Source: Gammaproteobacteria bacterium (GTDB lineage Bacteria > Pseudomonadota > Gammaproteobacteria > SZUA-152). From it: a DNA stretch of 64,000 bases. The stretch spans positions 1 through 64,000 of the forward strand of contig DROS01000013.1 of NCBI GenBank assembly GCA_011321815.1. Direction: 5' to 3'. The notes under the pieces were generated by a model, which saw nothing but the letters and a program-made list of their open reading frames with translations, was not told the origin of the DNA and ran no database searches. Made by a program: the position numbers and the translations under genes. Within the stretch, counting starts at the first letter, position 1, and each line of letters begins with the position of its first letter. Shown in pieces: positions 1-64,000 of the stretch.

Positions 1-2
1 GT

Positions 3-224
3 GCTTATTGCGACTGGGTGGCGCGCTTTGTTCGTTTTCATCAGATGAAGGTGCGGGATGCACTTTTTGTGGATGCAGAAAAAAATGTGGAAGATTTTTT
101 GACGCATTTGGCGGTGCATGACACTGTGGCGGCTTCGACGCAAAAGCAGGCTTTCAATGCGTTGGTTTTCCTGTATAAGCGGGCATTACAACAACCTCGA
201 TTAAAAGGGGACAGATTTATTTAA
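3..224 (+). pseudogene. Integron-type tyrosine recombinase, N-terminal remnant (cut by window edge)
   Basis: The frame enters from the left edge and reads AYCDWVARFVRFHQMK, then DFLTHLAVHDTVAASTQKQA and ALVFLYKRAL. This is the SAM-like core-binding region that starts integron and phage tyrosine recombinases. After the LQQP that normally leads into the linker, the similarity stops and a stop codon follows six residues later (RLKGDRFI). The whole catalytic domain (R-H-R-Y) is absent, so the gene is broken. The remnant borders an AT-rich accessory strip that could have arrived by recombination. I am fairly sure of the family. I cannot tell integron from phage integrase without the rest of the protein. 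Confidence 0.7.
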
Positions 225-375
225 TTGGGGTTTTGCAGTTAGGTTTTGGTGGGATATAAAAATATCAGTCTCTCAAGATTTCGTGCGATGCTGCGGGAAA
301 AAACAACAGAAAAAGACGAAGAGTTTTTTTGACGTCCATTCAACATCATATTTAAAACCCTAAAAAGGAAAATTT

Positions 376-1014
376 ATGACTACAGTTGCAAGTGGGATAA
401 TTAACGATAAAAACGTTGTTTTGCAAACCTACCCATCAATTACGCATGGAAATATAAGCACTGTCACTTCAATCGTTTTGCATCGGACCGATTCATCCAC
501 TGCTAAAAGCACACTTCAAGCATATGCAAAGGGAAAAAAATCCGGTGCGCATTTTTTAATAGACAAAAAAGGGAAAATACTTCAAACAGCAAGCATGAGA
601 AAAAAATGTTGGCATATTGGAATTTTGCTCCCTAGATGTTGGATTGAAAACAACTGCAACCCTAAAGAATTAACAACTATTACAGCATTAATACATCAGC
701 AAGGCTTGTCATTTGGGCGTAGAGCAAGAAATCTCTCGCGCCACGAGGCTCAGAAAAAATATCCCCTTAGGTATCCTTCAAATAATGACTCGATAGGCAT
801 AGAGGTTGTAGGAAAATTTTGGCCGACACAGAAGAGTTTTGACAAACCAACACAACAGCAATATAAGTCACTAAAGTGGCTAGTCGAAATAATTGCAAAG
901 GAATATAAACTAAATATTAAAACAAATGTTTATGCCCATGGTGCTATAGCCCGAAAGGAAGTATCGGAGGGTGCCCAGCTGTTGCAATATTTATTTTCGG
1001 GGGTGACACCATGA
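376..1014 (+). CDS. Predicted N-acetylmuramoyl-L-alanine amidase, effector-like
   Basis: A 212-residue Amidase_2/PGRP-fold protein predicted to cut peptidoglycan between MurNAc and L-Ala. Family landmarks are visible: IVLHRTDSS with His36, GAHFLIDKKGKI around residues 58-68, KKCWHIG with His80, SIGIEVVG at 139-146 and AHGAIARKEVSEG with His188 and Glu199. The histidines are plausible zinc ligands and Glu199 a plausible catalytic partner. There is no signal peptide, so export would need a secretion system or lysis. This matches amidases delivered by type VI secretion. AAGGAAA lies before the ATG. The stop overlaps the next ATG by 4 nt (ATGA), so the lipoprotein behind it is translationally coupled. 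Codon use is clearly more AT-rich than the flanking core genes, which suggests horizontal transfer. Alternatives are a phage endolysin or a cell-wall recycling enzyme. Confidence 0.75.
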   Translation: MTTVASGIINDKNVVLQTYPSITHGNISTVTSIVLHRTDSSTAKSTLQAYAKGKKSGAHFLIDKKGKILQTASMRKKCWHIGILLPRCWIENNCNPKELTTITALIHQQGLSFGRRARNLSRHEAQKKYPLRYPSNNDSIGIEVVGKFWPTQKSFDKPTQQQYKSLKWLVEIIAKEYKLNIKTNVYAHGAIARKEVSEGAQLLQYLFSGVTP

Positions 1015-1409
1015 CAAAATATATTTCAATTTTACTTTTCTTGGTTGTATCAATATTAAATATTCAGTCTTGTTCTTTACAAAAGAAAAGTGAAAGTATG
1101 AAGGTGTCATCATTTGAAAAGGCGGTAGACAAAAACACTCCTGATTACGAGATATGTGACTCATTTTTTTTAGAAAAAAAGGATGTGGTTAAATATTTTA
1201 CACTCGCTAAAGAAGTTGATGCACATGAGTTTCATGCTGAAGCTGTAATCCTGCCTTGCAAATATAGGGGCACCGTTGATTTTAATGGCAAGTCACTTCA
1301 GTGGGAAGTAAATGCAGGGGGAGCAGGATATTTGTATGATCGTAAAAAAATAAATAAAAGATATTTATGTAAAGAAAAATGTTGCAAAAGCTTCCCGAAT
1401 CTGTGTTAA
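1011..1409 (+). CDS. Small lipoprotein, candidate immunity protein for the amidase
   Basis: This is a 132-residue protein. A hydrophobic leader ends in a lipobox-like IQSC (Cys21), so it is probably lipidated and faces the periplasm. The mature part has a C-terminal cluster of cysteines (CKEKCCKSFPNLC) and a WEVNAGGAGYLYD stretch that may form disulfide-stabilised beta structure. The start codon overlaps the end of the amidase gene by 4 nt. A periplasmic lipoprotein coupled to a leaderless peptidoglycan amidase is the layout expected of an effector/immunity pair, where it would protect the cell's own wall. That function is inferred from context, not seen in a known catalytic motif. The gene shares the low GC of its partner. 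Confidence 0.6.
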   Translation: MTKYISILLFLVVSILNIQSCSLQKKSESMKVSSFEKAVDKNTPDYEICDSFFLEKKDVVKYFTLAKEVDAHEFHAEAVILPCKYRGTVDFNGKSLQWEVNAGGAGYLYDRKKINKRYLCKEKCCKSFPNLC

Positions 1410-1478
1410 AAAAATATAGACTCCATAAAAAAAGTAATAGAGGGTAATAGGGATTCCTGATGTAGCGAGATACCGCTT

Positions 1479-1912
1479 ATGGAAACAGAAGAACATTACC
1501 GTCATCTTTTAGGCCTACAGTCACCCTGGCAGATCAGCGATGTTGATTTTAGCATGCAAGCAAGCCGCGTAGACATTGAGATTGAATACGCTGACGATAA
1601 AGGCCCGCACAGTACAGCGAGGGCTGGCAAGGCGAAAAGCGGTTGCCATTCTCTATACCGGAATTGACGAAAAGCAATTTCGCCTTTTCATGGCTGTCCA
1701 ATGAAACGAACCTGGGAGAAGAATTCATTGAGCGCTTTAATCGTTTGAAACATGCTGACTTGAAGGTCTCCAGGGCCTGGGCCATCAAGGAGCTGTTTCG
1801 TGACTTCTGGTCCTATACTTATGCCGGCTGGTCCAAACGTCACTTTGACAAATGGCACTCGTGGGCGATGCGGCGTCGCCTGAAACCGATCAAAGAAAAG
1901 GCCTGGGTATGA
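1479..1912 (+). pseudogene. Decayed ISL3-family transposase
   Basis: Three collinear pieces of an ISL3-type transposase survive in different frames. The N-terminus (METEEHYRHLLGLQSPWQIS, then VDIEIEYAD) is followed near 1657-1680 by the conserved GIDEKQF block that carries a catalytic Asp. A C-terminal piece from about 1643 reads FNRLKHADLKVSRAWAIKEL and RRRLKPIKEK. The zinc-finger region and most of the catalytic core are deleted, and stops break the frame, so it cannot make an active enzyme. It marks old IS activity next to the AT-rich amidase/lipoprotein strip. Terminal inverted repeats could not be identified. Confidence 0.75.
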
Positions 1913-1952
1913 TTCCTTAGACTTTACGCATGTCTACGAAGAACCCTTCTGG

Positions 1953-2579
1953 TTATAAATCCAGCAGCATGTCCACTGCCCCCAATCCCTGCCTCACCAC
2001 TACAGGTGCATCATCGGTAAATTCCACTACCGTGGTGGGTTCAAAACCGCAATAACCACCGTCGATCACCAGTTCAAGATGGTGCTCCAGCGTATCGCGG
2101 ATGTCGTAAGGATCGGTCAGCGGCATATCATCACCGGGTAAAATAAGCGTGGAACTCATCAATGGCTTGCCCAGGGTTTCCAACAGGGCCTGGGCAATGC
2201 GGTTATCGGGTACACGCAGGCCAATGGTTTTACGTTTGGGGTTTTGCAGGCGGCGTGGGACTTCTTTGGTGGCTTTGAGAATAAAGGTGTACGGCCCCGG
2301 GGTATGGTTTTTGATAAGCCGGTAAACGTTGTTTTCCACCTTGGCATAAAGCGCAATTTCGGAAAGATCCCGGCATACCAGCGTAAAATTATGCTTGGCG
2401 TCTACTTGCCGAATACTGCGGATACGTTCCATGGCCGCTTTGTCGCCAAGATGGCAGCCGAGGGCATAACCTGAATCAGTGGGATAAACAATGACCCCAC
2501 CACCATTGATGATCTCCACGGCCTTGTCAATAAGCCGCTGTTGGGGGTTGTCGGGGTGAATCTGAAAAAACTGGCTCAT
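1953..2579 (-). CDS. yciO: Sua5/YciO/YrdC family protein (YciO type)
   Basis: A 208-residue cytoplasmic protein of the L-threonylcarbamoyl-AMP synthase fold. The start MSQFFQIHPDNPQQRLI is the typical YciO N-terminus. I chose this ATG over an upstream in-frame codon because it overlaps the stop of the preceding PHP gene by 4 nt. Motifs include VIVYPTDSGYALGC and KHNFTLVCRDLSEI for nucleotide/threonine handling, and PLMSSTLILPGDD. YciO proteins are paralogues of the tRNA t6A enzyme TsaC, and their exact role is less certain. The pairing with the PHP nuclease matches the yciV-yciO order known from enterics and pseudomonads. Confidence 0.88.
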   Translation of the reverse strand: MSQFFQIHPDNPQQRLIDKAVEIINGGGVIVYPTDSGYALGCHLGDKAAMERIRSIRQVDAKHNFTLVCRDLSEIALYAKVENNVYRLIKNHTPGPYTFILKATKEVPRRLQNPKRKTIGLRVPDNRIAQALLETLGKPLMSSTLILPGDDMPLTDPYDIRDTLEHHLELVIDGGYCGFEPTTVVEFTDDAPVVVRQGLGAVDMLLDL

Positions 2580-3442
2580 GTGTTCTTCTCCCAGTCCGTT
2601 GCCCACGCTTTCCAAACGGGTACACAACCCTCCGGTAACGGCATGGGCTGACCCAGTTCCTGCCAGGACTGTTCAGGGCCGTGGTAATCCGAACCACAAG
2701 AGGCCAGCAGTTCGTAGCGTTTGGCATATTGCGCCATGCCGGCAACATCATTCGCCGAGTGACTGCCGGAAACCACTTCTATGCCTACGCCGCCACAGTC
2801 TTTAAACGTTTCAATGAACTGGCGCAAACGGGTGGCGCTGACGCGGTAGCGCGCCGGATGGGCGATTACTGCCTGTCCACCGGCATCACGAATCCAGCCT
2901 ACGGCCTCTTCCAGTGTCGCCCAGCCACCGGGAACAAAGCCAGGCCGGTTGTGCACCAGGAATTTTTTGAATACCTTGCGCATATCTTTGGCGTATCCGG
3001 CTTCCACCAGAAAACGGGCAAAATGCGTGCGGCTGAGAATCGGCCCTGTGGCAAAAGCCTGCGCTCCCGCCAGCGCACCTTCAATGCCGTGCTTCTCCAG
3101 CCGCCGGGCGATTTCTTCACCGCGTCCGGTGCGGATGGCCCGCAGTCTGGCCAGCCCGGCTTGCAGCCCGACATGCTCAGGGTCAATATTCAACCCTACG
3201 ATGTGGAACGTCACACCACTCCAGGTCACTGAAATCTCTACACCTGACACCAGCCGCAGTCCGACTTCCGCCGCAGTGGCAGCGGCTTCGGCCAGCCCGT
3301 CGGTCACATCATGGTCGGTGAGCGCCAGCACATCCACGCCCTGCGCATGGGCGCGGCGCACCAGCGCCTCCGGGCTAAGGGTGCCATCGGACAGCGTGCT
3401 ATGGCTGTGCAAATCGAAATGAAGCGGGTTAAGTATCGGCAT
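2576..3442 (-). CDS. rnm: PHP-domain 5'-3' exoribonuclease / nucleotide phosphatase (RNase AM type)
   Basis: A 288-residue PHP-family metallohydrolase. The four metal-binding motifs are present: HFDLHSHSTLSDG at residues 8-20, LALTDHDVTDG near 40, IAHPARYR in the middle, and ASCGSDYHGPE near 255. The E. coli homologue YciV (RNase AM) trims 5' ends of RNA, and relatives hydrolyse 3',5'-bisphosphonucleosides (pAp). It is first in a two-gene leftward operon with yciO, coupled by an ATGA overlap. Length and motif spacing are normal. Which substrate dominates in this organism cannot be told from sequence. Confidence 0.87.
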   Translation of the reverse strand: MPILNPLHFDLHSHSTLSDGTLSPEALVRRAHAQGVDVLALTDHDVTDGLAEAAATAAEVGLRLVSGVEISVTWSGVTFHIVGLNIDPEHVGLQAGLARLRAIRTGRGEEIARRLEKHGIEGALAGAQAFATGPILSRTHFARFLVEAGYAKDMRKVFKKFLVHNRPGFVPGGWATLEEAVGWIRDAGGQAVIAHPARYRVSATRLRQFIETFKDCGGVGIEVVSGSHSANDVAGMAQYAKRYELLASCGSDYHGPEQSWQELGQPMPLPEGCVPVWKAWATDWEKNT

Positions 3443-3552
3443 AAGCCGCCCATTCTAACAGAGCCCTACTCCCAAGGTGTGACAAAGCATGGCAACAATG
3501 TGTTAAATTAACGCGCCTTGTCCACTGTCAGCACAACCGGTAAGCACACCAC

Positions 3553-4116
3553 ATGAAATTCCTTTTTGATTTTTTCCCCATTCTGCTGTTTTTTATCGCC
3601 TACAAGCTGGATGGCATTTTCACCGCCACTGCTGTGGCCATTGCCGCGAGTTTTTTACAGGTCGGTCTTTACTGGCTCAAACACCGGCGCTTTGAAACCA
3701 ATCATCTGGTGACCCTGGTGTTGATCGCCGTCTTCGGCGGGCTCACGCTGTTTCTGCAGGACGAAGCCTTTATCAAGTGGAAACCCACCGTCATTAACTG
3801 GCTGTTCGGCGCTGTCTTCATTGGCAGCCAGTATATTGGCAAAAAAACCATCGTGGAACGCATGATGGGTGCCAGCCTCACATTGCCGGGCGCTGTCTGG
3901 TTGCGCCTGAATGTGTCCTGGGCCATCTTTTTTATTGCCTTGGGGTTTGCCAACTGGTACGTCATGGCCAGTTTTGATACCGATACCTGGGTCAATTTCA
4001 AAATGTTTGGCATGATGGGGCTTACCCTCGCGTTTCTTGTTGCACAGGGTTTTTATCTCACAAAATATTTACCGGATGAACTGCCCGAAAAAGCAGCCCG
4101 GACAGAGAAGGATTAA
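3553..4116 (+). CDS. yciB: Inner-membrane-spanning protein YciB (septation protein A)
   Basis: A 187-residue polytopic membrane protein with about five hydrophobic segments. It starts MKFLFDFFPILLFFIAYKLDG, the signature YciB beginning, and has the conserved KWKPTVINWLFG and WLRLNVSWAIFF stretches. YciB is linked to cell-envelope synthesis and normal septation in enterobacteria. Its biochemical role is unclear. It opens a rightward run yciB-yciI-bolA-PPIase that is conserved in many gammaproteobacteria, with 6 nt to yciI. It is divergent from the PHP gene. The roughly 110-bp space between them must hold both promoters. Confidence 0.93.
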   Translation: MKFLFDFFPILLFFIAYKLDGIFTATAVAIAASFLQVGLYWLKHRRFETNHLVTLVLIAVFGGLTLFLQDEAFIKWKPTVINWLFGAVFIGSQYIGKKTIVERMMGASLTLPGAVWLRLNVSWAIFFIALGFANWYVMASFDTDTWVNFKMFGMMGLTLAFLVAQGFYLTKYLPDELPEKAARTEKD

Positions 4117-4122
4117 ATCACC

Positions 4123-4425
4123 ATGTTTTACGCCATCATTAGCGAAGACCAGAAAGACAGCCTTGAACGGCGCCTGCAAGCACGCCCTGCGCACCTGGAA
4201 CGGCTTGCCGCATTACAGAACGAAGGCCGGTTGCTGCTCGCCGGGCCACATCCGGCCATCGACAGCGAAGACCCCGGCCCGGCTGGTTTCAGCGGCGGTC
4301 TGGTGGTTGCAGAATTCCCATCGCTGGATGACGCCCAACAATGGGTCAACGCCGATCCCTACATGGCCGCCGATGTGTATGATAACGTCATCGTCAAACC
4401 CTTTAAAAAAGTCTTTCCGCAATGA
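4123..4425 (+). CDS. yciI: YciI family protein
   Basis: A 100-residue small alpha/beta protein of the YciI/YCII family (ferredoxin-like fold). It contains the typical [20 protein letters not shown] block with the conserved His of the putative active site, [11 protein letters not shown], and a late [12 protein letters not shown]. Relatives include muconolactone-isomerase-like and dehalogenase-like folds, but the physiological reaction of YciI itself is unknown. It starts 6 nt after yciB and is almost certainly co-transcribed with it. Confidence 0.9.
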
Positions 4426-4474
4426 TTACAAACATCATCTTTTCATTATTTAAAACACCATTGGGAAAAGCAAC

Positions 4475-4750
4475 ATGAGTGAACGCATCGACATGATCCG
4501 CAAAAAACTGACTGAGGCCTTTTCCCCCGAACAACTGGACATTATCGACGAAAGCCACCTGCATGCCGGCCATCCCGGCGCACGCAGCGGTGGCGGGCAC
4601 TTTGTGGCCACTATTGTGTCTACAGCCTTTGCCGGAAAAAATATGCTGGTGCGGCACCGCATGGTTTACGATGCGCTGGGCGACGCCATGAATACCGACA
4701 TCCACGCCTTGAGCATCAAGGCACTGACACCCGACGAATTGAATAACTAA
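4475..4750 (+). CDS. BolA family protein
   Basis: A 91-residue BolA-fold protein. It has the conserved DESHLHAGHPGAR stretch and the VRHRMVYDALGDAM helix that includes the invariant His used, with monothiol glutaredoxins, to bind [2Fe-2S] clusters. Members act in iron-sulfur handling and as morphology/stress regulators. It lies 49 nt after yciI and 13 nt before the PPIase gene. BolA and IbaG subtypes cannot be separated safely, but the HAGHPGA motif points to BolA proper. Confidence 0.9.
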   Translation: MSERIDMIRKKLTEAFSPEQLDIIDESHLHAGHPGARSGGGHFVATIVSTAFAGKNMLVRHRMVYDALGDAMNTDIHALSIKALTPDELNN

Positions 4751-4763
4751 GGAAGGACAGAAC

Positions 4764-5576
4764 GTGAAATCGACTCCCCGCACATTGGCCATCACTTTTT
4801 TTGCCGCCATCATCATTTTTGCAAGCACTGCCAGCCTCACATCAGCCGCCGATGAAAAAATCATCGCAACAGTCAACGGCACCAATATCACCGAATGGAC
4901 GCTCAAGCGTTATGCCGGTCAACGCGGCCTGCCACCAGAAACACTCAACGATCAACAACGTGCCGCATTAATTGCAGAACTGATTAACCGCGAATTGATT
5001 TACCAGGATGCCGTCAGCATCGGTATTGACCGGACGCCCGCCATCATCAACGAGATTGCCTATCAACGGGCCAACGTTATTGCCAGAAGCATGCTGAATC
5101 GCTCATCGGACCGTTTTGAAATAAGCGATGAAGACCTGAAAAAAGAATACGAAAACCGCCTGGGTGAACTGGGTGGCAAAGAACTCAAAGCCCGCCACAT
5201 CCTGTTAGAAAAAGAAGACGATGCCAAGGCGGTGATCGCTGAACTGAACAAAGGCGCTGATTTCGCCACCCTGGCCAAGGAAAAATCCAGCGGTCCCAGC
5301 GCCAAAAATGGCGGCGATCTCGGCTGGTTCTCCACTGACCAAATGGTCAAACCCTTTTCCGATGCTGCAAGCAAACTTGAAAAAGGCAGCTACAGCAAAA
5401 CACCGGTAAAAACCCAGTTCGGCTGGCACGTCATCCTGCTGGAAGATGCCCGGCTGGTAAACCCACCACCGTTTGATGAAGTCAAAGCGCAAATTCGTGT
5501 GGGTCTGCAAAACAAACTGATCGAAGCCTACATCAGTGACTTGCGTAAAACGGCAAAAATCGAGCAAAAAGAATAA
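4764..5576 (+). CDS. Periplasmic peptidyl-prolyl cis-trans isomerase, parvulin type
   Basis: A 270-residue folding factor starting at GTG behind GGAAGGA. Residues 1-28 form a signal peptide ending near SLTSAADE. A SurA-like N-terminal chaperone region (VNGTNITEWTLKRYAGQRG) follows. The rotamase domain spans about 140-245, with KARHILLEKEDDAKAVIAEL, GGDLGWFSTDQMVKPF and TQFGWHVILLED. It is expected to help proline isomerisation and folding of envelope proteins in the periplasm. It closes the yciB operon, which in many relatives ends with the same gene. Confidence 0.9.
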   Translation: MKSTPRTLAITFFAAIIIFASTASLTSAADEKIIATVNGTNITEWTLKRYAGQRGLPPETLNDQQRAALIAELINRELIYQDAVSIGIDRTPAIINEIAYQRANVIARSMLNRSSDRFEISDEDLKKEYENRLGELGGKELKARHILLEKEDDAKAVIAELNKGADFATLAKEKSSGPSAKNGGDLGWFSTDQMVKPFSDAASKLEKGSYSKTPVKTQFGWHVILLEDARLVNPPPFDEVKAQIRVGLQNKLIEAYISDLRKTAKIEQKE

Positions 5577-5585
5577 GCATCAACA

Positions 5586-5602
5586 GGCAGGGAGACCCTG
5601 CC
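5586..5602 (+). terminator. Stem-loop after the PPIase gene
   Basis: A perfect 7-bp hairpin, ggcaggg-aga-ccctgcc, begins 10 nt after the PPIase stop codon. There is no T tract behind it, so it is a weak candidate for an intrinsic terminator or an mRNA 3'-end stabiliser for the yciB operon. Confidence 0.4.
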
Positions 5603-5711
5603 CGCCTGAACAATAGCATTTACAGCAAGGAACATGCACGGAATGATCTGCGGGGATACAGGGAGTTGAAGCCTCACAAATTAAAATAATGAAGGGAGGG
5701 GGTGATATCCA

Positions 5712-8354
5712 ATGCCTGTACTGAAGCGAGTTTTGCTATTGCTTGGCCTGCTCGGTGTGCTCAGCGGCTGCTTTGACAAAAGCGGAAACAAAGGCCCGCA
5801 AGGCAGCATCCTCAATGGCACAGTGTTCAGTGCTGCGGGTTCAGTGACTGACAGCGATATCAACGACCCCAGCGCCCCTTACGCAGCCAATGACGACCCC
5901 GATCAGGCCCAGCCAATCCCAAACCCGGTGATGCTGGGAGGTTACGTGAATGTGGATGGTACCGGGGCCATAGGCCGTTCATATTTTTTCGGCGATCAAA
6001 CAGATTTCTTTCGCGTCAGCGTGGCCGCCAGTCAGAACATCACGCTCAACATCGCCGACCCCACCACAGGTGATCTGGACCTGTACTTATACAAGGATGA
6101 TGGCAGCATCGACCCAAGCAACCCGGACGATGCGTCGATAGGCGCCGGCAAAACGAAAACCCTGACTATCCCAGAAGATGGAGACTATGTCATCGAGGTG
6201 CGTGCCGATAGCGGTTACTCGAATTACGCGCTGGTGGTCGGCCAGAATATGCAGGGACTGGCGGCACACACCACCGACAGGCTGGTGTTAACCGATGATT
6301 TCGTGCCGGGTGACATCATCGCACGCTTCAAAGACAACACGCCGGCTTCCAACACCGCGCAAGCCCAGGCCACCCGTCTTGCGTTGAAAACCAAGGCTGG
6401 CGCCAATAACCGGGCTGTATTGCTGGGACTGGGTGACCCACAGAATCGTCAGGCAAGCTTCCGTGCCCTGGGGATCACCTCAAAACAGAATACTGCCCCA
6501 ATGCGGCCACTCCACTCGGCGGATTTTGAAAAGCAGCTGAAACTGGATACCCTGCAAGTGATCAAGGCGCTGCGCAAACGCAAGGATGTGCTGTATGCCG
6601 AACCCAATTATATTCGTCAGGCCCAGCAGGAGCCGAGCGACCCCTACTACCGTTCCCAATGGCACTACCCTCTTATCAATTTGCCCAGCGCGTGGGATAT
6701 CAGCACCGGTGATTCCAATATTATCGTGGCAGTCATCGACACCGGTGTGCTGCTCAATCATCCCGATTTACGAGAGCAGTTTTCCGCCGATGGGGGGTAT
6801 GACTTCATTCGGGACGACAACATCTCCCAGGACGATGAACCCGGTATTGACAACAACCCGGATGACCCTGGTGACAAGGCATCCCCCGGTGGCAAAAGCT
6901 CTTTCCACGGCACCCATGTCGCTGGCACCGTCGCTGCGGCAACCGATTTCGGCGCAGATGGAATCGGTGTAGCCGGTGTGGCGCCAGGTGTGAAAATCAT
7001 GCCTTTACGTGTTCTCGGTGCTGGCGGTGGCACGGCTTATGACATTCTTCAGGCAATGCGCTATGCCGCCGGTCTCGATAATGATTCCGGCACAGTGCCA
7101 GCCCAAAAAGCCGATATCATTAATCTCAGTCTCGGCGGCGGCTCTCCCGTCCAGGAAGTGCAGAATCTCATCACCCAGATCCGCAGCACCGGTATGCTGA
7201 TCGTAGCGGCGGCCGGTAACAACCGCAGCAGCGCCCCCGGCTATCCCGCCAGCTATGACGGGGTCATATCCGTCAGCGCGGTCGACATCAGCAAACAACT
7301 GGCCGGGTACTCCAATTTTGGCCCCACCATCGACGTGGCGGCACCGGGCGGAGATACTTCCCGGGATATTAACGGTGATGGCCGTTTAGACGGTGTACTC
7401 AGTACCATTGGTGACGATTCCGGCGAAGACATCAAATCTAATATTTACACTGAGTACCAGGGCACCTCGATGGCGGCTCCCCATGTGGCCGGTGTGGTGG
7501 CACTGATGAAATCAGTCTACAACGACCTGACTCCCATCAATGTGGATAACCTGTTGAGCAGCGGCAAAATTGTTCAGGACCTGGGTTCCCCCGGTCGCGA
7601 TGACCAATTCGGTCACGGCTTGATCGATGCCCGCAAGGCAGTGGATGAAGCCGCCCTGCTGGCCGGTGGCGAAAACCTGGATGCGCCATTGCTCAGCATA
7701 TCCCCCACGTCACTGAACTTCGGCAGCAACGAAACCCGCATCTCCCTGTCAGTGGTTAACGGCGGCTCTGGTGCACTTACCGTCACCTCAGTAAACGACG
7801 ACGCAATATGGCTGGCGGTATCGGCCAATTCTGTGGATGCTGCCAGCCAGCTTGGCAGCTACCAGGTTACGGTGGACAGAACAGGGCTGGCCGTTGGCAC
7901 CTATACGGCCAGCATCACCATTACCTCATCCGTCAACACTGTGACAATACCGGTAATCCAACAAGTAGCTGGACAAAATACCAGTATCAGTGCCGGACAC
8001 CAGTATATTTTGCTGATCAATGCGGATACTGATGCAACACTCAAACAATGGGAAGGTGATGCTCAAGATGGAAACTACAATTTCCAGTTTGACAATGTTG
8101 ACTTTTCCGCCGGACAAAACTATTTCATTGTTGCCGGTACAGACCAGAACAACGATGGCATTATCTGTGATGCCGGAGAAGCCTGCGGTGCTTATATCAC
8201 ACAGGTCCAGCCCAAGCGTATTGGTATCAACGACAGCCATGCCGGACTGGACTTCACCACCGGCTTCAGCATCGGCCTGCAAAATCAATCGCTCTCCGGC
8301 ATCCCGGCCCGTGACATAACCATTCGCCGCCTACCTGACAAACGGATACCCTGA
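5712..8354 (+). CDS. Subtilisin-like (S8) serine protease lipoprotein
   Basis: An 880-residue secreted protease with a strong Shine-Dalgarno (GGGAGGGGG). Residues 1-20 form a lipoprotein signal with a perfect LSGC lipobox (Cys20), so it is probably membrane-anchored. A PPC-type beta domain lies at roughly 85-180 (DFFRVSVAASQNITLNI, DLDLYLYKDDG), then a propeptide-like segment ending near VLYAEPNY. The S8 core has the full catalytic set: Asp343 (VIDTGV), His399 (HGTHVAG), oxyanion Asn503 (AAAGNN) and Ser586 (GTSMAAPHVAG). A beta-sandwich region similar to BACON-type domains follows (LLSISPTSLNFGSN, about 660-750). The last 120 residues carry a Ca-binding-like DQNNDGIICDAGEACG. The next gene begins 2 nt later and encodes a PrcB-domain protein, which suggests a protease complex. 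The substrate is unknown. Confidence 0.92.
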   Translation: MPVLKRVLLLLGLLGVLSGCFDKSGNKGPQGSILNGTVFSAAGSVTDSDINDPSAPYAANDDPDQAQPIPNPVMLGGYVNVDGTGAIGRSYFFGDQTDFFRVSVAASQNITLNIADPTTGDLDLYLYKDDGSIDPSNPDDASIGAGKTKTLTIPEDGDYVIEVRADSGYSNYALVVGQNMQGLAAHTTDRLVLTDDFVPGDIIARFKDNTPASNTAQAQATRLALKTKAGANNRAVLLGLGDPQNRQASFRALGITSKQNTAPMRPLHSADFEKQLKLDTLQVIKALRKRKDVLYAEPNYIRQAQQEPSDPYYRSQWHYPLINLPSAWDISTGDSNIIVAVIDTGVLLNHPDLREQFSADGGYDFIRDDNISQDDEPGIDNNPDDPGDKASPGGKSSFHGTHVAGTVAAATDFGADGIGVAGVAPGVKIMPLRVLGAGGGTAYDILQAMRYAAGLDNDSGTVPAQKADIINLSLGGGSPVQEVQNLITQIRSTGMLIVAAAGNNRSSAPGYPASYDGVISVSAVDISKQLAGYSNFGPTIDVAAPGGDTSRDINGDGRLDGVLSTIGDDSGEDIKSNIYTEYQGTSMAAPHVAGVVALMKSVYNDLTPINVDNLLSSGKIVQDLGSPGRDDQFGHGLIDARKAVDEAALLAGGENLDAPLLSISPTSLNFGSNETRISLSVVNGGSGALTVTSVNDDAIWLAVSANSVDAASQLGSYQVTVDRTGLAVGTYTASITITSSVNTVTIPVIQQVAGQNTSISAGHQYILLINADTDATLKQWEGDAQDGNYNFQFDNVDFSAGQNYFIVAGTDQNNDGIICDAGEACGAYITQVQPKRIGINDSHAGLDFTTGFSIGLQNQSLSGIPARDITIRRLPDKRIP

Positions 8355-8356
8355 CC

Positions 8357-8890
8357 ATGATGAATACACGACTCTCGACAATCATAACGCTTACCTTGCT
8401 ACTGTTGCCGCTGGCAGCCACCTGCCAACCGGACACACACAACGTTCCGTCATCAGACATAAACAAGCAGCCTGCTGTTGAAGTACTGTATGCAAACCAA
8501 CAATGTGGCCGCAGCCAGACCAGTCCCGCTGTCACCTGGATCAATAATGCCCAGCAGCTGGAAACCCGCATCCGGCAAATTCAAGGGATACCCGCAGGTG
8601 GCAAGCTCCCCCCTTTACCAAAGCTGGATTTTCAACATGAAATCGCCCTGTTGGTTGAAATGGGGCAGCGGCCCACGCTGGGTTACCAGATGGCACTGAC
8701 CGAAACCGAAAGCCTGCGCATCACCCAGGGTCAGGCCTATCTTACCCTGGACTGGATACAGCCCCCGGCCGATGCCATGGTTGCACAGATGATCAGCAGC
8801 CCCTGTCTGCTGCTTAAACTTAAACGGGGAAACTACGACTCGGTTCAGATTCTGGACAGACAAAACACCATCAGAGCGGAGACACACTGA
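8357..8890 (+). CDS. Exported PrcB_C-domain protein, probable partner of the S8 protease
   Basis: A 177-residue protein with an N-terminal export signal (hydrophobic residues 7-22, ending near LAATCQ; the Cys is not in a good lipobox). The C-terminal half (KLDFQHEIALLVEMGQRPTLGY, then MALTETESLRITQG) matches the PrcB C-terminal domain. In Treponema denticola PrcB is a lipoprotein that associates with the subtilisin-family protease PrtP (dentilisin). Here the gene follows an S8 lipoprotein protease by 2 nt, so a similar complex, chaperone or inhibitor role is a reasonable inference. Two adjacent ATGs (8357 and 8360) could start it. Confidence 0.7.
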   Translation: MMNTRLSTIITLTLLLLPLAATCQPDTHNVPSSDINKQPAVEVLYANQQCGRSQTSPAVTWINNAQQLETRIRQIQGIPAGGKLPPLPKLDFQHEIALLVEMGQRPTLGYQMALTETESLRITQGQAYLTLDWIQPPADAMVAQMISSPCLLLKLKRGNYDSVQILDRQNTIRAETH

Positions 8891-8917
8891 GGAAATAATT
8901 GGGAGGCGTTCACAAAT

Positions 8918-10582
8918 TTACGCTTCCACCTCTGTTGAGGGTTTTTTATTCTCCTTTTTTATGGTTTGTATTGCTTGTTGCAGATGATAAACAAGCGCAT
9001 GTGTTGGCCGCTGACATTCCCCCATAAAACAGATCTGGATACGGTTTTTACGTAAAAGATGCTCACTGCGATAACTGATGAGAAAGCCTGCGTCTGCCAT
9101 CTTGCGTCCCAGTTCCAGTGATGAAATTTCTTCCGGCAGGGTTATGGTCGTGATGTGAGGCGCACGACATGATTTTCTGGCGAGAACAGCAAACCCCAAC
9201 CCCTCTATGCTTTCTCGCAGCTCTTCAGACCATTGCTGGATATTCACAAACCTGCGGCCCCAGTTACTGTTGCTCAGAGCAGCTGACAGTGCATGGATCG
9301 CATTGGAAGAAACAGTATGTGGTATGCCGTTTTTCTGGTCATAATAAGAAAGATCAAAATATCGTGGCAATTGCCGCCGACCACTGGAAACCACCTGCCT
9401 GTCACCAAAAATCAGCGCCAATCCCGGTAACGACCCAATACCTTTACCACTGGAGGCCGCAGCGAGATACACACCATCGAGATCAACATGACAGGAACCA
9501 ATGGCGCTTATACTGTCCAGACATAATTTTATATTACGTTGCCTGCAAACATCACGAAGTGCAGGCACGTCATTTAATACACCTGTCGATGTTTCACACT
9601 GTACTACCCATAACCAACGATAATCAGACGTTGTCTGGATAATTTCAGTTAGCTCCTCCATATCAAAAGTCTGTCCATCGGCTACGCTGTACGCTTCATA
9701 ATTTAGTTCAGCCCTGGCGGCGTGATCCTCAAGACGCCTGCCAAACTCGCCATTAATCAACACCAGCCCCTTACCACCCAGTAAAGACAGCTGGGCAGAA
9801 ATAATATCATTTGCCAATGTTCCCGAGCCCATAAGGATATAAACTTTTTCGGCATTTACGCGCTTGCACAAAGCCTTTTGCAAATGATTAAAATCACTCA
9901 CGAATTGATGCTCACGATGGGAGTCAGGCTTGGATAAATAAGCCTCCATCACGCCATCAACAACGGGCACGGGACCAGGCAGATAATTAAAGACGGCCCT
10001 GCCTGTGCCTGCCGGACGCTTGTCCTTGAAAATATGCGAATGCCGTTTAAAAGTCATAGCATGATCAAATGTAATATACATCGGCTGATACAGGGCGCCT
10101 TCTTTCCCCACCAGAGGACCAAAAGGCTTCAAACCAATATGCTGATACAGTCTGATTTGCCGAGTGGTTCCGGAAACGATACCCAAATCATAGCCACGCT
10201 CTAACGCAAGTTCAAAGATTTTTTTCAACATGCCGGTAAAAACCGTTGTATTGCGATATTTGTTTTCGACTGCCAACAAACGGATTTCGAATATTGACTC
10301 GAAATCCGGCAGATATGATTCTATATTTTGTAGTTTATAATCCAGTGAAAAAGGGCGTTTATCATGGATTGCAATCATCCCCAATAATTCACAACCTCTT
10401 ACACATATCACATACGTATTCTGGTCATGAAATTTGTCAACCAGGCTGTGGCTTTCATTCCTGGCATGCTGAGGAATTTCTTCAACAAAGGTTCGATAAT
10501 TTAACGTGTGTATCGCCTCAAATTCCCAGGGCTCTGATGCAGTTTTGAAAACCAATGTCTCCACATCATCTTCATTTTTCAT
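8918..10582 (-). CDS. GNAT acyltransferase-aminotransferase class V fusion
   Basis: A 554-residue two-domain protein. Residues 1-180 resemble the GNAT/acyl-homoserine-lactone-synthase-like fold (FEIRLLAVENKYRNTTVFTGML, then RGYDLGIVSGTTRQIRLYQHIG). Residues 200-540 are a fold-type I PLP aminotransferase of class V (ILMGSGTLANDIISAQ, CLDSISAIGSCHVDL), with the PLP lysine at Lys380 in SSGKGIGSLPG. One enzyme could therefore transaminate a substrate and acylate the product, or the acyltransferase domain could serve a different step. It is leftward and stands alone. The facing gene on the right is an unknown membrane protein. The substrate cannot be read from the sequence. Related class V enzymes handle serine, alanine-glyoxylate and phosphonates. 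Confidence 0.8.
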   Translation of the reverse strand: MKNEDDVETLVFKTASEPWEFEAIHTLNYRTFVEEIPQHARNESHSLVDKFHDQNTYVICVRGCELLGMIAIHDKRPFSLDYKLQNIESYLPDFESIFEIRLLAVENKYRNTTVFTGMLKKIFELALERGYDLGIVSGTTRQIRLYQHIGLKPFGPLVGKEGALYQPMYITFDHAMTFKRHSHIFKDKRPAGTGRAVFNYLPGPVPVVDGVMEAYLSKPDSHREHQFVSDFNHLQKALCKRVNAEKVYILMGSGTLANDIISAQLSLLGGKGLVLINGEFGRRLEDHAARAELNYEAYSVADGQTFDMEELTEIIQTTSDYRWLWVVQCETSTGVLNDVPALRDVCRQRNIKLCLDSISAIGSCHVDLDGVYLAAASSGKGIGSLPGLALIFGDRQVVSSGRRQLPRYFDLSYYDQKNGIPHTVSSNAIHALSAALSNSNWGRRFVNIQQWSEELRESIEGLGFAVLARKSCRAPHITTITLPEEISSLELGRKMADAGFLISYRSEHLLRKNRIQICFMGECQRPTHALVYHLQQAIQTIKKENKKPSTEVEA

Positions 10583-11020
10583 TGTACATTACCCGTGATA
10601 TTTCAACATTGCGCCGGTATGGCAGGAATATACCTGCATAACGTCACTCTGGCGGGGCCTGCGCCGGACTTGATCCGGTAACCGGGGCCCAGGAGTGTAA
10701 ACCCCCGGGTTCCGGCTAAAGGCACGCCAGAACCCCAAAGAGGCCAAAAAACGAGCAGCCCTGTTCAGCCTCTTCAGAGACAATGGGATCATCGTTTACC
10801 CTGCGTTGACGATCTGACAGCGAAATATTATGAGCCATAATCCCACCCCCCAAATCAGGCTGAAGACTTCCGCTCAACAACAACACACCGGCATCAAAAC
10901 CACGATTGATCCCCCCTTGTGCCCGTCCATGAATTGGCCAGCCTGGCCTTTGTTACTGGGAAATTTAAGAAGTACAATAAACACTGAATTTATTCCCCTG
11001 TCAGCTTGTGGTTAAAAACG
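10583..11020. other. Divergent intergenic region carrying a REP-like repeat
   Basis: A 438-bp gap between the leftward fusion gene and the rightward membrane-protein gene. It contains the repeat listed at 10638-10740. The remaining 280 bp must hold the promoters of both neighbours. I see no convincing gene in it. Confidence 0.6.
10638..10740. repeat. REP-like dispersed repeat, copy A
   Basis: A GC-rich partly palindromic unit beginning cgtcactctggcggggcct and containing ccggacttgatccggtaacc. It matches the reverse complement of the sequence at 18704-18806 over most of its length. Shorter relatives are at 34371-34412 and 48835-48902. Such units are usually non-autonomous and mobilised by a transposase elsewhere. 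Confidence 0.7.
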
Positions 11021-12394
11021 ATGGAATCATATATGGCCAGGCAAAACAAAAAACGCAACCATAAGCCAGGATTTTTGGCTATCGGCAGCATAATAGCAAT
11101 ATTAATACTTATTGTTATCCCATCAGTTTTACTGATATATATCAGCGACTCGTACGCGCTCGTTAAAGAAACGGCAAACGTTGACACAGATAGCGCGGTC
11201 AAAGCAAAAAAGATCGCCAAGCAACTCTATACCGACATGCTTGACTCTTCATCCCCGCAACGCTCAGAGCTTACGATTTCACAAAATGAAATCAACGGCA
11301 TCATCGCGTTGGCCATGCGTGGCATCAAAGGATTTAAAGGACGGGCAAATGTCACGTCAATCGGTATTAAAGGCGCTTTCACATTTTATGTGCCCCAAAA
11401 TCCGTTTGGCGATTACATAAACCTGTCGGTAACCATTGACCCGTCACCAAACGGTCTGGTGGTAAACAATGTATCCATTGGGAGTATAGAAATACCCGGG
11501 ACGTTTGCCGTATCGCTGGCTGAAGCTTTATTGAATAAACTGTTAAGCGGGGAGGCAATGGGCAGCAGACTGGTAAACGCCATAGAATCAGTTCAGGTCA
11601 GTAATGCAAAACTATATCTTGTTTATCGCCCTGTTGCCGGGTTGAGGCAGGCTATAAACGAAACCCGGGGAAAGGCCAGGGAGATTCGTGACGACCTGGC
11701 GCTACTGGGTGATCCTAAAGTCGTCAGACACCATTATGAGATGCTGTGTAAATTTCATAAAAAAATTAGCGGCATTGGCGATATCTCATTGGGTTACTAT
11801 CTAAGCAGCGCATTTTCTTTTGCAGAAAAACGCAGTCGTGCTGGTGCAAAGCCCGCTGAAGAAAACCAGGCAGCGTTGCTGGCGCTCGCTATATTCCTGG
11901 GGTCTGCCAATTTTGATTCTGTTGTCGGTGCGATTGATGAAGAAACCTTTCAGCGCTGCCCGCCCCCTGATGACCATATAGTGCTGGCAGGCCGTGACGA
12001 TTTACGTCTGCATTTTATTTTTTCCGCCGCATTAAAAATCATTTCAGACAGTGGACTGAGTTTTGCCATTGGCGAATTCAAGGAACTGCTCGATTCACAG
12101 CAAGGTGGCTCCGGTTTCAGTTTTGTGGACTTGGCCGCCGACCGGGCTGGTATTCGCTTTGCGGAACGGGCGCTGGATGATGCCAGCGCATTGCACATAC
12201 AACGAAGGGCATCCGGGCTTACGGAAGAAAAGACATTCTTTCCTTCTATCGCCGAACTGCCCGAAGGGATTCCCCAACAGGTTTTCACCGCGCGCGGAGG
12301 GATCGAAAGCAGCTACTACAAAAAATACCTGACAACGATTAATACCCGCATTGACAACCTTCCTCTATACAAAAAAATTGCACCGGTTTTCTAA
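11021..12394 (+). CDS. Membrane-anchored protein of unknown function
   Basis: A 457-residue protein I do not recognise. I chose ATG 11021 because the upstream in-frame codon has no better ribosome site. Features are a basic N-terminus (ARQNKKRNHK), one strong transmembrane helix around residues 20-42 (a single-pass anchor, bulk outside the cytoplasm), and then a beta-rich segment (ELTISQNEINGIIALAMRGI, GAFTFYVPQNPFGDYINLSV). That segment recalls DUF2140/YpmS-type extracytoplasmic domains. The second half is mainly helical. No catalytic motif is visible. It is not in an operon. The neighbours on both sides point away or are separated by repeats. Confidence 0.6.
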   Translation: MESYMARQNKKRNHKPGFLAIGSIIAILILIVIPSVLLIYISDSYALVKETANVDTDSAVKAKKIAKQLYTDMLDSSSPQRSELTISQNEINGIIALAMRGIKGFKGRANVTSIGIKGAFTFYVPQNPFGDYINLSVTIDPSPNGLVVNNVSIGSIEIPGTFAVSLAEALLNKLLSGEAMGSRLVNAIESVQVSNAKLYLVYRPVAGLRQAINETRGKAREIRDDLALLGDPKVVRHHYEMLCKFHKKISGIGDISLGYYLSSAFSFAEKRSRAGAKPAEENQAALLALAIFLGSANFDSVVGAIDEETFQRCPPPDDHIVLAGRDDLRLHFIFSAALKIISDSGLSFAIGEFKELLDSQQGGSGFSFVDLAADRAGIRFAERALDDASALHIQRRASGLTEEKTFFPSIAELPEGIPQQVFTARGGIESSYYKKYLTTINTRIDNLPLYKKIAPVF

Positions 12395-12514
12395 CGCCCG
12401 GCTTTTTAATAAAACGGAAAAGAATGCAACATCATGACGTTAAAGCAGCGACGCTGGGGTTTGCAGCCCCTCACGCATATTGAAAATCTAGCGCAAAGGC
12501 GCGGTTTGCTTTAG

Positions 12515-12661
12515 GGGGTGTTAACAATCACCCCATAGGAGCCTGTCGGACTTAGGATGAATCTACTGTGACGGCGGGAAATGGGTCCCTTTTAATGATC
12601 GAAAAACTGTCCGCCATTTTCCACTCGCCACGCGGCGATCACCTAAATCCGACAGGCTCCT
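12515..12661. mobile_element. MITE-like hairpin element 1
   Basis: The ends at 12538-12556 and 12642-12660 are inverted repeats matching at 18 of 19 positions (ggagcctgtcggacttagg). The pairing extends one more base outward. The interior also tends to pair. A small palindrome, ggggtg...cacccc (12515-12534), precedes it and recurs in front of element 2. There is no open frame inside and no clear target duplication. The same ends occur at 19101-19264. Confidence 0.7.
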
Positions 12662-12672
12662 GGACAGATTGA

Positions 12673-13170
12673 TTAATACCGCCCACCTGATTTGTGGATA
12701 TAGTTGGATAATTCCTGCGTTTCCACGTTCATGCGCATCAGGTTCATGTGCGTTAAGCGGAACAGGCCGCGCATGACTTTGTAAACAATACGTGGATGCG
12801 ATTCCAACAGGCCCTCAAAATCCGCAGGCTCCAGGGTGTAAACCACGGTATCTCCCTCTGCTGTGAGGGTTGCACGGCGTGGCGCCAAATCGACGAAGGC
12901 ACGAGTGCCCGCACATTCTCCCACCTTCATGGTGTAAACAGGCACATTTTCTCCCTCAATTTCGCTGCTGACGATGAGTTTTCCCTTCGTCAGAATAAAC
13001 AGTCGATTATCATCCTCTCCTTCTTTCACCAACACTTCACCCTCTGTCAGTGCACGTACTTTCATCACATTTGTCAGTATCTGGCATTCATTCTTTTCCA
13101 GCTCCTGCCCCAAGGAAGAATCGACGATTGCCTCGCAATCTGGTTGTTGATTTTTATTTTCCTGATTCAT
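12673..13170 (-). CDS. Cyclic nucleotide-binding domain protein
   Basis: A 165-residue single-domain protein. The start at 13170 is chosen over an upstream in-frame codon because of the typical MNQENKN beginning and a nearby GGTGGA. Residues 35-145 form a CAP-family effector-binding jelly roll: EGEVLVKEGEDDNRLFILTKG, and KVGECAGTRAFVDLAPRRATL, which is the phosphate-binding cassette (the usual GExxGE...RxA pattern, here GECAGT...RRAT). There is no helix-turn-helix, so it is a sensor or adaptor rather than a CRP-type regulator. It lies downstream of ligA in the same direction, 88 nt away, and may be co-transcribed. Confidence 0.85.
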   Translation of the reverse strand: MNQENKNQQPDCEAIVDSSLGQELEKNECQILTNVMKVRALTEGEVLVKEGEDDNRLFILTKGKLIVSSEIEGENVPVYTMKVGECAGTRAFVDLAPRRATLTAEGDTVVYTLEPADFEGLLESHPRIVYKVMRGLFRLTHMNLMRMNVETQELSNYIHKSGGRY

Positions 13171-13258
13171 GTTATTAGTCCACCGTTTATTGTCCGCTAA
13201 AATTCTGGAAAAACGCATCTCTGACAAAAATACACGGACATTGTTATTCTGTCACCTT

Positions 13259-15858
<2,600 letters not shown>

Positions 15859-15892
15859 AATGTTGTCCTTGTACTCTTTCAGGGTGATTTGA

Positions 15893-16849
15893 GTGACGTT
15901 AATAACAAACAGCTATCATAACAAGAACTTCTGCCAGTCGACGTATCATGCCTGGGCATTTTTTCTCACGCTCACACTTTGTTCACTGGCGGCGCTGTTG
16001 CCAACGCCTGCGACCGCCAGCACAAAATTTACCCCGCAGTCACTGAAAGACGCCCGCTGGTTTCAGGTGGAGCTGATCCTCTTCGCCCAGAAAAGTGGCG
16101 AACCGCTGGATGCCGAACAATGGCCGGATATCGAAGGCCTGACCCTGCCCGACACCCTGCTGGCGCTGCATTTTCCGCAGGAGGCCGATGCCACTGAAGG
16201 CGGTACTTCTACCGGCGCTGACGCCGGGTCTCCTGAAAATACCGCTGAACGGCCACCTGCCTACCAGTTTCTCGGTGAAGAGGCCTTGCAACTCACCGGT
16301 GCGGTGAAAAAACTTCGGCGTTCATCCCGCTTCGCTCCCCTGCTACACATCGCCTGGCAACAACCGACCTACAACAGACAACAGGCACAACCGGTTTTTT
16401 TCATGGAAGGTATGGACAAGCCGTTGTCCGCTGAAGCAGGAGGGGATATCACAGCAGAAGACAGCGTCGGCCCGCCCAATCCCCGTTTTGTCGGCACTAT
16501 AACGCTGAGTGTCGAACGCTACCTGCATCTGGCGGCGGACCTGCTTTATCGACAACCCGTCACCCAGCATCTGGCCATTCCCATTTCCGACCTGGATCTC
16601 TGGTACGACCGCCCCTACCTCACACTGAACGACCCCCAGGGTCCGGCATATCGACTGGCGTCCTGGCAAGCCATGCGCGGTTTCCAGCTTAAGGAATCAC
16701 GCCGCATGCGCTCCAAAGAAATTCATTATCTGGATCACCCGTTCATGGGACTGGTGGTGGTGATTACTCCGGTGGAATTACCGGAAACAGAAGAGGACAT
16801 TCAGCAGACCAGCCCGCAGAATATTTTGTCGGTACCGGTGCGGCGGTAG
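15893..16849 (+). CDS. CsiV family periplasmic protein
   Basis: A 318-residue exported protein starting at GTG. A hydrophobic signal segment lies around residues 20-42, ending near TPATAS. After it comes the family hallmark [11 protein letters not shown], then an acidic low-complexity linker (about 95-125) and a C-terminal part with RLEL-like strands ([35 protein letters not shown]). CsiV-type proteins are tied to cell-envelope integrity in Shewanella and relatives. The original report links CsiV to cell shape and peptidoglycan. It is monocistronic here. Confidence 0.8.
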
Positions 16850-16995
16850 GCTCGGCCCACCCTGGTGTTTCTTGTCTTTTCATGCTGTAGCGCATACTGA
16901 ATACCTGAAAAAACAATTCGGAAGACTGGGATTCAATTTTGGATTTTCGTAAAACCGCTTCCGGCAAAACACCGTGTTTTATGGATGACCGACCG

Positions 16996-17763
16996 TCAAT
17001 TAAACGACATCAGCGATTCCAGCAAATCACCAACCTGCCGCATTCCGACTTTCAGGTTTTTTTCAATATCCGTCATGGTAATAATGTCACCGCTTTTCCC
17101 CGCCGCCCAATTGGCCACCACCGCGCAACAGGCGTAACACAGCTCCAGTTCACGGGCGAGCGCCGCTTCCGGCATTCCTGTCATGCCCACCAGATGACAC
17201 CCGTCACGCGCCAGACGTTCGATCTCTGCGGTGGTTTCCAGACGAGGGCCTTGTGTGGCGGCATAGGTGCCACCATCCACGACCGTGATATTGCCTGCGA
17301 AGGCGGCCTTGAGCAGACGCTGACGCAGTGCATCACAATAAGGTTCGGTAAAGTCGATGTGCGTCACTGGTTCACTTTTACCGCCGGAACCCCTTTCAAA
17401 AAAGGTACTGGGCCGACCCCAAGTGTAATCAATAATCTGATCCGGGATGACAAGCCGGCCCGGCCCCATATCCGCACGGATACCCCCCACCGCCGCCACC
17501 GCCAGTACGTTGTCTGCACCGGCTTCACGTAATGCCCAAAGATTGGCACGGTAGTTCACCTGATGGGGCGGCAAACTGTGGTTGTAACCATGACGAGGCA
17601 GAAACAAGACCTCCCGCCCGGACAAACTGCCGCGGGTAACCGGCCCGGAAGGTTCACCGAAGGGTGTATCAATAAGCTCGTGTTTATCGACGTGCAGGAT
17701 GCCAAGTGTATCAAGCCCGGTGCCGCCAATAATGGCCAGGGTCTGTTGGGGATTCATATTCAT
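16996..17763 (-). CDS. S-methyl-5'-thioinosine phosphorylase
   Basis: A 255-residue purine nucleoside phosphorylase-fold enzyme. It should split methylthioinosine with phosphate into hypoxanthine and methylthioribose-1-phosphate. The N-terminal phosphate loop reads IIGGTGLD, then FLPRHGYNHSLPPHQVNYRAN, VDGGTYAATQGPRLET and GMTGMPEAALARELELCYA, all typical of the MTAP/MTIP branch. The TMG-to-hypoxanthine specificity is the family annotation, not proven here. The HPRT gene 155 nt upstream in the same direction would use the hypoxanthine, which supports the MTIP reading. ATG 17763 is preferred to the GTG at 17766. Confidence 0.85.
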   Translation of the reverse strand: MNMNPQQTLAIIGGTGLDTLGILHVDKHELIDTPFGEPSGPVTRGSLSGREVLFLPRHGYNHSLPPHQVNYRANLWALREAGADNVLAVAAVGGIRADMGPGRLVIPDQIIDYTWGRPSTFFERGSGGKSEPVTHIDFTEPYCDALRQRLLKAAFAGNITVVDGGTYAATQGPRLETTAEIERLARDGCHLVGMTGMPEAALARELELCYACCAVVANWAAGKSGDIITMTDIEKNLKVGMRQVGDLLESLMSFN

Positions 17764-17921
17764 CACGGCTGGAACCGCTTTTTTCGCCCGGCAAGGCGCA
17801 AGGAGCGTGTAGTTGTTCTGCTCACACGGCTGACGCCGCCGCAGGACGGAAAAAGTGGCCCAGCCCGACAGATTGCGCCTGAAAATGAAACCTCAACAAG
17901 CCCTGATGTATTCATTGTTTT

Positions 17922-18473
17922 TTACATTCCTTTCACGGCAAAAATCCCCGCCGCATTCCGCAGGTAGCCTTTATAATCCATGCCATAACCAAACAGGTAG
18001 CGGTCTTCCACTTCCAACCCGATATAGTCGGCCTTAATACCGTGTTTGCGATTGTGGATTTTTTCCACCAACGCCACAGTTTCCACGCTACGTGCTCCGG
18101 CCTGTTGACAGTAAGCAACAATCGCCGCCAGCGTGTAGCCTTCGTCCAGAATATCATCGACCACCAGCACATGCCGGTCTTTCAGTGAACTCCGAGGCTC
18201 AACCAGCCATTTCAATTCACCGCCTTGTGTTTTGCCCCGATAACGGGTCGCGTGCAGGTAGTCCTGCTCCAGTGGAAAATCGAGCCTCAACAGCAGTTCA
18301 CCGGTAACAATCAGTCCACCGTTCATCACGCACAATACCAATGGATGATTATCACGATGTCTGGCGGAAATTTTTTCCGCCATGCTGTTCAGTGCAGCTG
18401 AAACCTGCTCGGCACTAAACAGGCAATCGGCTTCGATACGGACTTTTTGGATATGTTTTTGTGAAACAGTCAT
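17922..18473 (-). CDS. hpt: Hypoxanthine-guanine phosphoribosyltransferase
   Basis: A 183-residue purine salvage enzyme that joins hypoxanthine or guanine to PRPP. The PRPP-binding motif HVLVVDDILDEGYTLAAI is intact, and the VCVMNGGLIVTGELLLRLDF block is present. A late YIGLEVEDRYLFGYGMDYKGYLRN stretch is diagnostic of HPRT. The gene lies upstream of MTIP. Together they turn methylthioinosine into IMP. A small hairpin (cagaaat...atttctg at 18494-18521) lies just upstream of the start. Confidence 0.93.
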   Translation of the reverse strand: MTVSQKHIQKVRIEADCLFSAEQVSAALNSMAEKISARHRDNHPLVLCVMNGGLIVTGELLLRLDFPLEQDYLHATRYRGKTQGGELKWLVEPRSSLKDRHVLVVDDILDEGYTLAAIVAYCQQAGARSVETVALVEKIHNRKHGIKADYIGLEVEDRYLFGYGMDYKGYLRNAAGIFAVKGM

Positions 18474-18703
18474 AGCACTTATTTTTATGTATTCAGAAAT
18501 CTTTTTTTCAGGATATTTCTGATGCTGGATTTAACCGATAAAGCCTCATATCACGTGGCCATTTCAAAAAACCGGCGGGCTTCTTTTTTTATATGCCGGT
18601 ATTGTACCGCCAGTTCATAAAATCCGTTATATATATACCGTAGCGATTGAGACTTGGCACACCATACTACCCTTCGCGGCAAAATAAGGGCATATTGATA
18701 TTA

Positions 18704-18806
18704 TAATGTCACCCTGGCCAAAAACACGCCGGAATCCAAAGGTTTAAACCCCCACCCCTGGTTACCGGACCAAGTCCGGTACAGGCCCCGCCGGAGTGGC
18801 GTTATT
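18704..18806. repeat. REP-like dispersed repeat, copy B
   Basis: Inverted relative of copy A at 10638-10740. Its reverse complement reads ataacgccactccggcgggg, then ccggacttggtccggtaacc, with only scattered substitutions against A. The far end carries the alternative cgccggaatcca arm. Confidence 0.7.
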
Positions 18807-18982
18807 CATGTTATTAACCCGGCAACTCGCCTTAAGCGCCTACTGTTGATGCTGCGGAATAGTTTATTTTCTTAATATTCAATGAGGTAAAATATGCTCC
18901 CTTTTTCATACTGCCACAGCGCCTGCACTCTGTTATCGTCAGTAGCATAGCAAGGGATGCCTGCTATAAATCAATTTTGATT

Positions 18983-19025
18983 GGCGCATCAACCAAACGG
19001 TTAATAACCGTTTGGTTGATGCGCC
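18983..19025. repeat. Perfect 43-bp palindrome
   Basis: Two 21-bp arms, starting ggcgcatcaacc and ending ggttgatgcgcc, are exact reverse complements around a single central base. No T tract follows, so it is not a normal terminator. It may be a cruciform-forming site, a protein-binding site, or a tail-to-tail junction of a small element. Confidence 0.9.
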
Positions 19026-19084
19026 AGCCCGGATATTCCACAAATTGTCCGGGTTAAAGTACGCTGTCTTTTCTGCCGCTGCTA

Positions 19085-19266
19085 GGGTGTTAACACCCCG
19101 AGGAGTCTGTCGGACTTAGGATGAATCTACTGCGAAAAAACCATTTTGAGTCCATTTTTTTGATCGTTTGAGGCGAATATTGGACATATTCAACGAAAAG
19201 GACCAAAAAAATGGACTCAAAATGGTTTTCTCTCGCGACGATTCCCTAAATCCGACAAACTCCTCG
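19085..19266. mobile_element. MITE-like hairpin element 2
   Basis: Inverted ends (aggagtctgtcggacttagg at 19101-19120 against 19245-19264, 18 of 20 positions) enclose a long inner pairing. The attttgagtccattttttt arm recurs inverted about 50 bp on, so nearly the whole element can fold into one hairpin. It is preceded by gggtgttaacaccc (19085-19098), a 14-bp palindrome like the one before element 1. It ends just upstream of gnd and could affect its transcription. Confidence 0.75.
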
Positions 19267-19306
19267 GCAGAAATATTGACCTCACGATCACCCAAAAGGA
19301 TTGGAC

Positions 19307-20731
19307 ATGGCAAATGCAGACATCGGCCTCATCGGCCTGGCGGTAATGGGACAAAACCTGGTACTGAATATGGCGGACCACGGCTTTACTGTCGCTGTGT
19401 ACAACCGCACCACGTCCAAGGTGGACGATTTCACCGCTGGCCCGGCAACGGGAAAATCCGTCATCGGCACCCATTCCCTTGAGGAATTTTGCCAGTCACT
19501 AAAAGCCCCTCGACGTATTATGTTAATGGTGAAGGCCGGCAGCCCGGTGGATGATTTTATCGAATTACTGAAACCTTACCTGGATAAAGGTGACATCATC
19601 ATTGATGGCGGCAACTCTTTGTACACAGACACCCAGCGGCGTGTCGATGCCCTTGCCGGACAAGGCCTGCACTTTTTGGGGATGGGTGTCTCCGGCGGTG
19701 AAGAAGGTGCGCGTCACGGCCCGTCATTGATGCCAGGTGGCGACCCCGCAGCCTGGCCCGCAGTAAAAGATATTTTCCAGGCCATTTCCGCCAAAGTGGA
19801 TGGTGAAGCCTGTTGCCAATGGATGGGAGAAGGTGGTGCGGGCCATTATGTGAAAATGGTGCATAACGGCATTGAATACGGCGATATGCAATTGATTTGC
19901 GAGGCTTTCCAATTGCTGCGTGAAGGTCTGAATATTCCGTTTGAGGATTTACAGGGTATCTTCACGCGCTGGAATGAGGGCGTGCTGGATTCCTATTTGA
20001 TCGAAATCACCCGTGACATTCTCGGTGTGCGTGACACCGATGGCGAGCCGTTGGTGGACAAGGTGTTGGATACCGCCGGACAAAAGGGAACGGGCAAGTG
20101 GACCGGCATCAATGCACTGGAAAGCGGCATCCCGCTCACACTGATTGGTGAAGCGGTATTTGCCCGTTTTCTTTCGGCACTGAAAGAACAGCGCGTACAG
20201 GCCTCGGCACAACTGCAAGGCCCGGAGCCCGGCACAACCGATGCGCCTTCCGCCATGATCAACCCGATTCACGATGCCTTGTACGCCTCAAAAATTATTT
20301 CATACGCCCAGGGTTTCATGCTGCTGGCCAGTACTTCAGACGAAAAAGGCTGGAATCTCAACTACGGCAATATCGCCCTGGTGTGGCGCGGCGGTTGCAT
20401 TATTCGTAGCCGCTTTCTCAACAACATCAAACAGGCGTTTGAAACTGACCCCAAGTTAAGCAACTTACTGTTAGACGGCTTTTTCCGCAATGCCGTTCAT
20501 GAGTCACAAACCGGCTGGCGCAGGGCCGTCCAGTTTGCGGTGGGCGCGGGTATTCCCGCCCCTGCCTTTTCCTCGGCACTGGCATTTTATGACGGTTACC
20601 GTTCGGCGACCCTTCCCGCCAACCTGTTGCAGGCACAACGTGACTACTTTGGCGCACACACTTACGAACGTATCGACAAACCACGCGGTGAGGTTTTCCA
20701 CAGCGACTGGTCAGGAAAAAATCAATCATGA
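19307..20731 (+). CDS. gnd: 6-phosphogluconate dehydrogenase, decarboxylating
   Basis: A 474-residue enzyme of the oxidative pentose phosphate pathway, converting 6-phosphogluconate to ribulose-5-phosphate with NADP+. The dinucleotide site is GLAVMGQNL near residue 8. The catalytic stretch [13 protein letters not shown] is intact, and the C-terminal [13 protein letters not shown] is typical of the long, NADP-type family. I chose ATG 19307 because AGGA lies 6 nt before it, although TTG 19301 is in frame. The stop overlaps the zwf start by 4 nt, so both are coupled. No lactonase gene (pgl) lies between them or nearby. Confidence 0.96.
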
Positions 20732-22215
20732 TGAATGATCCCTGCACTTATATTATTTTCGGCGCGACGGGTAATCTTTCCCGCCTTAAATTAATGCCTG
20801 CGCTGTATCACCTTGAGGCCGAGGAGCGACTGCCGGACGGCACCATGATCATGGCCATCGGCCGCCGTGAAATGGACAACCAGGGCTGGCTGGATGAGTT
20901 ACGTGGCATGTTGGTGGACAAGGCGCGCGGCGGCCTGGATGAAAGTGTATTCCAGCGCTTCAGCGCACGCATGCAATATCATCGGGGTGATTTAAACAAG
21001 GAAGCACTCTACGCAGGCATCCGCAACACTATCGACACCGACAACAATTTTTCAAAAAACTGTGCCATCTATATGGCGTTACAACCGGCACAGTTCGGTG
21101 TGGTTATTGATAAACTCGCCGAAGCGGAATTGCTTGATGAAACACATGGCTGGCGACGCATTATTATCGAAAAGCCGTTTGGTTATGATCAGGACAGCGC
21201 GCAAATGCTGGAAAAACGCCTGCACCGGTATCTGCGTGAAGAACAGATTTACCGTATTGATCACTACCTTGGTAAAGGCACCGTGCAGAATATTCTGGTT
21301 TTCCGTTTTGCCAACGTGATGCTGGAACCGCTGTGGAATCGAAATTATATTGATCATGTGCAAATCACTCATTCCGAAACAATGGGCATCGGTGGACGAG
21401 GTGACTATTACGACCATTCGGGTGCGTTGCGTGACATGATCCAAAGCCATCTCATGCAATTGTTAACCCTGGTGGCCATGGAACCTCCTGCGGCCATGGA
21501 CGCGGAATCATTACGAGACGAAAAGGTAAAAGTACTGAAAGCTATCAGGCCTATCCCTAGTGGCGCAGTGCATGCCCAATCTTTTCGTGCGCAATACAGC
21601 AATGGCCTCATTGATGGCCAGGCCGTTCCCGGCTATCTGGAAGAAGACAACATCGCCGAACACTCCACCACAGAAACCTACGCGGCAATGAAACTTTATA
21701 TTGATAACTGGCGCTGGCGCGACGTGCCCTTTTATTTGCGCACAGGAAAACGCATGGCAGAGACAAAATCAGCTATCAGTATCCGCTTCAAGCAACCTCC
21801 GCAGCATTTATTTCGTAATACACCCGTGGAACAAATGAAACCGGACTGGGTAATTATTGGCATTCAGCCCAAAGAATGTCTGCGTATTGAAATGCAGGTG
21901 AAAGAACCTGGGCCCAGTATGAAAACACGCACCATCAGTCTGGATGCCAGCCTGCGCACGGAAGATGAAGAATCCTATGATGCTTACGAAGACTTGTTGC
22001 TCGACGTCATCAAAGGTGATCAAAGCCAGTTCCTGCGCTTTGATGAGGTGGATGGCGCCTGGAAAGTGGTAGACCCTGTGTTACGTGTGTGGGCCACTGA
22101 GCGAGACTATATCCCGACATATCAGGCCGGTACCTGGGGGCCACAGGAAACACGTCGCCTGTTTGAACGTGAAGATCAGTTCTGGCGGCATTCGCTGGAA
22201 CCGGATGGTGAATAA
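20728..22215 (+). CDS. zwf: Glucose-6-phosphate 1-dehydrogenase
   Basis: A 495-residue enzyme that starts the oxidative pentose phosphate pathway. The coenzyme motif is [19 protein letters not shown] near the N-terminus and the substrate-binding and catalytic stretch is [21 protein letters not shown]. Length and motif spacing are normal. It overlaps gnd (ATGA). The order gnd-zwf, without pgl, differs from the common zwf-pgl arrangement, so the lactonase must be encoded elsewhere. Confidence 0.96.
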
Positions 22216-22584
22216 ATATTTAAGAAATCGCTAATGGGCATTCCCCCGGCAAATTCGTGAAACACTGCCCGGGAAAATTCGTGGAACACCATTTACCAAA
22301 CAGAACCCCTGTTTTAACGTTACAAATTCCACCGCAAAATGCCCGCAGCCCTTTATTGGTGTCAACAAATCCCGTTATTAACTGCAATTTGCGCCCCGTT
22401 TTTGTTGGTATCTAACATGATGATGTTACAGTTGTATGCGTTGTAACATAAATTTTTTATGTCCTAAAACGCTGCATTATCCAGTAAACTCCACATTACT
22501 TATCGTAAGAATATTGACTCTGTACTGCGTACAGTGCATCGTCACTATATTCACTCCACATTTTTAACTGTAGAAGGAACTATC
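22216..22584. other. Intergenic region with a short direct repeat upstream of the regulator
   Basis: 369 bp between zwf and the response regulator. The first 75 bp hold the direct repeat below. The rest is AT-rich and includes a ttgact at 22513 that could be a -35 box of the regulator's promoter. No gene is supported. Confidence 0.5.
22245..22289. repeat. Direct repeat of about 22 bp
   Basis: Two tandem-like copies, cccggcaaattcgtgaaacac (22245-22265) and the variant cccgggaaaattcgtggaac (from 22268), differ by one indel and few changes. They could be a regulator's paired binding sites or the footprint of an IS end. Confidence 0.55.
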
Positions 22585-23298
22585 GTGAACAAACAACCTG
22601 TATCTACTCTGGCAGCCGAGCTTGCCACCACACCCACCGTATTCATCGTAGACGACGATGATGCCGTGCGACACTCACTGCAAACGCTGGTGGAATCCAT
22701 GAATATCCAGGCCTGCGCTTTTGCCGACGTGCAATCATTCCTTGACACCTATGATCCGGAACAACCCGGTTGTCTGGTGCTGGATGTACGTTTGCCCCAA
22801 TTAAGCGGATTGGAATTGCAGGAGTATCTGCAACGGCAAGGCATAAAAACGCCGGTTATTTTTGTTTCCGGACACAGCACCGTTTCCATGGCAGTGCGCA
22901 CTCTCAGGGCAGGCGCCATTGATTTTCTGGAAAAACCTTTTGATGACCAGGCGCTGTTAGACAGTATCCAGCGCGCACTGGAATGCGACCGCCGCATACG
23001 GTTAGACGAGCAATGGCGACAAAATATTTTACAGTACCTCGGTCAACTGTCGCGCCGCGAAGAAGAGGTATTACGCCTGTTGATTCAGGGGAAGGCCAAC
23101 AAGGCCATTGCCCACGAAATGAACCTCAGCACAAAAACCATAGAAACCCATCGTGCGCACATTATGCGTAAACTGGGGGTCAACTCGCTGGCGGGACTGG
23201 TGTGGATGGCGTTAACATCCGGCGAATATCATGAAGTGCCTGAGCATCTGCCCTTTCCGTTACCAGAACAAAACCCGGCCCTGTTGTCGCTACGCTAA
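22585..23298 (+). CDS. FixJ-family two-component response regulator
   Basis: A 237-residue receiver plus LuxR-type DNA-binding protein. The receiver has the acidic pocket IVDDDDAVR and phosphoacceptor Asp67 in LVLDVRLPQLSG. The FISGHSTV-like signature and FLEKPF lysine motif are as in FixJ/TodT regulators. The output helix-turn-helix reads LSRREEEVLRLLIQGKANKA. GTG 22585 is chosen because GAAGGA lies 6-7 nt before it, rather than the upstream GTG. No sensor kinase is next to it, so it is an orphan in this window and its signal is unknown. Confidence 0.9.
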   Translation: MNKQPVSTLAAELATTPTVFIVDDDDAVRHSLQTLVESMNIQACAFADVQSFLDTYDPEQPGCLVLDVRLPQLSGLELQEYLQRQGIKTPVIFVSGHSTVSMAVRTLRAGAIDFLEKPFDDQALLDSIQRALECDRRIRLDEQWRQNILQYLGQLSRREEEVLRLLIQGKANKAIAHEMNLSTKTIETHRAHIMRKLGVNSLAGLVWMALTSGEYHEVPEHLPFPLPEQNPALLSLR

Positions 23299-23352
23299 CA
23301 ATGACGTGTTTCATGTAAAAATCAGCTGAAGTAACAACGCCGATGTGAGTCA

Positions 23353-23393
23353 TGAGCGAAATGTAAAACCAGATTACCCAACTTTTTCGCTCA
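23353..23393. terminator. Inverted repeat between converging genes
   Basis: A 9-bp stem (tgagcgaaa / tttcgctca) with a loop of about 23 nt lies in the 117-bp gap between the regulator and der, which point at each other. The loop is long, so it is a weak bidirectional terminator candidate. Confidence 0.35.
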
Positions 23394-23415
23394 GGCTTAA
23401 TCGGCTGTTTTCAGA

Positions 23416-24807
23416 TTAACGTTTACGTTTAACAAATTTCTTCAACCGCTGGCGTTTGTCAATCTGACGCTTGCTCAGCTTGTTTTTCCTGCCTGCAAAT
23501 GGGTTGGTGCCGGTCTTGAAATCAATACGCACCGGTGTACCCTCCAGTTTGAGCGCCTTGCGAAACGTATTTTGCAAATAACGCCGGTAAGCATCCGGCA
23601 CATCTTTGGTCTGGTTACCGTGAATCACAATCGTGGGCGGATTGCGCCCTCCCTGGTGGGCATAGCGCAATTTAATGCGCCGGCCACGCACCAGCGGTGG
23701 CTGATGGTTGTCTATGGCCGTTTCCAGAATGCGTGACAATTCCGGTGTGGAAAAATGGCGTGTCGCAGACACATAGGCTTTGTGAATCGGTTTGAACAAA
23801 TCACCCACCCCGGTGCCGTGCAATGCCGAGATAAAAAACAGCTTGGCAAAATCAACAAACTGTAGCTTTCGCTCCAACTCGTATTTCACCCGCTCCCGTT
23901 CAGAAGACTGCAACCCATCCCATTTGTTGACGGCAATCACCAATGCTCTGCCCTCATCCAGCACAAAACCCAGCAAATGCGCATCCTGATCACTGATGCC
24001 TTCATGGGCGTCGATCACCAACACCACCACATGCGCGCGCTCAATGGCTTGCAACGCCTTGATCACGCTGAATTTTTCCAGCTTGTCGTGTACTTTTTTG
24101 CGGCGTCGCACACCGGCAGTATCAATAAAGGTATATTTTTGGCCGCGACGCTCAAAGGGAACAAAAATACTGTCGCGTGTGGTACCGGGCATATCAAATG
24201 CCAGTACACGCTCTTCACCCAGAATGCGGTTGATCAGTGTGGATTTTCCGACATTGGGTTTGCCAACGATGGCAATTTTAATGCCCAGGTCTTCTTCGTC
24301 TTCATCAATGTCAGGCCCGGACAATTCCGGCAGCACTTCCGCCATCAAATCACGTACCCCGCCTCCCTGGCTGGCCGTAATACCCAACGGGGCGCCCAGG
24401 CCAAGCTGGTAAAAATCGGCGATCACCACAGACAGCTCCGCGCCGTCAATTTTGTTCACCACCAAATGCACTGATTTGTTTGCCAAACGCAACCGTTTGG
24501 CAATTTCCTGATCACCTGACACCAGACCGTCACGCGCATCCACCAGAAACAACACCACATCGGCCTCTTCAACCGCCAGCCAGACCTGACCTGCCATCAG
24601 CTCATCAATGCCTTCCTTTTCACCACTGAGGCCGCCGGTATCCACCACCAGATAGGGGTAGTCGCCTACACGGCCTTCACCGTACTTCCGGTCACGGGTA
24701 AGGCCGGGCTGGTCAGCCACCAACGCATCACGCGAGCGTGTTAAACAATTAAATAACGTGGATTTCCCCACGTTCGGGCGACCAACAAGAGCGACAACCG
24801 GTTTCAT
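23416..24807 (-). CDS. der: Ribosome biogenesis GTPase Der
   Basis: A 463-residue protein with two tandem GTPase domains, needed for 50S ribosomal subunit assembly. The first P-loop is GRPNVGKST near residue 8 and the second GKPNVGKST near 184. NKIDGAE and NKWDGLQ are the matching NKxD motifs. The C-terminal KH-like domain ends with a strongly basic tail ([12 protein letters not shown]). Length is normal. In most relatives der follows bamB, but here its upstream neighbour is a pseudogene tract. Confidence 0.97.
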
Positions 24808-24813
24808 AATATT

Positions 24814-25236
24814 TTACTGCGTACCTGTAATATGTGAGATGAGGAACGTGCACGGAATAATCTGCACAATTATTCCGTGCACATTCCCGATGCTGGATAA
24901 TGACTTGTTCACCCTTAATCCTATGGGGCTGGCTTGGGTGCCAAACCGGGAGACACTATTCACAATAAGATTTTCAGCAATGATGTCAGCATTATCCGAC
25001 AGGGTGCCCACGCCCTGGGTCGAAAAAGTGTTGGTTCCGGTACCCGTGATAAAAACATCACTTGCGTAGGAGGCGTCACTGATGCTGCCACCATCGCCTG
25101 AAGTCAAATAAGCGCCCGTAATTCTATCACGCTTTTGGCAGTGAATTGATAAGCCGGGAAGGATATCCGGGGTGAAAATACCGGATTTCCCGGTAAATCG
25201 AGGGAATGACGGTGAAGCGTCCTGGACAGGTGTCAA
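24814..25236 (-). pseudogene. Fragment of a large surface protein (beta-helix/adhesin-like)
   Basis: A 140-codon open frame rich in Ser, Thr, Asn and Gly with repeating strand-like blocks (SDVFITGTGTNTFSTQGVGT, then NADIIAENLIVNSVSRFGT). This resembles the passenger of filamentous-haemagglutinin or autotransporter proteins. There is no signal peptide, no barrel or TPS domain and no start with a ribosome site. It lies in a tract of other gene fragments, so I read it as a remnant. The family assignment is weak. Confidence 0.35.
24848..24882. repeat. Perfect 14-bp inverted repeat
   Basis: gtgcacggaataat is followed after 7 nt by its exact reverse complement. The left arm with its flank (24842-24865) closely matches a sequence upstream of the S8 protease gene (5628-5651). 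Confidence 0.7.
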
Positions 25237-25442
25237 GCAGCAGCCAGGTTTGTGTTTTCAGCAATATTGGACGTACTCGATCGGACCACAAATTCACTAC
25301 GGGTTTCGGGCTCTCTATCCGCACTTTCGGGGTTAATCAGGCGCCTGGGTGAGTTGCCGTTGAAAATAAAGTCTGAAACCGTGTAAAAACAATGCTTCCC
25401 GTTCAAACGGTTAAGCCATTTCAAAACCGGACGCCGCTACAA

Positions 25443-25800
25443 TCAATTTCCTTGTTTTTCAAAACGTTCTTTTTCCCGCGCTTTAATATCCCAGCGGTTC
25501 GGTTTGCCCTCTTTCCAGCGGACTTCTCGGGGTGAGGGCGGGGGAAATTTAACCCCACGATCAATCAATTGCTGTTTGACTTTTAACGCCCAGTTGTAGG
25601 CGGAGTACTCGGGGCTAAGTAAATTTTAGAGAGTCCCTCATGCACATTCCACGCAATATCCCCGCGAGTCGCATCACGCACCGTATAATCCACGCCCTGT
25701 TCAATCAAATAATGCACCATTTCATACCTATCAAGGTCAGCGCCGTATAAAGCGCTATTCGCGCCTGATCGATCCGTCAAATTGATATTCGCCCCAAGTT
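25443..25800 (-). pseudogene. Ankyrin-repeat protein remnant, frameshifted
   Basis: The leftward frame reads LGANINLTDRSGANSALYG, then EMVHYLIEQGVDYTVRDATR, a clear ankyrin repeat. Near 25615 the frame slips, and a second frame continues EYSAYNWALKVKQQLIDRGV to a stop at 25443. The upstream end is cut at about 25800, where a stop codon and the HsdR fragment on the other strand begin. The protein is truncated at its start and broken by a frameshift. Confidence 0.65.
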
Positions 25801-26110
25801 GTTACTGTTGGATAATGAGGGTATCAGCCGTGAGCTGATAGTGGCCTTTCTGGTCTACCTGATCGGTCACAACCGGCCTATCGCTGAGTTACTCGCACCA
25901 AGGGCAAAGCCATTGGCCGATCTGAATGAGTCAGAATTCAAGGGCATGACATTTAATGACGAGGAGTGCCTGAGCCGTTTGTTTAAATGGCAGGTCGATG
26001 AAAACAGGCTCACCGGTGAACAAGGCCCGGTGGTGTTAAAGCGTTCATCATTCCTGATGTTGTGTTGTTCGTGAACGGCCTGCCGCTGGTTGTGATTAAG
26101 TGCAAATCTG
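25799..26110 (+). pseudogene. Type I restriction HsdR-like fragment
   Basis: The frame reads FKWQVDENRLTGEQGPVVLK, then shifts by one base near 26040 and continues IIPDVVLFVNGLPLVVIKCK. The last part is the hallmark of HsdR N-terminal nuclease domains (usually PDIVLFVNGLPLVVIELK), though the catalytic Glu is replaced by Lys here. The motor and C-terminal domains are missing. No hsdM or hsdS gene is present. It is a broken remnant. Confidence 0.6.
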
Positions 26111-26120
26111 TAAAAAAATG

Positions 26121-26576
26121 TTACGCCCTTTCATGACTCATTGCCGCAACCTGCAAGTCACCAATAAATCGTTTTGCGTTGGCTTTGCCCATGAAATCAA
26201 CCATTTCATTTTGCGCCTCCCGCCAATAGGGCAAAGCATTTTTTTGAGCTCTCTTCCCTGCCCTGGTCAGTTCAATACGTCTTGACCGCTTGTCCTCCAA
26301 GCCTGGAAGAACGTTCAAATAACCTTCTTTTTCAAGCGGCTTTAAATTGCGCGTCAAGGTGGTTCTGTCCATGACCAGGCATTCTGCCAGCTCAGTAATC
26401 GTCAGGCTTTCTGCCCGGCCCAATACCGTTAAAATCGTAAACTGGGTACCCCGCAATCCCGTGGGCGCCATAATTTTATCGTAATGCTGGGATACGGCTC
26501 TCATGGCTTTGCGTATATTAAAATTTATGCAGCCAGGGCAATCCGACAAATCTATTTTGATATTCTTGTTTTTCAT
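26121..26576 (-). CDS. MarR family transcriptional regulator
   Basis: A 151-residue winged-helix repressor-type protein. The N-terminus carries a CPGC pair, then NIRKAMRAVSQHYD. The DNA-binding part reads LTITELAECLVMDRTTLTRNLKPLEKEGYL, and the wing DKRSRRIELTRAGK. The ATG at 26576 is used rather than a TTG six codons earlier. A perfect gtgtatatacac lies 5-16 nt before this start, a likely self-regulating operator. The two cysteines could make it redox sensitive. Its targets are unknown. The nearest downstream gene is a graveyard fragment. Confidence 0.87.
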   Translation of the reverse strand: MKNKNIKIDLSDCPGCINFNIRKAMRAVSQHYDKIMAPTGLRGTQFTILTVLGRAESLTITELAECLVMDRTTLTRNLKPLEKEGYLNVLPGLEDKRSRRIELTRAGKRAQKNALPYWREAQNEMVDFMGKANAKRFIGDLQVAAMSHERA

Positions 26577-26580
26577 ATAC

Positions 26581-26592
26581 GTGTATATACAC
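26581..26592. promoter_or_regulatory. Operator-like palindrome before the MarR gene
   Basis: Perfect 12-bp palindrome gtgtatatacac directly upstream of the MarR start codon, in place of a clear Shine-Dalgarno. This is the usual position of a MarR autoregulatory operator. Confidence 0.5.
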
Positions 26593-26737
26593 AAGATAAA
26601 ATCTCACGTCAAACTTTATCCTCCCTTGTCTGACGCTTTGCATGCCGCTCTTCAAACGGCAAGTGATTAGTTCATGCGAATGCAGGACATGCGCAATCAT
26701 ATCAGCGCCCCGTTTTCCGGCCAGCCGATGTAAGACG

Positions 26738-27187
26738 TTAACTTCCCGGGTCAATCCTGGTACGAAACTGAACTATGCGGTACGTTTCCTGAAGCCCCAT
26801 TGCCTTGAAAAATTTTTGTGCATTAATGTTGGCAAGCTCTGTGTCCATGCCTAACTCTGTGAAGCCTTTATTTTTGCACCAGTTTTTTATAGCGTTCATT
26901 GCTTCTCTTCCCTGCCCCATACCGCGATACTCTTTTTTCAGATACAAACCCTCAAGGTATGCCACAGGACTGCTTAAACATCCATCAACAATATTCCTTG
27001 ATGATAACTCTGCAAAGCCTGTTATTTGCCCGTTTTCATTTTCCAGGAAATAACAAAACCAATCATCACTCGAAAATATCTGCTTCATCTCTTTTTCGTG
27101 AAATTCATCTTCGAGAGAACCGTATACGTCTTCCCGCATTTCTTTCCACAGTGCAAACTGATTTTCTTTTATTGGCAGAAGCTTCAC
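26738..27187 (-). CDS. AAC(6')-like GNAT acetyltransferase
   Basis: A 149-residue acetyl-CoA-dependent transferase. Motif A reads VAYLEGLYLKKEYRGMGQGR, where the RGMGQGR loop binds acetyl-CoA. The flanking MREDVYG, FTELGMDTELANINAQKFF and GLQETYRIVQFR follow the aminoglycoside 6'-N-acetyltransferase I pattern. I use GTG 27187 because it overlaps the stop of the upstream cupin gene (GTGA). A longer frame upstream lies inside that gene and lacks similarity. Whether it acts on aminoglycosides or a native amine cannot be known from sequence. Confidence 0.75.
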   Translation of the reverse strand: MKLLPIKENQFALWKEMREDVYGSLEDEFHEKEMKQIFSSDDWFCYFLENENGQITGFAELSSRNIVDGCLSSPVAYLEGLYLKKEYRGMGQGREAMNAIKNWCKNKGFTELGMDTELANINAQKFFKAMGLQETYRIVQFRTRIDPGS

Positions 27188-27555
27188 TGGTTTGTAGATT
27201 GACTCGGATATGACATTTCCAGCACTACGCACCCAATATCTGTTGTAAAGGGGCCGTGTAATTCTCCTGGTGGACGGCTCGCGTAGTCGCCAACCTCCAA
27301 CCATCGGTCAAATGCTGCGTCATAAAGTCTGCCCTTTATAATCATGATTTCTTCCGGGTATGCGTGGCTTTTCACACCAAATGATGCTGTATCAACCCCC
27401 GGTTTGAAGCGGGTCAGGCGTGTGTAATCACCTGTATTTTCATCAATGGCCAATGTGAGTTGTTCCAGAAGCCCATCACCGCCTTCAATAACGTCCCATG
27501 TGCCATTATTGCTTTGCTCCAGAGCGTTCCAGTATGTTGTGGTGCTTTTGCTCAT
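27184..27555 (-). CDS. Small cupin-domain protein
   Basis: A 123-residue protein with one cupin barrel. GVKSHAYPEEIMIIKGRLYDA (with gaps from the canonical G-x5-HxH-x-E pattern) is the first motif and YASRPPGELHGPF is the second, keeping a plausible metal-binding His and Glu. It resembles anti-sigma ChrR-type and DUF4437 cupins in size. It is coupled by a GTGA overlap to the AAC(6')-like gene. The substrate is unknown. Confidence 0.7.
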   Translation of the reverse strand: MSKSTTTYWNALEQSNNGTWDVIEGGDGLLEQLTLAIDENTGDYTRLTRFKPGVDTASFGVKSHAYPEEIMIIKGRLYDAAFDRWLEVGDYASRPPGELHGPFTTDIGCVVLEMSYPSQSTNQ

Positions 27556-27594
27556 TTATTAGCGTACCCAGCGGCGTCAGGTTTTTACATGGGG

Positions 27595-27963
27595 CTAATA
27601 AGTAAACGTAACCGTATCATCATCCATGGCTTCGCTGATGATGTACGCAGCACCCACGGTTTCATCAATTTCCGGAATCAGGTTTTCACCCCATAGCTCC
27701 AGAGTAGAGGCGCATATTTTTAATTTCGCGCCAGCTTCCACCGCATCGCACATCAGGTCATAAACTGTTTTTTTACTGTCTGCGGGAAAATGCAGATTTT
27801 CAGCGACGCCGGTATTAGCCAGTTCACCGGCACGCCCGGTCAGTATAATTTCCACATCATATTCCATGGCGGCGGCTACGCTGGCCTGCATAAAGGGGGT
27901 GCCCAGCTCCGAGGGATTGGTCGGGTCTGTGTTCATTAATACAATTAATAGTTTGTCTGCCAT
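27595..27963 (-). CDS. DsrE family protein
   Basis: A 122-residue single-domain protein of the DsrE/F-like sulfur-relay fold. It begins LLIVLMNTDPTNPSELGTPF, has a central EIILTGRAGELA, and later KICASTLELWG with a Cys near residue 84. Family members carry sulfur as persulfide or are small peroxiredoxin-like proteins. Only one Cys in KICAST looks well placed, so a transferase role is only possible. It sits 39 nt upstream of the cupin gene in the same direction. Confidence 0.8.
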   Translation of the reverse strand: MADKLLIVLMNTDPTNPSELGTPFMQASVAAAMEYDVEIILTGRAGELANTGVAENLHFPADSKKTVYDLMCDAVEAGAKLKICASTLELWGENLIPEIDETVGAAYIISEAMDDDTVTFTY

Positions 27964-27998
27964 GGCGGTCTCATTCTCGATTCAAGCGTTAACCAACG

Positions 27999-29114
27999 TT
28001 AACCCGGTTCAATGTTCATTGCCGGTGCATTGGCCAATACGATACCGTCCGGCACATGCACCGTAGAGGTGGGAAAAGCCATTTCTGCACCATGCTGTTC
28101 AACGATATCAGCAATTTTCAGCAGCACGTCCTGCTTGATGGCATGAAACTCAACCCACACGGTGGTTTTGGTAAAAGTGTACACAAAAAAGTCCACTGAT
28201 GATGGCGCGCAGGAAACAAAATTCACCATCAGGGTCTGTGCAGTATCAATGGCCGGGTGATTTTTCAGCATGGTTTCCACATCGGCTGTGATAGCGGACA
28301 TTTTGCCCATATCTTCATAGCGAAGGCCAAAGGTTTCGTAAATGCGCCGGTTGGTCATGCGCGAGGGGTTTTCCACGGCGATGTTGGCAAATACGGAATT
28401 GGGTACATACAAAGGGCGTTTGTCGAAAGTGCGGATCATTGTCAGCCGCCAGCCGATATGCTCCACAGTGCCTTCAATTTCACGGTCCGGCGAGCGCACC
28501 CAGTCACCCACGGAAAAAGGCCGGTCAAGATAAATCATCAGGCCGCCAAAAAAGTTGGCCAGCAGATCGCGGGCGGCAAAACCTACGGCGATCCCCCCGA
28601 CACCCCCGAAGGCTAACACCCCGGAGATGCTGAACCCAAGGGTTTGCAGCACGACCAGTCCGGCGGTAATGATTACGGAGAGGCGTAGCAGTTTGACGAT
28701 GGCATCCAGCGTGGTGACATCCACCGGCTCACCCCTGGCTTCGCGGGCGGCAATAATATTGCCTTCAGCCTGCCGGATAAAACGCACCAGGAACCAAGTG
28801 AGCGCGACGATAACCAGCACATCCCGCACGGGCTCAATAATGGCGAAAATTTCCGCCTCTGTCTGTGTTGCGGCAATTTGTGCGGCCAGACTGATGCCCA
28901 CTACCCAGATCAACAGACTCAACGGTCGACGTATGGCTTCCAGCAGCGCGTCATCCCAAAGGTTTTTGGTTTTTTCAAAGCGCTTGGCCAGACTGCGCAG
29001 AATACGTCGCTGAGCAAAATCCGCCAACAGGGCAACAAACACCACAGTAAATATCTGCGAGATCCATACCCCGTCGCCCTGCCAAAAATCGCTTTGTAAA
29101 AAATCAATGTTCAT
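27999..29114 (-). CDS. MscS-type mechanosensitive ion channel
   Basis: A 371-residue inner-membrane channel that opens under hypo-osmotic stress. Hydrophobic helices lie at about 15-35, 60-85 and 90-115, before the pore helix and the conserved FGGVGGIAVGFAARDLLANFFGG. The MscS beta domain follows (RPFSVGDWVRSPDREIEGTVEHIGW). ATG 29114 is preferred over an upstream GTG because GAAGGG lies 8 nt before it. It is upstream of dsrE in the same direction, 35 nt away. Confidence 0.9.
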   Translation of the reverse strand: MNIDFLQSDFWQGDGVWISQIFTVVFVALLADFAQRRILRSLAKRFEKTKNLWDDALLEAIRRPLSLLIWVVGISLAAQIAATQTEAEIFAIIEPVRDVLVIVALTWFLVRFIRQAEGNIIAAREARGEPVDVTTLDAIVKLLRLSVIITAGLVVLQTLGFSISGVLAFGGVGGIAVGFAARDLLANFFGGLMIYLDRPFSVGDWVRSPDREIEGTVEHIGWRLTMIRTFDKRPLYVPNSVFANIAVENPSRMTNRRIYETFGLRYEDMGKMSAITADVETMLKNHPAIDTAQTLMVNFVSCAPSSVDFFVYTFTKTTVWVEFHAIKQDVLLKIADIVEQHGAEMAFPTSTVHVPDGIVLANAPAMNIEPG

Positions 29115-29195
29115 CCACACCACCCTTCATGCTGCCCAGACGTCAACCTTATCATAGCGAAAAAGCATGGGGGTGCACCACGAGCAAAGTGGGTT

Positions 29196-29825
29196 TCAGG
29201 AGGTTTGTGAAGCAGGCCGGTGAGCAGGCAACCCTTGCCGCTGATACCAGACACGCACCAGCAACAAGGCCAGTAAAATGGCCGCATGGATCAGTGGCAA
29301 CAGATAGTCTGCTTTCACTAACCAGAGATAGTGCAAAATACCGAAGACAGCTATGACATACACCAGCTGATGCAGCTGCCCCCAACGTTTGCCGAGACGG
29401 CGCATCATGGCATTGGTGGAGGTAACAGCTAACGGCACCATCAGCACAAAGGCGCTGAAGCCAATGGTGATGTAGGGGCGTTTGATAATATCGTTGACAA
29501 TTTCATCCCCGTCGAAAAACTGGTCCAGCACAAAATAGGTCAACAGGTGCAGGCAGGCGTAAAAGAAGGTGTACAGGCCGAGCATACGCCGCACACGCAG
29601 CGGCCAGCGCCAGCCCAGCAACAGTCGCAAGGGTGTTGCGGACAGGGTGATCAATAACAGACGCAGGGTCCAGTCACCCGTGCGGTGGGTGATTTCTTCA
29701 ATGGGATTGGCGCCAAGCTGGTCGGTAAAACCCGCCCAGATACCAAAGAGCAGGGGAAGCAGACAAGCCATAAAAACCAGCGGCTTTACCCGTTTGGGGC
29801 CCACAAAAGGCTTCATGTTGCGCAT
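29196..29825 (-). CDS. msrQ: MsrQ heme-binding membrane subunit
   Basis: A 209-residue membrane protein that passes electrons from quinones to MsrP for repair of methionine sulfoxide in periplasmic proteins. It has about six transmembrane segments and the typical HRTGDWTLRLLLITLSATPLR, YACLHLLTYF and LGKRWGQLHQLVYVIAVFGILHY stretches, with His ligands for two b-type hemes. ATG 29825 is chosen as the start. The msrP stop ends 19 nt upstream, and the order msrP-msrQ is conserved. Confidence 0.93.
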   Translation of the reverse strand: MRNMKPFVGPKRVKPLVFMACLLPLLFGIWAGFTDQLGANPIEEITHRTGDWTLRLLLITLSATPLRLLLGWRWPLRVRRMLGLYTFFYACLHLLTYFVLDQFFDGDEIVNDIIKRPYITIGFSAFVLMVPLAVTSTNAMMRRLGKRWGQLHQLVYVIAVFGILHYLWLVKADYLLPLIHAAILLALLLVRVWYQRQGLPAHRPASQTS

Positions 29826-29843
29826 CACAGCAATTCGCAATTA

Positions 29844-30806
29844 TCAATAGTTGCGTTTTAAATCCATCCCCGAATACAGGCTCGCCACCTGTTCTTCGTA
29901 ACCATTAAACATTTGCGTTTTACGTTTAAAAAATTCACCGATACGCCGTTCGCGGCTCTGGCTCCAGCGCGGATGATCCACGTGAGGATTGACGTTGGCA
30001 TAAAAACCGTATTCCTGTGGCCCGGAGAGGTGCCAGGTGGTCTTTGGCATGGTTTCAGTGAAACGGATCTTAACAATGGATTTGATGTTTTTAAAACCGT
30101 ATTTCCACGGTACCACCAGCCGAATCGGCGCACCGTTTTGATTGGGTAACACCTTTCCGTATAAACCAACCGCCAATAAAGTGAGGGGGTGCATGGCTTC
30201 ATCCATGCGCAAACCTTCCACATAGGGCCAATCCAATACTCCGCGTTTTTGTCCTGGCATCTGCTTGGGGTCATACAAAGTGGTAAATTCCACATACTTG
30301 GCTTTCGATGTGGGTTTGAAACGTTTAATCAACGTGCTCAACGGAATGCCCACCCAGGGAATCACCATGGACCAGGCTTCCACACAGCGTAACCGGTAAA
30401 TACGTTCCTCCAGCTGGCTCTCTTTGATCAAATCCTCCAGCTGATAATCAGCGGGTTTTTTCACCTCCCCTTCCACGCGCACATTCCAGGGATCAGTTTT
30501 CAGCGTGTGTGCGTATTTTGCCGGGTCTTTTTTGTCCGTGCCAAATTCGTAAAAATTATTGTAACGGGTGATGTCTTTCAGCGAATTGGCTTCTTCGTCT
30601 GTGGAAAACCGGGGGTTCTTTTTAAATTGCAGGGCAGTGATCTGTGCCGTTGCTTCACCGGGAAACATCAGCCCTGGAAATGCGGCGCCCGCCGCCACTG
30701 CCAAAGCAGTACGGGAACCCGCCTGCAAAAAGGCCCGTCGTTGATGGTAAATTTTTTCATCCGTAATTTCAGATGCCTGGATATCGTCAGGACGTTTGAT
30801 CAGCAT
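29844..30806 (-). CDS. msrP: Periplasmic methionine sulfoxide reductase MsrP (molybdoenzyme)
   Basis: A 320-residue catalytic subunit exported by the Tat pathway. The twin-arginine signal reads QRRAFLQAG at residues 22-30. The molybdopterin-ligating Cys141 lies in [15 protein letters not shown], followed by LKYVEF-like strands and [19 protein letters not shown]. The ATG at 30806 has GGAG 6-8 nt upstream, so it is preferred over a longer frame. It works with MsrQ, encoded next in the operon. Confidence 0.95.
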
Positions 30807-31303
30807 TGTCACTCCTCGCTTGGTTCTATAACAGAATCTCATCTCAGATTACCTGTCGACCCAAATGCGCCGAAGATAATACCTTCTATCATTGAGCCCC
30901 CCTGCACAACCACCATGAACTTATCACCCAGCCAGCAGTCGGATTCAGGGTTACCGCATTAAAATTAACCAACAATCAATAAGTTACAAGGATTTCGCTG
31001 GTGATAAATGTGTGGCTCAAGCGGCCTTTCGCGTGAAAAAGCATGAACGACAGCAAAATTAAGCCCAAATTAATAAAACCATGCCAGACTATGGATGACA
31101 TCACGCTTCTGCTTCTGGTGTCTGTAACTGACTGATTTACGATTTATTAAAACAGGGAGCCTTCCATAACAGGCTCCGGCAACGCATGCACAACAGCAGG
31201 ATGCCATATAATCATGCACCGAATTTGTCACAGCATTGTCACGCACAAACATATTTTCACACATCAAAACCTTTCCCCCTGCAAATCTTGAGGTCAGTCC
31301 AAC
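30807..31303. other. Intergenic region, no gene seen
   Basis: 497 bp between leftward msrP and rightward tlpA, so it should hold the promoters of both operons. I see no repeat, RNA gene or convincing open frame. A short frame ending just before msrP (upstream of 30842) is too short to support. Confidence 0.5.
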
Positions 31304-31792
31304 ATGTTTTCCCGTTTATTGATGCTTTCAGCCACGCTGCTCTTTTTCCTCACCTTACCGGCCTTCGCTGCGGAGCCAGCCCCCGATTTCACCCTGCCCA
31401 CCTTCCCCGACAACACTGAAATCAGTCTGAAAGACTTCAAGGGCCGTGTGGTGTATCTGGATTTCTGGGCCACTTGGTGCCCGCCCTGCCGCAAATCCTT
31501 TCCCTGGATGGATGAGATGCATGAACGTTACAAGGACGAGGGGTTGAGCATCATTGCTGTCAGCGTGGATAAAAAGCGCGGACAAATTGAACAGTTCGTC
31601 AAAAAAACGGAACCGGCATTTATTGTCGCTCACGACCCCACCGGCAAGGTCGCCAAGTCCTACAAAATACGCGCCATGCCCACCACCTACCTGATCGACA
31701 GAAATGGTCAGTTAGTCATGACCCACATGGGGTTTCGTTCCAAAGACAAGGACAAGCTGGAAGCAACCATTCAAAGCCTGCTGGAAAAATAA
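31304..31792 (+). CDS. TlpA-like thiol:disulfide oxidoreductase
   Basis: A 162-residue thioredoxin-fold protein sent to the periplasm by a signal peptide (residues 1-21, ending LPAFA). The active site is WATWCPPCRKSFP near residue 60. The cis-Pro loop MPTTYLI is also present. Members use their Cys pair to reduce disulfides, often for cytochrome or metal-centre assembly. It leads a four-gene operon with DUF4266, DUF3570 and ApbE genes, with only 2 nt to the next start. A reductant for the cysteines at the end of the DUF4266 lipoprotein is the simplest idea, but this is inference. Confidence 0.9.
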   Translation: MFSRLLMLSATLLFFLTLPAFAAEPAPDFTLPTFPDNTEISLKDFKGRVVYLDFWATWCPPCRKSFPWMDEMHERYKDEGLSIIAVSVDKKRGQIEQFVKKTEPAFIVAHDPTGKVAKSYKIRAMPTTYLIDRNGQLVMTHMGFRSKDKDKLEATIQSLLEK

Positions 31793-31794
31793 AC

Positions 31795-32013
31795 ATGATA
31801 AAAACCACATTGTTCTCACTCTGCACTGCCCTGGTGCTAAGCGCATGCAGCCTGGAACCGGTGCAACCCTGGGACCGGGATATACTGGCCCAGCAAAAAA
31901 TGCAACTGGTCGCCGATCCACTGGAAATCTACCTCGATGAACATACCTATTTCAGCAAAGAGGCCTCCAGTGGCGGGCAAAGCGTGGGCGGAGGTGGCTG
32001 CGGATGCAACTGA
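31795..32013 (+). CDS. DUF4266 lipoprotein
   Basis: A 72-residue lipoprotein with an LSAC lipobox (Cys18). The mature part is short: LEPVQPWDRDILAQQKMQLV, then ADPLEIYLDEHTYFSKEASS, and a Gly-rich tail ending GGGGCGCN, with Cys69 and Cys71. This matches the DUF4266 family. A CxC pair could bind metal or cycle between thiol and disulfide. The function is unknown. Its end overlaps the next gene by 10 nt, so the two are made together. Confidence 0.88.
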   Translation: MIKTTLFSLCTALVLSACSLEPVQPWDRDILAQQKMQLVADPLEIYLDEHTYFSKEASSGGQSVGGGGCGCN

Positions 32014-33347
32014 AAAAAACACAACAAGGCCCACGCAATATCCGCCGTCAACTGGCAGTGGCCACCTGTAGTTTACTGGCCGGGGCCAGCCATGCAGGGG
32101 GGCTGATTGCCTCCGGTGACAACTGGAAAATTGATTCTGCATTATTGCTCTATGCCGAGAAAGACCGCGTGTCACTGGCGGAAGGCATATTAAGCATCAG
32201 CAAGGAAATTGATGATGACGAATTTATCAACGCGCGCATCGTAACCGATGTATTGACCGGGTCTTCCCCCAATGGCGCAGTGCCATCCAACACCGCACAA
32301 ACCTTTACCAACCCTTCGGGTAACTCCACTTATACCGAGGCAGCAAATACCACACCGTTAAACCATACATTCAAAGACCTTCGTAATGCACTGAGCGTGG
32401 AATGGGATACGCCATTAAGCAGAAGCCTGCGCGGCACCATCGGCGGCAATATATCCAGAGAATATGATTACCTGTCCACGGGTATTTCCGCCTCCCTCGC
32501 GCAAGATATCAACCAGCGCAATACCACACTCACCCTGGGCTTCTCGCTGAACAAAGACACCTGGGACCCGGTAGGTGGCGTCCCCGTCGGCTTTACTGTC
32601 ATGCCCGCTTCCCCTGCCAAAAAGGCCATTGATGGAGCCAGTACTGATAAAACCGTTAAAGAAATACTGTTTGGCGTTACCCAAATCATCAACCGCCAGA
32701 CATTGATGCAGGTGAATTACAGTCGAGGCCAGGGAAGCGGTTATCTCACCGACCCCTACAAAATTCTCAGCGTACTGGAAAACGACGGCAGCGGAAATTT
32801 ACGCGGCACCAATCCGTATATTTATGAAAACCGGCCCGACCAGCGAACCTATCAAAGCCTGTATTGGAAAGGTGTACACCAATTCCCCAACGAAAATGTG
32901 CTCAACCTCTCCTATCGTTATTTTTGGGATGACTGGGGAATTCAGTCCCACACCGTAGACCTGCGTTACCGTTTTGATTTCGACGGGGGTCATTATCTGC
33001 AACCACACCTGCGTTACTACCAACAGGGTGCCGCCGATTTTTATCGGCAGACGCTCACCGATGGAGAAGAAACCACACTGTCATACGCCAGCGCCGACTA
33101 CCGGCTGGGGGAATTCGTCACACAGACTATTGGTTTGAAATATGGCTTTGAATTCAAAAATGGCGCGGAAATCAATTTTCGTGCAGAAATGATCACACAA
33201 AAAGGCAAGGACCGTAGCGCAGATGCCGTCGGCATATTACAAAACCAACAACTGTTCCCGGATAACGAAGCCTATCTATTGCAAGGTGGACTGTCACTGG
33301 ATTCTGATATGGTGATTAAATACATTATGCATTTTTTCAAAAAATAA
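32004..33347 (+). CDS. DUF3570 protein, predicted outer-membrane beta-barrel
   Basis: A 447-residue protein with a signal peptide (residues 1-32, ending near ASHAGG). The mature part is dominated by alternating aromatic and polar strands (TLRGTIGGNISREYDYLS, LTLGFSLNKDTWDP, YRYFWDDWGIQSHTVDLRYR), which fits a barrel. The first residues after the signal, SGDNWKIDSALLLYAEKDRV, are typical of DUF3570. The start codon lies inside the last codons of the DUF4266 gene. It is predicted to be a channel or receptor in the outer membrane. No substrate can be named. Confidence 0.8.
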   Translation: MQLKKTQQGPRNIRRQLAVATCSLLAGASHAGGLIASGDNWKIDSALLLYAEKDRVSLAEGILSISKEIDDDEFINARIVTDVLTGSSPNGAVPSNTAQTFTNPSGNSTYTEAANTTPLNHTFKDLRNALSVEWDTPLSRSLRGTIGGNISREYDYLSTGISASLAQDINQRNTTLTLGFSLNKDTWDPVGGVPVGFTVMPASPAKKAIDGASTDKTVKEILFGVTQIINRQTLMQVNYSRGQGSGYLTDPYKILSVLENDGSGNLRGTNPYIYENRPDQRTYQSLYWKGVHQFPNENVLNLSYRYFWDDWGIQSHTVDLRYRFDFDGGHYLQPHLRYYQQGAADFYRQTLTDGEETTLSYASADYRLGEFVTQTIGLKYGFEFKNGAEINFRAEMITQKGKDRSADAVGILQNQQLFPDNEAYLLQGGLSLDSDMVIKYIMHFFKK

Positions 33348-33352
33348 AAGCC

Positions 33353-34279
33353 ATGCCAAGCCTCGAACGTAAGGTGGATTATTTTGTTGGCCACTTCGAA
33401 GCCATGGCCAGCAACTGTGAAGTACTGATCGACAGCCGCGATAACACTCTGGCACAGGAAATAACACGCCTTGCCGCCGCCGAAGTCCATCGTATTGAAC
33501 AAAAATACAGCCGTTATCAAAAAAACAATATCCTGCATCAAATCAATCAGGGTAAAAATATCACCGTTGATGAAGAAACCGCCCGCCTGCTGAACTATGC
33601 ACAACAACTTTATCAACTAAGCGAAACACAGTTTGACATCACCTCCGGTGTACTGCGGCGTGCCTGGCATTTTGACGGCAGCGACAAGATTCCTGATGCT
33701 GCCCGCATTAAAGCCCTGCTGCCACTAGTCAGCTGGAAAAAAGTGCGATGGCATAACCCACAAATTCAGCTGGCAAAAGGAATGGAAATTGACTTCGGCG
33801 GCATCGGCAAAGAATATGCCGCAGATCGCGCAGCACTGATGGTCAGCATATTTATTGCCGGACAACCTGATACGCCTGCACGCAACACCTCCGTGCTGAT
33901 TAATCTCGGCGGAGACCTTGCCGTTACCGGGCCCCGTAAAAATGGCAAAGGCTGGCAGGTCGGCGTCAATTCCAGCACACCGGCACTGCCAACACAAACA
34001 GCTAACTTTTCACTTCAACAAGGCGGAGTCGCCACCAGTGGCGATGCAAACCGCTATCTGGAAAAAGACGGCAAACGCTATGGCCATGTACTGAACCCAC
34101 ATACCGGATGGCCCGTAGAAAATGCACCTGCTGCCGTCACCGTGGTGGCAGACAGCTGCACTGATGCCGGCATGCTCAGCACGATGGCATTGTTGCACGG
34201 CCCCGCAGCCGAAGATTTTCTGCGTGAACAGGGGGTGCCTTATTGGTGTCAGTGGCATGACAAGGAGTGCTCGCGATAA
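33353..34279 (+). CDS. ApbE-family FAD:protein FMN transferase
   Basis: A 308-residue enzyme that attaches FMN from FAD to Thr/Ser in target proteins. Motifs are IDFGGIGKEYAADRAALMV (residue 145 onward), INLGGDLAVTGPR, SGDANRYLEKDGKRYGHVLN and the metal-binding region VADSCTDAGMLSTMALL. The N-terminus (MPSLERKVDYFVGHFEAM) has no signal peptide or lipobox, which is unusual because most ApbE proteins are exported. It follows DUF3570 by 5 nt. No canonical flavinylation motif (D-x-x-S/T-G-A-S/T) is visible in its neighbours. Confidence 0.92.
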   Translation: MPSLERKVDYFVGHFEAMASNCEVLIDSRDNTLAQEITRLAAAEVHRIEQKYSRYQKNNILHQINQGKNITVDEETARLLNYAQQLYQLSETQFDITSGVLRRAWHFDGSDKIPDAARIKALLPLVSWKKVRWHNPQIQLAKGMEIDFGGIGKEYAADRAALMVSIFIAGQPDTPARNTSVLINLGGDLAVTGPRKNGKGWQVGVNSSTPALPTQTANFSLQQGGVATSGDANRYLEKDGKRYGHVLNPHTGWPVENAPAAVTVVADSCTDAGMLSTMALLHGPAAEDFLREQGVPYWCQWHDKECSR

Positions 34280-34370
34280 GCTAAAAAACAGCTTAGTGCA
34301 ACAAATATCCTGCTTGTTGCCTGTAATACCGAAATTCATTGGTGATATACCCGTGGCGTTTGGGCCTCGG

Positions 34371-34412
34371 CCTTCGCCGGAGTGACGTTATGATGTTAAT
34401 GCCCCGTCGGCT
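34371..34412. repeat. REP-like dispersed repeat, partial copy
   Basis: ccttcgccggagtgacgtta and ccccgtcggct closely match the right end of the hairpin repeat at 48835-48902 (ctttcgccggtgtgacgtta, ccccgtcagct). A 7-bp insertion separates the two blocks here. Confidence 0.55.
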
Positions 34413-34427
34413 CAACATGCACATGTT

Positions 34428-35126
34428 TCATGATCGGATACTTTCCCTCTGAACAGCGCCAATGACTTTTAAGGCTTTCTTTATATCCTCAGTTTCTTCA
34501 ATGAGGTGGCCATGACCCACCATAATTCTTTGGCAGTCCAGCTCACTCAGTGGCTTTACAGACTGCGTGTATGCCTCTTTATCTTTGGTTGCACTTTTTA
34601 CCAGCCTGCTTTGCGCAATCTTGTTTCTTGCACCGACAAAACCCAGAATCCACTTTCTGCCCAGTGGCATTGGGTCTTTCATATTAAAAAAGAGATCAGT
34701 AACTATGAGTGATTTTGATTGGCGACAATAAAATACTGTCTCATCCAAAAATGCGTTACCCAGTATGGGAAAAAATAAAACCTGGCTGTTCAGTTTTTTA
34801 CCAAGCAAATCCAGGCTTAGAATCTTCTCAGATAACCACGGCTGCTTTTTAATTAAAGCAGAGGGCCCATAAATATCTATTTCAGGAAAAAGATCATTGA
34901 AGCTCTTTAGATGTTTGTGGTGAAGGGCATTGGGGGCGACACAGTAAACCACACTGTATTTTTTGATAAATTCCTGGATCATCCCTTTTTCAAAGGGACC
35001 AGGTGAAACAATCATTAGCTGATTATTTTTCAACGCTATAAAGGATGAATTTACGGGGAAGTGAACCCCAGGCATAATTTTTGTGGCGTATTCGTAGGTG
35101 AAAATATTCTCGGCGATTTTTTTCAT
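34428..35126 (-). CDS. DUF4336 protein, metallo-beta-lactamase-like fold
   Basis: A 232-residue protein of the DUF4336 family, related to metallo-beta-lactamase folds but with a reduced metal site. NSSFIALKNNQLMIVSPGPF, CVAPNALHHKHLKSFNDLFP, LIVTDLFFNMKDPM and MVGHGHLIEE mark the fold. The usual HxHxDH cluster is absent and only scattered His remain. ATG 35126 is chosen over upstream codons, although 35141 is possible. It is divergent from a MarR gene with an operator-like palindrome between them, so it is a likely target of that regulator. Confidence 0.75.
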   Translation of the reverse strand: MKKIAENIFTYEYATKIMPGVHFPVNSSFIALKNNQLMIVSPGPFEKGMIQEFIKKYSVVYCVAPNALHHKHLKSFNDLFPEIDIYGPSALIKKQPWLSEKILSLDLLGKKLNSQVLFFPILGNAFLDETVFYCRQSKSLIVTDLFFNMKDPMPLGRKWILGFVGARNKIAQSRLVKSATKDKEAYTQSVKPLSELDCQRIMVGHGHLIEETEDIKKALKVIGAVQRESIRS

Positions 35127-35191
35127 TGTCTTGTACCCCATCGTATTCCCGGTCATTTCCTTCCTGCAGAAAGTCAATCATGGTTGACCTA

Positions 35192-35239
35192 TTTAGTAAA
35201 TCACGGTTGACCATCCTTGGTCAACTATGATTTACTAAA
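35192..35239. promoter_or_regulatory. Long operator-like palindrome in a divergent promoter
   Basis: Arms tttagtaaatcacggttgac (35192 onward) and its near reverse complement ending tgatttactaaa (to 35239) match at 20 of 22 positions around a 4-nt spacer. The site ends 3 nt before the MarR start codon, and an extra ggttgacc half-site lies at its left. The position and symmetry fit an operator of the MarR protein encoded next to it. Confidence 0.75.
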
Positions 35240-35242
35240 ATC

Positions 35243-35707
35243 ATGAAAAAAACTGATCTTGAAAAACAAAAAAATGCTTCTCTTTCCCATCAATTGATAA
35301 AAGTGGGGAGACTCATAAATGAAAAGGGTCTTGCCGCTGCCAGAGGCGCCTTTCAGTTACCGGAACTTAAGCAGTCTCATCTGGATCTTTTCCCTTACAT
35401 TGATTTTGAGGGTACCAGTGTTTCAGAGATTGCCAGACGCAAAGGGGTTTCCAAACAGTCTGTAAGTAAGCTTGTGCAAGAGATGGTGCGTATGAAAATC
35501 CTGTTTCTGAAGGCCGATCCGGAAGACAGCCGTTCCAAACACGTGTTTTTCAACACTTCCGGCCCCCTCGCCATTCAAAAAGGACTTGAAGCTCTCATGT
35601 CTGTTGATCATTTACTCATGGAGCAACTTGGAGAAAAACCTTACATGTCGATGCTAAAAAAAGTATCCGGGCTTGTAGCGGTTTTTCAAGCGAAGAAACG
35701 CGCATGA
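35243..35707 (+). CDS. MarR family transcriptional regulator
   Basis: A 154-residue winged-helix protein. The recognition region reads TSVSEIARRKGVSKQSVSKLVQEMVRMKILF and the wing DPEDSRSKHVFFN. It is a typical MarR-type dimer with N- and C-terminal helices. Its start codon is directly behind a 48-bp palindrome, and the DUF4336 gene runs the opposite way from the same space. It probably represses both. The ligand is unknown. Confidence 0.87.
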   Translation: MKKTDLEKQKNASLSHQLIKVGRLINEKGLAAARGAFQLPELKQSHLDLFPYIDFEGTSVSEIARRKGVSKQSVSKLVQEMVRMKILFLKADPEDSRSKHVFFNTSGPLAIQKGLEALMSVDHLLMEQLGEKPYMSMLKKVSGLVAVFQAKKRA

Positions 35708-35730
35708 AAACCAGAATTGAAGAAACACGT

Positions 35731-37179
35731 TCACAACTGCATCATTTTTAACACGGGTTCATTCAATGCCGGATCAGCATTAAAGCCGGCCACCACCAGC
35801 ACGGTATGTCCGGGCCGGGTCAATGCGCATTGTGCTTCAATACGATGACACATATCCCGCCAGTCCTGATGATCCGGTGTTACCAGATGCACAGGAATGA
35901 CTCCCCAGTGCAATGACAGGCGACGACAAACTGATTCCCGGGAACACACACCCACCATGGATGCTGTGGCACGGTGTGCGGCCAATACCTGCGCCGTAGT
36001 GCCAGACAAGGTGGGCACAATAATCGCCTGTAATTTTAAATCCCGCGCAAGCTCCAATGCTGCATGGGCCACGGCTTCACGGTTGGAAAAACCTGGCTTG
36101 CGGCGATCAGCAAACACCTGGCTTCCGTAACGCCCGTCGCGCCATTGGTGACGTTCAATCTCGCGTACAATCTTGACCATGGTCTGCACCGCTTCAACAG
36201 GGTATTGGCCACTGGCCGTTTCCCCCGACAGCATAACGGCATCTGCGCTGGAATGGGCGGCGCTGGCCACGTCCCCTACTTCCGCGCGGGTGGGACGCGA
36301 ATGTGTAATCATTGATTCCAGCATTTGCGTGGCAACGATCACCGGCACATAGGCACGGCGTGCGCGCTTGATAAGATCACGCTGAATCATCGGCACCTGC
36401 TCGGCTGGCAGTTCGATACCCAGATCACCCCGCGCCACCATGATGCCGTAGGATTCAACAAGAATTTCATCAATATTTTCCACCGCCTCCGGGCGTTCAA
36501 TTTTGCTGATCACCGGAATAGCGTTGCCATGGCGCGTCATGAAACGCCTTAACCGCGTGATGTCTTTTGCATTGCGCACAAAACTCAATGCCACAAAATC
36601 AGCGCCCAGCGCCATGGCCAATAACGCATCTTTTTTATCTTTGGCGGTAAAGGCTGAGGTGGATAAATCAGAATCCGGCAGATTCATGCCTTTGTGGTCT
36701 TTCAGTATGCCGCCATGGATTACGCGACAATTGACTTCTGTGCCCTTAATCGACAATACGCACAATTCCAGATTGCCATCATCCAGCAGAATACGCTCAC
36801 CTTTTTTTGCGTCCTTGTACAAATGGCGATATTGGGAAGGAATCAGGCCATCGTCACCGAGGGTGTTCCGGCAGGTCACTGTCACCCGCTGGCCATCCGT
36901 TAACATAATCCGGCCAGCCCGGAATTTCCCGACCCGGATTTTGGGGCCACACAAATCCATCAAAATCGCAACGTTGCGGTTTTGGCGTTTTGCTGCGGCG
37001 CGCACACGTTTGAATAACAAACGATGACTGTCGTGGTCACCATGGGACATGTTTAAACGCACCACATTCACGCCTGCTTCCAACAGTTGACTGATCATCA
37101 GCGGTGAATCGGACGCCGGGCCCAGTGTGGCAATAATCTTGGTGCGTCGCCATTGCAACGCCAGGGTTTCATGGTTCAT
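35731..37179 (-). CDS. pyk: Pyruvate kinase
   Basis: A 482-residue glycolytic enzyme that turns phosphoenolpyruvate and ADP into pyruvate and ATP. TKIIATLGPASDSPLMISQL, VRLNMSHGD, SKIERPEAVENIDEIL and MVARGDLGIELPAEQVP are diagnostic. The C-terminal domain is present. The start ATG 37179 has AAAGGA 6 nt upstream. A longer frame has no support. The traB-like gene ends 16 nt upstream, in the same direction. Confidence 0.95.
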   Translation of the reverse strand: MNHETLALQWRRTKIIATLGPASDSPLMISQLLEAGVNVVRLNMSHGDHDSHRLLFKRVRAAAKRQNRNVAILMDLCGPKIRVGKFRAGRIMLTDGQRVTVTCRNTLGDDGLIPSQYRHLYKDAKKGERILLDDGNLELCVLSIKGTEVNCRVIHGGILKDHKGMNLPDSDLSTSAFTAKDKKDALLAMALGADFVALSFVRNAKDITRLRRFMTRHGNAIPVISKIERPEAVENIDEILVESYGIMVARGDLGIELPAEQVPMIQRDLIKRARRAYVPVIVATQMLESMITHSRPTRAEVGDVASAAHSSADAVMLSGETASGQYPVEAVQTMVKIVREIERHQWRDGRYGSQVFADRRKPGFSNREAVAHAALELARDLKLQAIIVPTLSGTTAQVLAAHRATASMVGVCSRESVCRRLSLHWGVIPVHLVTPDHQDWRDMCHRIEAQCALTRPGHTVLVVAGFNADPALNEPVLKMMQL

Positions 37180-37195
37180 CGTCGTCCTTTTATTT

Positions 37196-38047
37196 TTACC
37201 ACTGCTCAATGCGATACCCCTTCTTACGCAAAGCATGCAAGACACCGTCTTCGCCCACCAGATGCAATGCACCTACCAGCACCATTTCTGTACCCGGATC
37301 ATTCAGCATGGACTCAATACGGGGAAGCCAGCGCTGATTACGCTCAACCAATAACTGCTGGTAAATTTGGGGGAAATCCTGGCGCATTGAAACCAATGAC
37401 AGCGCTTCCATTTCAGCTGAATTACCATTGCGCCAGGCGCGCTTGAGCGATTGCATGATATCTGCAATATCTTGCAGATCTTTCAGGCTGTACAACACAA
37501 AATCATTTTCGCGCCCTTTGCCCATATTGGTCATAAAATCCAGTTGCTGCTCATTGCTTTCCAGATGCCCCAGCGTTTTTTTATCTGTTTTGGCGCGCTG
37601 ATAATAATAATTATCCACACCCTCGCCGGCCATGCCCAAACGTTGTAATTCCATAAACGTCAGTGTTATTACCGCCATGGCCGGACGCATTTTTTCCAGC
37701 ATCACCATTGGAATGCCGCGTGTTGTGCCAAATTTTTCCAACTGCGCATAAACATCAGGCCGCAATGTGTCTTTCAACGTTCGGTCATCCGGGAGCATCA
37801 TGCGTTGCAACATGGCTTGAGCGAAGGTGGGGGCTTGACTGGCGTCTATATCCGTCTCAAAAACCAGTTTGGCGGATTTTTTGTAAGCCGCATCAAATGC
37901 AGCGGGCAATGGATAATCCGTTTTACTGAGCACGTGGATAGTGCCGCCCATAAATAATTCATTCGCGCCCTTGCTGATACGCCACAAAGAGGTTTCTGCA
38001 AACCCCGGCGCCGCATACAAAACCATCAGGATTAAACACCAGCGCAT
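37196..38047 (-). CDS. TraB/GumN family protein
   Basis: A 283-residue protein with a signal peptide (residues 1-17, ending GFAET). It begins with SLWRISKGANELFMGGTIHVL, the family signature with the first conserved His, and has a second block near the end, LVGALHLVGEDGVLHALRKKGY. TraB/GumN proteins resemble the TIKI fold of metal-dependent proteases and are thought to act outside the cytoplasm. A peptidase role is possible but not shown. It lies between ispD and pyk. Confidence 0.85.
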   Translation of the reverse strand: MRWCLILMVLYAAPGFAETSLWRISKGANELFMGGTIHVLSKTDYPLPAAFDAAYKKSAKLVFETDIDASQAPTFAQAMLQRMMLPDDRTLKDTLRPDVYAQLEKFGTTRGIPMVMLEKMRPAMAVITLTFMELQRLGMAGEGVDNYYYQRAKTDKKTLGHLESNEQQLDFMTNMGKGRENDFVLYSLKDLQDIADIMQSLKRAWRNGNSAEMEALSLVSMRQDFPQIYQQLLVERNQRWLPRIESMLNDPGTEMVLVGALHLVGEDGVLHALRKKGYRIEQW

Positions 38048-38094
38048 ACCACCTCCTGTGCCATTGCAATGAAAGAGCAGACCGAAAATAAATA

Positions 38095-38847
38095 TTATTG
38101 ATGACTTGTCGGCCGCAATTGGGAAAAATAGAATTCCGCCAGTGGCAGGTCTTCCGGGCGGGTGATTTTGATGTTGTCGCCATGCCCCTCAACCAGTATA
38201 GGCATTTGGTTGTTCCATTCCAGGGCAGAGGCCTCATCAGTTATCGTCACGCCTGCGGCCAGCGCCTGCTTCAGTGCATCACGTAACATACCCAGGCGAA
38301 ACATTTGCGGGGTTTGTGCACGCCACAACAAGGCGCGATCAATCGTCGCAGAAACGGTATTGGTTTCGCCGGAGTTTGTGGATTGTTTGATGGTATCTGT
38401 CACCGGTGTCGCGAGAATACCGCCGACAGAATGATGTTGACAACATTCAATGAGCTGACTGATGTCGCTCTGACGCAGGCAAGGCCGCGCGGCATCGTGC
38501 ACCAGCACCCAATCGGTTTCATGGGCTGTCGTTTGTAACACATCAAGTGCGTTCAGCACCGAATGGCAGCGTTCAACACCGCCCGGCGCAAGCAGTACCG
38601 GTTTTTTGTGCTGGTAGCCCAGCTCAGGCCAATATTCATCATCAGCCGCAATGGCCAGCGCCACACCCTTAATCGCCGGGTGATTCAACATGGCATTCAG
38701 GCTGTGCTCAATAACCGTTCGTCCAGCCAGTGGCAGGTATTGTTTGGGCCGGTCAGATGCCATGCGCGCACCTACACCTGCGGCGGGAATGACAGCCCAG
38801 CAGCTTGACACCGGAAAAGAATGACTATTTATAGTTGGCGGGCTCAA
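38095..38847 (-). CDS. ispD: 2-C-methyl-D-erythritol 4-phosphate cytidylyltransferase
   Basis: A 250-residue enzyme of the non-mevalonate isoprenoid pathway, joining CMP to MEP. VIPAAGVGARMASDRPKQYL at the N-terminus is the CTP-binding loop. LVHDAARPCL and TPVTDTIK are the other family motifs. It lies directly behind ftsB, as in many gammaproteobacteria, but the usual next gene ispF is missing and a TraB/GumN gene stands in its place. Confidence 0.95.
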   Translation of the reverse strand: MSPPTINSHSFPVSSCWAVIPAAGVGARMASDRPKQYLPLAGRTVIEHSLNAMLNHPAIKGVALAIAADDEYWPELGYQHKKPVLLAPGGVERCHSVLNALDVLQTTAHETDWVLVHDAARPCLRQSDISQLIECCQHHSVGGILATPVTDTIKQSTNSGETNTVSATIDRALLWRAQTPQMFRLGMLRDALKQALAAGVTITDEASALEWNNQMPILVEGHGDNIKITRPEDLPLAEFYFSQLRPTSHQ

Positions 38848-38849
38848 AC

Positions 38850-39119
38850 TCAGTCAACAACTTGAAAAAAAGTTTCGCCTTCTCTGATCATGCCCAGGTC
38901 ATAACGGGCACGTTCTTCGATGGCTTCAAGCCCTTGTTTGAGGTCATCCACTTCGGCAGAAAGTGTCTGGTTACGCTCTTTGAGTCGCGCATTTTTTTCG
39001 GCTTGTGCGGTAATGGCGGCATCCAGCGCCCACACGTCCTTCATGCCGCCCTCACCGATCCAGAGTTTGAACTGTAACAGTACAAACAGGACGATAAGGG
39101 CGGCAATGATGGTTTTCAT
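38850..39119 (-). CDS. ftsB: Cell division protein FtsB
   Basis: An 89-residue single-pass divisome protein. One transmembrane helix covers residues 3-21. It is followed by a leucine-zipper-like coiled coil (NARLKERNQTLSAEVDDLKQ) and the conserved IEERARYDLGMIREGETFFQ. FtsB joins FtsL and FtsQ in the divisome core. It is 2 nt from ispD and 18 nt after eno. Confidence 0.95.
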   Translation of the reverse strand: MKTIIAALIVLFVLLQFKLWIGEGGMKDVWALDAAITAQAEKNARLKERNQTLSAEVDDLKQGLEAIEERARYDLGMIREGETFFQVVD

Positions 39120-39137
39120 CTTTGCTTCATCTTCAGG

Positions 39138-40436
<1,299 letters not shown>

Positions 40437-40481
40437 TTATTGGTTAATTTTATGCTTCAGATGTCGCCTCTGGCGACCAAT

Positions 40482-40672
40482 TTACTCTGCGGTCCACTGC
40501 TGGAATTTCCTTTCCACTTCTTTTTGATCAAGAACACTTTCCTGTTCAGCCCTGTCTATTCCATGTTGGGTTTTTCCACAACATACAGATGATACTGGAC
40601 ATCTTCGATGGAACAGTCATCCGGAAGTTTCTCCAGAAGTGATCGGGCTTCAGTTTTTGCCGTACTCCTCAC
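40482..40672 (-). pseudogene. Antitoxin-like gene, split by a frameshift
   Basis: A short leftward gene. It begins at GTG 40672 behind gaggtgtt and reads TAKTEARSLLEKLPDDCSIE, then DVQYHLYVVEKPNM, where a stop follows at 40556. One base over, the frame continues GIDRAEQESVLDQKEVERKF and QQWTAE to TAA at 40482. Read together, this is the small helical antitoxin commonly annotated beside RelE/ParE toxins, which ends in a (H/K)EEVExxFxxW pattern. The cognate toxin gene is absent. It sits in the 296-bp space between kdsA and eno. Either the gene is dead or one base is miscalled. Confidence 0.6.
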
Positions 40673-40717
40673 AACACCTCATATTCCAACATTGGCCACT
40701 TATTAATCTGAGTATGG

Positions 40718-41557
40718 TTATCCTGGATCATACCCAAACCCCCGCACTTTCACGGCATCATCCAGCGCTTTGAGTATTTCCAGCAGCCCTTCCATTTCGC
40801 CCAGCGGCCAGGCGTTAGGGCCATCACTGAGCGCCTTATCCGGGTTCGGGTGCGTTTCCATAAACAGCCCGGAAACACCTGCCGCCACTGCCGAGCGCGC
40901 CAGCACCGGCACAAACTGGCGCTGACCACCTGACGTTGCCCCCTGTCCACCCGGTTGTTGCACGGAGTGGGTGGCGTCAAATACGACCGGGCATCCGGTG
41001 TTGCGCATTTCCACCAGACCGCGCATGTCTGAGATCAGCGTATTATAACCGAAGGAGACGCCGCGCTCACACACCATGATGTTGTCGTTACCCGCTTCAC
41101 GCGCCTTGTCCGTCACGTTTTTCATGTCCCACGGCGCAAGAAACTGGCCTTTTTTAATATTCACGGGTAGGCCGGTGCGCGCCACATTCTGGATGAAGTT
41201 GGTTTGCCGGCAGAGAAATGCGGGGGTCTGCAATACGTCCACCACGCTGGCGACTTCGTCCAAAGGGGTGTCTTCATGTACGTCTGTAAGCACCGGTACG
41301 CCGATGTCGTCTTTGACTTTTTGCAGGATGCGCAGTCCTTCTTCGATACCTGGCCCGCGATAACTGGATGTAGACGAGCGGTTCGCTTTGTCGAAAGAGG
41401 ATTTGTAGATAAACGGGATGCCCAGCTTGCCGGTCATTTCTTTCAGTGCCGCCGCCGTGTCCATGGCTAACTGCTCGGATTCGATGACACAGGGGCCAGC
41501 AATGATAAACAGCGGCTGATCCAGTCCGACGTTAAAACCACAAAGTTTCATGCTCAT
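40718..41557 (-). CDS. kdsA: 3-deoxy-8-phosphooctulonate synthase
   Basis: A 279-residue enzyme making KDO-8-phosphate for lipopolysaccharide from PEP and arabinose-5-phosphate. [54 protein letters not shown] and [12 protein letters not shown] are family motifs. It starts 4 nt after the pyrG stop, so the two genes are co-transcribed. The start could also be the second ATG, two codons on. Confidence 0.97.
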
Positions 41558-41560
41558 CGT

Positions 41561-43496
<1,936 letters not shown>

Positions 43497-43997
43497 CTAT
43501 TCAATCCGCACCTGACGCAACAGCTCTTCACGATCCCGCTGCGGTTGTCGGGAGCCATCCGCTCCTTCCTCCCACACCTCGGCGCGCATGAAATACACCA
43601 CGATGGGTTTGGAGGCGATTTGTTTGCGCAGTTTTTCCAGTACCCGTACCACTTTGGCCTGCTCCTCGCTGCTGATCACCCCATAAACGCGGATCGCCAG
43701 GCGGCGTGGCTTTGCAAAGCCTTCCACTGCCGGTCGGTCCTCAAACCGGGCCTTGACGGGGAAGTCGTAACGTTGTGTGAGTTCCTGCACGATCTGTGCA
43801 ACTTCCTGCTTGTCGTCATCAGAGGTATTCCAGGTCGTGGTAAAGGCAAACAGTGCCATGAGAAACACTGCGAGCGCCACCACCACTATTTCACCGAACG
43901 TGGGTTTTACGCCATGGCGGTAGCGCTTTACTGCCCATACCAGAATAGCAATGGGGCCAACAATATAAACCAGAATGACGAGCAGTGTAGGAAGCAT
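43497..43997 (-). CDS. Small membrane protein of unknown function
   Basis: A 166-residue protein I cannot name. Two transmembrane helices lie at about 3-22 and 33-52, then a soluble domain with a mixed alpha/beta pattern (VQELTQRYDFPVKARFEDRP, LAIRVYGVISSEEQAKVVRV). The C-terminus is charged. It runs leftward and alone, divergent from the SNF2 gene by about 130 bp. Confidence 0.7.
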   Translation of the reverse strand: MLPTLLVILVYIVGPIAILVWAVKRYRHGVKPTFGEIVVVALAVFLMALFAFTTTWNTSDDDKQEVAQIVQELTQRYDFPVKARFEDRPAVEGFAKPRRLAIRVYGVISSEEQAKVVRVLEKLRKQIASKPIVVYFMRAEVWEEGADGSRQPQRDREELLRQVRIE

Positions 43998-44131
43998 TAG
44001 GTATCCTGTAATAAGTGATGAGAGGCAACAAAACCCGCTCTATTCTAGATGAGGGAGAGAGGGTGCGGCCAGAAAAATAATCCGCAGACTGTTGATAAAT
44101 TTGGCCGTTGATTTGGGGTTACAATACGCGC

Positions 44132-47100
44132 ATGCTATTTTCCCTGACGGACATAACAGCGCAGCTCTCTCCGGAGCACCTCGACAGAGGCTGGCAATTG
44201 TTCACCGACAATCGGGTAACTGCGCCCAATATCCAACGCAACGGCGAGCTGATCACGGCCGTTATCCCGCAAGCCAGCAAACGCCCGTTGCGGGTGTATA
44301 TTCGCACCAGCAGTGAAAGCAATACCATCACCATCAATGGTGAATGCAGTTGCGAGACAAAACAAAATTGTGCGCATGTGGCTGCGGTGTTGCTGCAGGC
44401 GCTGGATGACCAGCAGGCGTTGCCCGGTAATAAGAACGCGGCCATGACAAGGCCTTCCGGTAAATCTGTTGCATCCGGCAGCGCACTTAAAAAGGCAAAC
44501 GCCAAACCGGCAGACACTCGGCAGGCATTGCTCTATCTCCTGCGATTTGATGCCGCTGTATTGCAAGTGGAAACCGTTGTGGCGCGTCGGCTGAAACAGG
44601 GCGGCTATTCCAGTCCTCGCCCTTTTGATGCTGGCCGTGCGCTGAGCCGCACTCCGCCGCGATACCTGGAGCCTGTTGACCTGTCGCTGATTGATTCCCT
44701 GAATCAGCTACCGTACACGTTGGACGCAGGCACTCTCCAGCTTACCGGGCCACAATCCACGCAAATACTGGAACGCATTCTCGCCACCGGGCGCAGCTAT
44801 TTTGAGTATATCGAGTGGCACACGCCACTCAGCCTGGGGGCGGCGCGGACATTGGAATGTCAGTGGCTGATGGATGATTTTGGCTACCAGCGGGGAGCGG
44901 AGTCCATCACCCCGGCGGCCGACATCCTCTTACCCTTGTCCACTCCCTGGTATTTCGACGGTGATACAAACGAGTGTGGCCCCTTGAAGAGTGATTTGCC
45001 CATGACGCTTATCCATGAGCTGACGACAATGGCTCCGGTGCCACCGGAACAGGCTGCCGGGGTCAACGAAACATTGCGCAAAACCTGGCCGGATTCAGCG
45101 ATCCCTCCCTTGCAAGTACTGGAAGTCAAAGCCGCGCCACGGGTCAAGCCCGTGCCTTGTTTACGTTTGATCACGGTGGATGACGTCATGTTCGATGACT
45201 GGGTCGAATCCAGTGACATGGCTTGCCTCAGCTTTATTTATGACGGCATGGAAATCAGCCGTCACGATCCTCCCGGCTGTATTCGGGACGGTCAGCTTGT
45301 GCACATACCGCGCGATAAAAAAGCGGAACAGGCGGCAGTGAAACAATTGCGCAAACTGGGCTTCGAGGAAATAATGGATGTGTCGGGGTTCAACACCCGC
45401 GATGACTGCTTTTTCCTCGAATCTAAATTCAGGGATGATGATATCGAGGCATGGCTGGATTTTCAGGTGGAAGACCTCCCTGCCCTGCGTGCCAAGGGCT
45501 GGCGCATCGAATACGATAACTTCCGCTATCGGCTGGCCGAGGCCAGTTTCTGGACCTGCGACATCAAAAAACAGGCGAAAGCGGACTGGTTCGACATCGC
45601 GCTGGGGGTGGAAGTGGACGGTCAGCGCGTGAATCTGCTGCCCATCCTGCTGGATTTTCTCAGCCATTTTCCCCGTGGCCTGCCCGATGCGAAAGAGATC
45701 ACCACTCAGCATTTTATTATGCCCTTTGACCTGAAAGGCGATGGCGAAAAAGCCCATCAGGAAGGGGATGAAGAAAACCGGGAGCGTCTGCTACGCCTGC
45801 CTGCGGCGAGAATATTGCCCTTACTGGAAACGCTGCTGGAAATCTATCATGGTGTCGATCTGGATAACGACCAGAAGCTGAGCCTCAGCCGCATACAACT
45901 GGCACAACTCAGCACGCTGGACGAGGATAAAAACGGCCCCCGTCTGCAATGGCTGGGGGATGATGATGCACAGCAGCTGACCCAGCGCCTGCGCGATCTG
46001 GACAGTATTCCTGAAGTGGCCGCGCCTACAGGGCTGACCGCGACCTTGCGCCCCTATCAACAGCAGGGGTTGAATTGGTTGCAGTTCCTGCGTGAATACC
46101 GACTGGCTGGCGTTCTTGCCGATGACATGGGCCTGGGCAAGACCATACAGGCTTTGGCCCATCTGTTGCTGGAAAAAGAAGCCGGACGCGCCGACCGCCC
46201 CAGTCTGGTGATTGCCCCCACCAGTCTGATGTTCAACTGGCGTCATGAGGCTGAACGCTTTGCGCCACAACTCAAGGTGCTGGTTTTGCATGGGCCCCAA
46301 CGCAAATCCCGCTTCCCGGACATCACCGGCCACGACGTGGTCATCACCACCTATCCCCTGCTGGCACGCGATAAAAGCACGCTGTTGGCACACGATTATC
46401 ATCTGTTGATTCTGGACGAGGCGCAGGTGATCAAAAACCCCAAGGCGCAGGCCAGTCGTGTGGTGCGAGACATCAACACCCGCCACCGCCTGTGCCTCAC
46501 CGGCACCCCCATGGAAAACCATTTGGGTGAACTGTGGTCTTTGTTCGATTTTTTATTGCCCGGCCTGTTGGGAAACAACAAGCAATTTCGCCGTTTTTTC
46601 CGCTCGCCCATCGAAAAACATGACAACGAAGCCACGGCGGAACGGCTCAGCCGGCGCATTCGTCCTTTTTTGCTACGTCGCACCAAACAACAGGTGGCTA
46701 CGGAGTTGCCGCCCAAAACTGAAATTACCCAGACCGTGATGCTGGAGGGCAAGCAACGCGAACTCTACGAAACCGTGCGCCTTGCCATGCACCGCCGGGT
46801 GCGTGAGGAAATCGAGCGTCAGGGACTGGGCCGCAGTCACATCGTGGTACTCGATGCCTTGTTGAAATTAAGGCAGGTATGTTGCGACCCTCGCCTGGTA
46901 AAAATAGACAAGGCGAGAGATGTCACCCAAAGCGCCAAGCTGGAAATGCTTATGGAAATGCTGCCGGAGATGGTCGAAGAGGGTCGGCGCGTCCTGGTGT
47001 TTTCCCAATTCACCACCATGCTGGAATTGATCGAAAACGAACTCGAAAAGGCCAATATTGGTTATGTAAAGCTCACTGGCCAGACCCGCGACCGGGAAAC

Positions 47101-47449
47101 TCCGGTGAAAAATTTTCAGGATGGCAAGGTGCCGCTGTTTCTCATCAGCCTCAAAGCGGGGGGCGTCGGCCTCAACCTCACCGCTGCCGACACCGTCATC
47201 CATTTCGACCCCTGGTGGAACCCTGCGGTGGAACGTCAGGCCACTGACCGCGCCCATCGCATTGGTCAACAACAATCCGTATTCGTTTATAAACTCATTT
47301 GCGAAGGCACCCTGGAAGAAAAAATCCAGGCCATGCAGCAACGTAAACAGGCTTTGGCCGACGGGCTGTATCAAGGCGATGGCCAGAATGAACCCCAGTG
47401 GAATGAACTGGATCTGGAAGAGCTGTTTCAACCGCTGGGTGAAGACTGA
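44132..47449 (+). CDS. SWIM zinc-finger SNF2-family helicase
   Basis: A 1105-residue DNA-dependent ATPase. The N-terminus has a SWIM zinc finger with Cys72, Cys74, Cys80 and His82 (GECSCETKQNCAHVAAV). A long middle domain follows. The motor has Walker A Lys670 in DDMGLGKT, DEAQ at 762-765, LTGTPMENHLGELWSLFDF, and the C-lobe SLKAGGVGLNLTAADTVIHF ending in ERQATDRAHRIGQ. Bacterial SNF2 proteins of this kind are tied to transcription recycling (HepA-like) or DNA remodelling. The start is ATG 44132, upstream TTG being rejected. The next gene is unknown and lies 140 bp on in the same direction. Confidence 0.92.
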   Translation: MLFSLTDITAQLSPEHLDRGWQLFTDNRVTAPNIQRNGELITAVIPQASKRPLRVYIRTSSESNTITINGECSCETKQNCAHVAAVLLQALDDQQALPGNKNAAMTRPSGKSVASGSALKKANAKPADTRQALLYLLRFDAAVLQVETVVARRLKQGGYSSPRPFDAGRALSRTPPRYLEPVDLSLIDSLNQLPYTLDAGTLQLTGPQSTQILERILATGRSYFEYIEWHTPLSLGAARTLECQWLMDDFGYQRGAESITPAADILLPLSTPWYFDGDTNECGPLKSDLPMTLIHELTTMAPVPPEQAAGVNETLRKTWPDSAIPPLQVLEVKAAPRVKPVPCLRLITVDDVMFDDWVESSDMACLSFIYDGMEISRHDPPGCIRDGQLVHIPRDKKAEQAAVKQLRKLGFEEIMDVSGFNTRDDCFFLESKFRDDDIEAWLDFQVEDLPALRAKGWRIEYDNFRYRLAEASFWTCDIKKQAKADWFDIALGVEVDGQRVNLLPILLDFLSHFPRGLPDAKEITTQHFIMPFDLKGDGEKAHQEGDEENRERLLRLPAARILPLLETLLEIYHGVDLDNDQKLSLSRIQLAQLSTLDEDKNGPRLQWLGDDDAQQLTQRLRDLDSIPEVAAPTGLTATLRPYQQQGLNWLQFLREYRLAGVLADDMGLGKTIQALAHLLLEKEAGRADRPSLVIAPTSLMFNWRHEAERFAPQLKVLVLHGPQRKSRFPDITGHDVVITTYPLLARDKSTLLAHDYHLLILDEAQVIKNPKAQASRVVRDINTRHRLCLTGTPMENHLGELWSLFDFLLPGLLGNNKQFRRFFRSPIEKHDNEATAERLSRRIRPFLLRRTKQQVATELPPKTEITQTVMLEGKQRELYETVRLAMHRRVREEIERQGLGRSHIVVLDALLKLRQVCCDPRLVKIDKARDVTQSAKLEMLMEMLPEMVEEGRRVLVFSQFTTMLELIENELEKANIGYVKLTGQTRDRETPVKNFQDGKVPLFLISLKAGGVGLNLTAADTVIHFDPWWNPAVERQATDRAHRIGQQQSVFVYKLICEGTLEEKIQAMQQRKQALADGLYQGDGQNEPQWNELDLEELFQPLGED

Positions 47450-47589
47450 GCGCCGCTCCACCTGTAGAATCAGAAAGGCAGGGATTTCGGGCAAGCTGTG
47501 TTAAATACCCGGTGATTTTTCAGCCCTTAATCCTTCGGATAATTCACATTACATGCTGGAATAAAGTTAACACTTAAAAACACACCACA

Positions 47590-48795
47590 ATGACCCAAGA
47601 CATCCAACACCAGGTCGATCAACTCTTGCTGGAGCAAGGCGAGTATCTGCCGCTGGAATTTTTGTTACAGGAAGGCCGCCTGCTCTATGCGGACTACGAA
47701 GCCTGGCGCAATGGCGAATTCGACTATCTCGACAAAGCGCTGTTTGGTGACCACGAACACATCAAACAGCAGTTGACGCAGGCCGCTGACTACCTGCAAC
47801 GCCGAGGCTGGCAAGCAGAACCCATCGTTTACCATTCCTGGCTTGACGACACCACACGGCGTTTACATTTCAGCCAAAACGATGCGCTGGATCAGTGTTT
47901 CCATCAGGGTTACCACAAGCCTGAAGACCAACCACAGATGGACTTGTTCACCGATGCCCCGGCCACCACCCTGTTCAATGGTATCACCCAGGCATTGATG
48001 AATCGCAACCCGCCGGAAGCGCGGCGTCTGTTGGAACAGCTTTATGATATGGCACCCGATCATGCGCGTTTGGGGGAGCTGGAACATCTGGTGGAAGCAG
48101 CCGAAGGTCTCGGCACGCCGAGTGACAATGCCGCCGCTGACATGCAGATGCTACAACAAACATTGACTCCACTGGCTAAAAGCCTGTTGGGGAAAAACAG
48201 CCGCAATCTGCTGATTCCGCTATGGCGACGTTTATCTGCCGCCCTGCAAAACCAGCCGTATCAAAGCACAAACCCCACATTACATCCCAGCTATACCGCC
48301 AGTCAGTCAATGGATTGGGAAACGGTACATCATGCGGTGGAAAGCGAGCCTAACTGGCATACCGACGCTGTATTGTTGCTGCGTCACGCCCGGGCCTGCG
48401 AATACCTGCACCAAAAACCTGAAGCCTTGCTGAGCTGGTTTAAGCTGTGCTGGCAGTTCCCGGCACAATGCGACATCTTCGAATCCAGCAATGACCACGA
48501 ACTGCGTCAACAATGGATACACTTTCTGGAGCTGGAACCGGAAATGCCCGTGCAGTCTTTTCCCGCATGGCTGCTGTTAACAAAACCGGGACTGGTCAGG
48601 CAACTGCCGGAACCTGATTCCATACCTGAAATAAACGACATAGCGTGCCCTGCCAGCTATGTCGCCTTGTACCAACTACAATATGAGCGCATGCAGCCTC
48701 ATGCAAAAAACGAGAGCGATAATGCCATGGCCTTACGTGCCCAACTCAAACAACAGGACCCTGAGCTGTTTCAACATTTCCTGAATAACATTTAA
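47590..48795 (+). CDS. Unknown helical-repeat protein downstream of the SNF2 gene
   Basis: A 401-residue soluble protein that I do not recognise. Its first 60 residues (LLLEQGEYLPLEFLLQEGRL, YADYEAWRNGEFDYLDKALF) and later stretches (PEARRLLEQLYDMAPDHARL, EYLHQKPEALLSWFKLCWQF) have the helix-turn-helix periodicity of TPR-like repeats. There is no signal peptide, transmembrane segment or catalytic motif. It probably scaffolds a protein complex. It follows the SNF2 helicase gene in the same direction. Confidence 0.65.
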   Translation: MTQDIQHQVDQLLLEQGEYLPLEFLLQEGRLLYADYEAWRNGEFDYLDKALFGDHEHIKQQLTQAADYLQRRGWQAEPIVYHSWLDDTTRRLHFSQNDALDQCFHQGYHKPEDQPQMDLFTDAPATTLFNGITQALMNRNPPEARRLLEQLYDMAPDHARLGELEHLVEAAEGLGTPSDNAAADMQMLQQTLTPLAKSLLGKNSRNLLIPLWRRLSAALQNQPYQSTNPTLHPSYTASQSMDWETVHHAVESEPNWHTDAVLLLRHARACEYLHQKPEALLSWFKLCWQFPAQCDIFESSNDHELRQQWIHFLELEPEMPVQSFPAWLLLTKPGLVRQLPEPDSIPEINDIACPASYVALYQLQYERMQPHAKNESDNAMALRAQLKQQDPELFQHFLNNI

Positions 48796-48834
48796 TCTCT
48801 CCGGGCTTACTTCCTTGCAGCTCGCTACGAATAC

Positions 48835-48902
48835 CGTCATTCTGGCGCAGGGCAGAATCCAGAGGTTGAACGCCTGGACACCGACCTTTCGCCGGTGTGA
48901 CG
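48835..48902. repeat. REP-like hairpin repeat, complete copy
   Basis: cgtcattctggcgcagggca, 68 bp long in all, ends ctttcgccggtgtgacg. Its two ends are approximate inverted repeats. It is a short relative of the units at 10638-10740 and 18704-18806. Confidence 0.7.
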
Positions 48903-48949
48903 TTAATACCCCGTCAGCTTGCTGCAGGATCGTTTATTTGGGCAACTTT

Positions 48950-50122
48950 TCAGGCCTGCCCTTCACGCATCATCTCTGCCACATCCGTCACCCGCCAGAT
49001 GCTTACATCACTGCGTTTTTGGCGTTCTGTACCACCATAAACCAGAGCGCCTGCTTTTGCAGGCACTGACAACCTGCTTGAAAATGTGCGCAACCCCTTG
49101 AAAAAATCTCCGCTGATCGTGGCGCCTGCCTTGATTTCCACCGGCATGACATCCGGTCCGTTTTCTATTAGCAGATCAACCTCATTTCCCTTTGCGTCAC
49201 GCCAGAAAAAGAGATTGTTCCTTTTGCCTCGATTATAGCGGTATTTCAAAGCCTCGATGACCACCAGGTTTTCGAACAAATTGCCTTTAAGAGGGTGTCG
49301 ATTAATGTGAAGCTCGTTCTCGACACCCAACAAATAAGAAGCAAGCCCCACATCATAAAAATAGAGTTTCGGCGACTTTATCTGCCGTTTTGAAAGATTG
49401 GTGTGCCAGGGCCGGAGCAGAAAAATCACATAGCTTGCTTCAAGCAAGGTGAGCCAGCTTCGGGCAGTGGTATGAGAAACTCCCACATCGTTACCCAGGC
49501 TCTGTAAATTAAGTAATTGTCCAACCCGGCCAGCACAGAGACGCACGAATTTTTCAAACAAAGCCAGATCCTTGATGACGGTCATCTGACGAATATCCCG
49601 TTCTATATAAGTCTCGACGTAATCACCAAGCGCTTGCGTGGGATTGATGCCGGCATCGTAGATGCGCGGATAAAAACCGGTAAGTAGCAGCTGATCTATT
49701 GAAAGCGTGGTTTCAGTATTGGCCAATTCCTCAATACTCAAAGGAAGAAGCTTTAACAACGCCGTACGACCAGCAAGCGACTGGGTAATGCTGGTCATCA
49801 CCTCAAATTGTTGACTGCCTGTCAAAATAAACAGCCCCGTTTCATTACGATCATCAACAACAGGCTGGAGATAAGAGAGTAACTGCGGAACCCGCTGAAT
49901 CTCATCCAGGATCGCGCCATCGGCATACGACGCCAAAAAGCCACGTGGGTCACTGCGCGCAAACTCGCGAATATCAGGACTTTCCAGATTTACATAAGGT
50001 TTATCAGCAAAGGCACTACGACAAAGTGTCGTTTTCCCGCTCTGGCGTGGGCCAGTGACAGTAAGTACCGGATATTGGCCAGCCAACTGATGCAAAACGG
50101 GTTCAAGCGTGCGAGGGATCAT
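48950..50122 (-). CDS. AAA ATPase with DUF4143
   Basis: A 390-residue ATPase of the group often called AAA_14/DUF4143. Walker A is GPRQSGKTT near residue 24 and Walker B GAILDEIQRVP near 70. An HTH-like middle (SLGNDVGVSHTTARSWLTLL) precedes the C-terminal DUF4143 domain, where GNEVDLLIENGPDVMPVEIK looks like a PD-(D/E)xK nuclease-like active site. Members are widespread, mobile and of unknown role. It runs alone. Confidence 0.88.
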   Translation of the reverse strand: MIPRTLEPVLHQLAGQYPVLTVTGPRQSGKTTLCRSAFADKPYVNLESPDIREFARSDPRGFLASYADGAILDEIQRVPQLLSYLQPVVDDRNETGLFILTGSQQFEVMTSITQSLAGRTALLKLLPLSIEELANTETTLSIDQLLLTGFYPRIYDAGINPTQALGDYVETYIERDIRQMTVIKDLALFEKFVRLCAGRVGQLLNLQSLGNDVGVSHTTARSWLTLLEASYVIFLLRPWHTNLSKRQIKSPKLYFYDVGLASYLLGVENELHINRHPLKGNLFENLVVIEALKYRYNRGKRNNLFFWRDAKGNEVDLLIENGPDVMPVEIKAGATISGDFFKGLRTFSSRLSVPAKAGALVYGGTERQKRSDVSIWRVTDVAEMMREGQA

Positions 50123-50374
50123 TAATGGATGGTAGCACGGTAAGGGTAACTTGCAACCTTGACTTTCAAATTACCCCTCCCTCCAGGAAGAATGTATTTG
50201 CTGTTAATCTTTCTACCCGATCCCTGGCGTTCAGCAGTATCCTTTTCTCTCTCAGGCCCTGCCCCCCCAAACACCTTGCATTTTCCTCTGTGTTGCCCCC
50301 CGCAGGTGTTCGCCATGATGAGAAGCTCATTGGCATTCCTTTTGCCTGCCTTCAAAACATCGAATGAAAGTCGT

Positions 50375-50788
50375 TTATCTCAACCGTAGTGACAATGCAT
50401 GATCGACACGTAACAAACTGCCAGCCAGCCACTTGTTACTTAACCACCACCCTAGCAACACCCCAATTGAGTTCGCCACCATATCAACCACATCAAAAAA
50501 CCGGTGGCCGCCCCAGCCCTGTGCAAACTCCATCGTTACGCCCAACAGGCAAAATGCCAACGCCCAAATCAGCTGTGATTTTCTCGCAGAATAGAGCTGG
50601 CCAAACCAGCCCATCAACACACCGTAAGCAAACATGTGTTTCAGTTTGTCTGCAAAGGTAAATTCAAGAATACTCGGGGGATTGAAGGACAGGGAAAGAT
50701 AGATGACCAGAGCGACCAAGGCCCAGCCAACCGAAACCCATAGCCCATACCATTGAAATTCAGAATCACTCGCAACCCGCCTAAACAC
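50375..50788 (-). CDS. VanZ-like membrane protein
   Basis: A 137-residue protein with four transmembrane helices. DKLKHMFAYGVLMGWFG, GVTMEFAQGW and DVVDMVANSIGVLLGWWLSN match the VanZ family, whose members occur near exopolysaccharide and cell-wall genes. The GTG start at 50788 has no clear ribosome site, so its exact start is unsure. It lies downstream of the wbpM-like gene in the same direction and may belong to that cluster. Confidence 0.8.
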   Translation of the reverse strand: MFRRVASDSEFQWYGLWVSVGWALVALVIYLSLSFNPPSILEFTFADKLKHMFAYGVLMGWFGQLYSARKSQLIWALAFCLLGVTMEFAQGWGGHRFFDVVDMVANSIGVLLGWWLSNKWLAGSLLRVDHALSLRLR

Positions 50789-51102
50789 AAATCTAAACCA
50801 AACGTATCAGGTAAAAATAAATCTGAAAAAACACATTACACGTATCCAATAACCCGGCAACTCCATCAAAATTTCTTTCAACCAAAAGTTTGTTTAAATA
50901 GCCAACACCGGGTTAGCTGTCTCACCTCAACAACTGCAACTGCATCACTATAGTAAACAGGTTAAAATGAATGCGATGCACATGTCCAGGCTGCGTGCCT
51001 ATGCGGAAATATCATCTTTAACGATTTAAAAGTTGCAACCTGCTACTTTAAAAGCCCTCACCTCCAGACTCTCGCGCCACCTGGAATAATACTGTTTTTT
51101 TC
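50789..51102. other. Intergenic region at the end of the polysaccharide cluster
   Basis: 314 bp with no gene. An 8-bp inverted repeat (taacccgg / ccgggtta, about 50851-50917) encloses 50 bp. A block of T-poor sequence follows. No clear terminator for the wbpM-like gene is visible. Confidence 0.4.
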
Positions 51103-53067
51103 CTAATGGAGCTGCTTGCTTTCACCTGACCCAATGTTTTGGGCACCCAACTCGTGAATGAGCTTGCTGTCATCTTTATTAATCAAACAATATTGATTCC
51201 AAACAGGGTCAACGATATCTTTTTCCGCAGTATAGCCACTCACAACTTCCTCCAGCAACAATTTAATTTTTTTCGTCTCAAAATTATTGCGTGCAACCTC
51301 AAATTTTTTCTTATAGTGCAACATTGTTTCCCACGGAAGTTTTTCTTCTGCTGCACGCATAATCTTCGGATGTTCCGTCCCCGTCACATTATCCCCGATA
51401 AGTAACTCTTCATATAATTTTTCACCCGGCCTAAGCCCCGAATATTTAATTTCAATATCCCCTTCAGGGTTTTCAGCATCACACACCTCAAGCCCGCTCA
51501 AGTGAATCATACTGCGCGCAAGATCATCAATTTTTATGGGATCACCCATTTCCAACACAAAAACATCACCGCCTTCGCCAAGCGCTCCTGCCTGTAATAC
51601 CAGCTGAGCGGCCTCGGGGATGGTCATAAAATAGCGCGTAACTTCTGGGTGGGTCACCGTAACTGGCCCACCATTCCTGATCTGATCCCTAAACAGAGGA
51701 ATCACCGAACCGGATGAATCCAGAACATTTCCAAAACGCACCATTGTGAAACGGGTCGTGCCACATTCTTCAGCCATTCCCTGCAACACTAACTCCGCCA
51801 ACCGCTTGGTTGCGCCCATGATATTGGTGGGACGTACCGCCTTGTCGGTGGAAATCAAAACAAATGTCTCAACGCCCGCCGCTTTAGCCGCCTCCGCAGT
51901 ACGCCAAGTACCAAACACATTATTCTGCAAACCCTCAATTGGATTTTGCTCAACCAGCGGCACATGTTTGTAGGCCGCCGCATGATAAACCGTGTGAATT
52001 GCAAAACTCCGTAATACCATTTCCACTCGCCGTGCATGTGTTACCGAACCCAACACCGCAATAATTTCAAGACCAGGATTATGGGCTCCGAGTTCTTTTT
52101 CCAATTTATATAAAGCAAATTCAGACTGCTCAAATAACACCAGTTTAGATGGGCCATGTTCCGCTATTTGTCGGCAAAGCTCTGAGCCAATCGACCCTCC
52201 TGCCCCGGTCACCATTACACTTTTACCACGAATACATTGCTCAATAAGCTCAGGAATCGGTGGCACAGAATTTCGCCCCAGTACATCGCCAGTATCCACC
52301 TCTCTTATATCTGAAACACTCGCCTTCCCCGAAACCAAATCCGCAATACCAGGAAGTGTACGCACATGTACCGGATATGCTTCCAATTTCTCCAGGATTT
52401 TATGTTTTCGACGATGGGAAAGTGCTGGCATTGCCAACAAAACTTGGGATATACCCGTTTTATCGATTAATGCTGAGAGATCATCAAGCGAATAGACTTT
52501 AATCCCATGAATTTCAATGCCCTGTTTCTCCAGATTATCATCAAAAAATGCAACGGGTTCATATTCCCTGCCAGACTGCATCGCTTTCGCCAGCTCCGCT
52601 CCCGCAGAACCCGCGCCATAAACAGCCACTGGCTGTTTGCTTTTTCTTCTCTCTGTATAGGAATGGATATAACTTCTAAGGAAAAGCCGGCTACCCGCGA
52701 TAAACAACAAGCTGAGAAGCCAAAAACTGAAAAATACTGATCTTGGCACACCATGGGTCTGAGACATAACAACAAGGGCCAGCAATATCAATGTTGTGAT
52801 GGTGACCGCCTTAACAATGGTAATTAAGGCCTTACTTCCCACATAGCGCAACACCGCGCGATACAACCCCATTCGAATAAATATTGGTACAGCGACAAGT
52901 GGGGCGGCAATAAATAACCACCATGCATTTATTATGCTGTGTGGCCACAATTCACCAAGTCTCAATGCATAACCAGCCCATAGGGCGACCGGGAGAGCAA
53001 TGATATCTATACTAACAAGCAATGCCCTTTTCGTATTGCGCGAGAATTCAGTTAATTTTTGATACAT
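51103..53067 (-). CDS. Nucleotide-sugar 4,6-dehydratase, WbpM/CapD family
   Basis: A 654-residue membrane enzyme. Four hydrophobic segments lie in the first 135 residues. A CoA-binding-like domain follows (PVAVYGAGSAGAELAKAM). The catalytic SDR domain has VTGAGGSIGSELCRQIAEHG, HAAAYKHVPLVEQNP, and the serine/lysine region STDKAVRPTNIMGATKR. WbpM converts UDP-GlcNAc to the 4-keto-6-deoxy sugar used in FucNAc and QuiNAc. It is last in the leftward cluster, exactly as wbpM closes the P. aeruginosa O-antigen locus. Confidence 0.93.
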   Translation of the reverse strand: MYQKLTEFSRNTKRALLVSIDIIALPVALWAGYALRLGELWPHSIINAWWLFIAAPLVAVPIFIRMGLYRAVLRYVGSKALITIVKAVTITTLILLALVVMSQTHGVPRSVFFSFWLLSLLFIAGSRLFLRSYIHSYTERRKSKQPVAVYGAGSAGAELAKAMQSGREYEPVAFFDDNLEKQGIEIHGIKVYSLDDLSALIDKTGISQVLLAMPALSHRRKHKILEKLEAYPVHVRTLPGIADLVSGKASVSDIREVDTGDVLGRNSVPPIPELIEQCIRGKSVMVTGAGGSIGSELCRQIAEHGPSKLVLFEQSEFALYKLEKELGAHNPGLEIIAVLGSVTHARRVEMVLRSFAIHTVYHAAAYKHVPLVEQNPIEGLQNNVFGTWRTAEAAKAAGVETFVLISTDKAVRPTNIMGATKRLAELVLQGMAEECGTTRFTMVRFGNVLDSSGSVIPLFRDQIRNGGPVTVTHPEVTRYFMTIPEAAQLVLQAGALGEGGDVFVLEMGDPIKIDDLARSMIHLSGLEVCDAENPEGDIEIKYSGLRPGEKLYEELLIGDNVTGTEHPKIMRAAEEKLPWETMLHYKKKFEVARNNFETKKIKLLLEEVVSGYTAEKDIVDPVWNQYCLINKDDSKLIHELGAQNIGSGESKQLH

Positions 53068-53106
53068 ACTTTCCTTCTCATTTTGATGGTATAAAATCCT
53101 TCCTTA

Positions 53107-54090
53107 TTATTGGCCGGCTGCCTCCAGTCTCCCTACCCATGTCATAATTGCTATGTACAAGCTACCCCATACTCCTAGTAAAATCCATAAATCCATTTCG
53201 GTTGCCTGTCTCGCGAGTATGGCTGTTATACCGCAACAAAGCATTAACAAATACTCAAAAAGAACTGTACGTTTATGACTCCAGCCCGCCAGCACAAGCC
53301 GCTGGTAATAGTGGCTCCGGTGCGCTTGCCAGATTTTTTCGCCATGAAATAATCTTCGCAGTATCGTCACCGTTGCATCCGTCACAAATGGAGAAAAAAT
53401 CAATACAGGCATCCACCATGAGAATAGACCATCACGAACGCCCCACAAAGAAAAAGCAACAGCCAGCAACCCCAAGGGAATTGAGCCAATATCACCCATA
53501 AATATCCGCGCAGGAGGAAAATTCATCGCCAGAAAACCGGCAGCCCCCAAAGCGATAACCCAGGCATAGAAAGCATACGTTTGTGCTCCCTCCAGCCACC
53601 CGGCCAAACCCAGAAACCCAAATCCCAAAAAAGTCATTCCAGCAGAAAGACCGTCCATACCATCCATGAAATTATAGAGATTGAGTACCCAGACGATGAC
53701 AAACCATGTCAATAAAATACCAGCTACACCCCATGGTAAAACCAGCCCCCCCATAATCAATAAAGCTGCCGCAACACCATGAACGATAAAACGTGGCAAT
53801 GCAGATAATGTAACCACATCATCCAAAAAAGAAATGAGTGCAACCAGAACAGTAGCAGCAATGACCCAGGCCAGAATATCCGACCAATACCCCAGATAAA
53901 GCAAAGTACCCCACCCAGATAAAATCGCAACGAATATTGCCAGTCCTCCGGTACGAGGGGTTGGGGTCTCATGTAATGAACGAGAATTTGGCGCATCATG
54001 AATGGAAAAAGGACTGTATTCAGACGCGAGGAGATAACTCATGCCCCATGCAACAAAACCAGTAAACCCAAGAATGGCAATTATGCTCAC
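53107..54090 (-). CDS. Undecaprenyl-phosphate glycosyltransferase, WecA/WbpL type
   Basis: A 327-residue polytopic protein with about ten transmembrane segments. It transfers a sugar-1-phosphate to undecaprenyl phosphate and so starts a surface polysaccharide. The metal-binding DDxxD-like region reads SFLDDVVTLS. The family motif NFMDGMDGLSAGMTFLGFG is intact, and MGDIGSIPLGLLAVAFSLWG follows. It overlaps the epimerase gene upstream by 4 nt (ATGA). Together with wbpM- and wbpK-like genes it forms the 3' block of the cluster. Confidence 0.92.
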   Translation of the reverse strand: MSIIAILGFTGFVAWGMSYLLASEYSPFSIHDAPNSRSLHETPTPRTGGLAIFVAILSGWGTLLYLGYWSDILAWVIAATVLVALISFLDDVVTLSALPRFIVHGVAAALLIMGGLVLPWGVAGILLTWFVIVWVLNLYNFMDGMDGLSAGMTFLGFGFLGLAGWLEGAQTYAFYAWVIALGAAGFLAMNFPPARIFMGDIGSIPLGLLAVAFSLWGVRDGLFSWWMPVLIFSPFVTDATVTILRRLFHGEKIWQAHRSHYYQRLVLAGWSHKRTVLFEYLLMLCCGITAILARQATEMDLWILLGVWGSLYIAIMTWVGRLEAAGQ

Positions 54091-55073
54091 ACCAACCCCA
54101 AAGCTTCGACAATTTCCCCAAGACTTTCCCGCAAACTTCTTTCCGGCTTGAAACCCAAGTCTTTCTGAATCAGGTCCGAACTATAGCAGGCTGAGCCCAC
54201 TAGCTTATTCAGCGCATCAGAGTCAAACACAAATCGCCTGCCCCGCACAGCACCGATGCCATCTCCCATCAAAGCCAGCAGCTTCAGGGCAAAAGCAGGA
54301 ACATACCATGACGGAATCGACTTCCCCAACGCCTCACAAATCCACTCATACATCTGTCGGGTAGAGTAAGCCCGGCCATCCGTTAGAATATAAGTACCAC
54401 CTGCCGACTCTGGCCTTTCTGCCACCAATATTGCTGCCCTGACCACATCATCAACATGCACCATGGATCGTTGGTTTCCCAACTCGGGCAAAGGGGGAAA
54501 TCGTCCCCTGGCAATGGCATGAATCATCTTCGGGAGATTCCCTTTCTCAATAGGGCCATATACCATGCTGAGTCGCAGCACGACTGGATGAGGAACATAA
54601 CCGCCATTCAGAACCAACCGCTCTGCGTCAAGCTTGCTGCGACCATAAGGTGTCTCGGGGGGAATATCAGCACCCTCACCCAAGCACGCTATACCGCCTT
54701 CTCCCATCGCTTTGACACTGCTGAACATCACAAAACGTTGAACCCCCTCTGCCTGACAGGCTTCCAGCAGCCTTTGTGTTCCCGCAGTATTAATCGCATG
54801 ATACTCCACCTCGTCCTGCCGCGTTTCACTTAAAGCATGCGCCTTGCCGGCAAGGTGAAATACGGTATCGACTCCCTGTAAAACTTTATCTGGAAGGCGG
54901 CCAGCCAAGTCAGCCACCAAGACCTCATCCCAGGGCCCCGTACATTCATGTCGCATTAAGGCGCGTATCCCAACCCCTCGCTCACGTAATCGCTGGCAGA
55001 GGTTGCGACCGATAAAACCGGACGCGCCCGACACCAGCGCCAACGAGCTTTGGTTTAGCTCGTAGCTTTCCAT
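54087..55073 (-). CDS. NAD-dependent epimerase/dehydratase (WbpK-like)
   Basis: A 328-residue SDR enzyme. The NAD-binding GxxGxxG is SGASGFIGRNLCQRLRE, and the catalytic Tyr/Lys pair is ETPYGRSKLDAE. WbpK-type proteins reduce the C4-keto group of the product of WbpM, giving UDP-FucNAc. Position between the wbpL- and glycosyltransferase-like genes supports this, but related 4-epimerases have the same fold. The stop overlaps wbpL by 4 nt. Confidence 0.82.
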   Translation of the reverse strand: MESYELNQSSLALVSGASGFIGRNLCQRLRERGVGIRALMRHECTGPWDEVLVADLAGRLPDKVLQGVDTVFHLAGKAHALSETRQDEVEYHAINTAGTQRLLEACQAEGVQRFVMFSSVKAMGEGGIACLGEGADIPPETPYGRSKLDAERLVLNGGYVPHPVVLRLSMVYGPIEKGNLPKMIHAIARGRFPPLPELGNQRSMVHVDDVVRAAILVAERPESAGGTYILTDGRAYSTRQMYEWICEALGKSIPSWYVPAFALKLLALMGDGIGAVRGRRFVFDSDALNKLVGSACYSSDLIQKDLGFKPERSLRESLGEIVEALGLV

Positions 55074-55198
55074 TGCTTCCCAAACATCAATAGAGACAGG
55101 TTCAGTGTTTGTATAATCGTAATCATTTCAGTCGTACACATTCCTAGCTTCGCAGAATCACTGGTCATCAGGCAGATATATCTAACGTTAACAAAGTG

Positions 55199-56389
55199 TT
55201 AATTGACCAATGAAAGAACATGCTGTGACATGTCATTCATTATTCGTGCACGAGAGTACGTCATTATAAAACTCTCAACAGCTTCTGTTCGCACAGCATT
55301 TAATAGGGAATTTTCAATACAAAAAACACATGAGTCTACATCACCTGGTGAAAATACACTCCCATATTCCACATTATCTCGGATAAACTGGGCAGAATAA
55401 CCATCCAGCCCTGCAACTATTGGCTTACCTAATGCGGCATATTCAAAAATTTTTGATGGCAACACGCGTTTAAATGCAGGCAAATCATTCAGGTGTAGAA
55501 ATAGTATATCCGCACGCTCATAATATTGAACAAGCGATTCCCTATCTACTGGTGGCAGTAACTCCACATTATCAATTCCCTCGGCAGTTATCCTTTCCTC
55601 CAAGAGATGCCGCGTTCCACCATCGCCAATAACTGTAAATTTGTAATACTTGCCCAATTTTCTGGCTACAGCCGGTATGATTGTTTCCAGGCCTTGTCCG
55701 TTACCTATGTTTCCAGCATAAAAAATAGTGATTATTTTATCTTTAATATTATTTTTTGCCTTAGGTAATCCAATGAATTCATTATCCACCCCATTTGGAT
55801 AAAATGACCAGCTACTCGTCGATATTCCTTGGGATTCAAAATAATCAGGAAAACCCAAGGAAACCACATTAACACCCGCAGCATTCCTAAAAACACGCCG
55901 CTCTATAAATGAAAAAATGGATTTTATTGCACGACCAAAAAATTTATTTCTCATTGAGAAGATATCAGAAATAGTTTCAGAAAAAATATCCCTGAGATCG
56001 ATAAAATATCGGCAACGAACATTAATTGCTGACAACCAAGTCAACACCCCTGTCATTAACCGCGACGTTGTGCCAACAATAAAATTTGGTTTTATTTTTT
56101 TACACAGAAAAAATGCGCTCCAAAAATATGTTAAGAATGATCGCGCCTGAGAAACCATTCCACTCTTATGAACAGGCACACGAATTCGATGAATTCGTAC
56201 ATTACCTTTCACAAGATTACTCTCGGCTTTTACTTGGTGGGATGCATATCGGTTGGGTTGTGTTGTTATTACATGGATTTCATCATCAGAATTTAGTTTT
56301 CGTGAAAGAGCATCAGTCAATGCTGCCGCTCGAAAAGACCCAGCACAGAGATCCGGGGGATAATAAAATGTAAAAAATATTAATTTCAC
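55199..56389 (-). CDS. Glycosyltransferase family 4 (WbuB-like)
   Basis: A 396-residue GT-B glycosyltransferase. The first motif is TFYYPPDLCAGSFRAAALTD. The C-terminal donor-binding region reads KIFEYAALGKPIVAGLDGYS with a nearby Glu. WbuB-like enzymes add an N-acetyl-sugar to the growing lipid-linked unit. It is AT-rich compared with the housekeeping genes, as is common in O-antigen loci. The next gene is separated by 125 bp. Confidence 0.88.
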   Translation of the reverse strand: MKLIFFTFYYPPDLCAGSFRAAALTDALSRKLNSDDEIHVITTQPNRYASHQVKAESNLVKGNVRIHRIRVPVHKSGMVSQARSFLTYFWSAFFLCKKIKPNFIVGTTSRLMTGVLTWLSAINVRCRYFIDLRDIFSETISDIFSMRNKFFGRAIKSIFSFIERRVFRNAAGVNVVSLGFPDYFESQGISTSSWSFYPNGVDNEFIGLPKAKNNIKDKIITIFYAGNIGNGQGLETIIPAVARKLGKYYKFTVIGDGGTRHLLEERITAEGIDNVELLPPVDRESLVQYYERADILFLHLNDLPAFKRVLPSKIFEYAALGKPIVAGLDGYSAQFIRDNVEYGSVFSPGDVDSCVFCIENSLLNAVRTEAVESFIMTYSRARIMNDMSQHVLSLVN

Positions 56390-56747
56390 AACAAGCCCCT
56401 ATATTGATTAGCTGCCTGCACAAAATTATGCGAGCGGTCACAATGTTATATAAAATATCGCCCACCAACAATACAACTATATTCGAACCGGTTAAGTTCT
56501 TATTAAAAATATTTAGTATTGTAGATGAGTCTGCCACACTAGGTAAATTTAGCCAAACAACCGTTCTGCCTCCCTCGTTCAATATTTTTGGTCATTTATT
56601 ACTGGGGCACTTGAAAAGAATACCATTAATAACACCAGCCCCTAACCCCTGAATTTTTTGCACTAGCAATACCATCTCAATAACCTATGATGGATAGTAA
56701 AAATTATAACTACATTCATATTGAACTCGCATACAATTTCCCATTGT
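56390..56747. other. AT-rich gap within the polysaccharide cluster
   Basis: 358 bp between the heparinase-like gene and the GT4 gene. Short open frames on both strands (about 80-90 codons) have no family resemblance and no ribosome site. It may be a trace of a lost gene or a recombination junction. Confidence 0.45.
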
Positions 56748-58385
56748 TCACCATGTAATCTTGGTTACAACATTTATTGGCAAACAATGGTTAACACAAT
56801 AAATTAATTTCGTATTGTTAATAGAAAGACCAAACTCTGGGTGATACGTCGATTTTTCTAAAAATAAATCCCCATCCCCAGAATAAATAAATTTTACTGT
56901 ATGCCCAGCAACACGAAATACGATACACCCTTTAGATACTTGACTAATCTCAACGTCTGGGTGTAAGTGAAATACCACTTCTACCTTATGATCCCCACAA
57001 CCATTAATCTCATCACGGATATTCAAAGATGAATTAAAGTAGCTCCATGTTCTACAATGCACTGGGCAACCAGAAAGCCGCTTATACCCATCATGGCAAC
57101 CAGACACAACAAGCTCATCTCTGCATCGAGTGTAAGAAGTGTGAACTTTTGCTCGCCGTGCCACACGAAACCCCCCCCAAACTTCGCTGGAATTTTCACC
57201 ATCCAGTACAACCGTTGAGTGTGCAGCAGTAGATCGTTGCTGGTGCCGATCAGTACCAGTTCCATAAACTGATGTTCCAGAATTGACTATTACCCTTCGC
57301 CCAAAAAGGGACAGCTCAAAACTCAACGTATCTGCATGAGCATGAGCTGGAAGATAATCTGGTCCCACAGCCGCACGATCAATTAAAATAACGGCTTCAT
57401 CTGCCTCAATTCGAGAGTACCCACTATCAGGCAACTCTATCAAACCCACCTCAGGCTTTGAGGTCTCGAACCCCAGACGTTTCGCGTACTTAAATAACTC
57501 TGAAACAGATGGTGAAATACCAATTGCCGCATCATTAAAAAAACTAATTTCGCCATCTGGATGACACATAACTGAAAGCCAGCGCAACATTTTAGGTATA
57601 ATCAATTCAATGCTGGCTGGTAGTTCTCGATCAAATGCACGATGTAAATTTACAATATCGAGAAGATCTTCGAGAAAGATCTCATGGTACATCGTAGATA
57701 GCTCAAAATTACCGCCATCATTGAGCACCTGTTCTGGCAATTCCCTTTTGATAATATTTAGACCCGTCTTATACCAAATCTCTGCCTCATTATTCTCAAA
57801 AAATAGCCCTGCAAATACGAGAGCCTTAGCATTTGCAAAGAGGTGATTCCCGAGCAAGTGGGTTTCTAGATTATTCGATAGATACCGAATCTGGACAGCT
57901 AAAGAATGAAGCCAGGTAGCTTCCAAATTGTTACCAGCAAGCGACCACTTTATCCAGTTAACAATCCTTAGTGACGACGGGTAAGGTTCCCATCCATTGC
58001 CAGATCCGGCTAGATTTTCTGCCACCCAGCGTCGTATTATTGTACGGTGCCAAGCTAATCGCTGGTGGGCATTTTCAGCAGTTAAGTCGTCAAAATAGTG
58101 AAGATTATAAAGCCACAGCTTTGGCCACTGCTCATTATTCCAGCTTTTTATATTATCAACAACATGGCTCTCATGGAGAAAGCAGAATTCTTTTTCCCCA
58201 ACCATACGCTGGTCACGTTTGGCAGGCTGAACCCAAACATCTTCAATCTCTCTCGGGTCACCCTGAGCAGAAAGGTCAACGCTAATATGCCTGAAACGGC
58301 GTTGAATACGTCGAATGATCTGAGCTAACTTAAGATAACGAAGCGTATACCAATATCTAAAGTATTTCTGAAAAACACCACTCAT
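56748..58385 (-). CDS. Heparinase II/III-like protein
   Basis: A 545-residue protein of the alginate lyase/heparinase II-III family. An all-alpha N-terminal domain carries WPKLWLYNLHYFDDLTAENA and GWEPYPSSLRIVNWIKWSLA, and the beta-rich C-terminal part holds HAHADTLSFELSLFGRRVIV with the catalytic-type His and Tyr-bearing loop. There is no signal peptide. Such genes often sit in exopolysaccharide loci next to the two-domain oxidoreductase, as here (8 nt apart), and may trim or modify the polymer. The substrate is unknown. Confidence 0.87.
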   Translation of the reverse strand: MSGVFQKYFRYWYTLRYLKLAQIIRRIQRRFRHISVDLSAQGDPREIEDVWVQPAKRDQRMVGEKEFCFLHESHVVDNIKSWNNEQWPKLWLYNLHYFDDLTAENAHQRLAWHRTIIRRWVAENLAGSGNGWEPYPSSLRIVNWIKWSLAGNNLEATWLHSLAVQIRYLSNNLETHLLGNHLFANAKALVFAGLFFENNEAEIWYKTGLNIIKRELPEQVLNDGGNFELSTMYHEIFLEDLLDIVNLHRAFDRELPASIELIIPKMLRWLSVMCHPDGEISFFNDAAIGISPSVSELFKYAKRLGFETSKPEVGLIELPDSGYSRIEADEAVILIDRAAVGPDYLPAHAHADTLSFELSLFGRRVIVNSGTSVYGTGTDRHQQRSTAAHSTVVLDGENSSEVWGGFRVARRAKVHTSYTRCRDELVVSGCHDGYKRLSGCPVHCRTWSYFNSSLNIRDEINGCGDHKVEVVFHLHPDVEISQVSKGCIVFRVAGHTVKFIYSGDGDLFLEKSTYHPEFGLSINNTKLIYCVNHCLPINVVTKITW

Positions 58386-58393
58386 ATGAGTGC

Positions 58394-60538
58394 CTATAGA
58401 CCGTGCCGTAATGACTCTGCTACCGCAATAGAAACACGAGAACTCTCCATCACCTCTTCGTAAGGAATCGGCGAACTCTCCCCTTTGCGAATTGACTCAA
58501 CAAATGCCTGGGCGCATGCCTTCTGGCCTTTATCCTGCTTAATCAGTTTCATTTTTTTAAATTTCGGCCAATTAAAGCCTCGTAGAACACGGTAGTTATC
58601 CATCTGCAATACCGCGTCTCCACAGAACACTTCAATACGTTCTTTAGGAAACGCCTTGCCACCATTTGCTAAATAATGAATAGTACCAAACGAGCCATCG
58701 GCAAAAGAAAGATTGATTGAAACCTTATCATCCCGTATTTCAACTCCGGGGGCAGCTCCCATCATCATAGCCTGGTGGCCAATGATTGGGTGACCCACAA
58801 GATGACGCATTAGATCAATAAAGTGACAGCCCTCACCTATAATTCGTCCACCACCTACTTCTGGATCCTGTGTCCAATGATCACCTGGTATGGCCCCAGC
58901 ATTCACGGTTATTACAACACACTTCGGCTCACGCATACTTTCCAATAAAGATTTCATCTCAATTACATGCGGGGCAAAACGTCGATTAAAACCAACCATC
59001 AGTCTTAATGGCTCACTTCGTTTTTCATTTACTTTGTTATATTCAATGTTAATGGCATTCAGTTCATCCAAACGCAAAGCAAGGGGTTTTTCAACAAAGA
59101 TATTATTCCCTGATCGAAGCGCGGAAATTACCTGATCGGCATGTGCATCATGTCGAGTAACGATAGCAACAGTGTTGATTACTTCATTACTCCATAATTC
59201 ATCAAGATTAGTAGAAGCTGTAGAAAAACCAGCTTTTTTACCATGATGAACACCACTGATACCGCCACTAGTAACTAATGATTCCAGCCGGGCTCCCGCC
59301 TCTTTAAATGCTGGAATCAACGTGCGAGATGCATAGTTACCCGCCCCAATAAAACCAACAACAGGGTCAGACGGTGTATATTTAACAGGCTCTGTTGACT
59401 GGAGATTTACAACGGACGAGCGAAGCAAAGATTCTTCTTTTTCAGGATACTCAAGTAAAATTCCTAACGCAGTGGCATCATTTAACAATTCATAGGCTTT
59501 ACAAGCCTGATCAATTTCGAAACGGTGAGAGATCAACGGTTTCACATCTAAAGCACCTACCGCCATCATGTCTAAGACAGCTTCAAAATTTCGCTGTTCC
59601 GTCCAACGCACAAAACCTATAGGGTAGTCCTGCCCTTTTTCTTCATAAAGTGAATCGTAGCGACCAGGGCCGTACGAAGCAGAAACCTGAAAGCTAACCT
59701 CTTTTTTGAAAAAATCATCTCGACGAAGATTTAATCCAACGACTCCCACAAGTACAATACGGCCACGCTTGCGACACATTTCTGCAGCCTGATGCATGAC
59801 TTCATCATTCTGAGTTGACGCTGCTACGACAACTCCATCTACACCCCTACCACGTGAAAAACCCTGTGCGATAGCAACAGGATCTTCACCTTTAGATAAA
59901 TCAACCGTTTCTGCTCCAAACTTACGCGCCAATTCACAACGATGCGCATCAAAATCAATACCTAACACCCTGCAACCATTCGCACGTAACATTTGTACGC
60001 TTAGTAAACCGATCAAACCCAATCCTGATACAACAATCGTCTCACCCAGAGTTGGATTAATTAAACGAATACCTTGTAATCCAATAGCTGCTAAGACAGT
60101 AAATGCAGCCGACTCATCGTCAACTTCGTCAGGAATTTTAGCGCATAGGTTTTTAGGCACACGAACAACTTCAGCATGGTTTCCATTCGACACCACCCGG
60201 TCACCAGACTCAAAGCCCTCAACACCACTTTCAAGCACCACACCCGCGTTGCAATATCCCAGTGGTAACGGTTGGTCTAGCTTGGATTTGACGGCATCCA
60301 ACGTAGGAAATAATCCATCAGTCCTTACTTTATCCAACACCATTTTAACTTTATCTGGCTGTTTACGCGCTTTTTCCAATAAATTAGCCTTACCAAAATC
60401 AACCAACATTCGTTCTGTACCAGCAGAAACAAGGGTGTTTCTTGATGCTATTAAAACGTTACCTTGCATATTCTTTGGGCAAGGAATTTCGACTAACGAC
60501 GTTTCGCCATTCGATAGATTTTGCAGTATTTGTTTCAT
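58394..60538 (-). CDS. Two-domain oxidoreductase (zinc-type ADH plus Gfo/Idh/MocA)
   Basis: A 714-residue fusion. Residues 1-360 are a medium-chain dehydrogenase (GDRVVSNGNHAEVVRVPKNL, LGETIVVSGLGLIGLLSVQM). Residues 375-714 are a Gfo/Idh/MocA oxidoreductase (PVVGFIGAGNYASRTLIPAF, VEKPLALRLDELNAI). Two NAD(P)-binding domains in one chain suggest consecutive oxidation and reduction of a sugar. It is found in many polysaccharide loci beside heparinase-like genes. Its reaction is not established. The next gene upstream, hisF, ends 11 nt away. Confidence 0.88.
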   Translation of the reverse strand: MKQILQNLSNGETSLVEIPCPKNMQGNVLIASRNTLVSAGTERMLVDFGKANLLEKARKQPDKVKMVLDKVRTDGLFPTLDAVKSKLDQPLPLGYCNAGVVLESGVEGFESGDRVVSNGNHAEVVRVPKNLCAKIPDEVDDESAAFTVLAAIGLQGIRLINPTLGETIVVSGLGLIGLLSVQMLRANGCRVLGIDFDAHRCELARKFGAETVDLSKGEDPVAIAQGFSRGRGVDGVVVAASTQNDEVMHQAAEMCRKRGRIVLVGVVGLNLRRDDFFKKEVSFQVSASYGPGRYDSLYEEKGQDYPIGFVRWTEQRNFEAVLDMMAVGALDVKPLISHRFEIDQACKAYELLNDATALGILLEYPEKEESLLRSSVVNLQSTEPVKYTPSDPVVGFIGAGNYASRTLIPAFKEAGARLESLVTSGGISGVHHGKKAGFSTASTNLDELWSNEVINTVAIVTRHDAHADQVISALRSGNNIFVEKPLALRLDELNAINIEYNKVNEKRSEPLRLMVGFNRRFAPHVIEMKSLLESMREPKCVVITVNAGAIPGDHWTQDPEVGGGRIIGEGCHFIDLMRHLVGHPIIGHQAMMMGAAPGVEIRDDKVSINLSFADGSFGTIHYLANGGKAFPKERIEVFCGDAVLQMDNYRVLRGFNWPKFKKMKLIKQDKGQKACAQAFVESIRKGESSPIPYEEVMESSRVSIAVAESLRHGL

Positions 60539-60549
60539 ATTTCTTTTAT

Positions 60550-61329
60550 TTAACTAGGTAATTTTACACTGTTGAAAATGTCATCTTTTTCTGTATGACT
60601 GACATAACTAATTAATACGGCCCTGTATTTTCCCTTAAAGACAAACAAACTACCCGCGGCACATCCTATAATCCCATAATTCTGTACCGCTTGCCGTATA
60701 TCATCGACCGAGCCTGCCCCTCCCAATATTGTCATGGGCACTTCAATTACTGGCTTGACCTTATTAATTAAGTTGAAATCGTATCCTCTCATTCTTCCGT
60801 CATTGTCAATTGAGTTGATGACAATTTCTCCTGCGCCCATCTTTTGAATGTTTCTGACAAACTCTAACAAATCTATTTTGACTTTATTTCGGCCATTATG
60901 AGTATATATATCAAAACCACCAAAAACTTTCTTCTTAACATCCAGAACAATAACAACGCTTTGGCTGCCAGTGCGCGCAGCAATTTCATAAATTAACCCA
61001 GGGTCATTTACTGCGGATGAACTTAGAGCGACTTTTTCAACACCTAATGAAAGTATTTTTTGGGCTTGATCTGCTGTTGTAATACCGCCACCGTAACAAA
61101 GGGGCATTCGACACTCATTCGCGAGATTCTCGATCATTTTATAATCAGGCTCATTATTATTGGCAGTTGCACCAACATCCAAAACAATCAGTTCATCAAC
61201 TTCCTTTTCATTAAATATTTTTACTGCATTTATTGGGTCACCAACGTATTTAGGGTCTTTAAACTGTACTGTTTTAATCAGGCCCTTATCCTTCACCAGC
61301 AAACATGGAATAATTCTTGGCATTAACAT
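60550..61329 (-). CDS. HisF-like cyclase subunit of sugar amidotransferase system
   Basis: A 259-residue TIM-barrel protein of the HisF family. RIIPCLLVKDKGLIKTVQF, LCYGGGITTADQAQKILS and ILGGAGSVDDIR are intact fold motifs. The residue aligned with the catalytic Asp11 of histidine-pathway HisF is Leu (CLLVKD instead of CLDVKD), so it is unlikely to be the true histidine enzyme. In P. aeruginosa the O-antigen copies hisH2/hisF2 serve WbpG in making an acetamidino sugar, and the order here is the same. It starts right behind the hisH stop codon. Confidence 0.88.
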   Translation of the reverse strand: MLMPRIIPCLLVKDKGLIKTVQFKDPKYVGDPINAVKIFNEKEVDELIVLDVGATANNNEPDYKMIENLANECRMPLCYGGGITTADQAQKILSLGVEKVALSSSAVNDPGLIYEIAARTGSQSVVIVLDVKKKVFGGFDIYTHNGRNKVKIDLLEFVRNIQKMGAGEIVINSIDNDGRMRGYDFNLINKVKPVIEVPMTILGGAGSVDDIRQAVQNYGIIGCAAGSLFVFKGKYRAVLISYVSHTEKDDIFNSVKLPS

Positions 61330-61944
61330 TTACAACTCACCAAAGTTTCTGAGCAACTGAATACCAGCTTGGTGACTTTTTTCAGGGTGAAACTGAACAC
61401 CAAATATATTTTCAAAATTAACCGCGCATGTAAATTCGCCCCCATATTTCGCCACGCCTAAAGCATCAGATTTGTTTAAGGGATTAAAATAATAAGAGTG
61501 AAGAAAATAAAATCTACTATTTACTTCTATATTTCGAAACAGTGGATTATCCCTAAGTTGTCGCACACTATTCCACCCCATGTGTGGCAGCGGGTAACTT
61601 TTTCCAAGTTTAACAGCATCAAATTTATTAACAGTTGCATCAATCCAACCCAAGCCAGCAAGTGAGCCTTCATCACTAGTGTTAGCTAATACTTGCATTC
61701 CAACACAAATACCAAGAACTGGAAGACTATTTACTTGAACAAGCGCCTCCAAAAACTCCTTCATCCCAGACTTTTCAAGTTTTTCCATTGCATAATCAAA
61801 AGCACCAACACCAGGTAGAATTACTTTTGTTACATCATCAAAATCGCCCGCCCCCCGGACAACCTTATGAGGAAATTTTAGGTTTTTATAGATATTCGAA
61901 AATGCTTTGATATTCCCCATTCCATAGTCAACAATACCTATCAT
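61330..61944 (-). CDS. HisH-like glutaminase subunit
   Basis: A 204-residue class I glutamine amidotransferase. It begins IGIVDYGMGNIKAFSNIYKN, and has the nucleophile Cys80 in LGICVGMQ, with His186 and Glu188 in VQFHPEKS. It should release ammonia from glutamine for the partner synthase. It is placed between the wbpG-like gene (4-nt overlap) and hisF, and probably works with both in the modified-sugar pathway rather than in histidine synthesis. Confidence 0.9.
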   Translation of the reverse strand: MIGIVDYGMGNIKAFSNIYKNLKFPHKVVRGAGDFDDVTKVILPGVGAFDYAMEKLEKSGMKEFLEALVQVNSLPVLGICVGMQVLANTSDEGSLAGLGWIDATVNKFDAVKLGKSYPLPHMGWNSVRQLRDNPLFRNIEVNSRFYFLHSYYFNPLNKSDALGVAKYGGEFTCAVNFENIFGVQFHPEKSHQAGIQLLRNFGEL

Positions 61945-63074
61945 CGTTTACCGCCCTTCTCCTTACCTAATACTCGCATTACTTTTGCTCCCAGGTCATA
62001 AATCCACATCTGATTTTTATAATCTTTATATGATTTATTCGGCCCATCCATATAGCCCTGAAGCTCATCAACAGTTATTCCAATTTTGGTAGCTATGTAT
62101 TCAAAGTCTCGAATAATTTCCTCTTCGTCATAAGCAGGCTTCTTGAGTGCCTCCAGGGCTTCTTCTCTATTCATTTGACCAGTAAGAATCAAGCTTGAAT
62201 ATTGTACTTTACGTGTGTCATAACCAAATTTTTTCGGCAGCCAGTAACTCTCATAGAATTTGGTAAACCTTGACTCAAAATGTTTTTGTGCATATCGCTG
62301 ATAACCCAAATGATCTACCAGAAATTGAGTTGCTTCTTCCTTAAAATAAGGCATAAAATCCAGTGGTCGAAGCAAACGGATACCTTTTACGTAGGGCAAA
62401 TATAGTTTGTGCCAAAGAATATTTGTTTGAGGAAAATTTCTTAAAGGTATCGTGCCAAATTTTTTATGGATATCATTTAATTGGGATGAATCTGACTGAT
62501 AGTACATCCATTCCAGGGGATTTCTAATACACTCTGTTGAGTAATTTCCCCCAGTCAATATATATTTCACATTATACTTCGATGCAAATTTATACATTGT
62601 TGCAAAAAAAGCATAATCCTGCGGTGTATCAACATGAGAAACACCTGACTTAAAAAATGCCAGTTGCAGATCTTTCATCTCCTCCCAGTCAATAACTTCC
62701 GTGTATAGATCCAGGTTGAGTTTATCTACAATCCTTTCAATATTATGAACCGCTTGCTGGGAATTCCAGCCTGCATCTACATGAAATACAAGCGGCCTGA
62801 GCCCTAATTTTTCCTTTGCCAGATAAACTAAATATGAACTATCAATGCCACCACTCATCCCTATTATGCAATCAAAATCTTTATCTTTACCTATCAATTT
62901 TATTTTATCGGCAATTCGTTGAATTTCTGACCAGCCAATTTCGTTTGGATTCCAGTTCGGTTCAATATCAGAATGAAAAGTATTACAATGATCACAAATT
63001 CCATTTATATCGAATTTAATACTTGAATCAGTTGTATCCATCACACAATTATTGCAAATTTGATAATTTCGCAT
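61941..63074 (-). CDS. N-acetyl sugar amidotransferase (WbpG-like)
   Basis: A 377-residue PP-loop ATPase. A four-Cys zinc site lies at the N-terminus (CNNC...CDHC). The ATP-binding loop is IGMSGGIDSSYLVYLAKEKL. A later WYQSDSS-like stretch and DPDYAFFATMYKF complete the family. WbpG converts an acetamido group of a nucleotide sugar to an acetamidino group using ammonia from HisH/HisF. The 4-nt overlap with hisH and order wbpG-hisH-hisF fit that route. Confidence 0.9.
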   Translation of the reverse strand: MRNYQICNNCVMDTTDSSIKFDINGICDHCNTFHSDIEPNWNPNEIGWSEIQRIADKIKLIGKDKDFDCIIGMSGGIDSSYLVYLAKEKLGLRPLVFHVDAGWNSQQAVHNIERIVDKLNLDLYTEVIDWEEMKDLQLAFFKSGVSHVDTPQDYAFFATMYKFASKYNVKYILTGGNYSTECIRNPLEWMYYQSDSSQLNDIHKKFGTIPLRNFPQTNILWHKLYLPYVKGIRLLRPLDFMPYFKEEATQFLVDHLGYQRYAQKHFESRFTKFYESYWLPKKFGYDTRKVQYSSLILTGQMNREEALEALKKPAYDEEEIIRDFEYIATKIGITVDELQGYMDGPNKSYKDYKNQMWIYDLGAKVMRVLGKEKGGKR

Positions 63075-63112
63075 TATGAAACAACCTTATAAATTCTTTA
63101 TTATCAACAACG

Positions 63113-63937
63113 TTAACGCCAAACCTTGACATATTTCCTATACTTCCTGTGTGCTTCTCTACAGAGTTCCCAACGAAACCTACTCGGCAATTGATTAGTA
63201 GCAGCATGCCAGTGATGTTGAATTTTTATAGATGGCTCGTAATATGTTTTGAACCCTTTTTCTTCGAGCTGCTTACTCAGGAAATACTCCTCATACATCA
63301 AAAAGGTGGGGCTCCATAGTTCTTTGAAGTTTTGAAAAAAAACAGGTGTAAGAATATAACACGCACCATAACCTTGATAAATCTCCTGCGCTATATCATG
63401 TTGTAACTCATCACTTCTATCCGTAAAGCGGTGAGTAATTGAAGCTGTTTTTTTAATAATCCCAGCCAAATAATAATTGAGGTGATATAAATCGTAAATA
63501 AACTCCCGAAATTTGCTAATTTTTGAGATCACATGAGGGTTTTGTGGCACACCATCAATTGTCACAATGCTCGGCGATACCACTGGGTATTTATCTAATA
63601 TTTTCTGGCAACCTAAAATAGACGAACAAATATTTTCTGGAAACACTAAATCATTATTACCAACAACCCAATACACGACCTTGTTAAAAGATTCTTTCGC
63701 ATATTTAATACCAATATTTAATCCTCGAAAGTAACCCATGTTTTCCTTATTATAAATGACCTTTAAATTACAGTGCGCACTCTCAAGCACCTTAAGGGCT
63801 TTTACGTATTCTGGCTCTGATGCGTTATCTACAACAATAACAGGAGCATCATTTGCATCCGCCTCTAAAATAGATAAAATTGCGCCTTCCGTGTACTGCG
63901 TGTTGTTATAGTTAGTAAAAATAAAGCCTATTTTCAC
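63113..63937 (-). CDS. Glycosyltransferase family 2
   Basis: A 274-residue GT-A fold transferase. It starts at GTG 63937 (KIGFIFTNYNNTQYTEGAIL) behind AAAGGTAGG. Conserved parts include VIVVDNASEPEY near residue 38, VVYWVVGNNDLVFPENICSS, which replaces the usual DxD, and FLMYEEYFLSKQLEEKGFKT with an ED-type acid. It likely adds a sugar to the O-unit. The linkage cannot be predicted. Upstream genes of the cluster lie beyond the right edge. Confidence 0.85.
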   Translation of the reverse strand: MKIGFIFTNYNNTQYTEGAILSILEADANDAPVIVVDNASEPEYVKALKVLESAHCNLKVIYNKENMGYFRGLNIGIKYAKESFNKVVYWVVGNNDLVFPENICSSILGCQKILDKYPVVSPSIVTIDGVPQNPHVISKISKFREFIYDLYHLNYYLAGIIKKTASITHRFTDRSDELQHDIAQEIYQGYGACYILTPVFFQNFKELWSPTFLMYEEYFLSKQLEEKGFKTYYEPSIKIQHHWHAATNQLPSRFRWELCREAHRKYRKYVKVWR

Positions 63938-64000
63938 AAATAACCTACCTTTTATTAACTGCTCCCCCAAAATACTACCCTACAAATCTCTACATATTAT

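Follow-up and report, generated by a model that had tools for sequence, protein, structure and literature searches.

The four-gene locus and its published relatives

We analyzed an operon of four genes within a 64,000-nucleotide stretch of gammaproteobacterial DNA, referred to as a whole as the window. According to ORF calls, all four genes lie on the + strand in the order tlpA, DUF4266, DUF3570, and apbE (Table 1), with a 2-nt gap between tlpA and DUF4266, a 10-nt overlap between DUF4266 and DUF3570, and a 5-nt gap between DUF3570 and apbE. An earlier sequence-only reading had described this gene set, and its coordinates and spacing all matched ours; the thioredoxin, DUF4266, and flavin transferase identities it had assigned agree with Pfam (Redoxin, DUF4266, and ApbE), in which the scores of all four operon proteins exceeded the cut-off. 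The DUF3570 start (ATG CAA CTG) sits within the DUF4266 codons for ...GCN-stop, and because this MQL start is retained in most homologs, the overlap itself is conserved. Many Gammaproteobacteria share this gene order, as do records titled Sphingomonadales, Thermoanaerobaculia, Polarisedimenticolaceae, and Manganitrophaceae, and its recurrence across these groups indicates that the arrangement is not due to chance.

Table 1. Features of the operon and of its surroundings in the window.
Feature	Position	Strand	Basis
MsrQ, heme membrane partner of MsrP, divergent neighbor	29196-29840	-	NF003831, 191 bits
MsrP, periplasmic methionine sulfoxide reductase, divergent neighbor outside the operon	29844-30842	-	NF003767, 497 bits
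TlpA/ResA-like periplasmic thioredoxin, 162 aa	31304-31792	+	ORF; Pfam Redoxin, 102.5 bits
DUF4266 lipoprotein, 72 aa	31795-32013	+	ORF; Pfam PF14086, 74.8 bits
DUF3570 barrel (predicted), 447 aa, predicted ApbE substrate	32004-33347	+	ORF; PF12094, 440.9 bits
DUF3570 signal peptide	32004-32105
DUF3570 flavinylation heptapeptide codons (predicted), D82-V-L-T-G-S-S88	32247-32267	+	motif conservation
ApbE FAD:protein FMN transferase, 308 aa	33353-34279	+	ORF; PF02424, 218.4 bits
DUF4336-like protein and MarR regulator, after the operon	34428-35704		DUF4336 match below Pfam cut-off

Scanning GTDB with the DUF4266 protein yielded 80 loci, 60 of which had enough flanking sequence. Beside DUF4266, DUF3570 was present in 60 of these 60 loci, ApbE in 57, TlpA in 52, and all four genes in 50, leaving 10 of the 60 without TlpA or ApbE nearby. 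Similarly, DUF3570-anchored loci from whole genomes (n = 22) contained DUF4266 in 21, TlpA in 19, and ApbE in 17 cases. A class-wide sample of 184 genomes contained 50 with DUF3570 and 46 with DUF4266, and all 46 of the latter also carried DUF3570. The two DUF families are therefore nearly always accompanied by TlpA and ApbE, whereas the sequence-only reading would have been refuted had they occurred mostly without either, and judging from gene neighborhoods, the four-gene linkage appears to be obligate.

The same reading had regarded the operon as an undescribed system, but Méheust et al. (2021) had already reported this cluster of ApbE, DUF3570, thioredoxin, and DUF4266 (PMC8238504). The window operon thus belongs to a published kind of gene cluster, and its gene content is ordinary. 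In that study, the DsbD clusters with ApbE included DUF3570 (227), a thioredoxin-like protein (183), and DUF4266 (221), and 316 further clusters lacked DsbD; flavinylation of the Chlorobium luteolum DUF3570 by its ApbE at two sites was proven biochemically, and the DUF4266 CXC tail was proposed to be one that “may undergo redox cycling” (PMC8238504). The window operon shares with these clusters the four families, a DUF3570 gene adjoining apbE, and a DUF4266 with a conserved C-terminal CXC. It differs from them in several respects: its DUF3570 has one recognizable motif, with Ser for Ala (TGSS), versus two [S/T]GA[S/T] motifs; its thioredoxin has the thioredoxin fold but matches the Redoxin, AhpC-TSA, and Thioredoxin models, with PF13899, the family of the published clusters, absent from its Pfam matches; its ApbE has no signal peptide; and it has no adjacent DsbD, which some of the published clusters have and many lack (PMC8238504). 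With one motif instead of two, we file the operon under the gene cluster and not under the two-flavin form of C. luteolum.

In our literature search, which was limited to certain licenses such that later work is possible, Méheust et al. (2021) alone named DUF4266 or DUF3570, and no follow-up on flavinylation naming either family was found. The term “outer membrane” appears once in the text of PMC8238504, in another context; thus, the barrel and the flavin position appear not to be stated there. Neither that paper nor the other literature searched was found to describe the barrel structure, the probable position of the flavin, or the odd location of ApbE.

TlpA carries a signal peptide (MFSRLLMLSATLLFFLTLPAFA) and the active site WCPPC, and its best solved relative is 3gl3 (E = 5.5e-41). 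DUF4266, described by the sequence-only reading as a 72-residue lipoprotein ending in Cys-Gly-Cys, has a lipobox (LSAC-S, Cys18-Ser19) in accordance with that description, while its true terminus (GGGGCGCN) is Cys-Gly-Cys followed by a single Asn. In most DUF4266 orthologs, Ser follows the lipid-bearing Cys, so sorting to the outer membrane is expected. The GGGCGCN tail was unchanged in every ortholog located, and the last 17 residues (56-72) are predicted to be disordered (pLDDT <50). Reduction of the CGC tail by TlpA, as proposed earlier, is plausible, and the reverse direction is also possible.

DUF3570 as a predicted flavin-bearing barrel

AlphaFold2, run on a 58-sequence alignment, modeled the window DUF3570 as a 16-strand barrel with a mean pLDDT of 88.8 and a pTM of 0.85. 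The barrel has an even number of strands, and both termini are at the short-turn side, as in outer-membrane barrels. Foldseek matches in the PDB were porins and channels (OmpG, the Occ family, the FadL family, and BcsC; E about 1e-9, TM 0.3-0.47), none of which was a close structural relative, and no PDB sequence relative was found. That DUF3570 is a 16-strand outer-membrane barrel is therefore predicted with good support, in agreement with the sequence-only reading.

The two faces of the model differ markedly. Loops average 19.3 residues on one face and 3.4 on the other. The long-loop face holds every one of the 20 invariant residues and the other face none, and 47 of the 57 near-invariant residues are also on the long-loop side; the evidence for this bias is only moderately strong (Fisher p = 0.009; fraction of circular shifts that reach it, 0.037). 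The invariant residues are charge-rich and cluster at the long-loop end, and Ser88 is located at the base of a 37-residue loop on the same face. In the standard topology of outer-membrane barrels, the long-loop face is extracellular. With the orientation taken from this general rule, the model predicts with good support that the invariant residues and the flavin site are at the outer face.

The consensus flavinylation motif of ApbE is D-x-x-[S/T]-G-A-[S/T] (PMC12052999). The window DUF3570 has a single conserved near-consensus motif, D82-V-L-T-G-S-S88 (TGSS at 85-88), in which Ser88 would be the acceptor. Among long-form homologs, the motif Asp is kept in 85 of 86, and the residue aligned with Ser88 is Ser or Thr wherever that position is present (85 of 85); the sixth position is Ser instead of Ala in 15 of 86. 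At another conserved SG (105-106), the A-[ST] part of the motif is missing, so the window protein has one site versus the two reported in C. luteolum. A further motif at residue 207 (KAIDGAST) was rejected as it was not conserved. The substitution data compiled in a review leave Ala-to-Ser uncovered (PMC12052999), and judging from the motif, the replacement might lower flavinylation in the window. Overall, the barrel probably carries a covalently attached flavin. In addition, conservation within the DUF3570 signal peptide is unusually high (L17, A20, L24, and L25 in >85%; Cys22 in 55 of 86), which is odd for such a peptide and could relate to the handling of a pre-modified precursor.

No conserved Cys was found in the barrel on comparison of homologs; hence, the CGC tail and the CPPC of TlpA are the obvious thiol partners in the operon. 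Because no DUF4266–DUF3570 fusion was found, docking between the two cannot be inferred. An 800-aa DUF3570 frame (L121:6141-8543) resembled a fusion and was rejected as a frame run-on in a very GC-rich genome.

A leaderless ApbE and the surroundings of the operon

The window ApbE retains TSGDxNRY...GHVLNPxTGWP and has 1vrm and 7esa as PDB relatives. Neither a signal peptide nor a lipobox was found in it or in any of about 70 operon-linked ApbEs; 2 of 71 passed the loose threshold of a hydropathy scan, and in both, the segment proved on inspection to be the first strand of the domain. The window genome encodes one other ApbE, a lipoprotein (lipobox LTAC-D; L154:6188-7252). Cytosolic ApbEs have been described with intracellular substrates (PMC12052999), and it is unusual for an ApbE that serves an exported barrel to lack a leader. 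The ApbE of Klebsiella pneumoniae that acts on fumarate reductase also has no signal peptide, but its substrate is a soluble cytosolic enzyme, whereas that of the window ApbE would be an exported outer-membrane protein (PMC12052999). The simplest reading of these sequences is that FMN would be attached before export of the barrel, although another export route for ApbE is possible. The complete path, in which the leaderless ApbE flavinylates the barrel in the cytoplasm, the barrel passes through Sec and is inserted into the outer membrane with FMN on, and a heme-free thiol-to-flavin path opens at the outer face, is in our judgment unlikely as a whole.

The leader and the motif also bear on whether the window copy is decaying, with no flavin attached as a consequence of its TGSS motif and leaderless ApbE. 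The motif does depart from D-x-x-[ST]-G-A-[ST] (PMC12052999), but the four ORFs are intact, Ser at that position recurs among the homologs as counted above, and leaderlessness is the rule across the loci surveyed; we regard decay as highly improbable, close to negligible.

Among 97 loci, QseB/PmrA-like genes were near 23 and QseC/PmrB-like genes near 26, counts that include related, and thus not independent, genomes and have no formal background rate. At several loci, these genes were 9-35 nt directly downstream of apbE or divergent from the operon. This two-component link is suggestive, and it touches on a reading in which the operon serves metal reduction or uptake: the relay would reduce Fe(III) or Cu(II) at the outer membrane, the barrel would be a pore for metal or chelate, and CGC could bind metal. 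The linked genes at about a quarter of the loci, the charged conserved barrel mouth, and a VIT1 iron transporter reported for 25 DUF3570 clusters (PMC8238504) are consistent with this reading. Conversely, the two-component family is broad, and no metal transporter, VIT1 included, was identified among the annotated genes beside the window operon; a metal function is accordingly of low probability. The sequence-only reading had proposed a redox or metal-related task at the outer membrane, of which the redox idea and the anatomy hold up.

MsrP and MsrQ are encoded divergently from the operon in the window, across a 461-nt shared intergenic region, and in 9 other loci of the 97, mostly in the genus of the window. 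This linkage would fit a role in maturation or repair: under oxidative stress, TlpA and DUF4266 would work beside MsrPQ to maintain outer-membrane proteins in a reduced or correctly folded state, and the flavin would have a sensory or structural function. Such a role is very unlikely in our view, as the linkage is mainly within one genus and DUF3570 has no conserved cysteines to repair. MsrPQ as an electron source for the operon was set aside for being divergent and mostly genus-limited.

The downstream side varies within the genus. In the window, the operon is followed by a DUF4336-like protein and a MarR regulator (Table 1), and sibling genomes carry gnd-zwf or other genes there, which marks this side as a rearrangement site. 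Specifically, five same-genus genomes have gnd and zwf after apbE, a sixth has them at a downstream distance of about 4 kb, and in the window they are about 9-10 kb upstream. A pentose-phosphate link was rejected as local synteny, since gnd and zwf are absent at the loci of other lineages.

A second DUF4266/DUF3570 set is present in the same genome (G000:C23:81200-93800; L048, 2205-14789) and is conserved in other genomes (L131-L142). Like the window operon, it encodes TlpA, a DUF4266 ending in GGGCGCN, and a DUF3570. Unlike the window operon, its DUF3570 is short with a DTISSAT motif (an SSAT variant), and it is accompanied by a 954-aa HZS-alpha-like diheme lipoprotein with two CxxCH, SH3-barrel and OMP_myx_plus barrel proteins, a 241-aa protein, and two TPR proteins; the set looks like a large outer-membrane redox complex. 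ApbE is present at the short-form loci L131, L132, L136, and L137, and at the three with a clear N-terminus (L131, L132, and L137) it begins with a signal peptide, in contrast to the leaderless ApbE of long-form loci.

A possible thiol-to-flavin relay at the outer membrane

We tentatively interpret the operon as an outer-membrane thiol-to-flavin relay, probably reductive and outward, the likeliest of the mechanisms considered but one whose chances we place a little short of even. In the relay, electrons would move between TlpA and the CGC dithiol carried by the flexible, Gly-rich DUF4266 arm; this arm, whose length would let it enter the barrel, would hand electrons to or from FMN; and the partner of FMN, whether acceptor or donor, would be located in the barrel mouth or extracellularly. 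That the arm reaches an outer-face flavin is geometric speculation. The leaderless ApbE would attach FMN in the cytoplasm, ahead of export of the barrel precursor. DsbD adjoins the operon at 9 of 97 loci, within 10-143 nt in six, and outward reduction is favored because DsbD, where present, would supply reductant. The only DsbD of the window genome is on another contig and unlinked, which places the window operon outside the DsbD-linked subtype. None of the four window proteins contains CxxCH on reading of their sequences, and the operon is thus not of the MtrCAB multiheme type.

The closest known parallel in working is Erv2, a flavoenzyme with a C-terminal CXC shuttle that carries electrons between a thiol protein and flavin (PMC4019985). 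The likeness is one of layout and working: unlike Erv2, the operon has no ERV/ALR domain in any of its proteins (Pfam) and no active-site CXXC beside the flavin (PMC4019985), its flavin would be covalent and in a barrel, and its CXC is on a separate lipoprotein. The same parallel allows the electrons to flow in reverse, with FMN-DUF3570 as a thiol oxidase: the CGC arm would bring electrons from TlpA or a client to the flavin and then to oxygen or another oxidant, such that envelope disulfides are made. In Erv2, CXC indeed relays electrons towards the flavin (PMC4019985), and 88 of the 97 loci have no adjacent DsbD as a source of reductant. On the other hand, DsbD is linked at some loci, there is no CXXC near the flavin, and the barrel has no conserved Cys. 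Moreover, TlpA/ResA-type proteins normally act as reductants. We consider this oxidase direction quite unlikely.

Assigning the flavin to an outer-membrane barrel, with the invariant residues grouped at its predicted outer mouth, would turn a gene list into a testable model of heme-free electron movement at the cell surface. That ApbE consistently lacks a leader raises the question of whether a flavinylated precursor passes through Sec or ApbE is exported in another way. With the predicted barrel, the two-component link, and the absence of a leader on ApbE, what these operons do becomes more directly testable.
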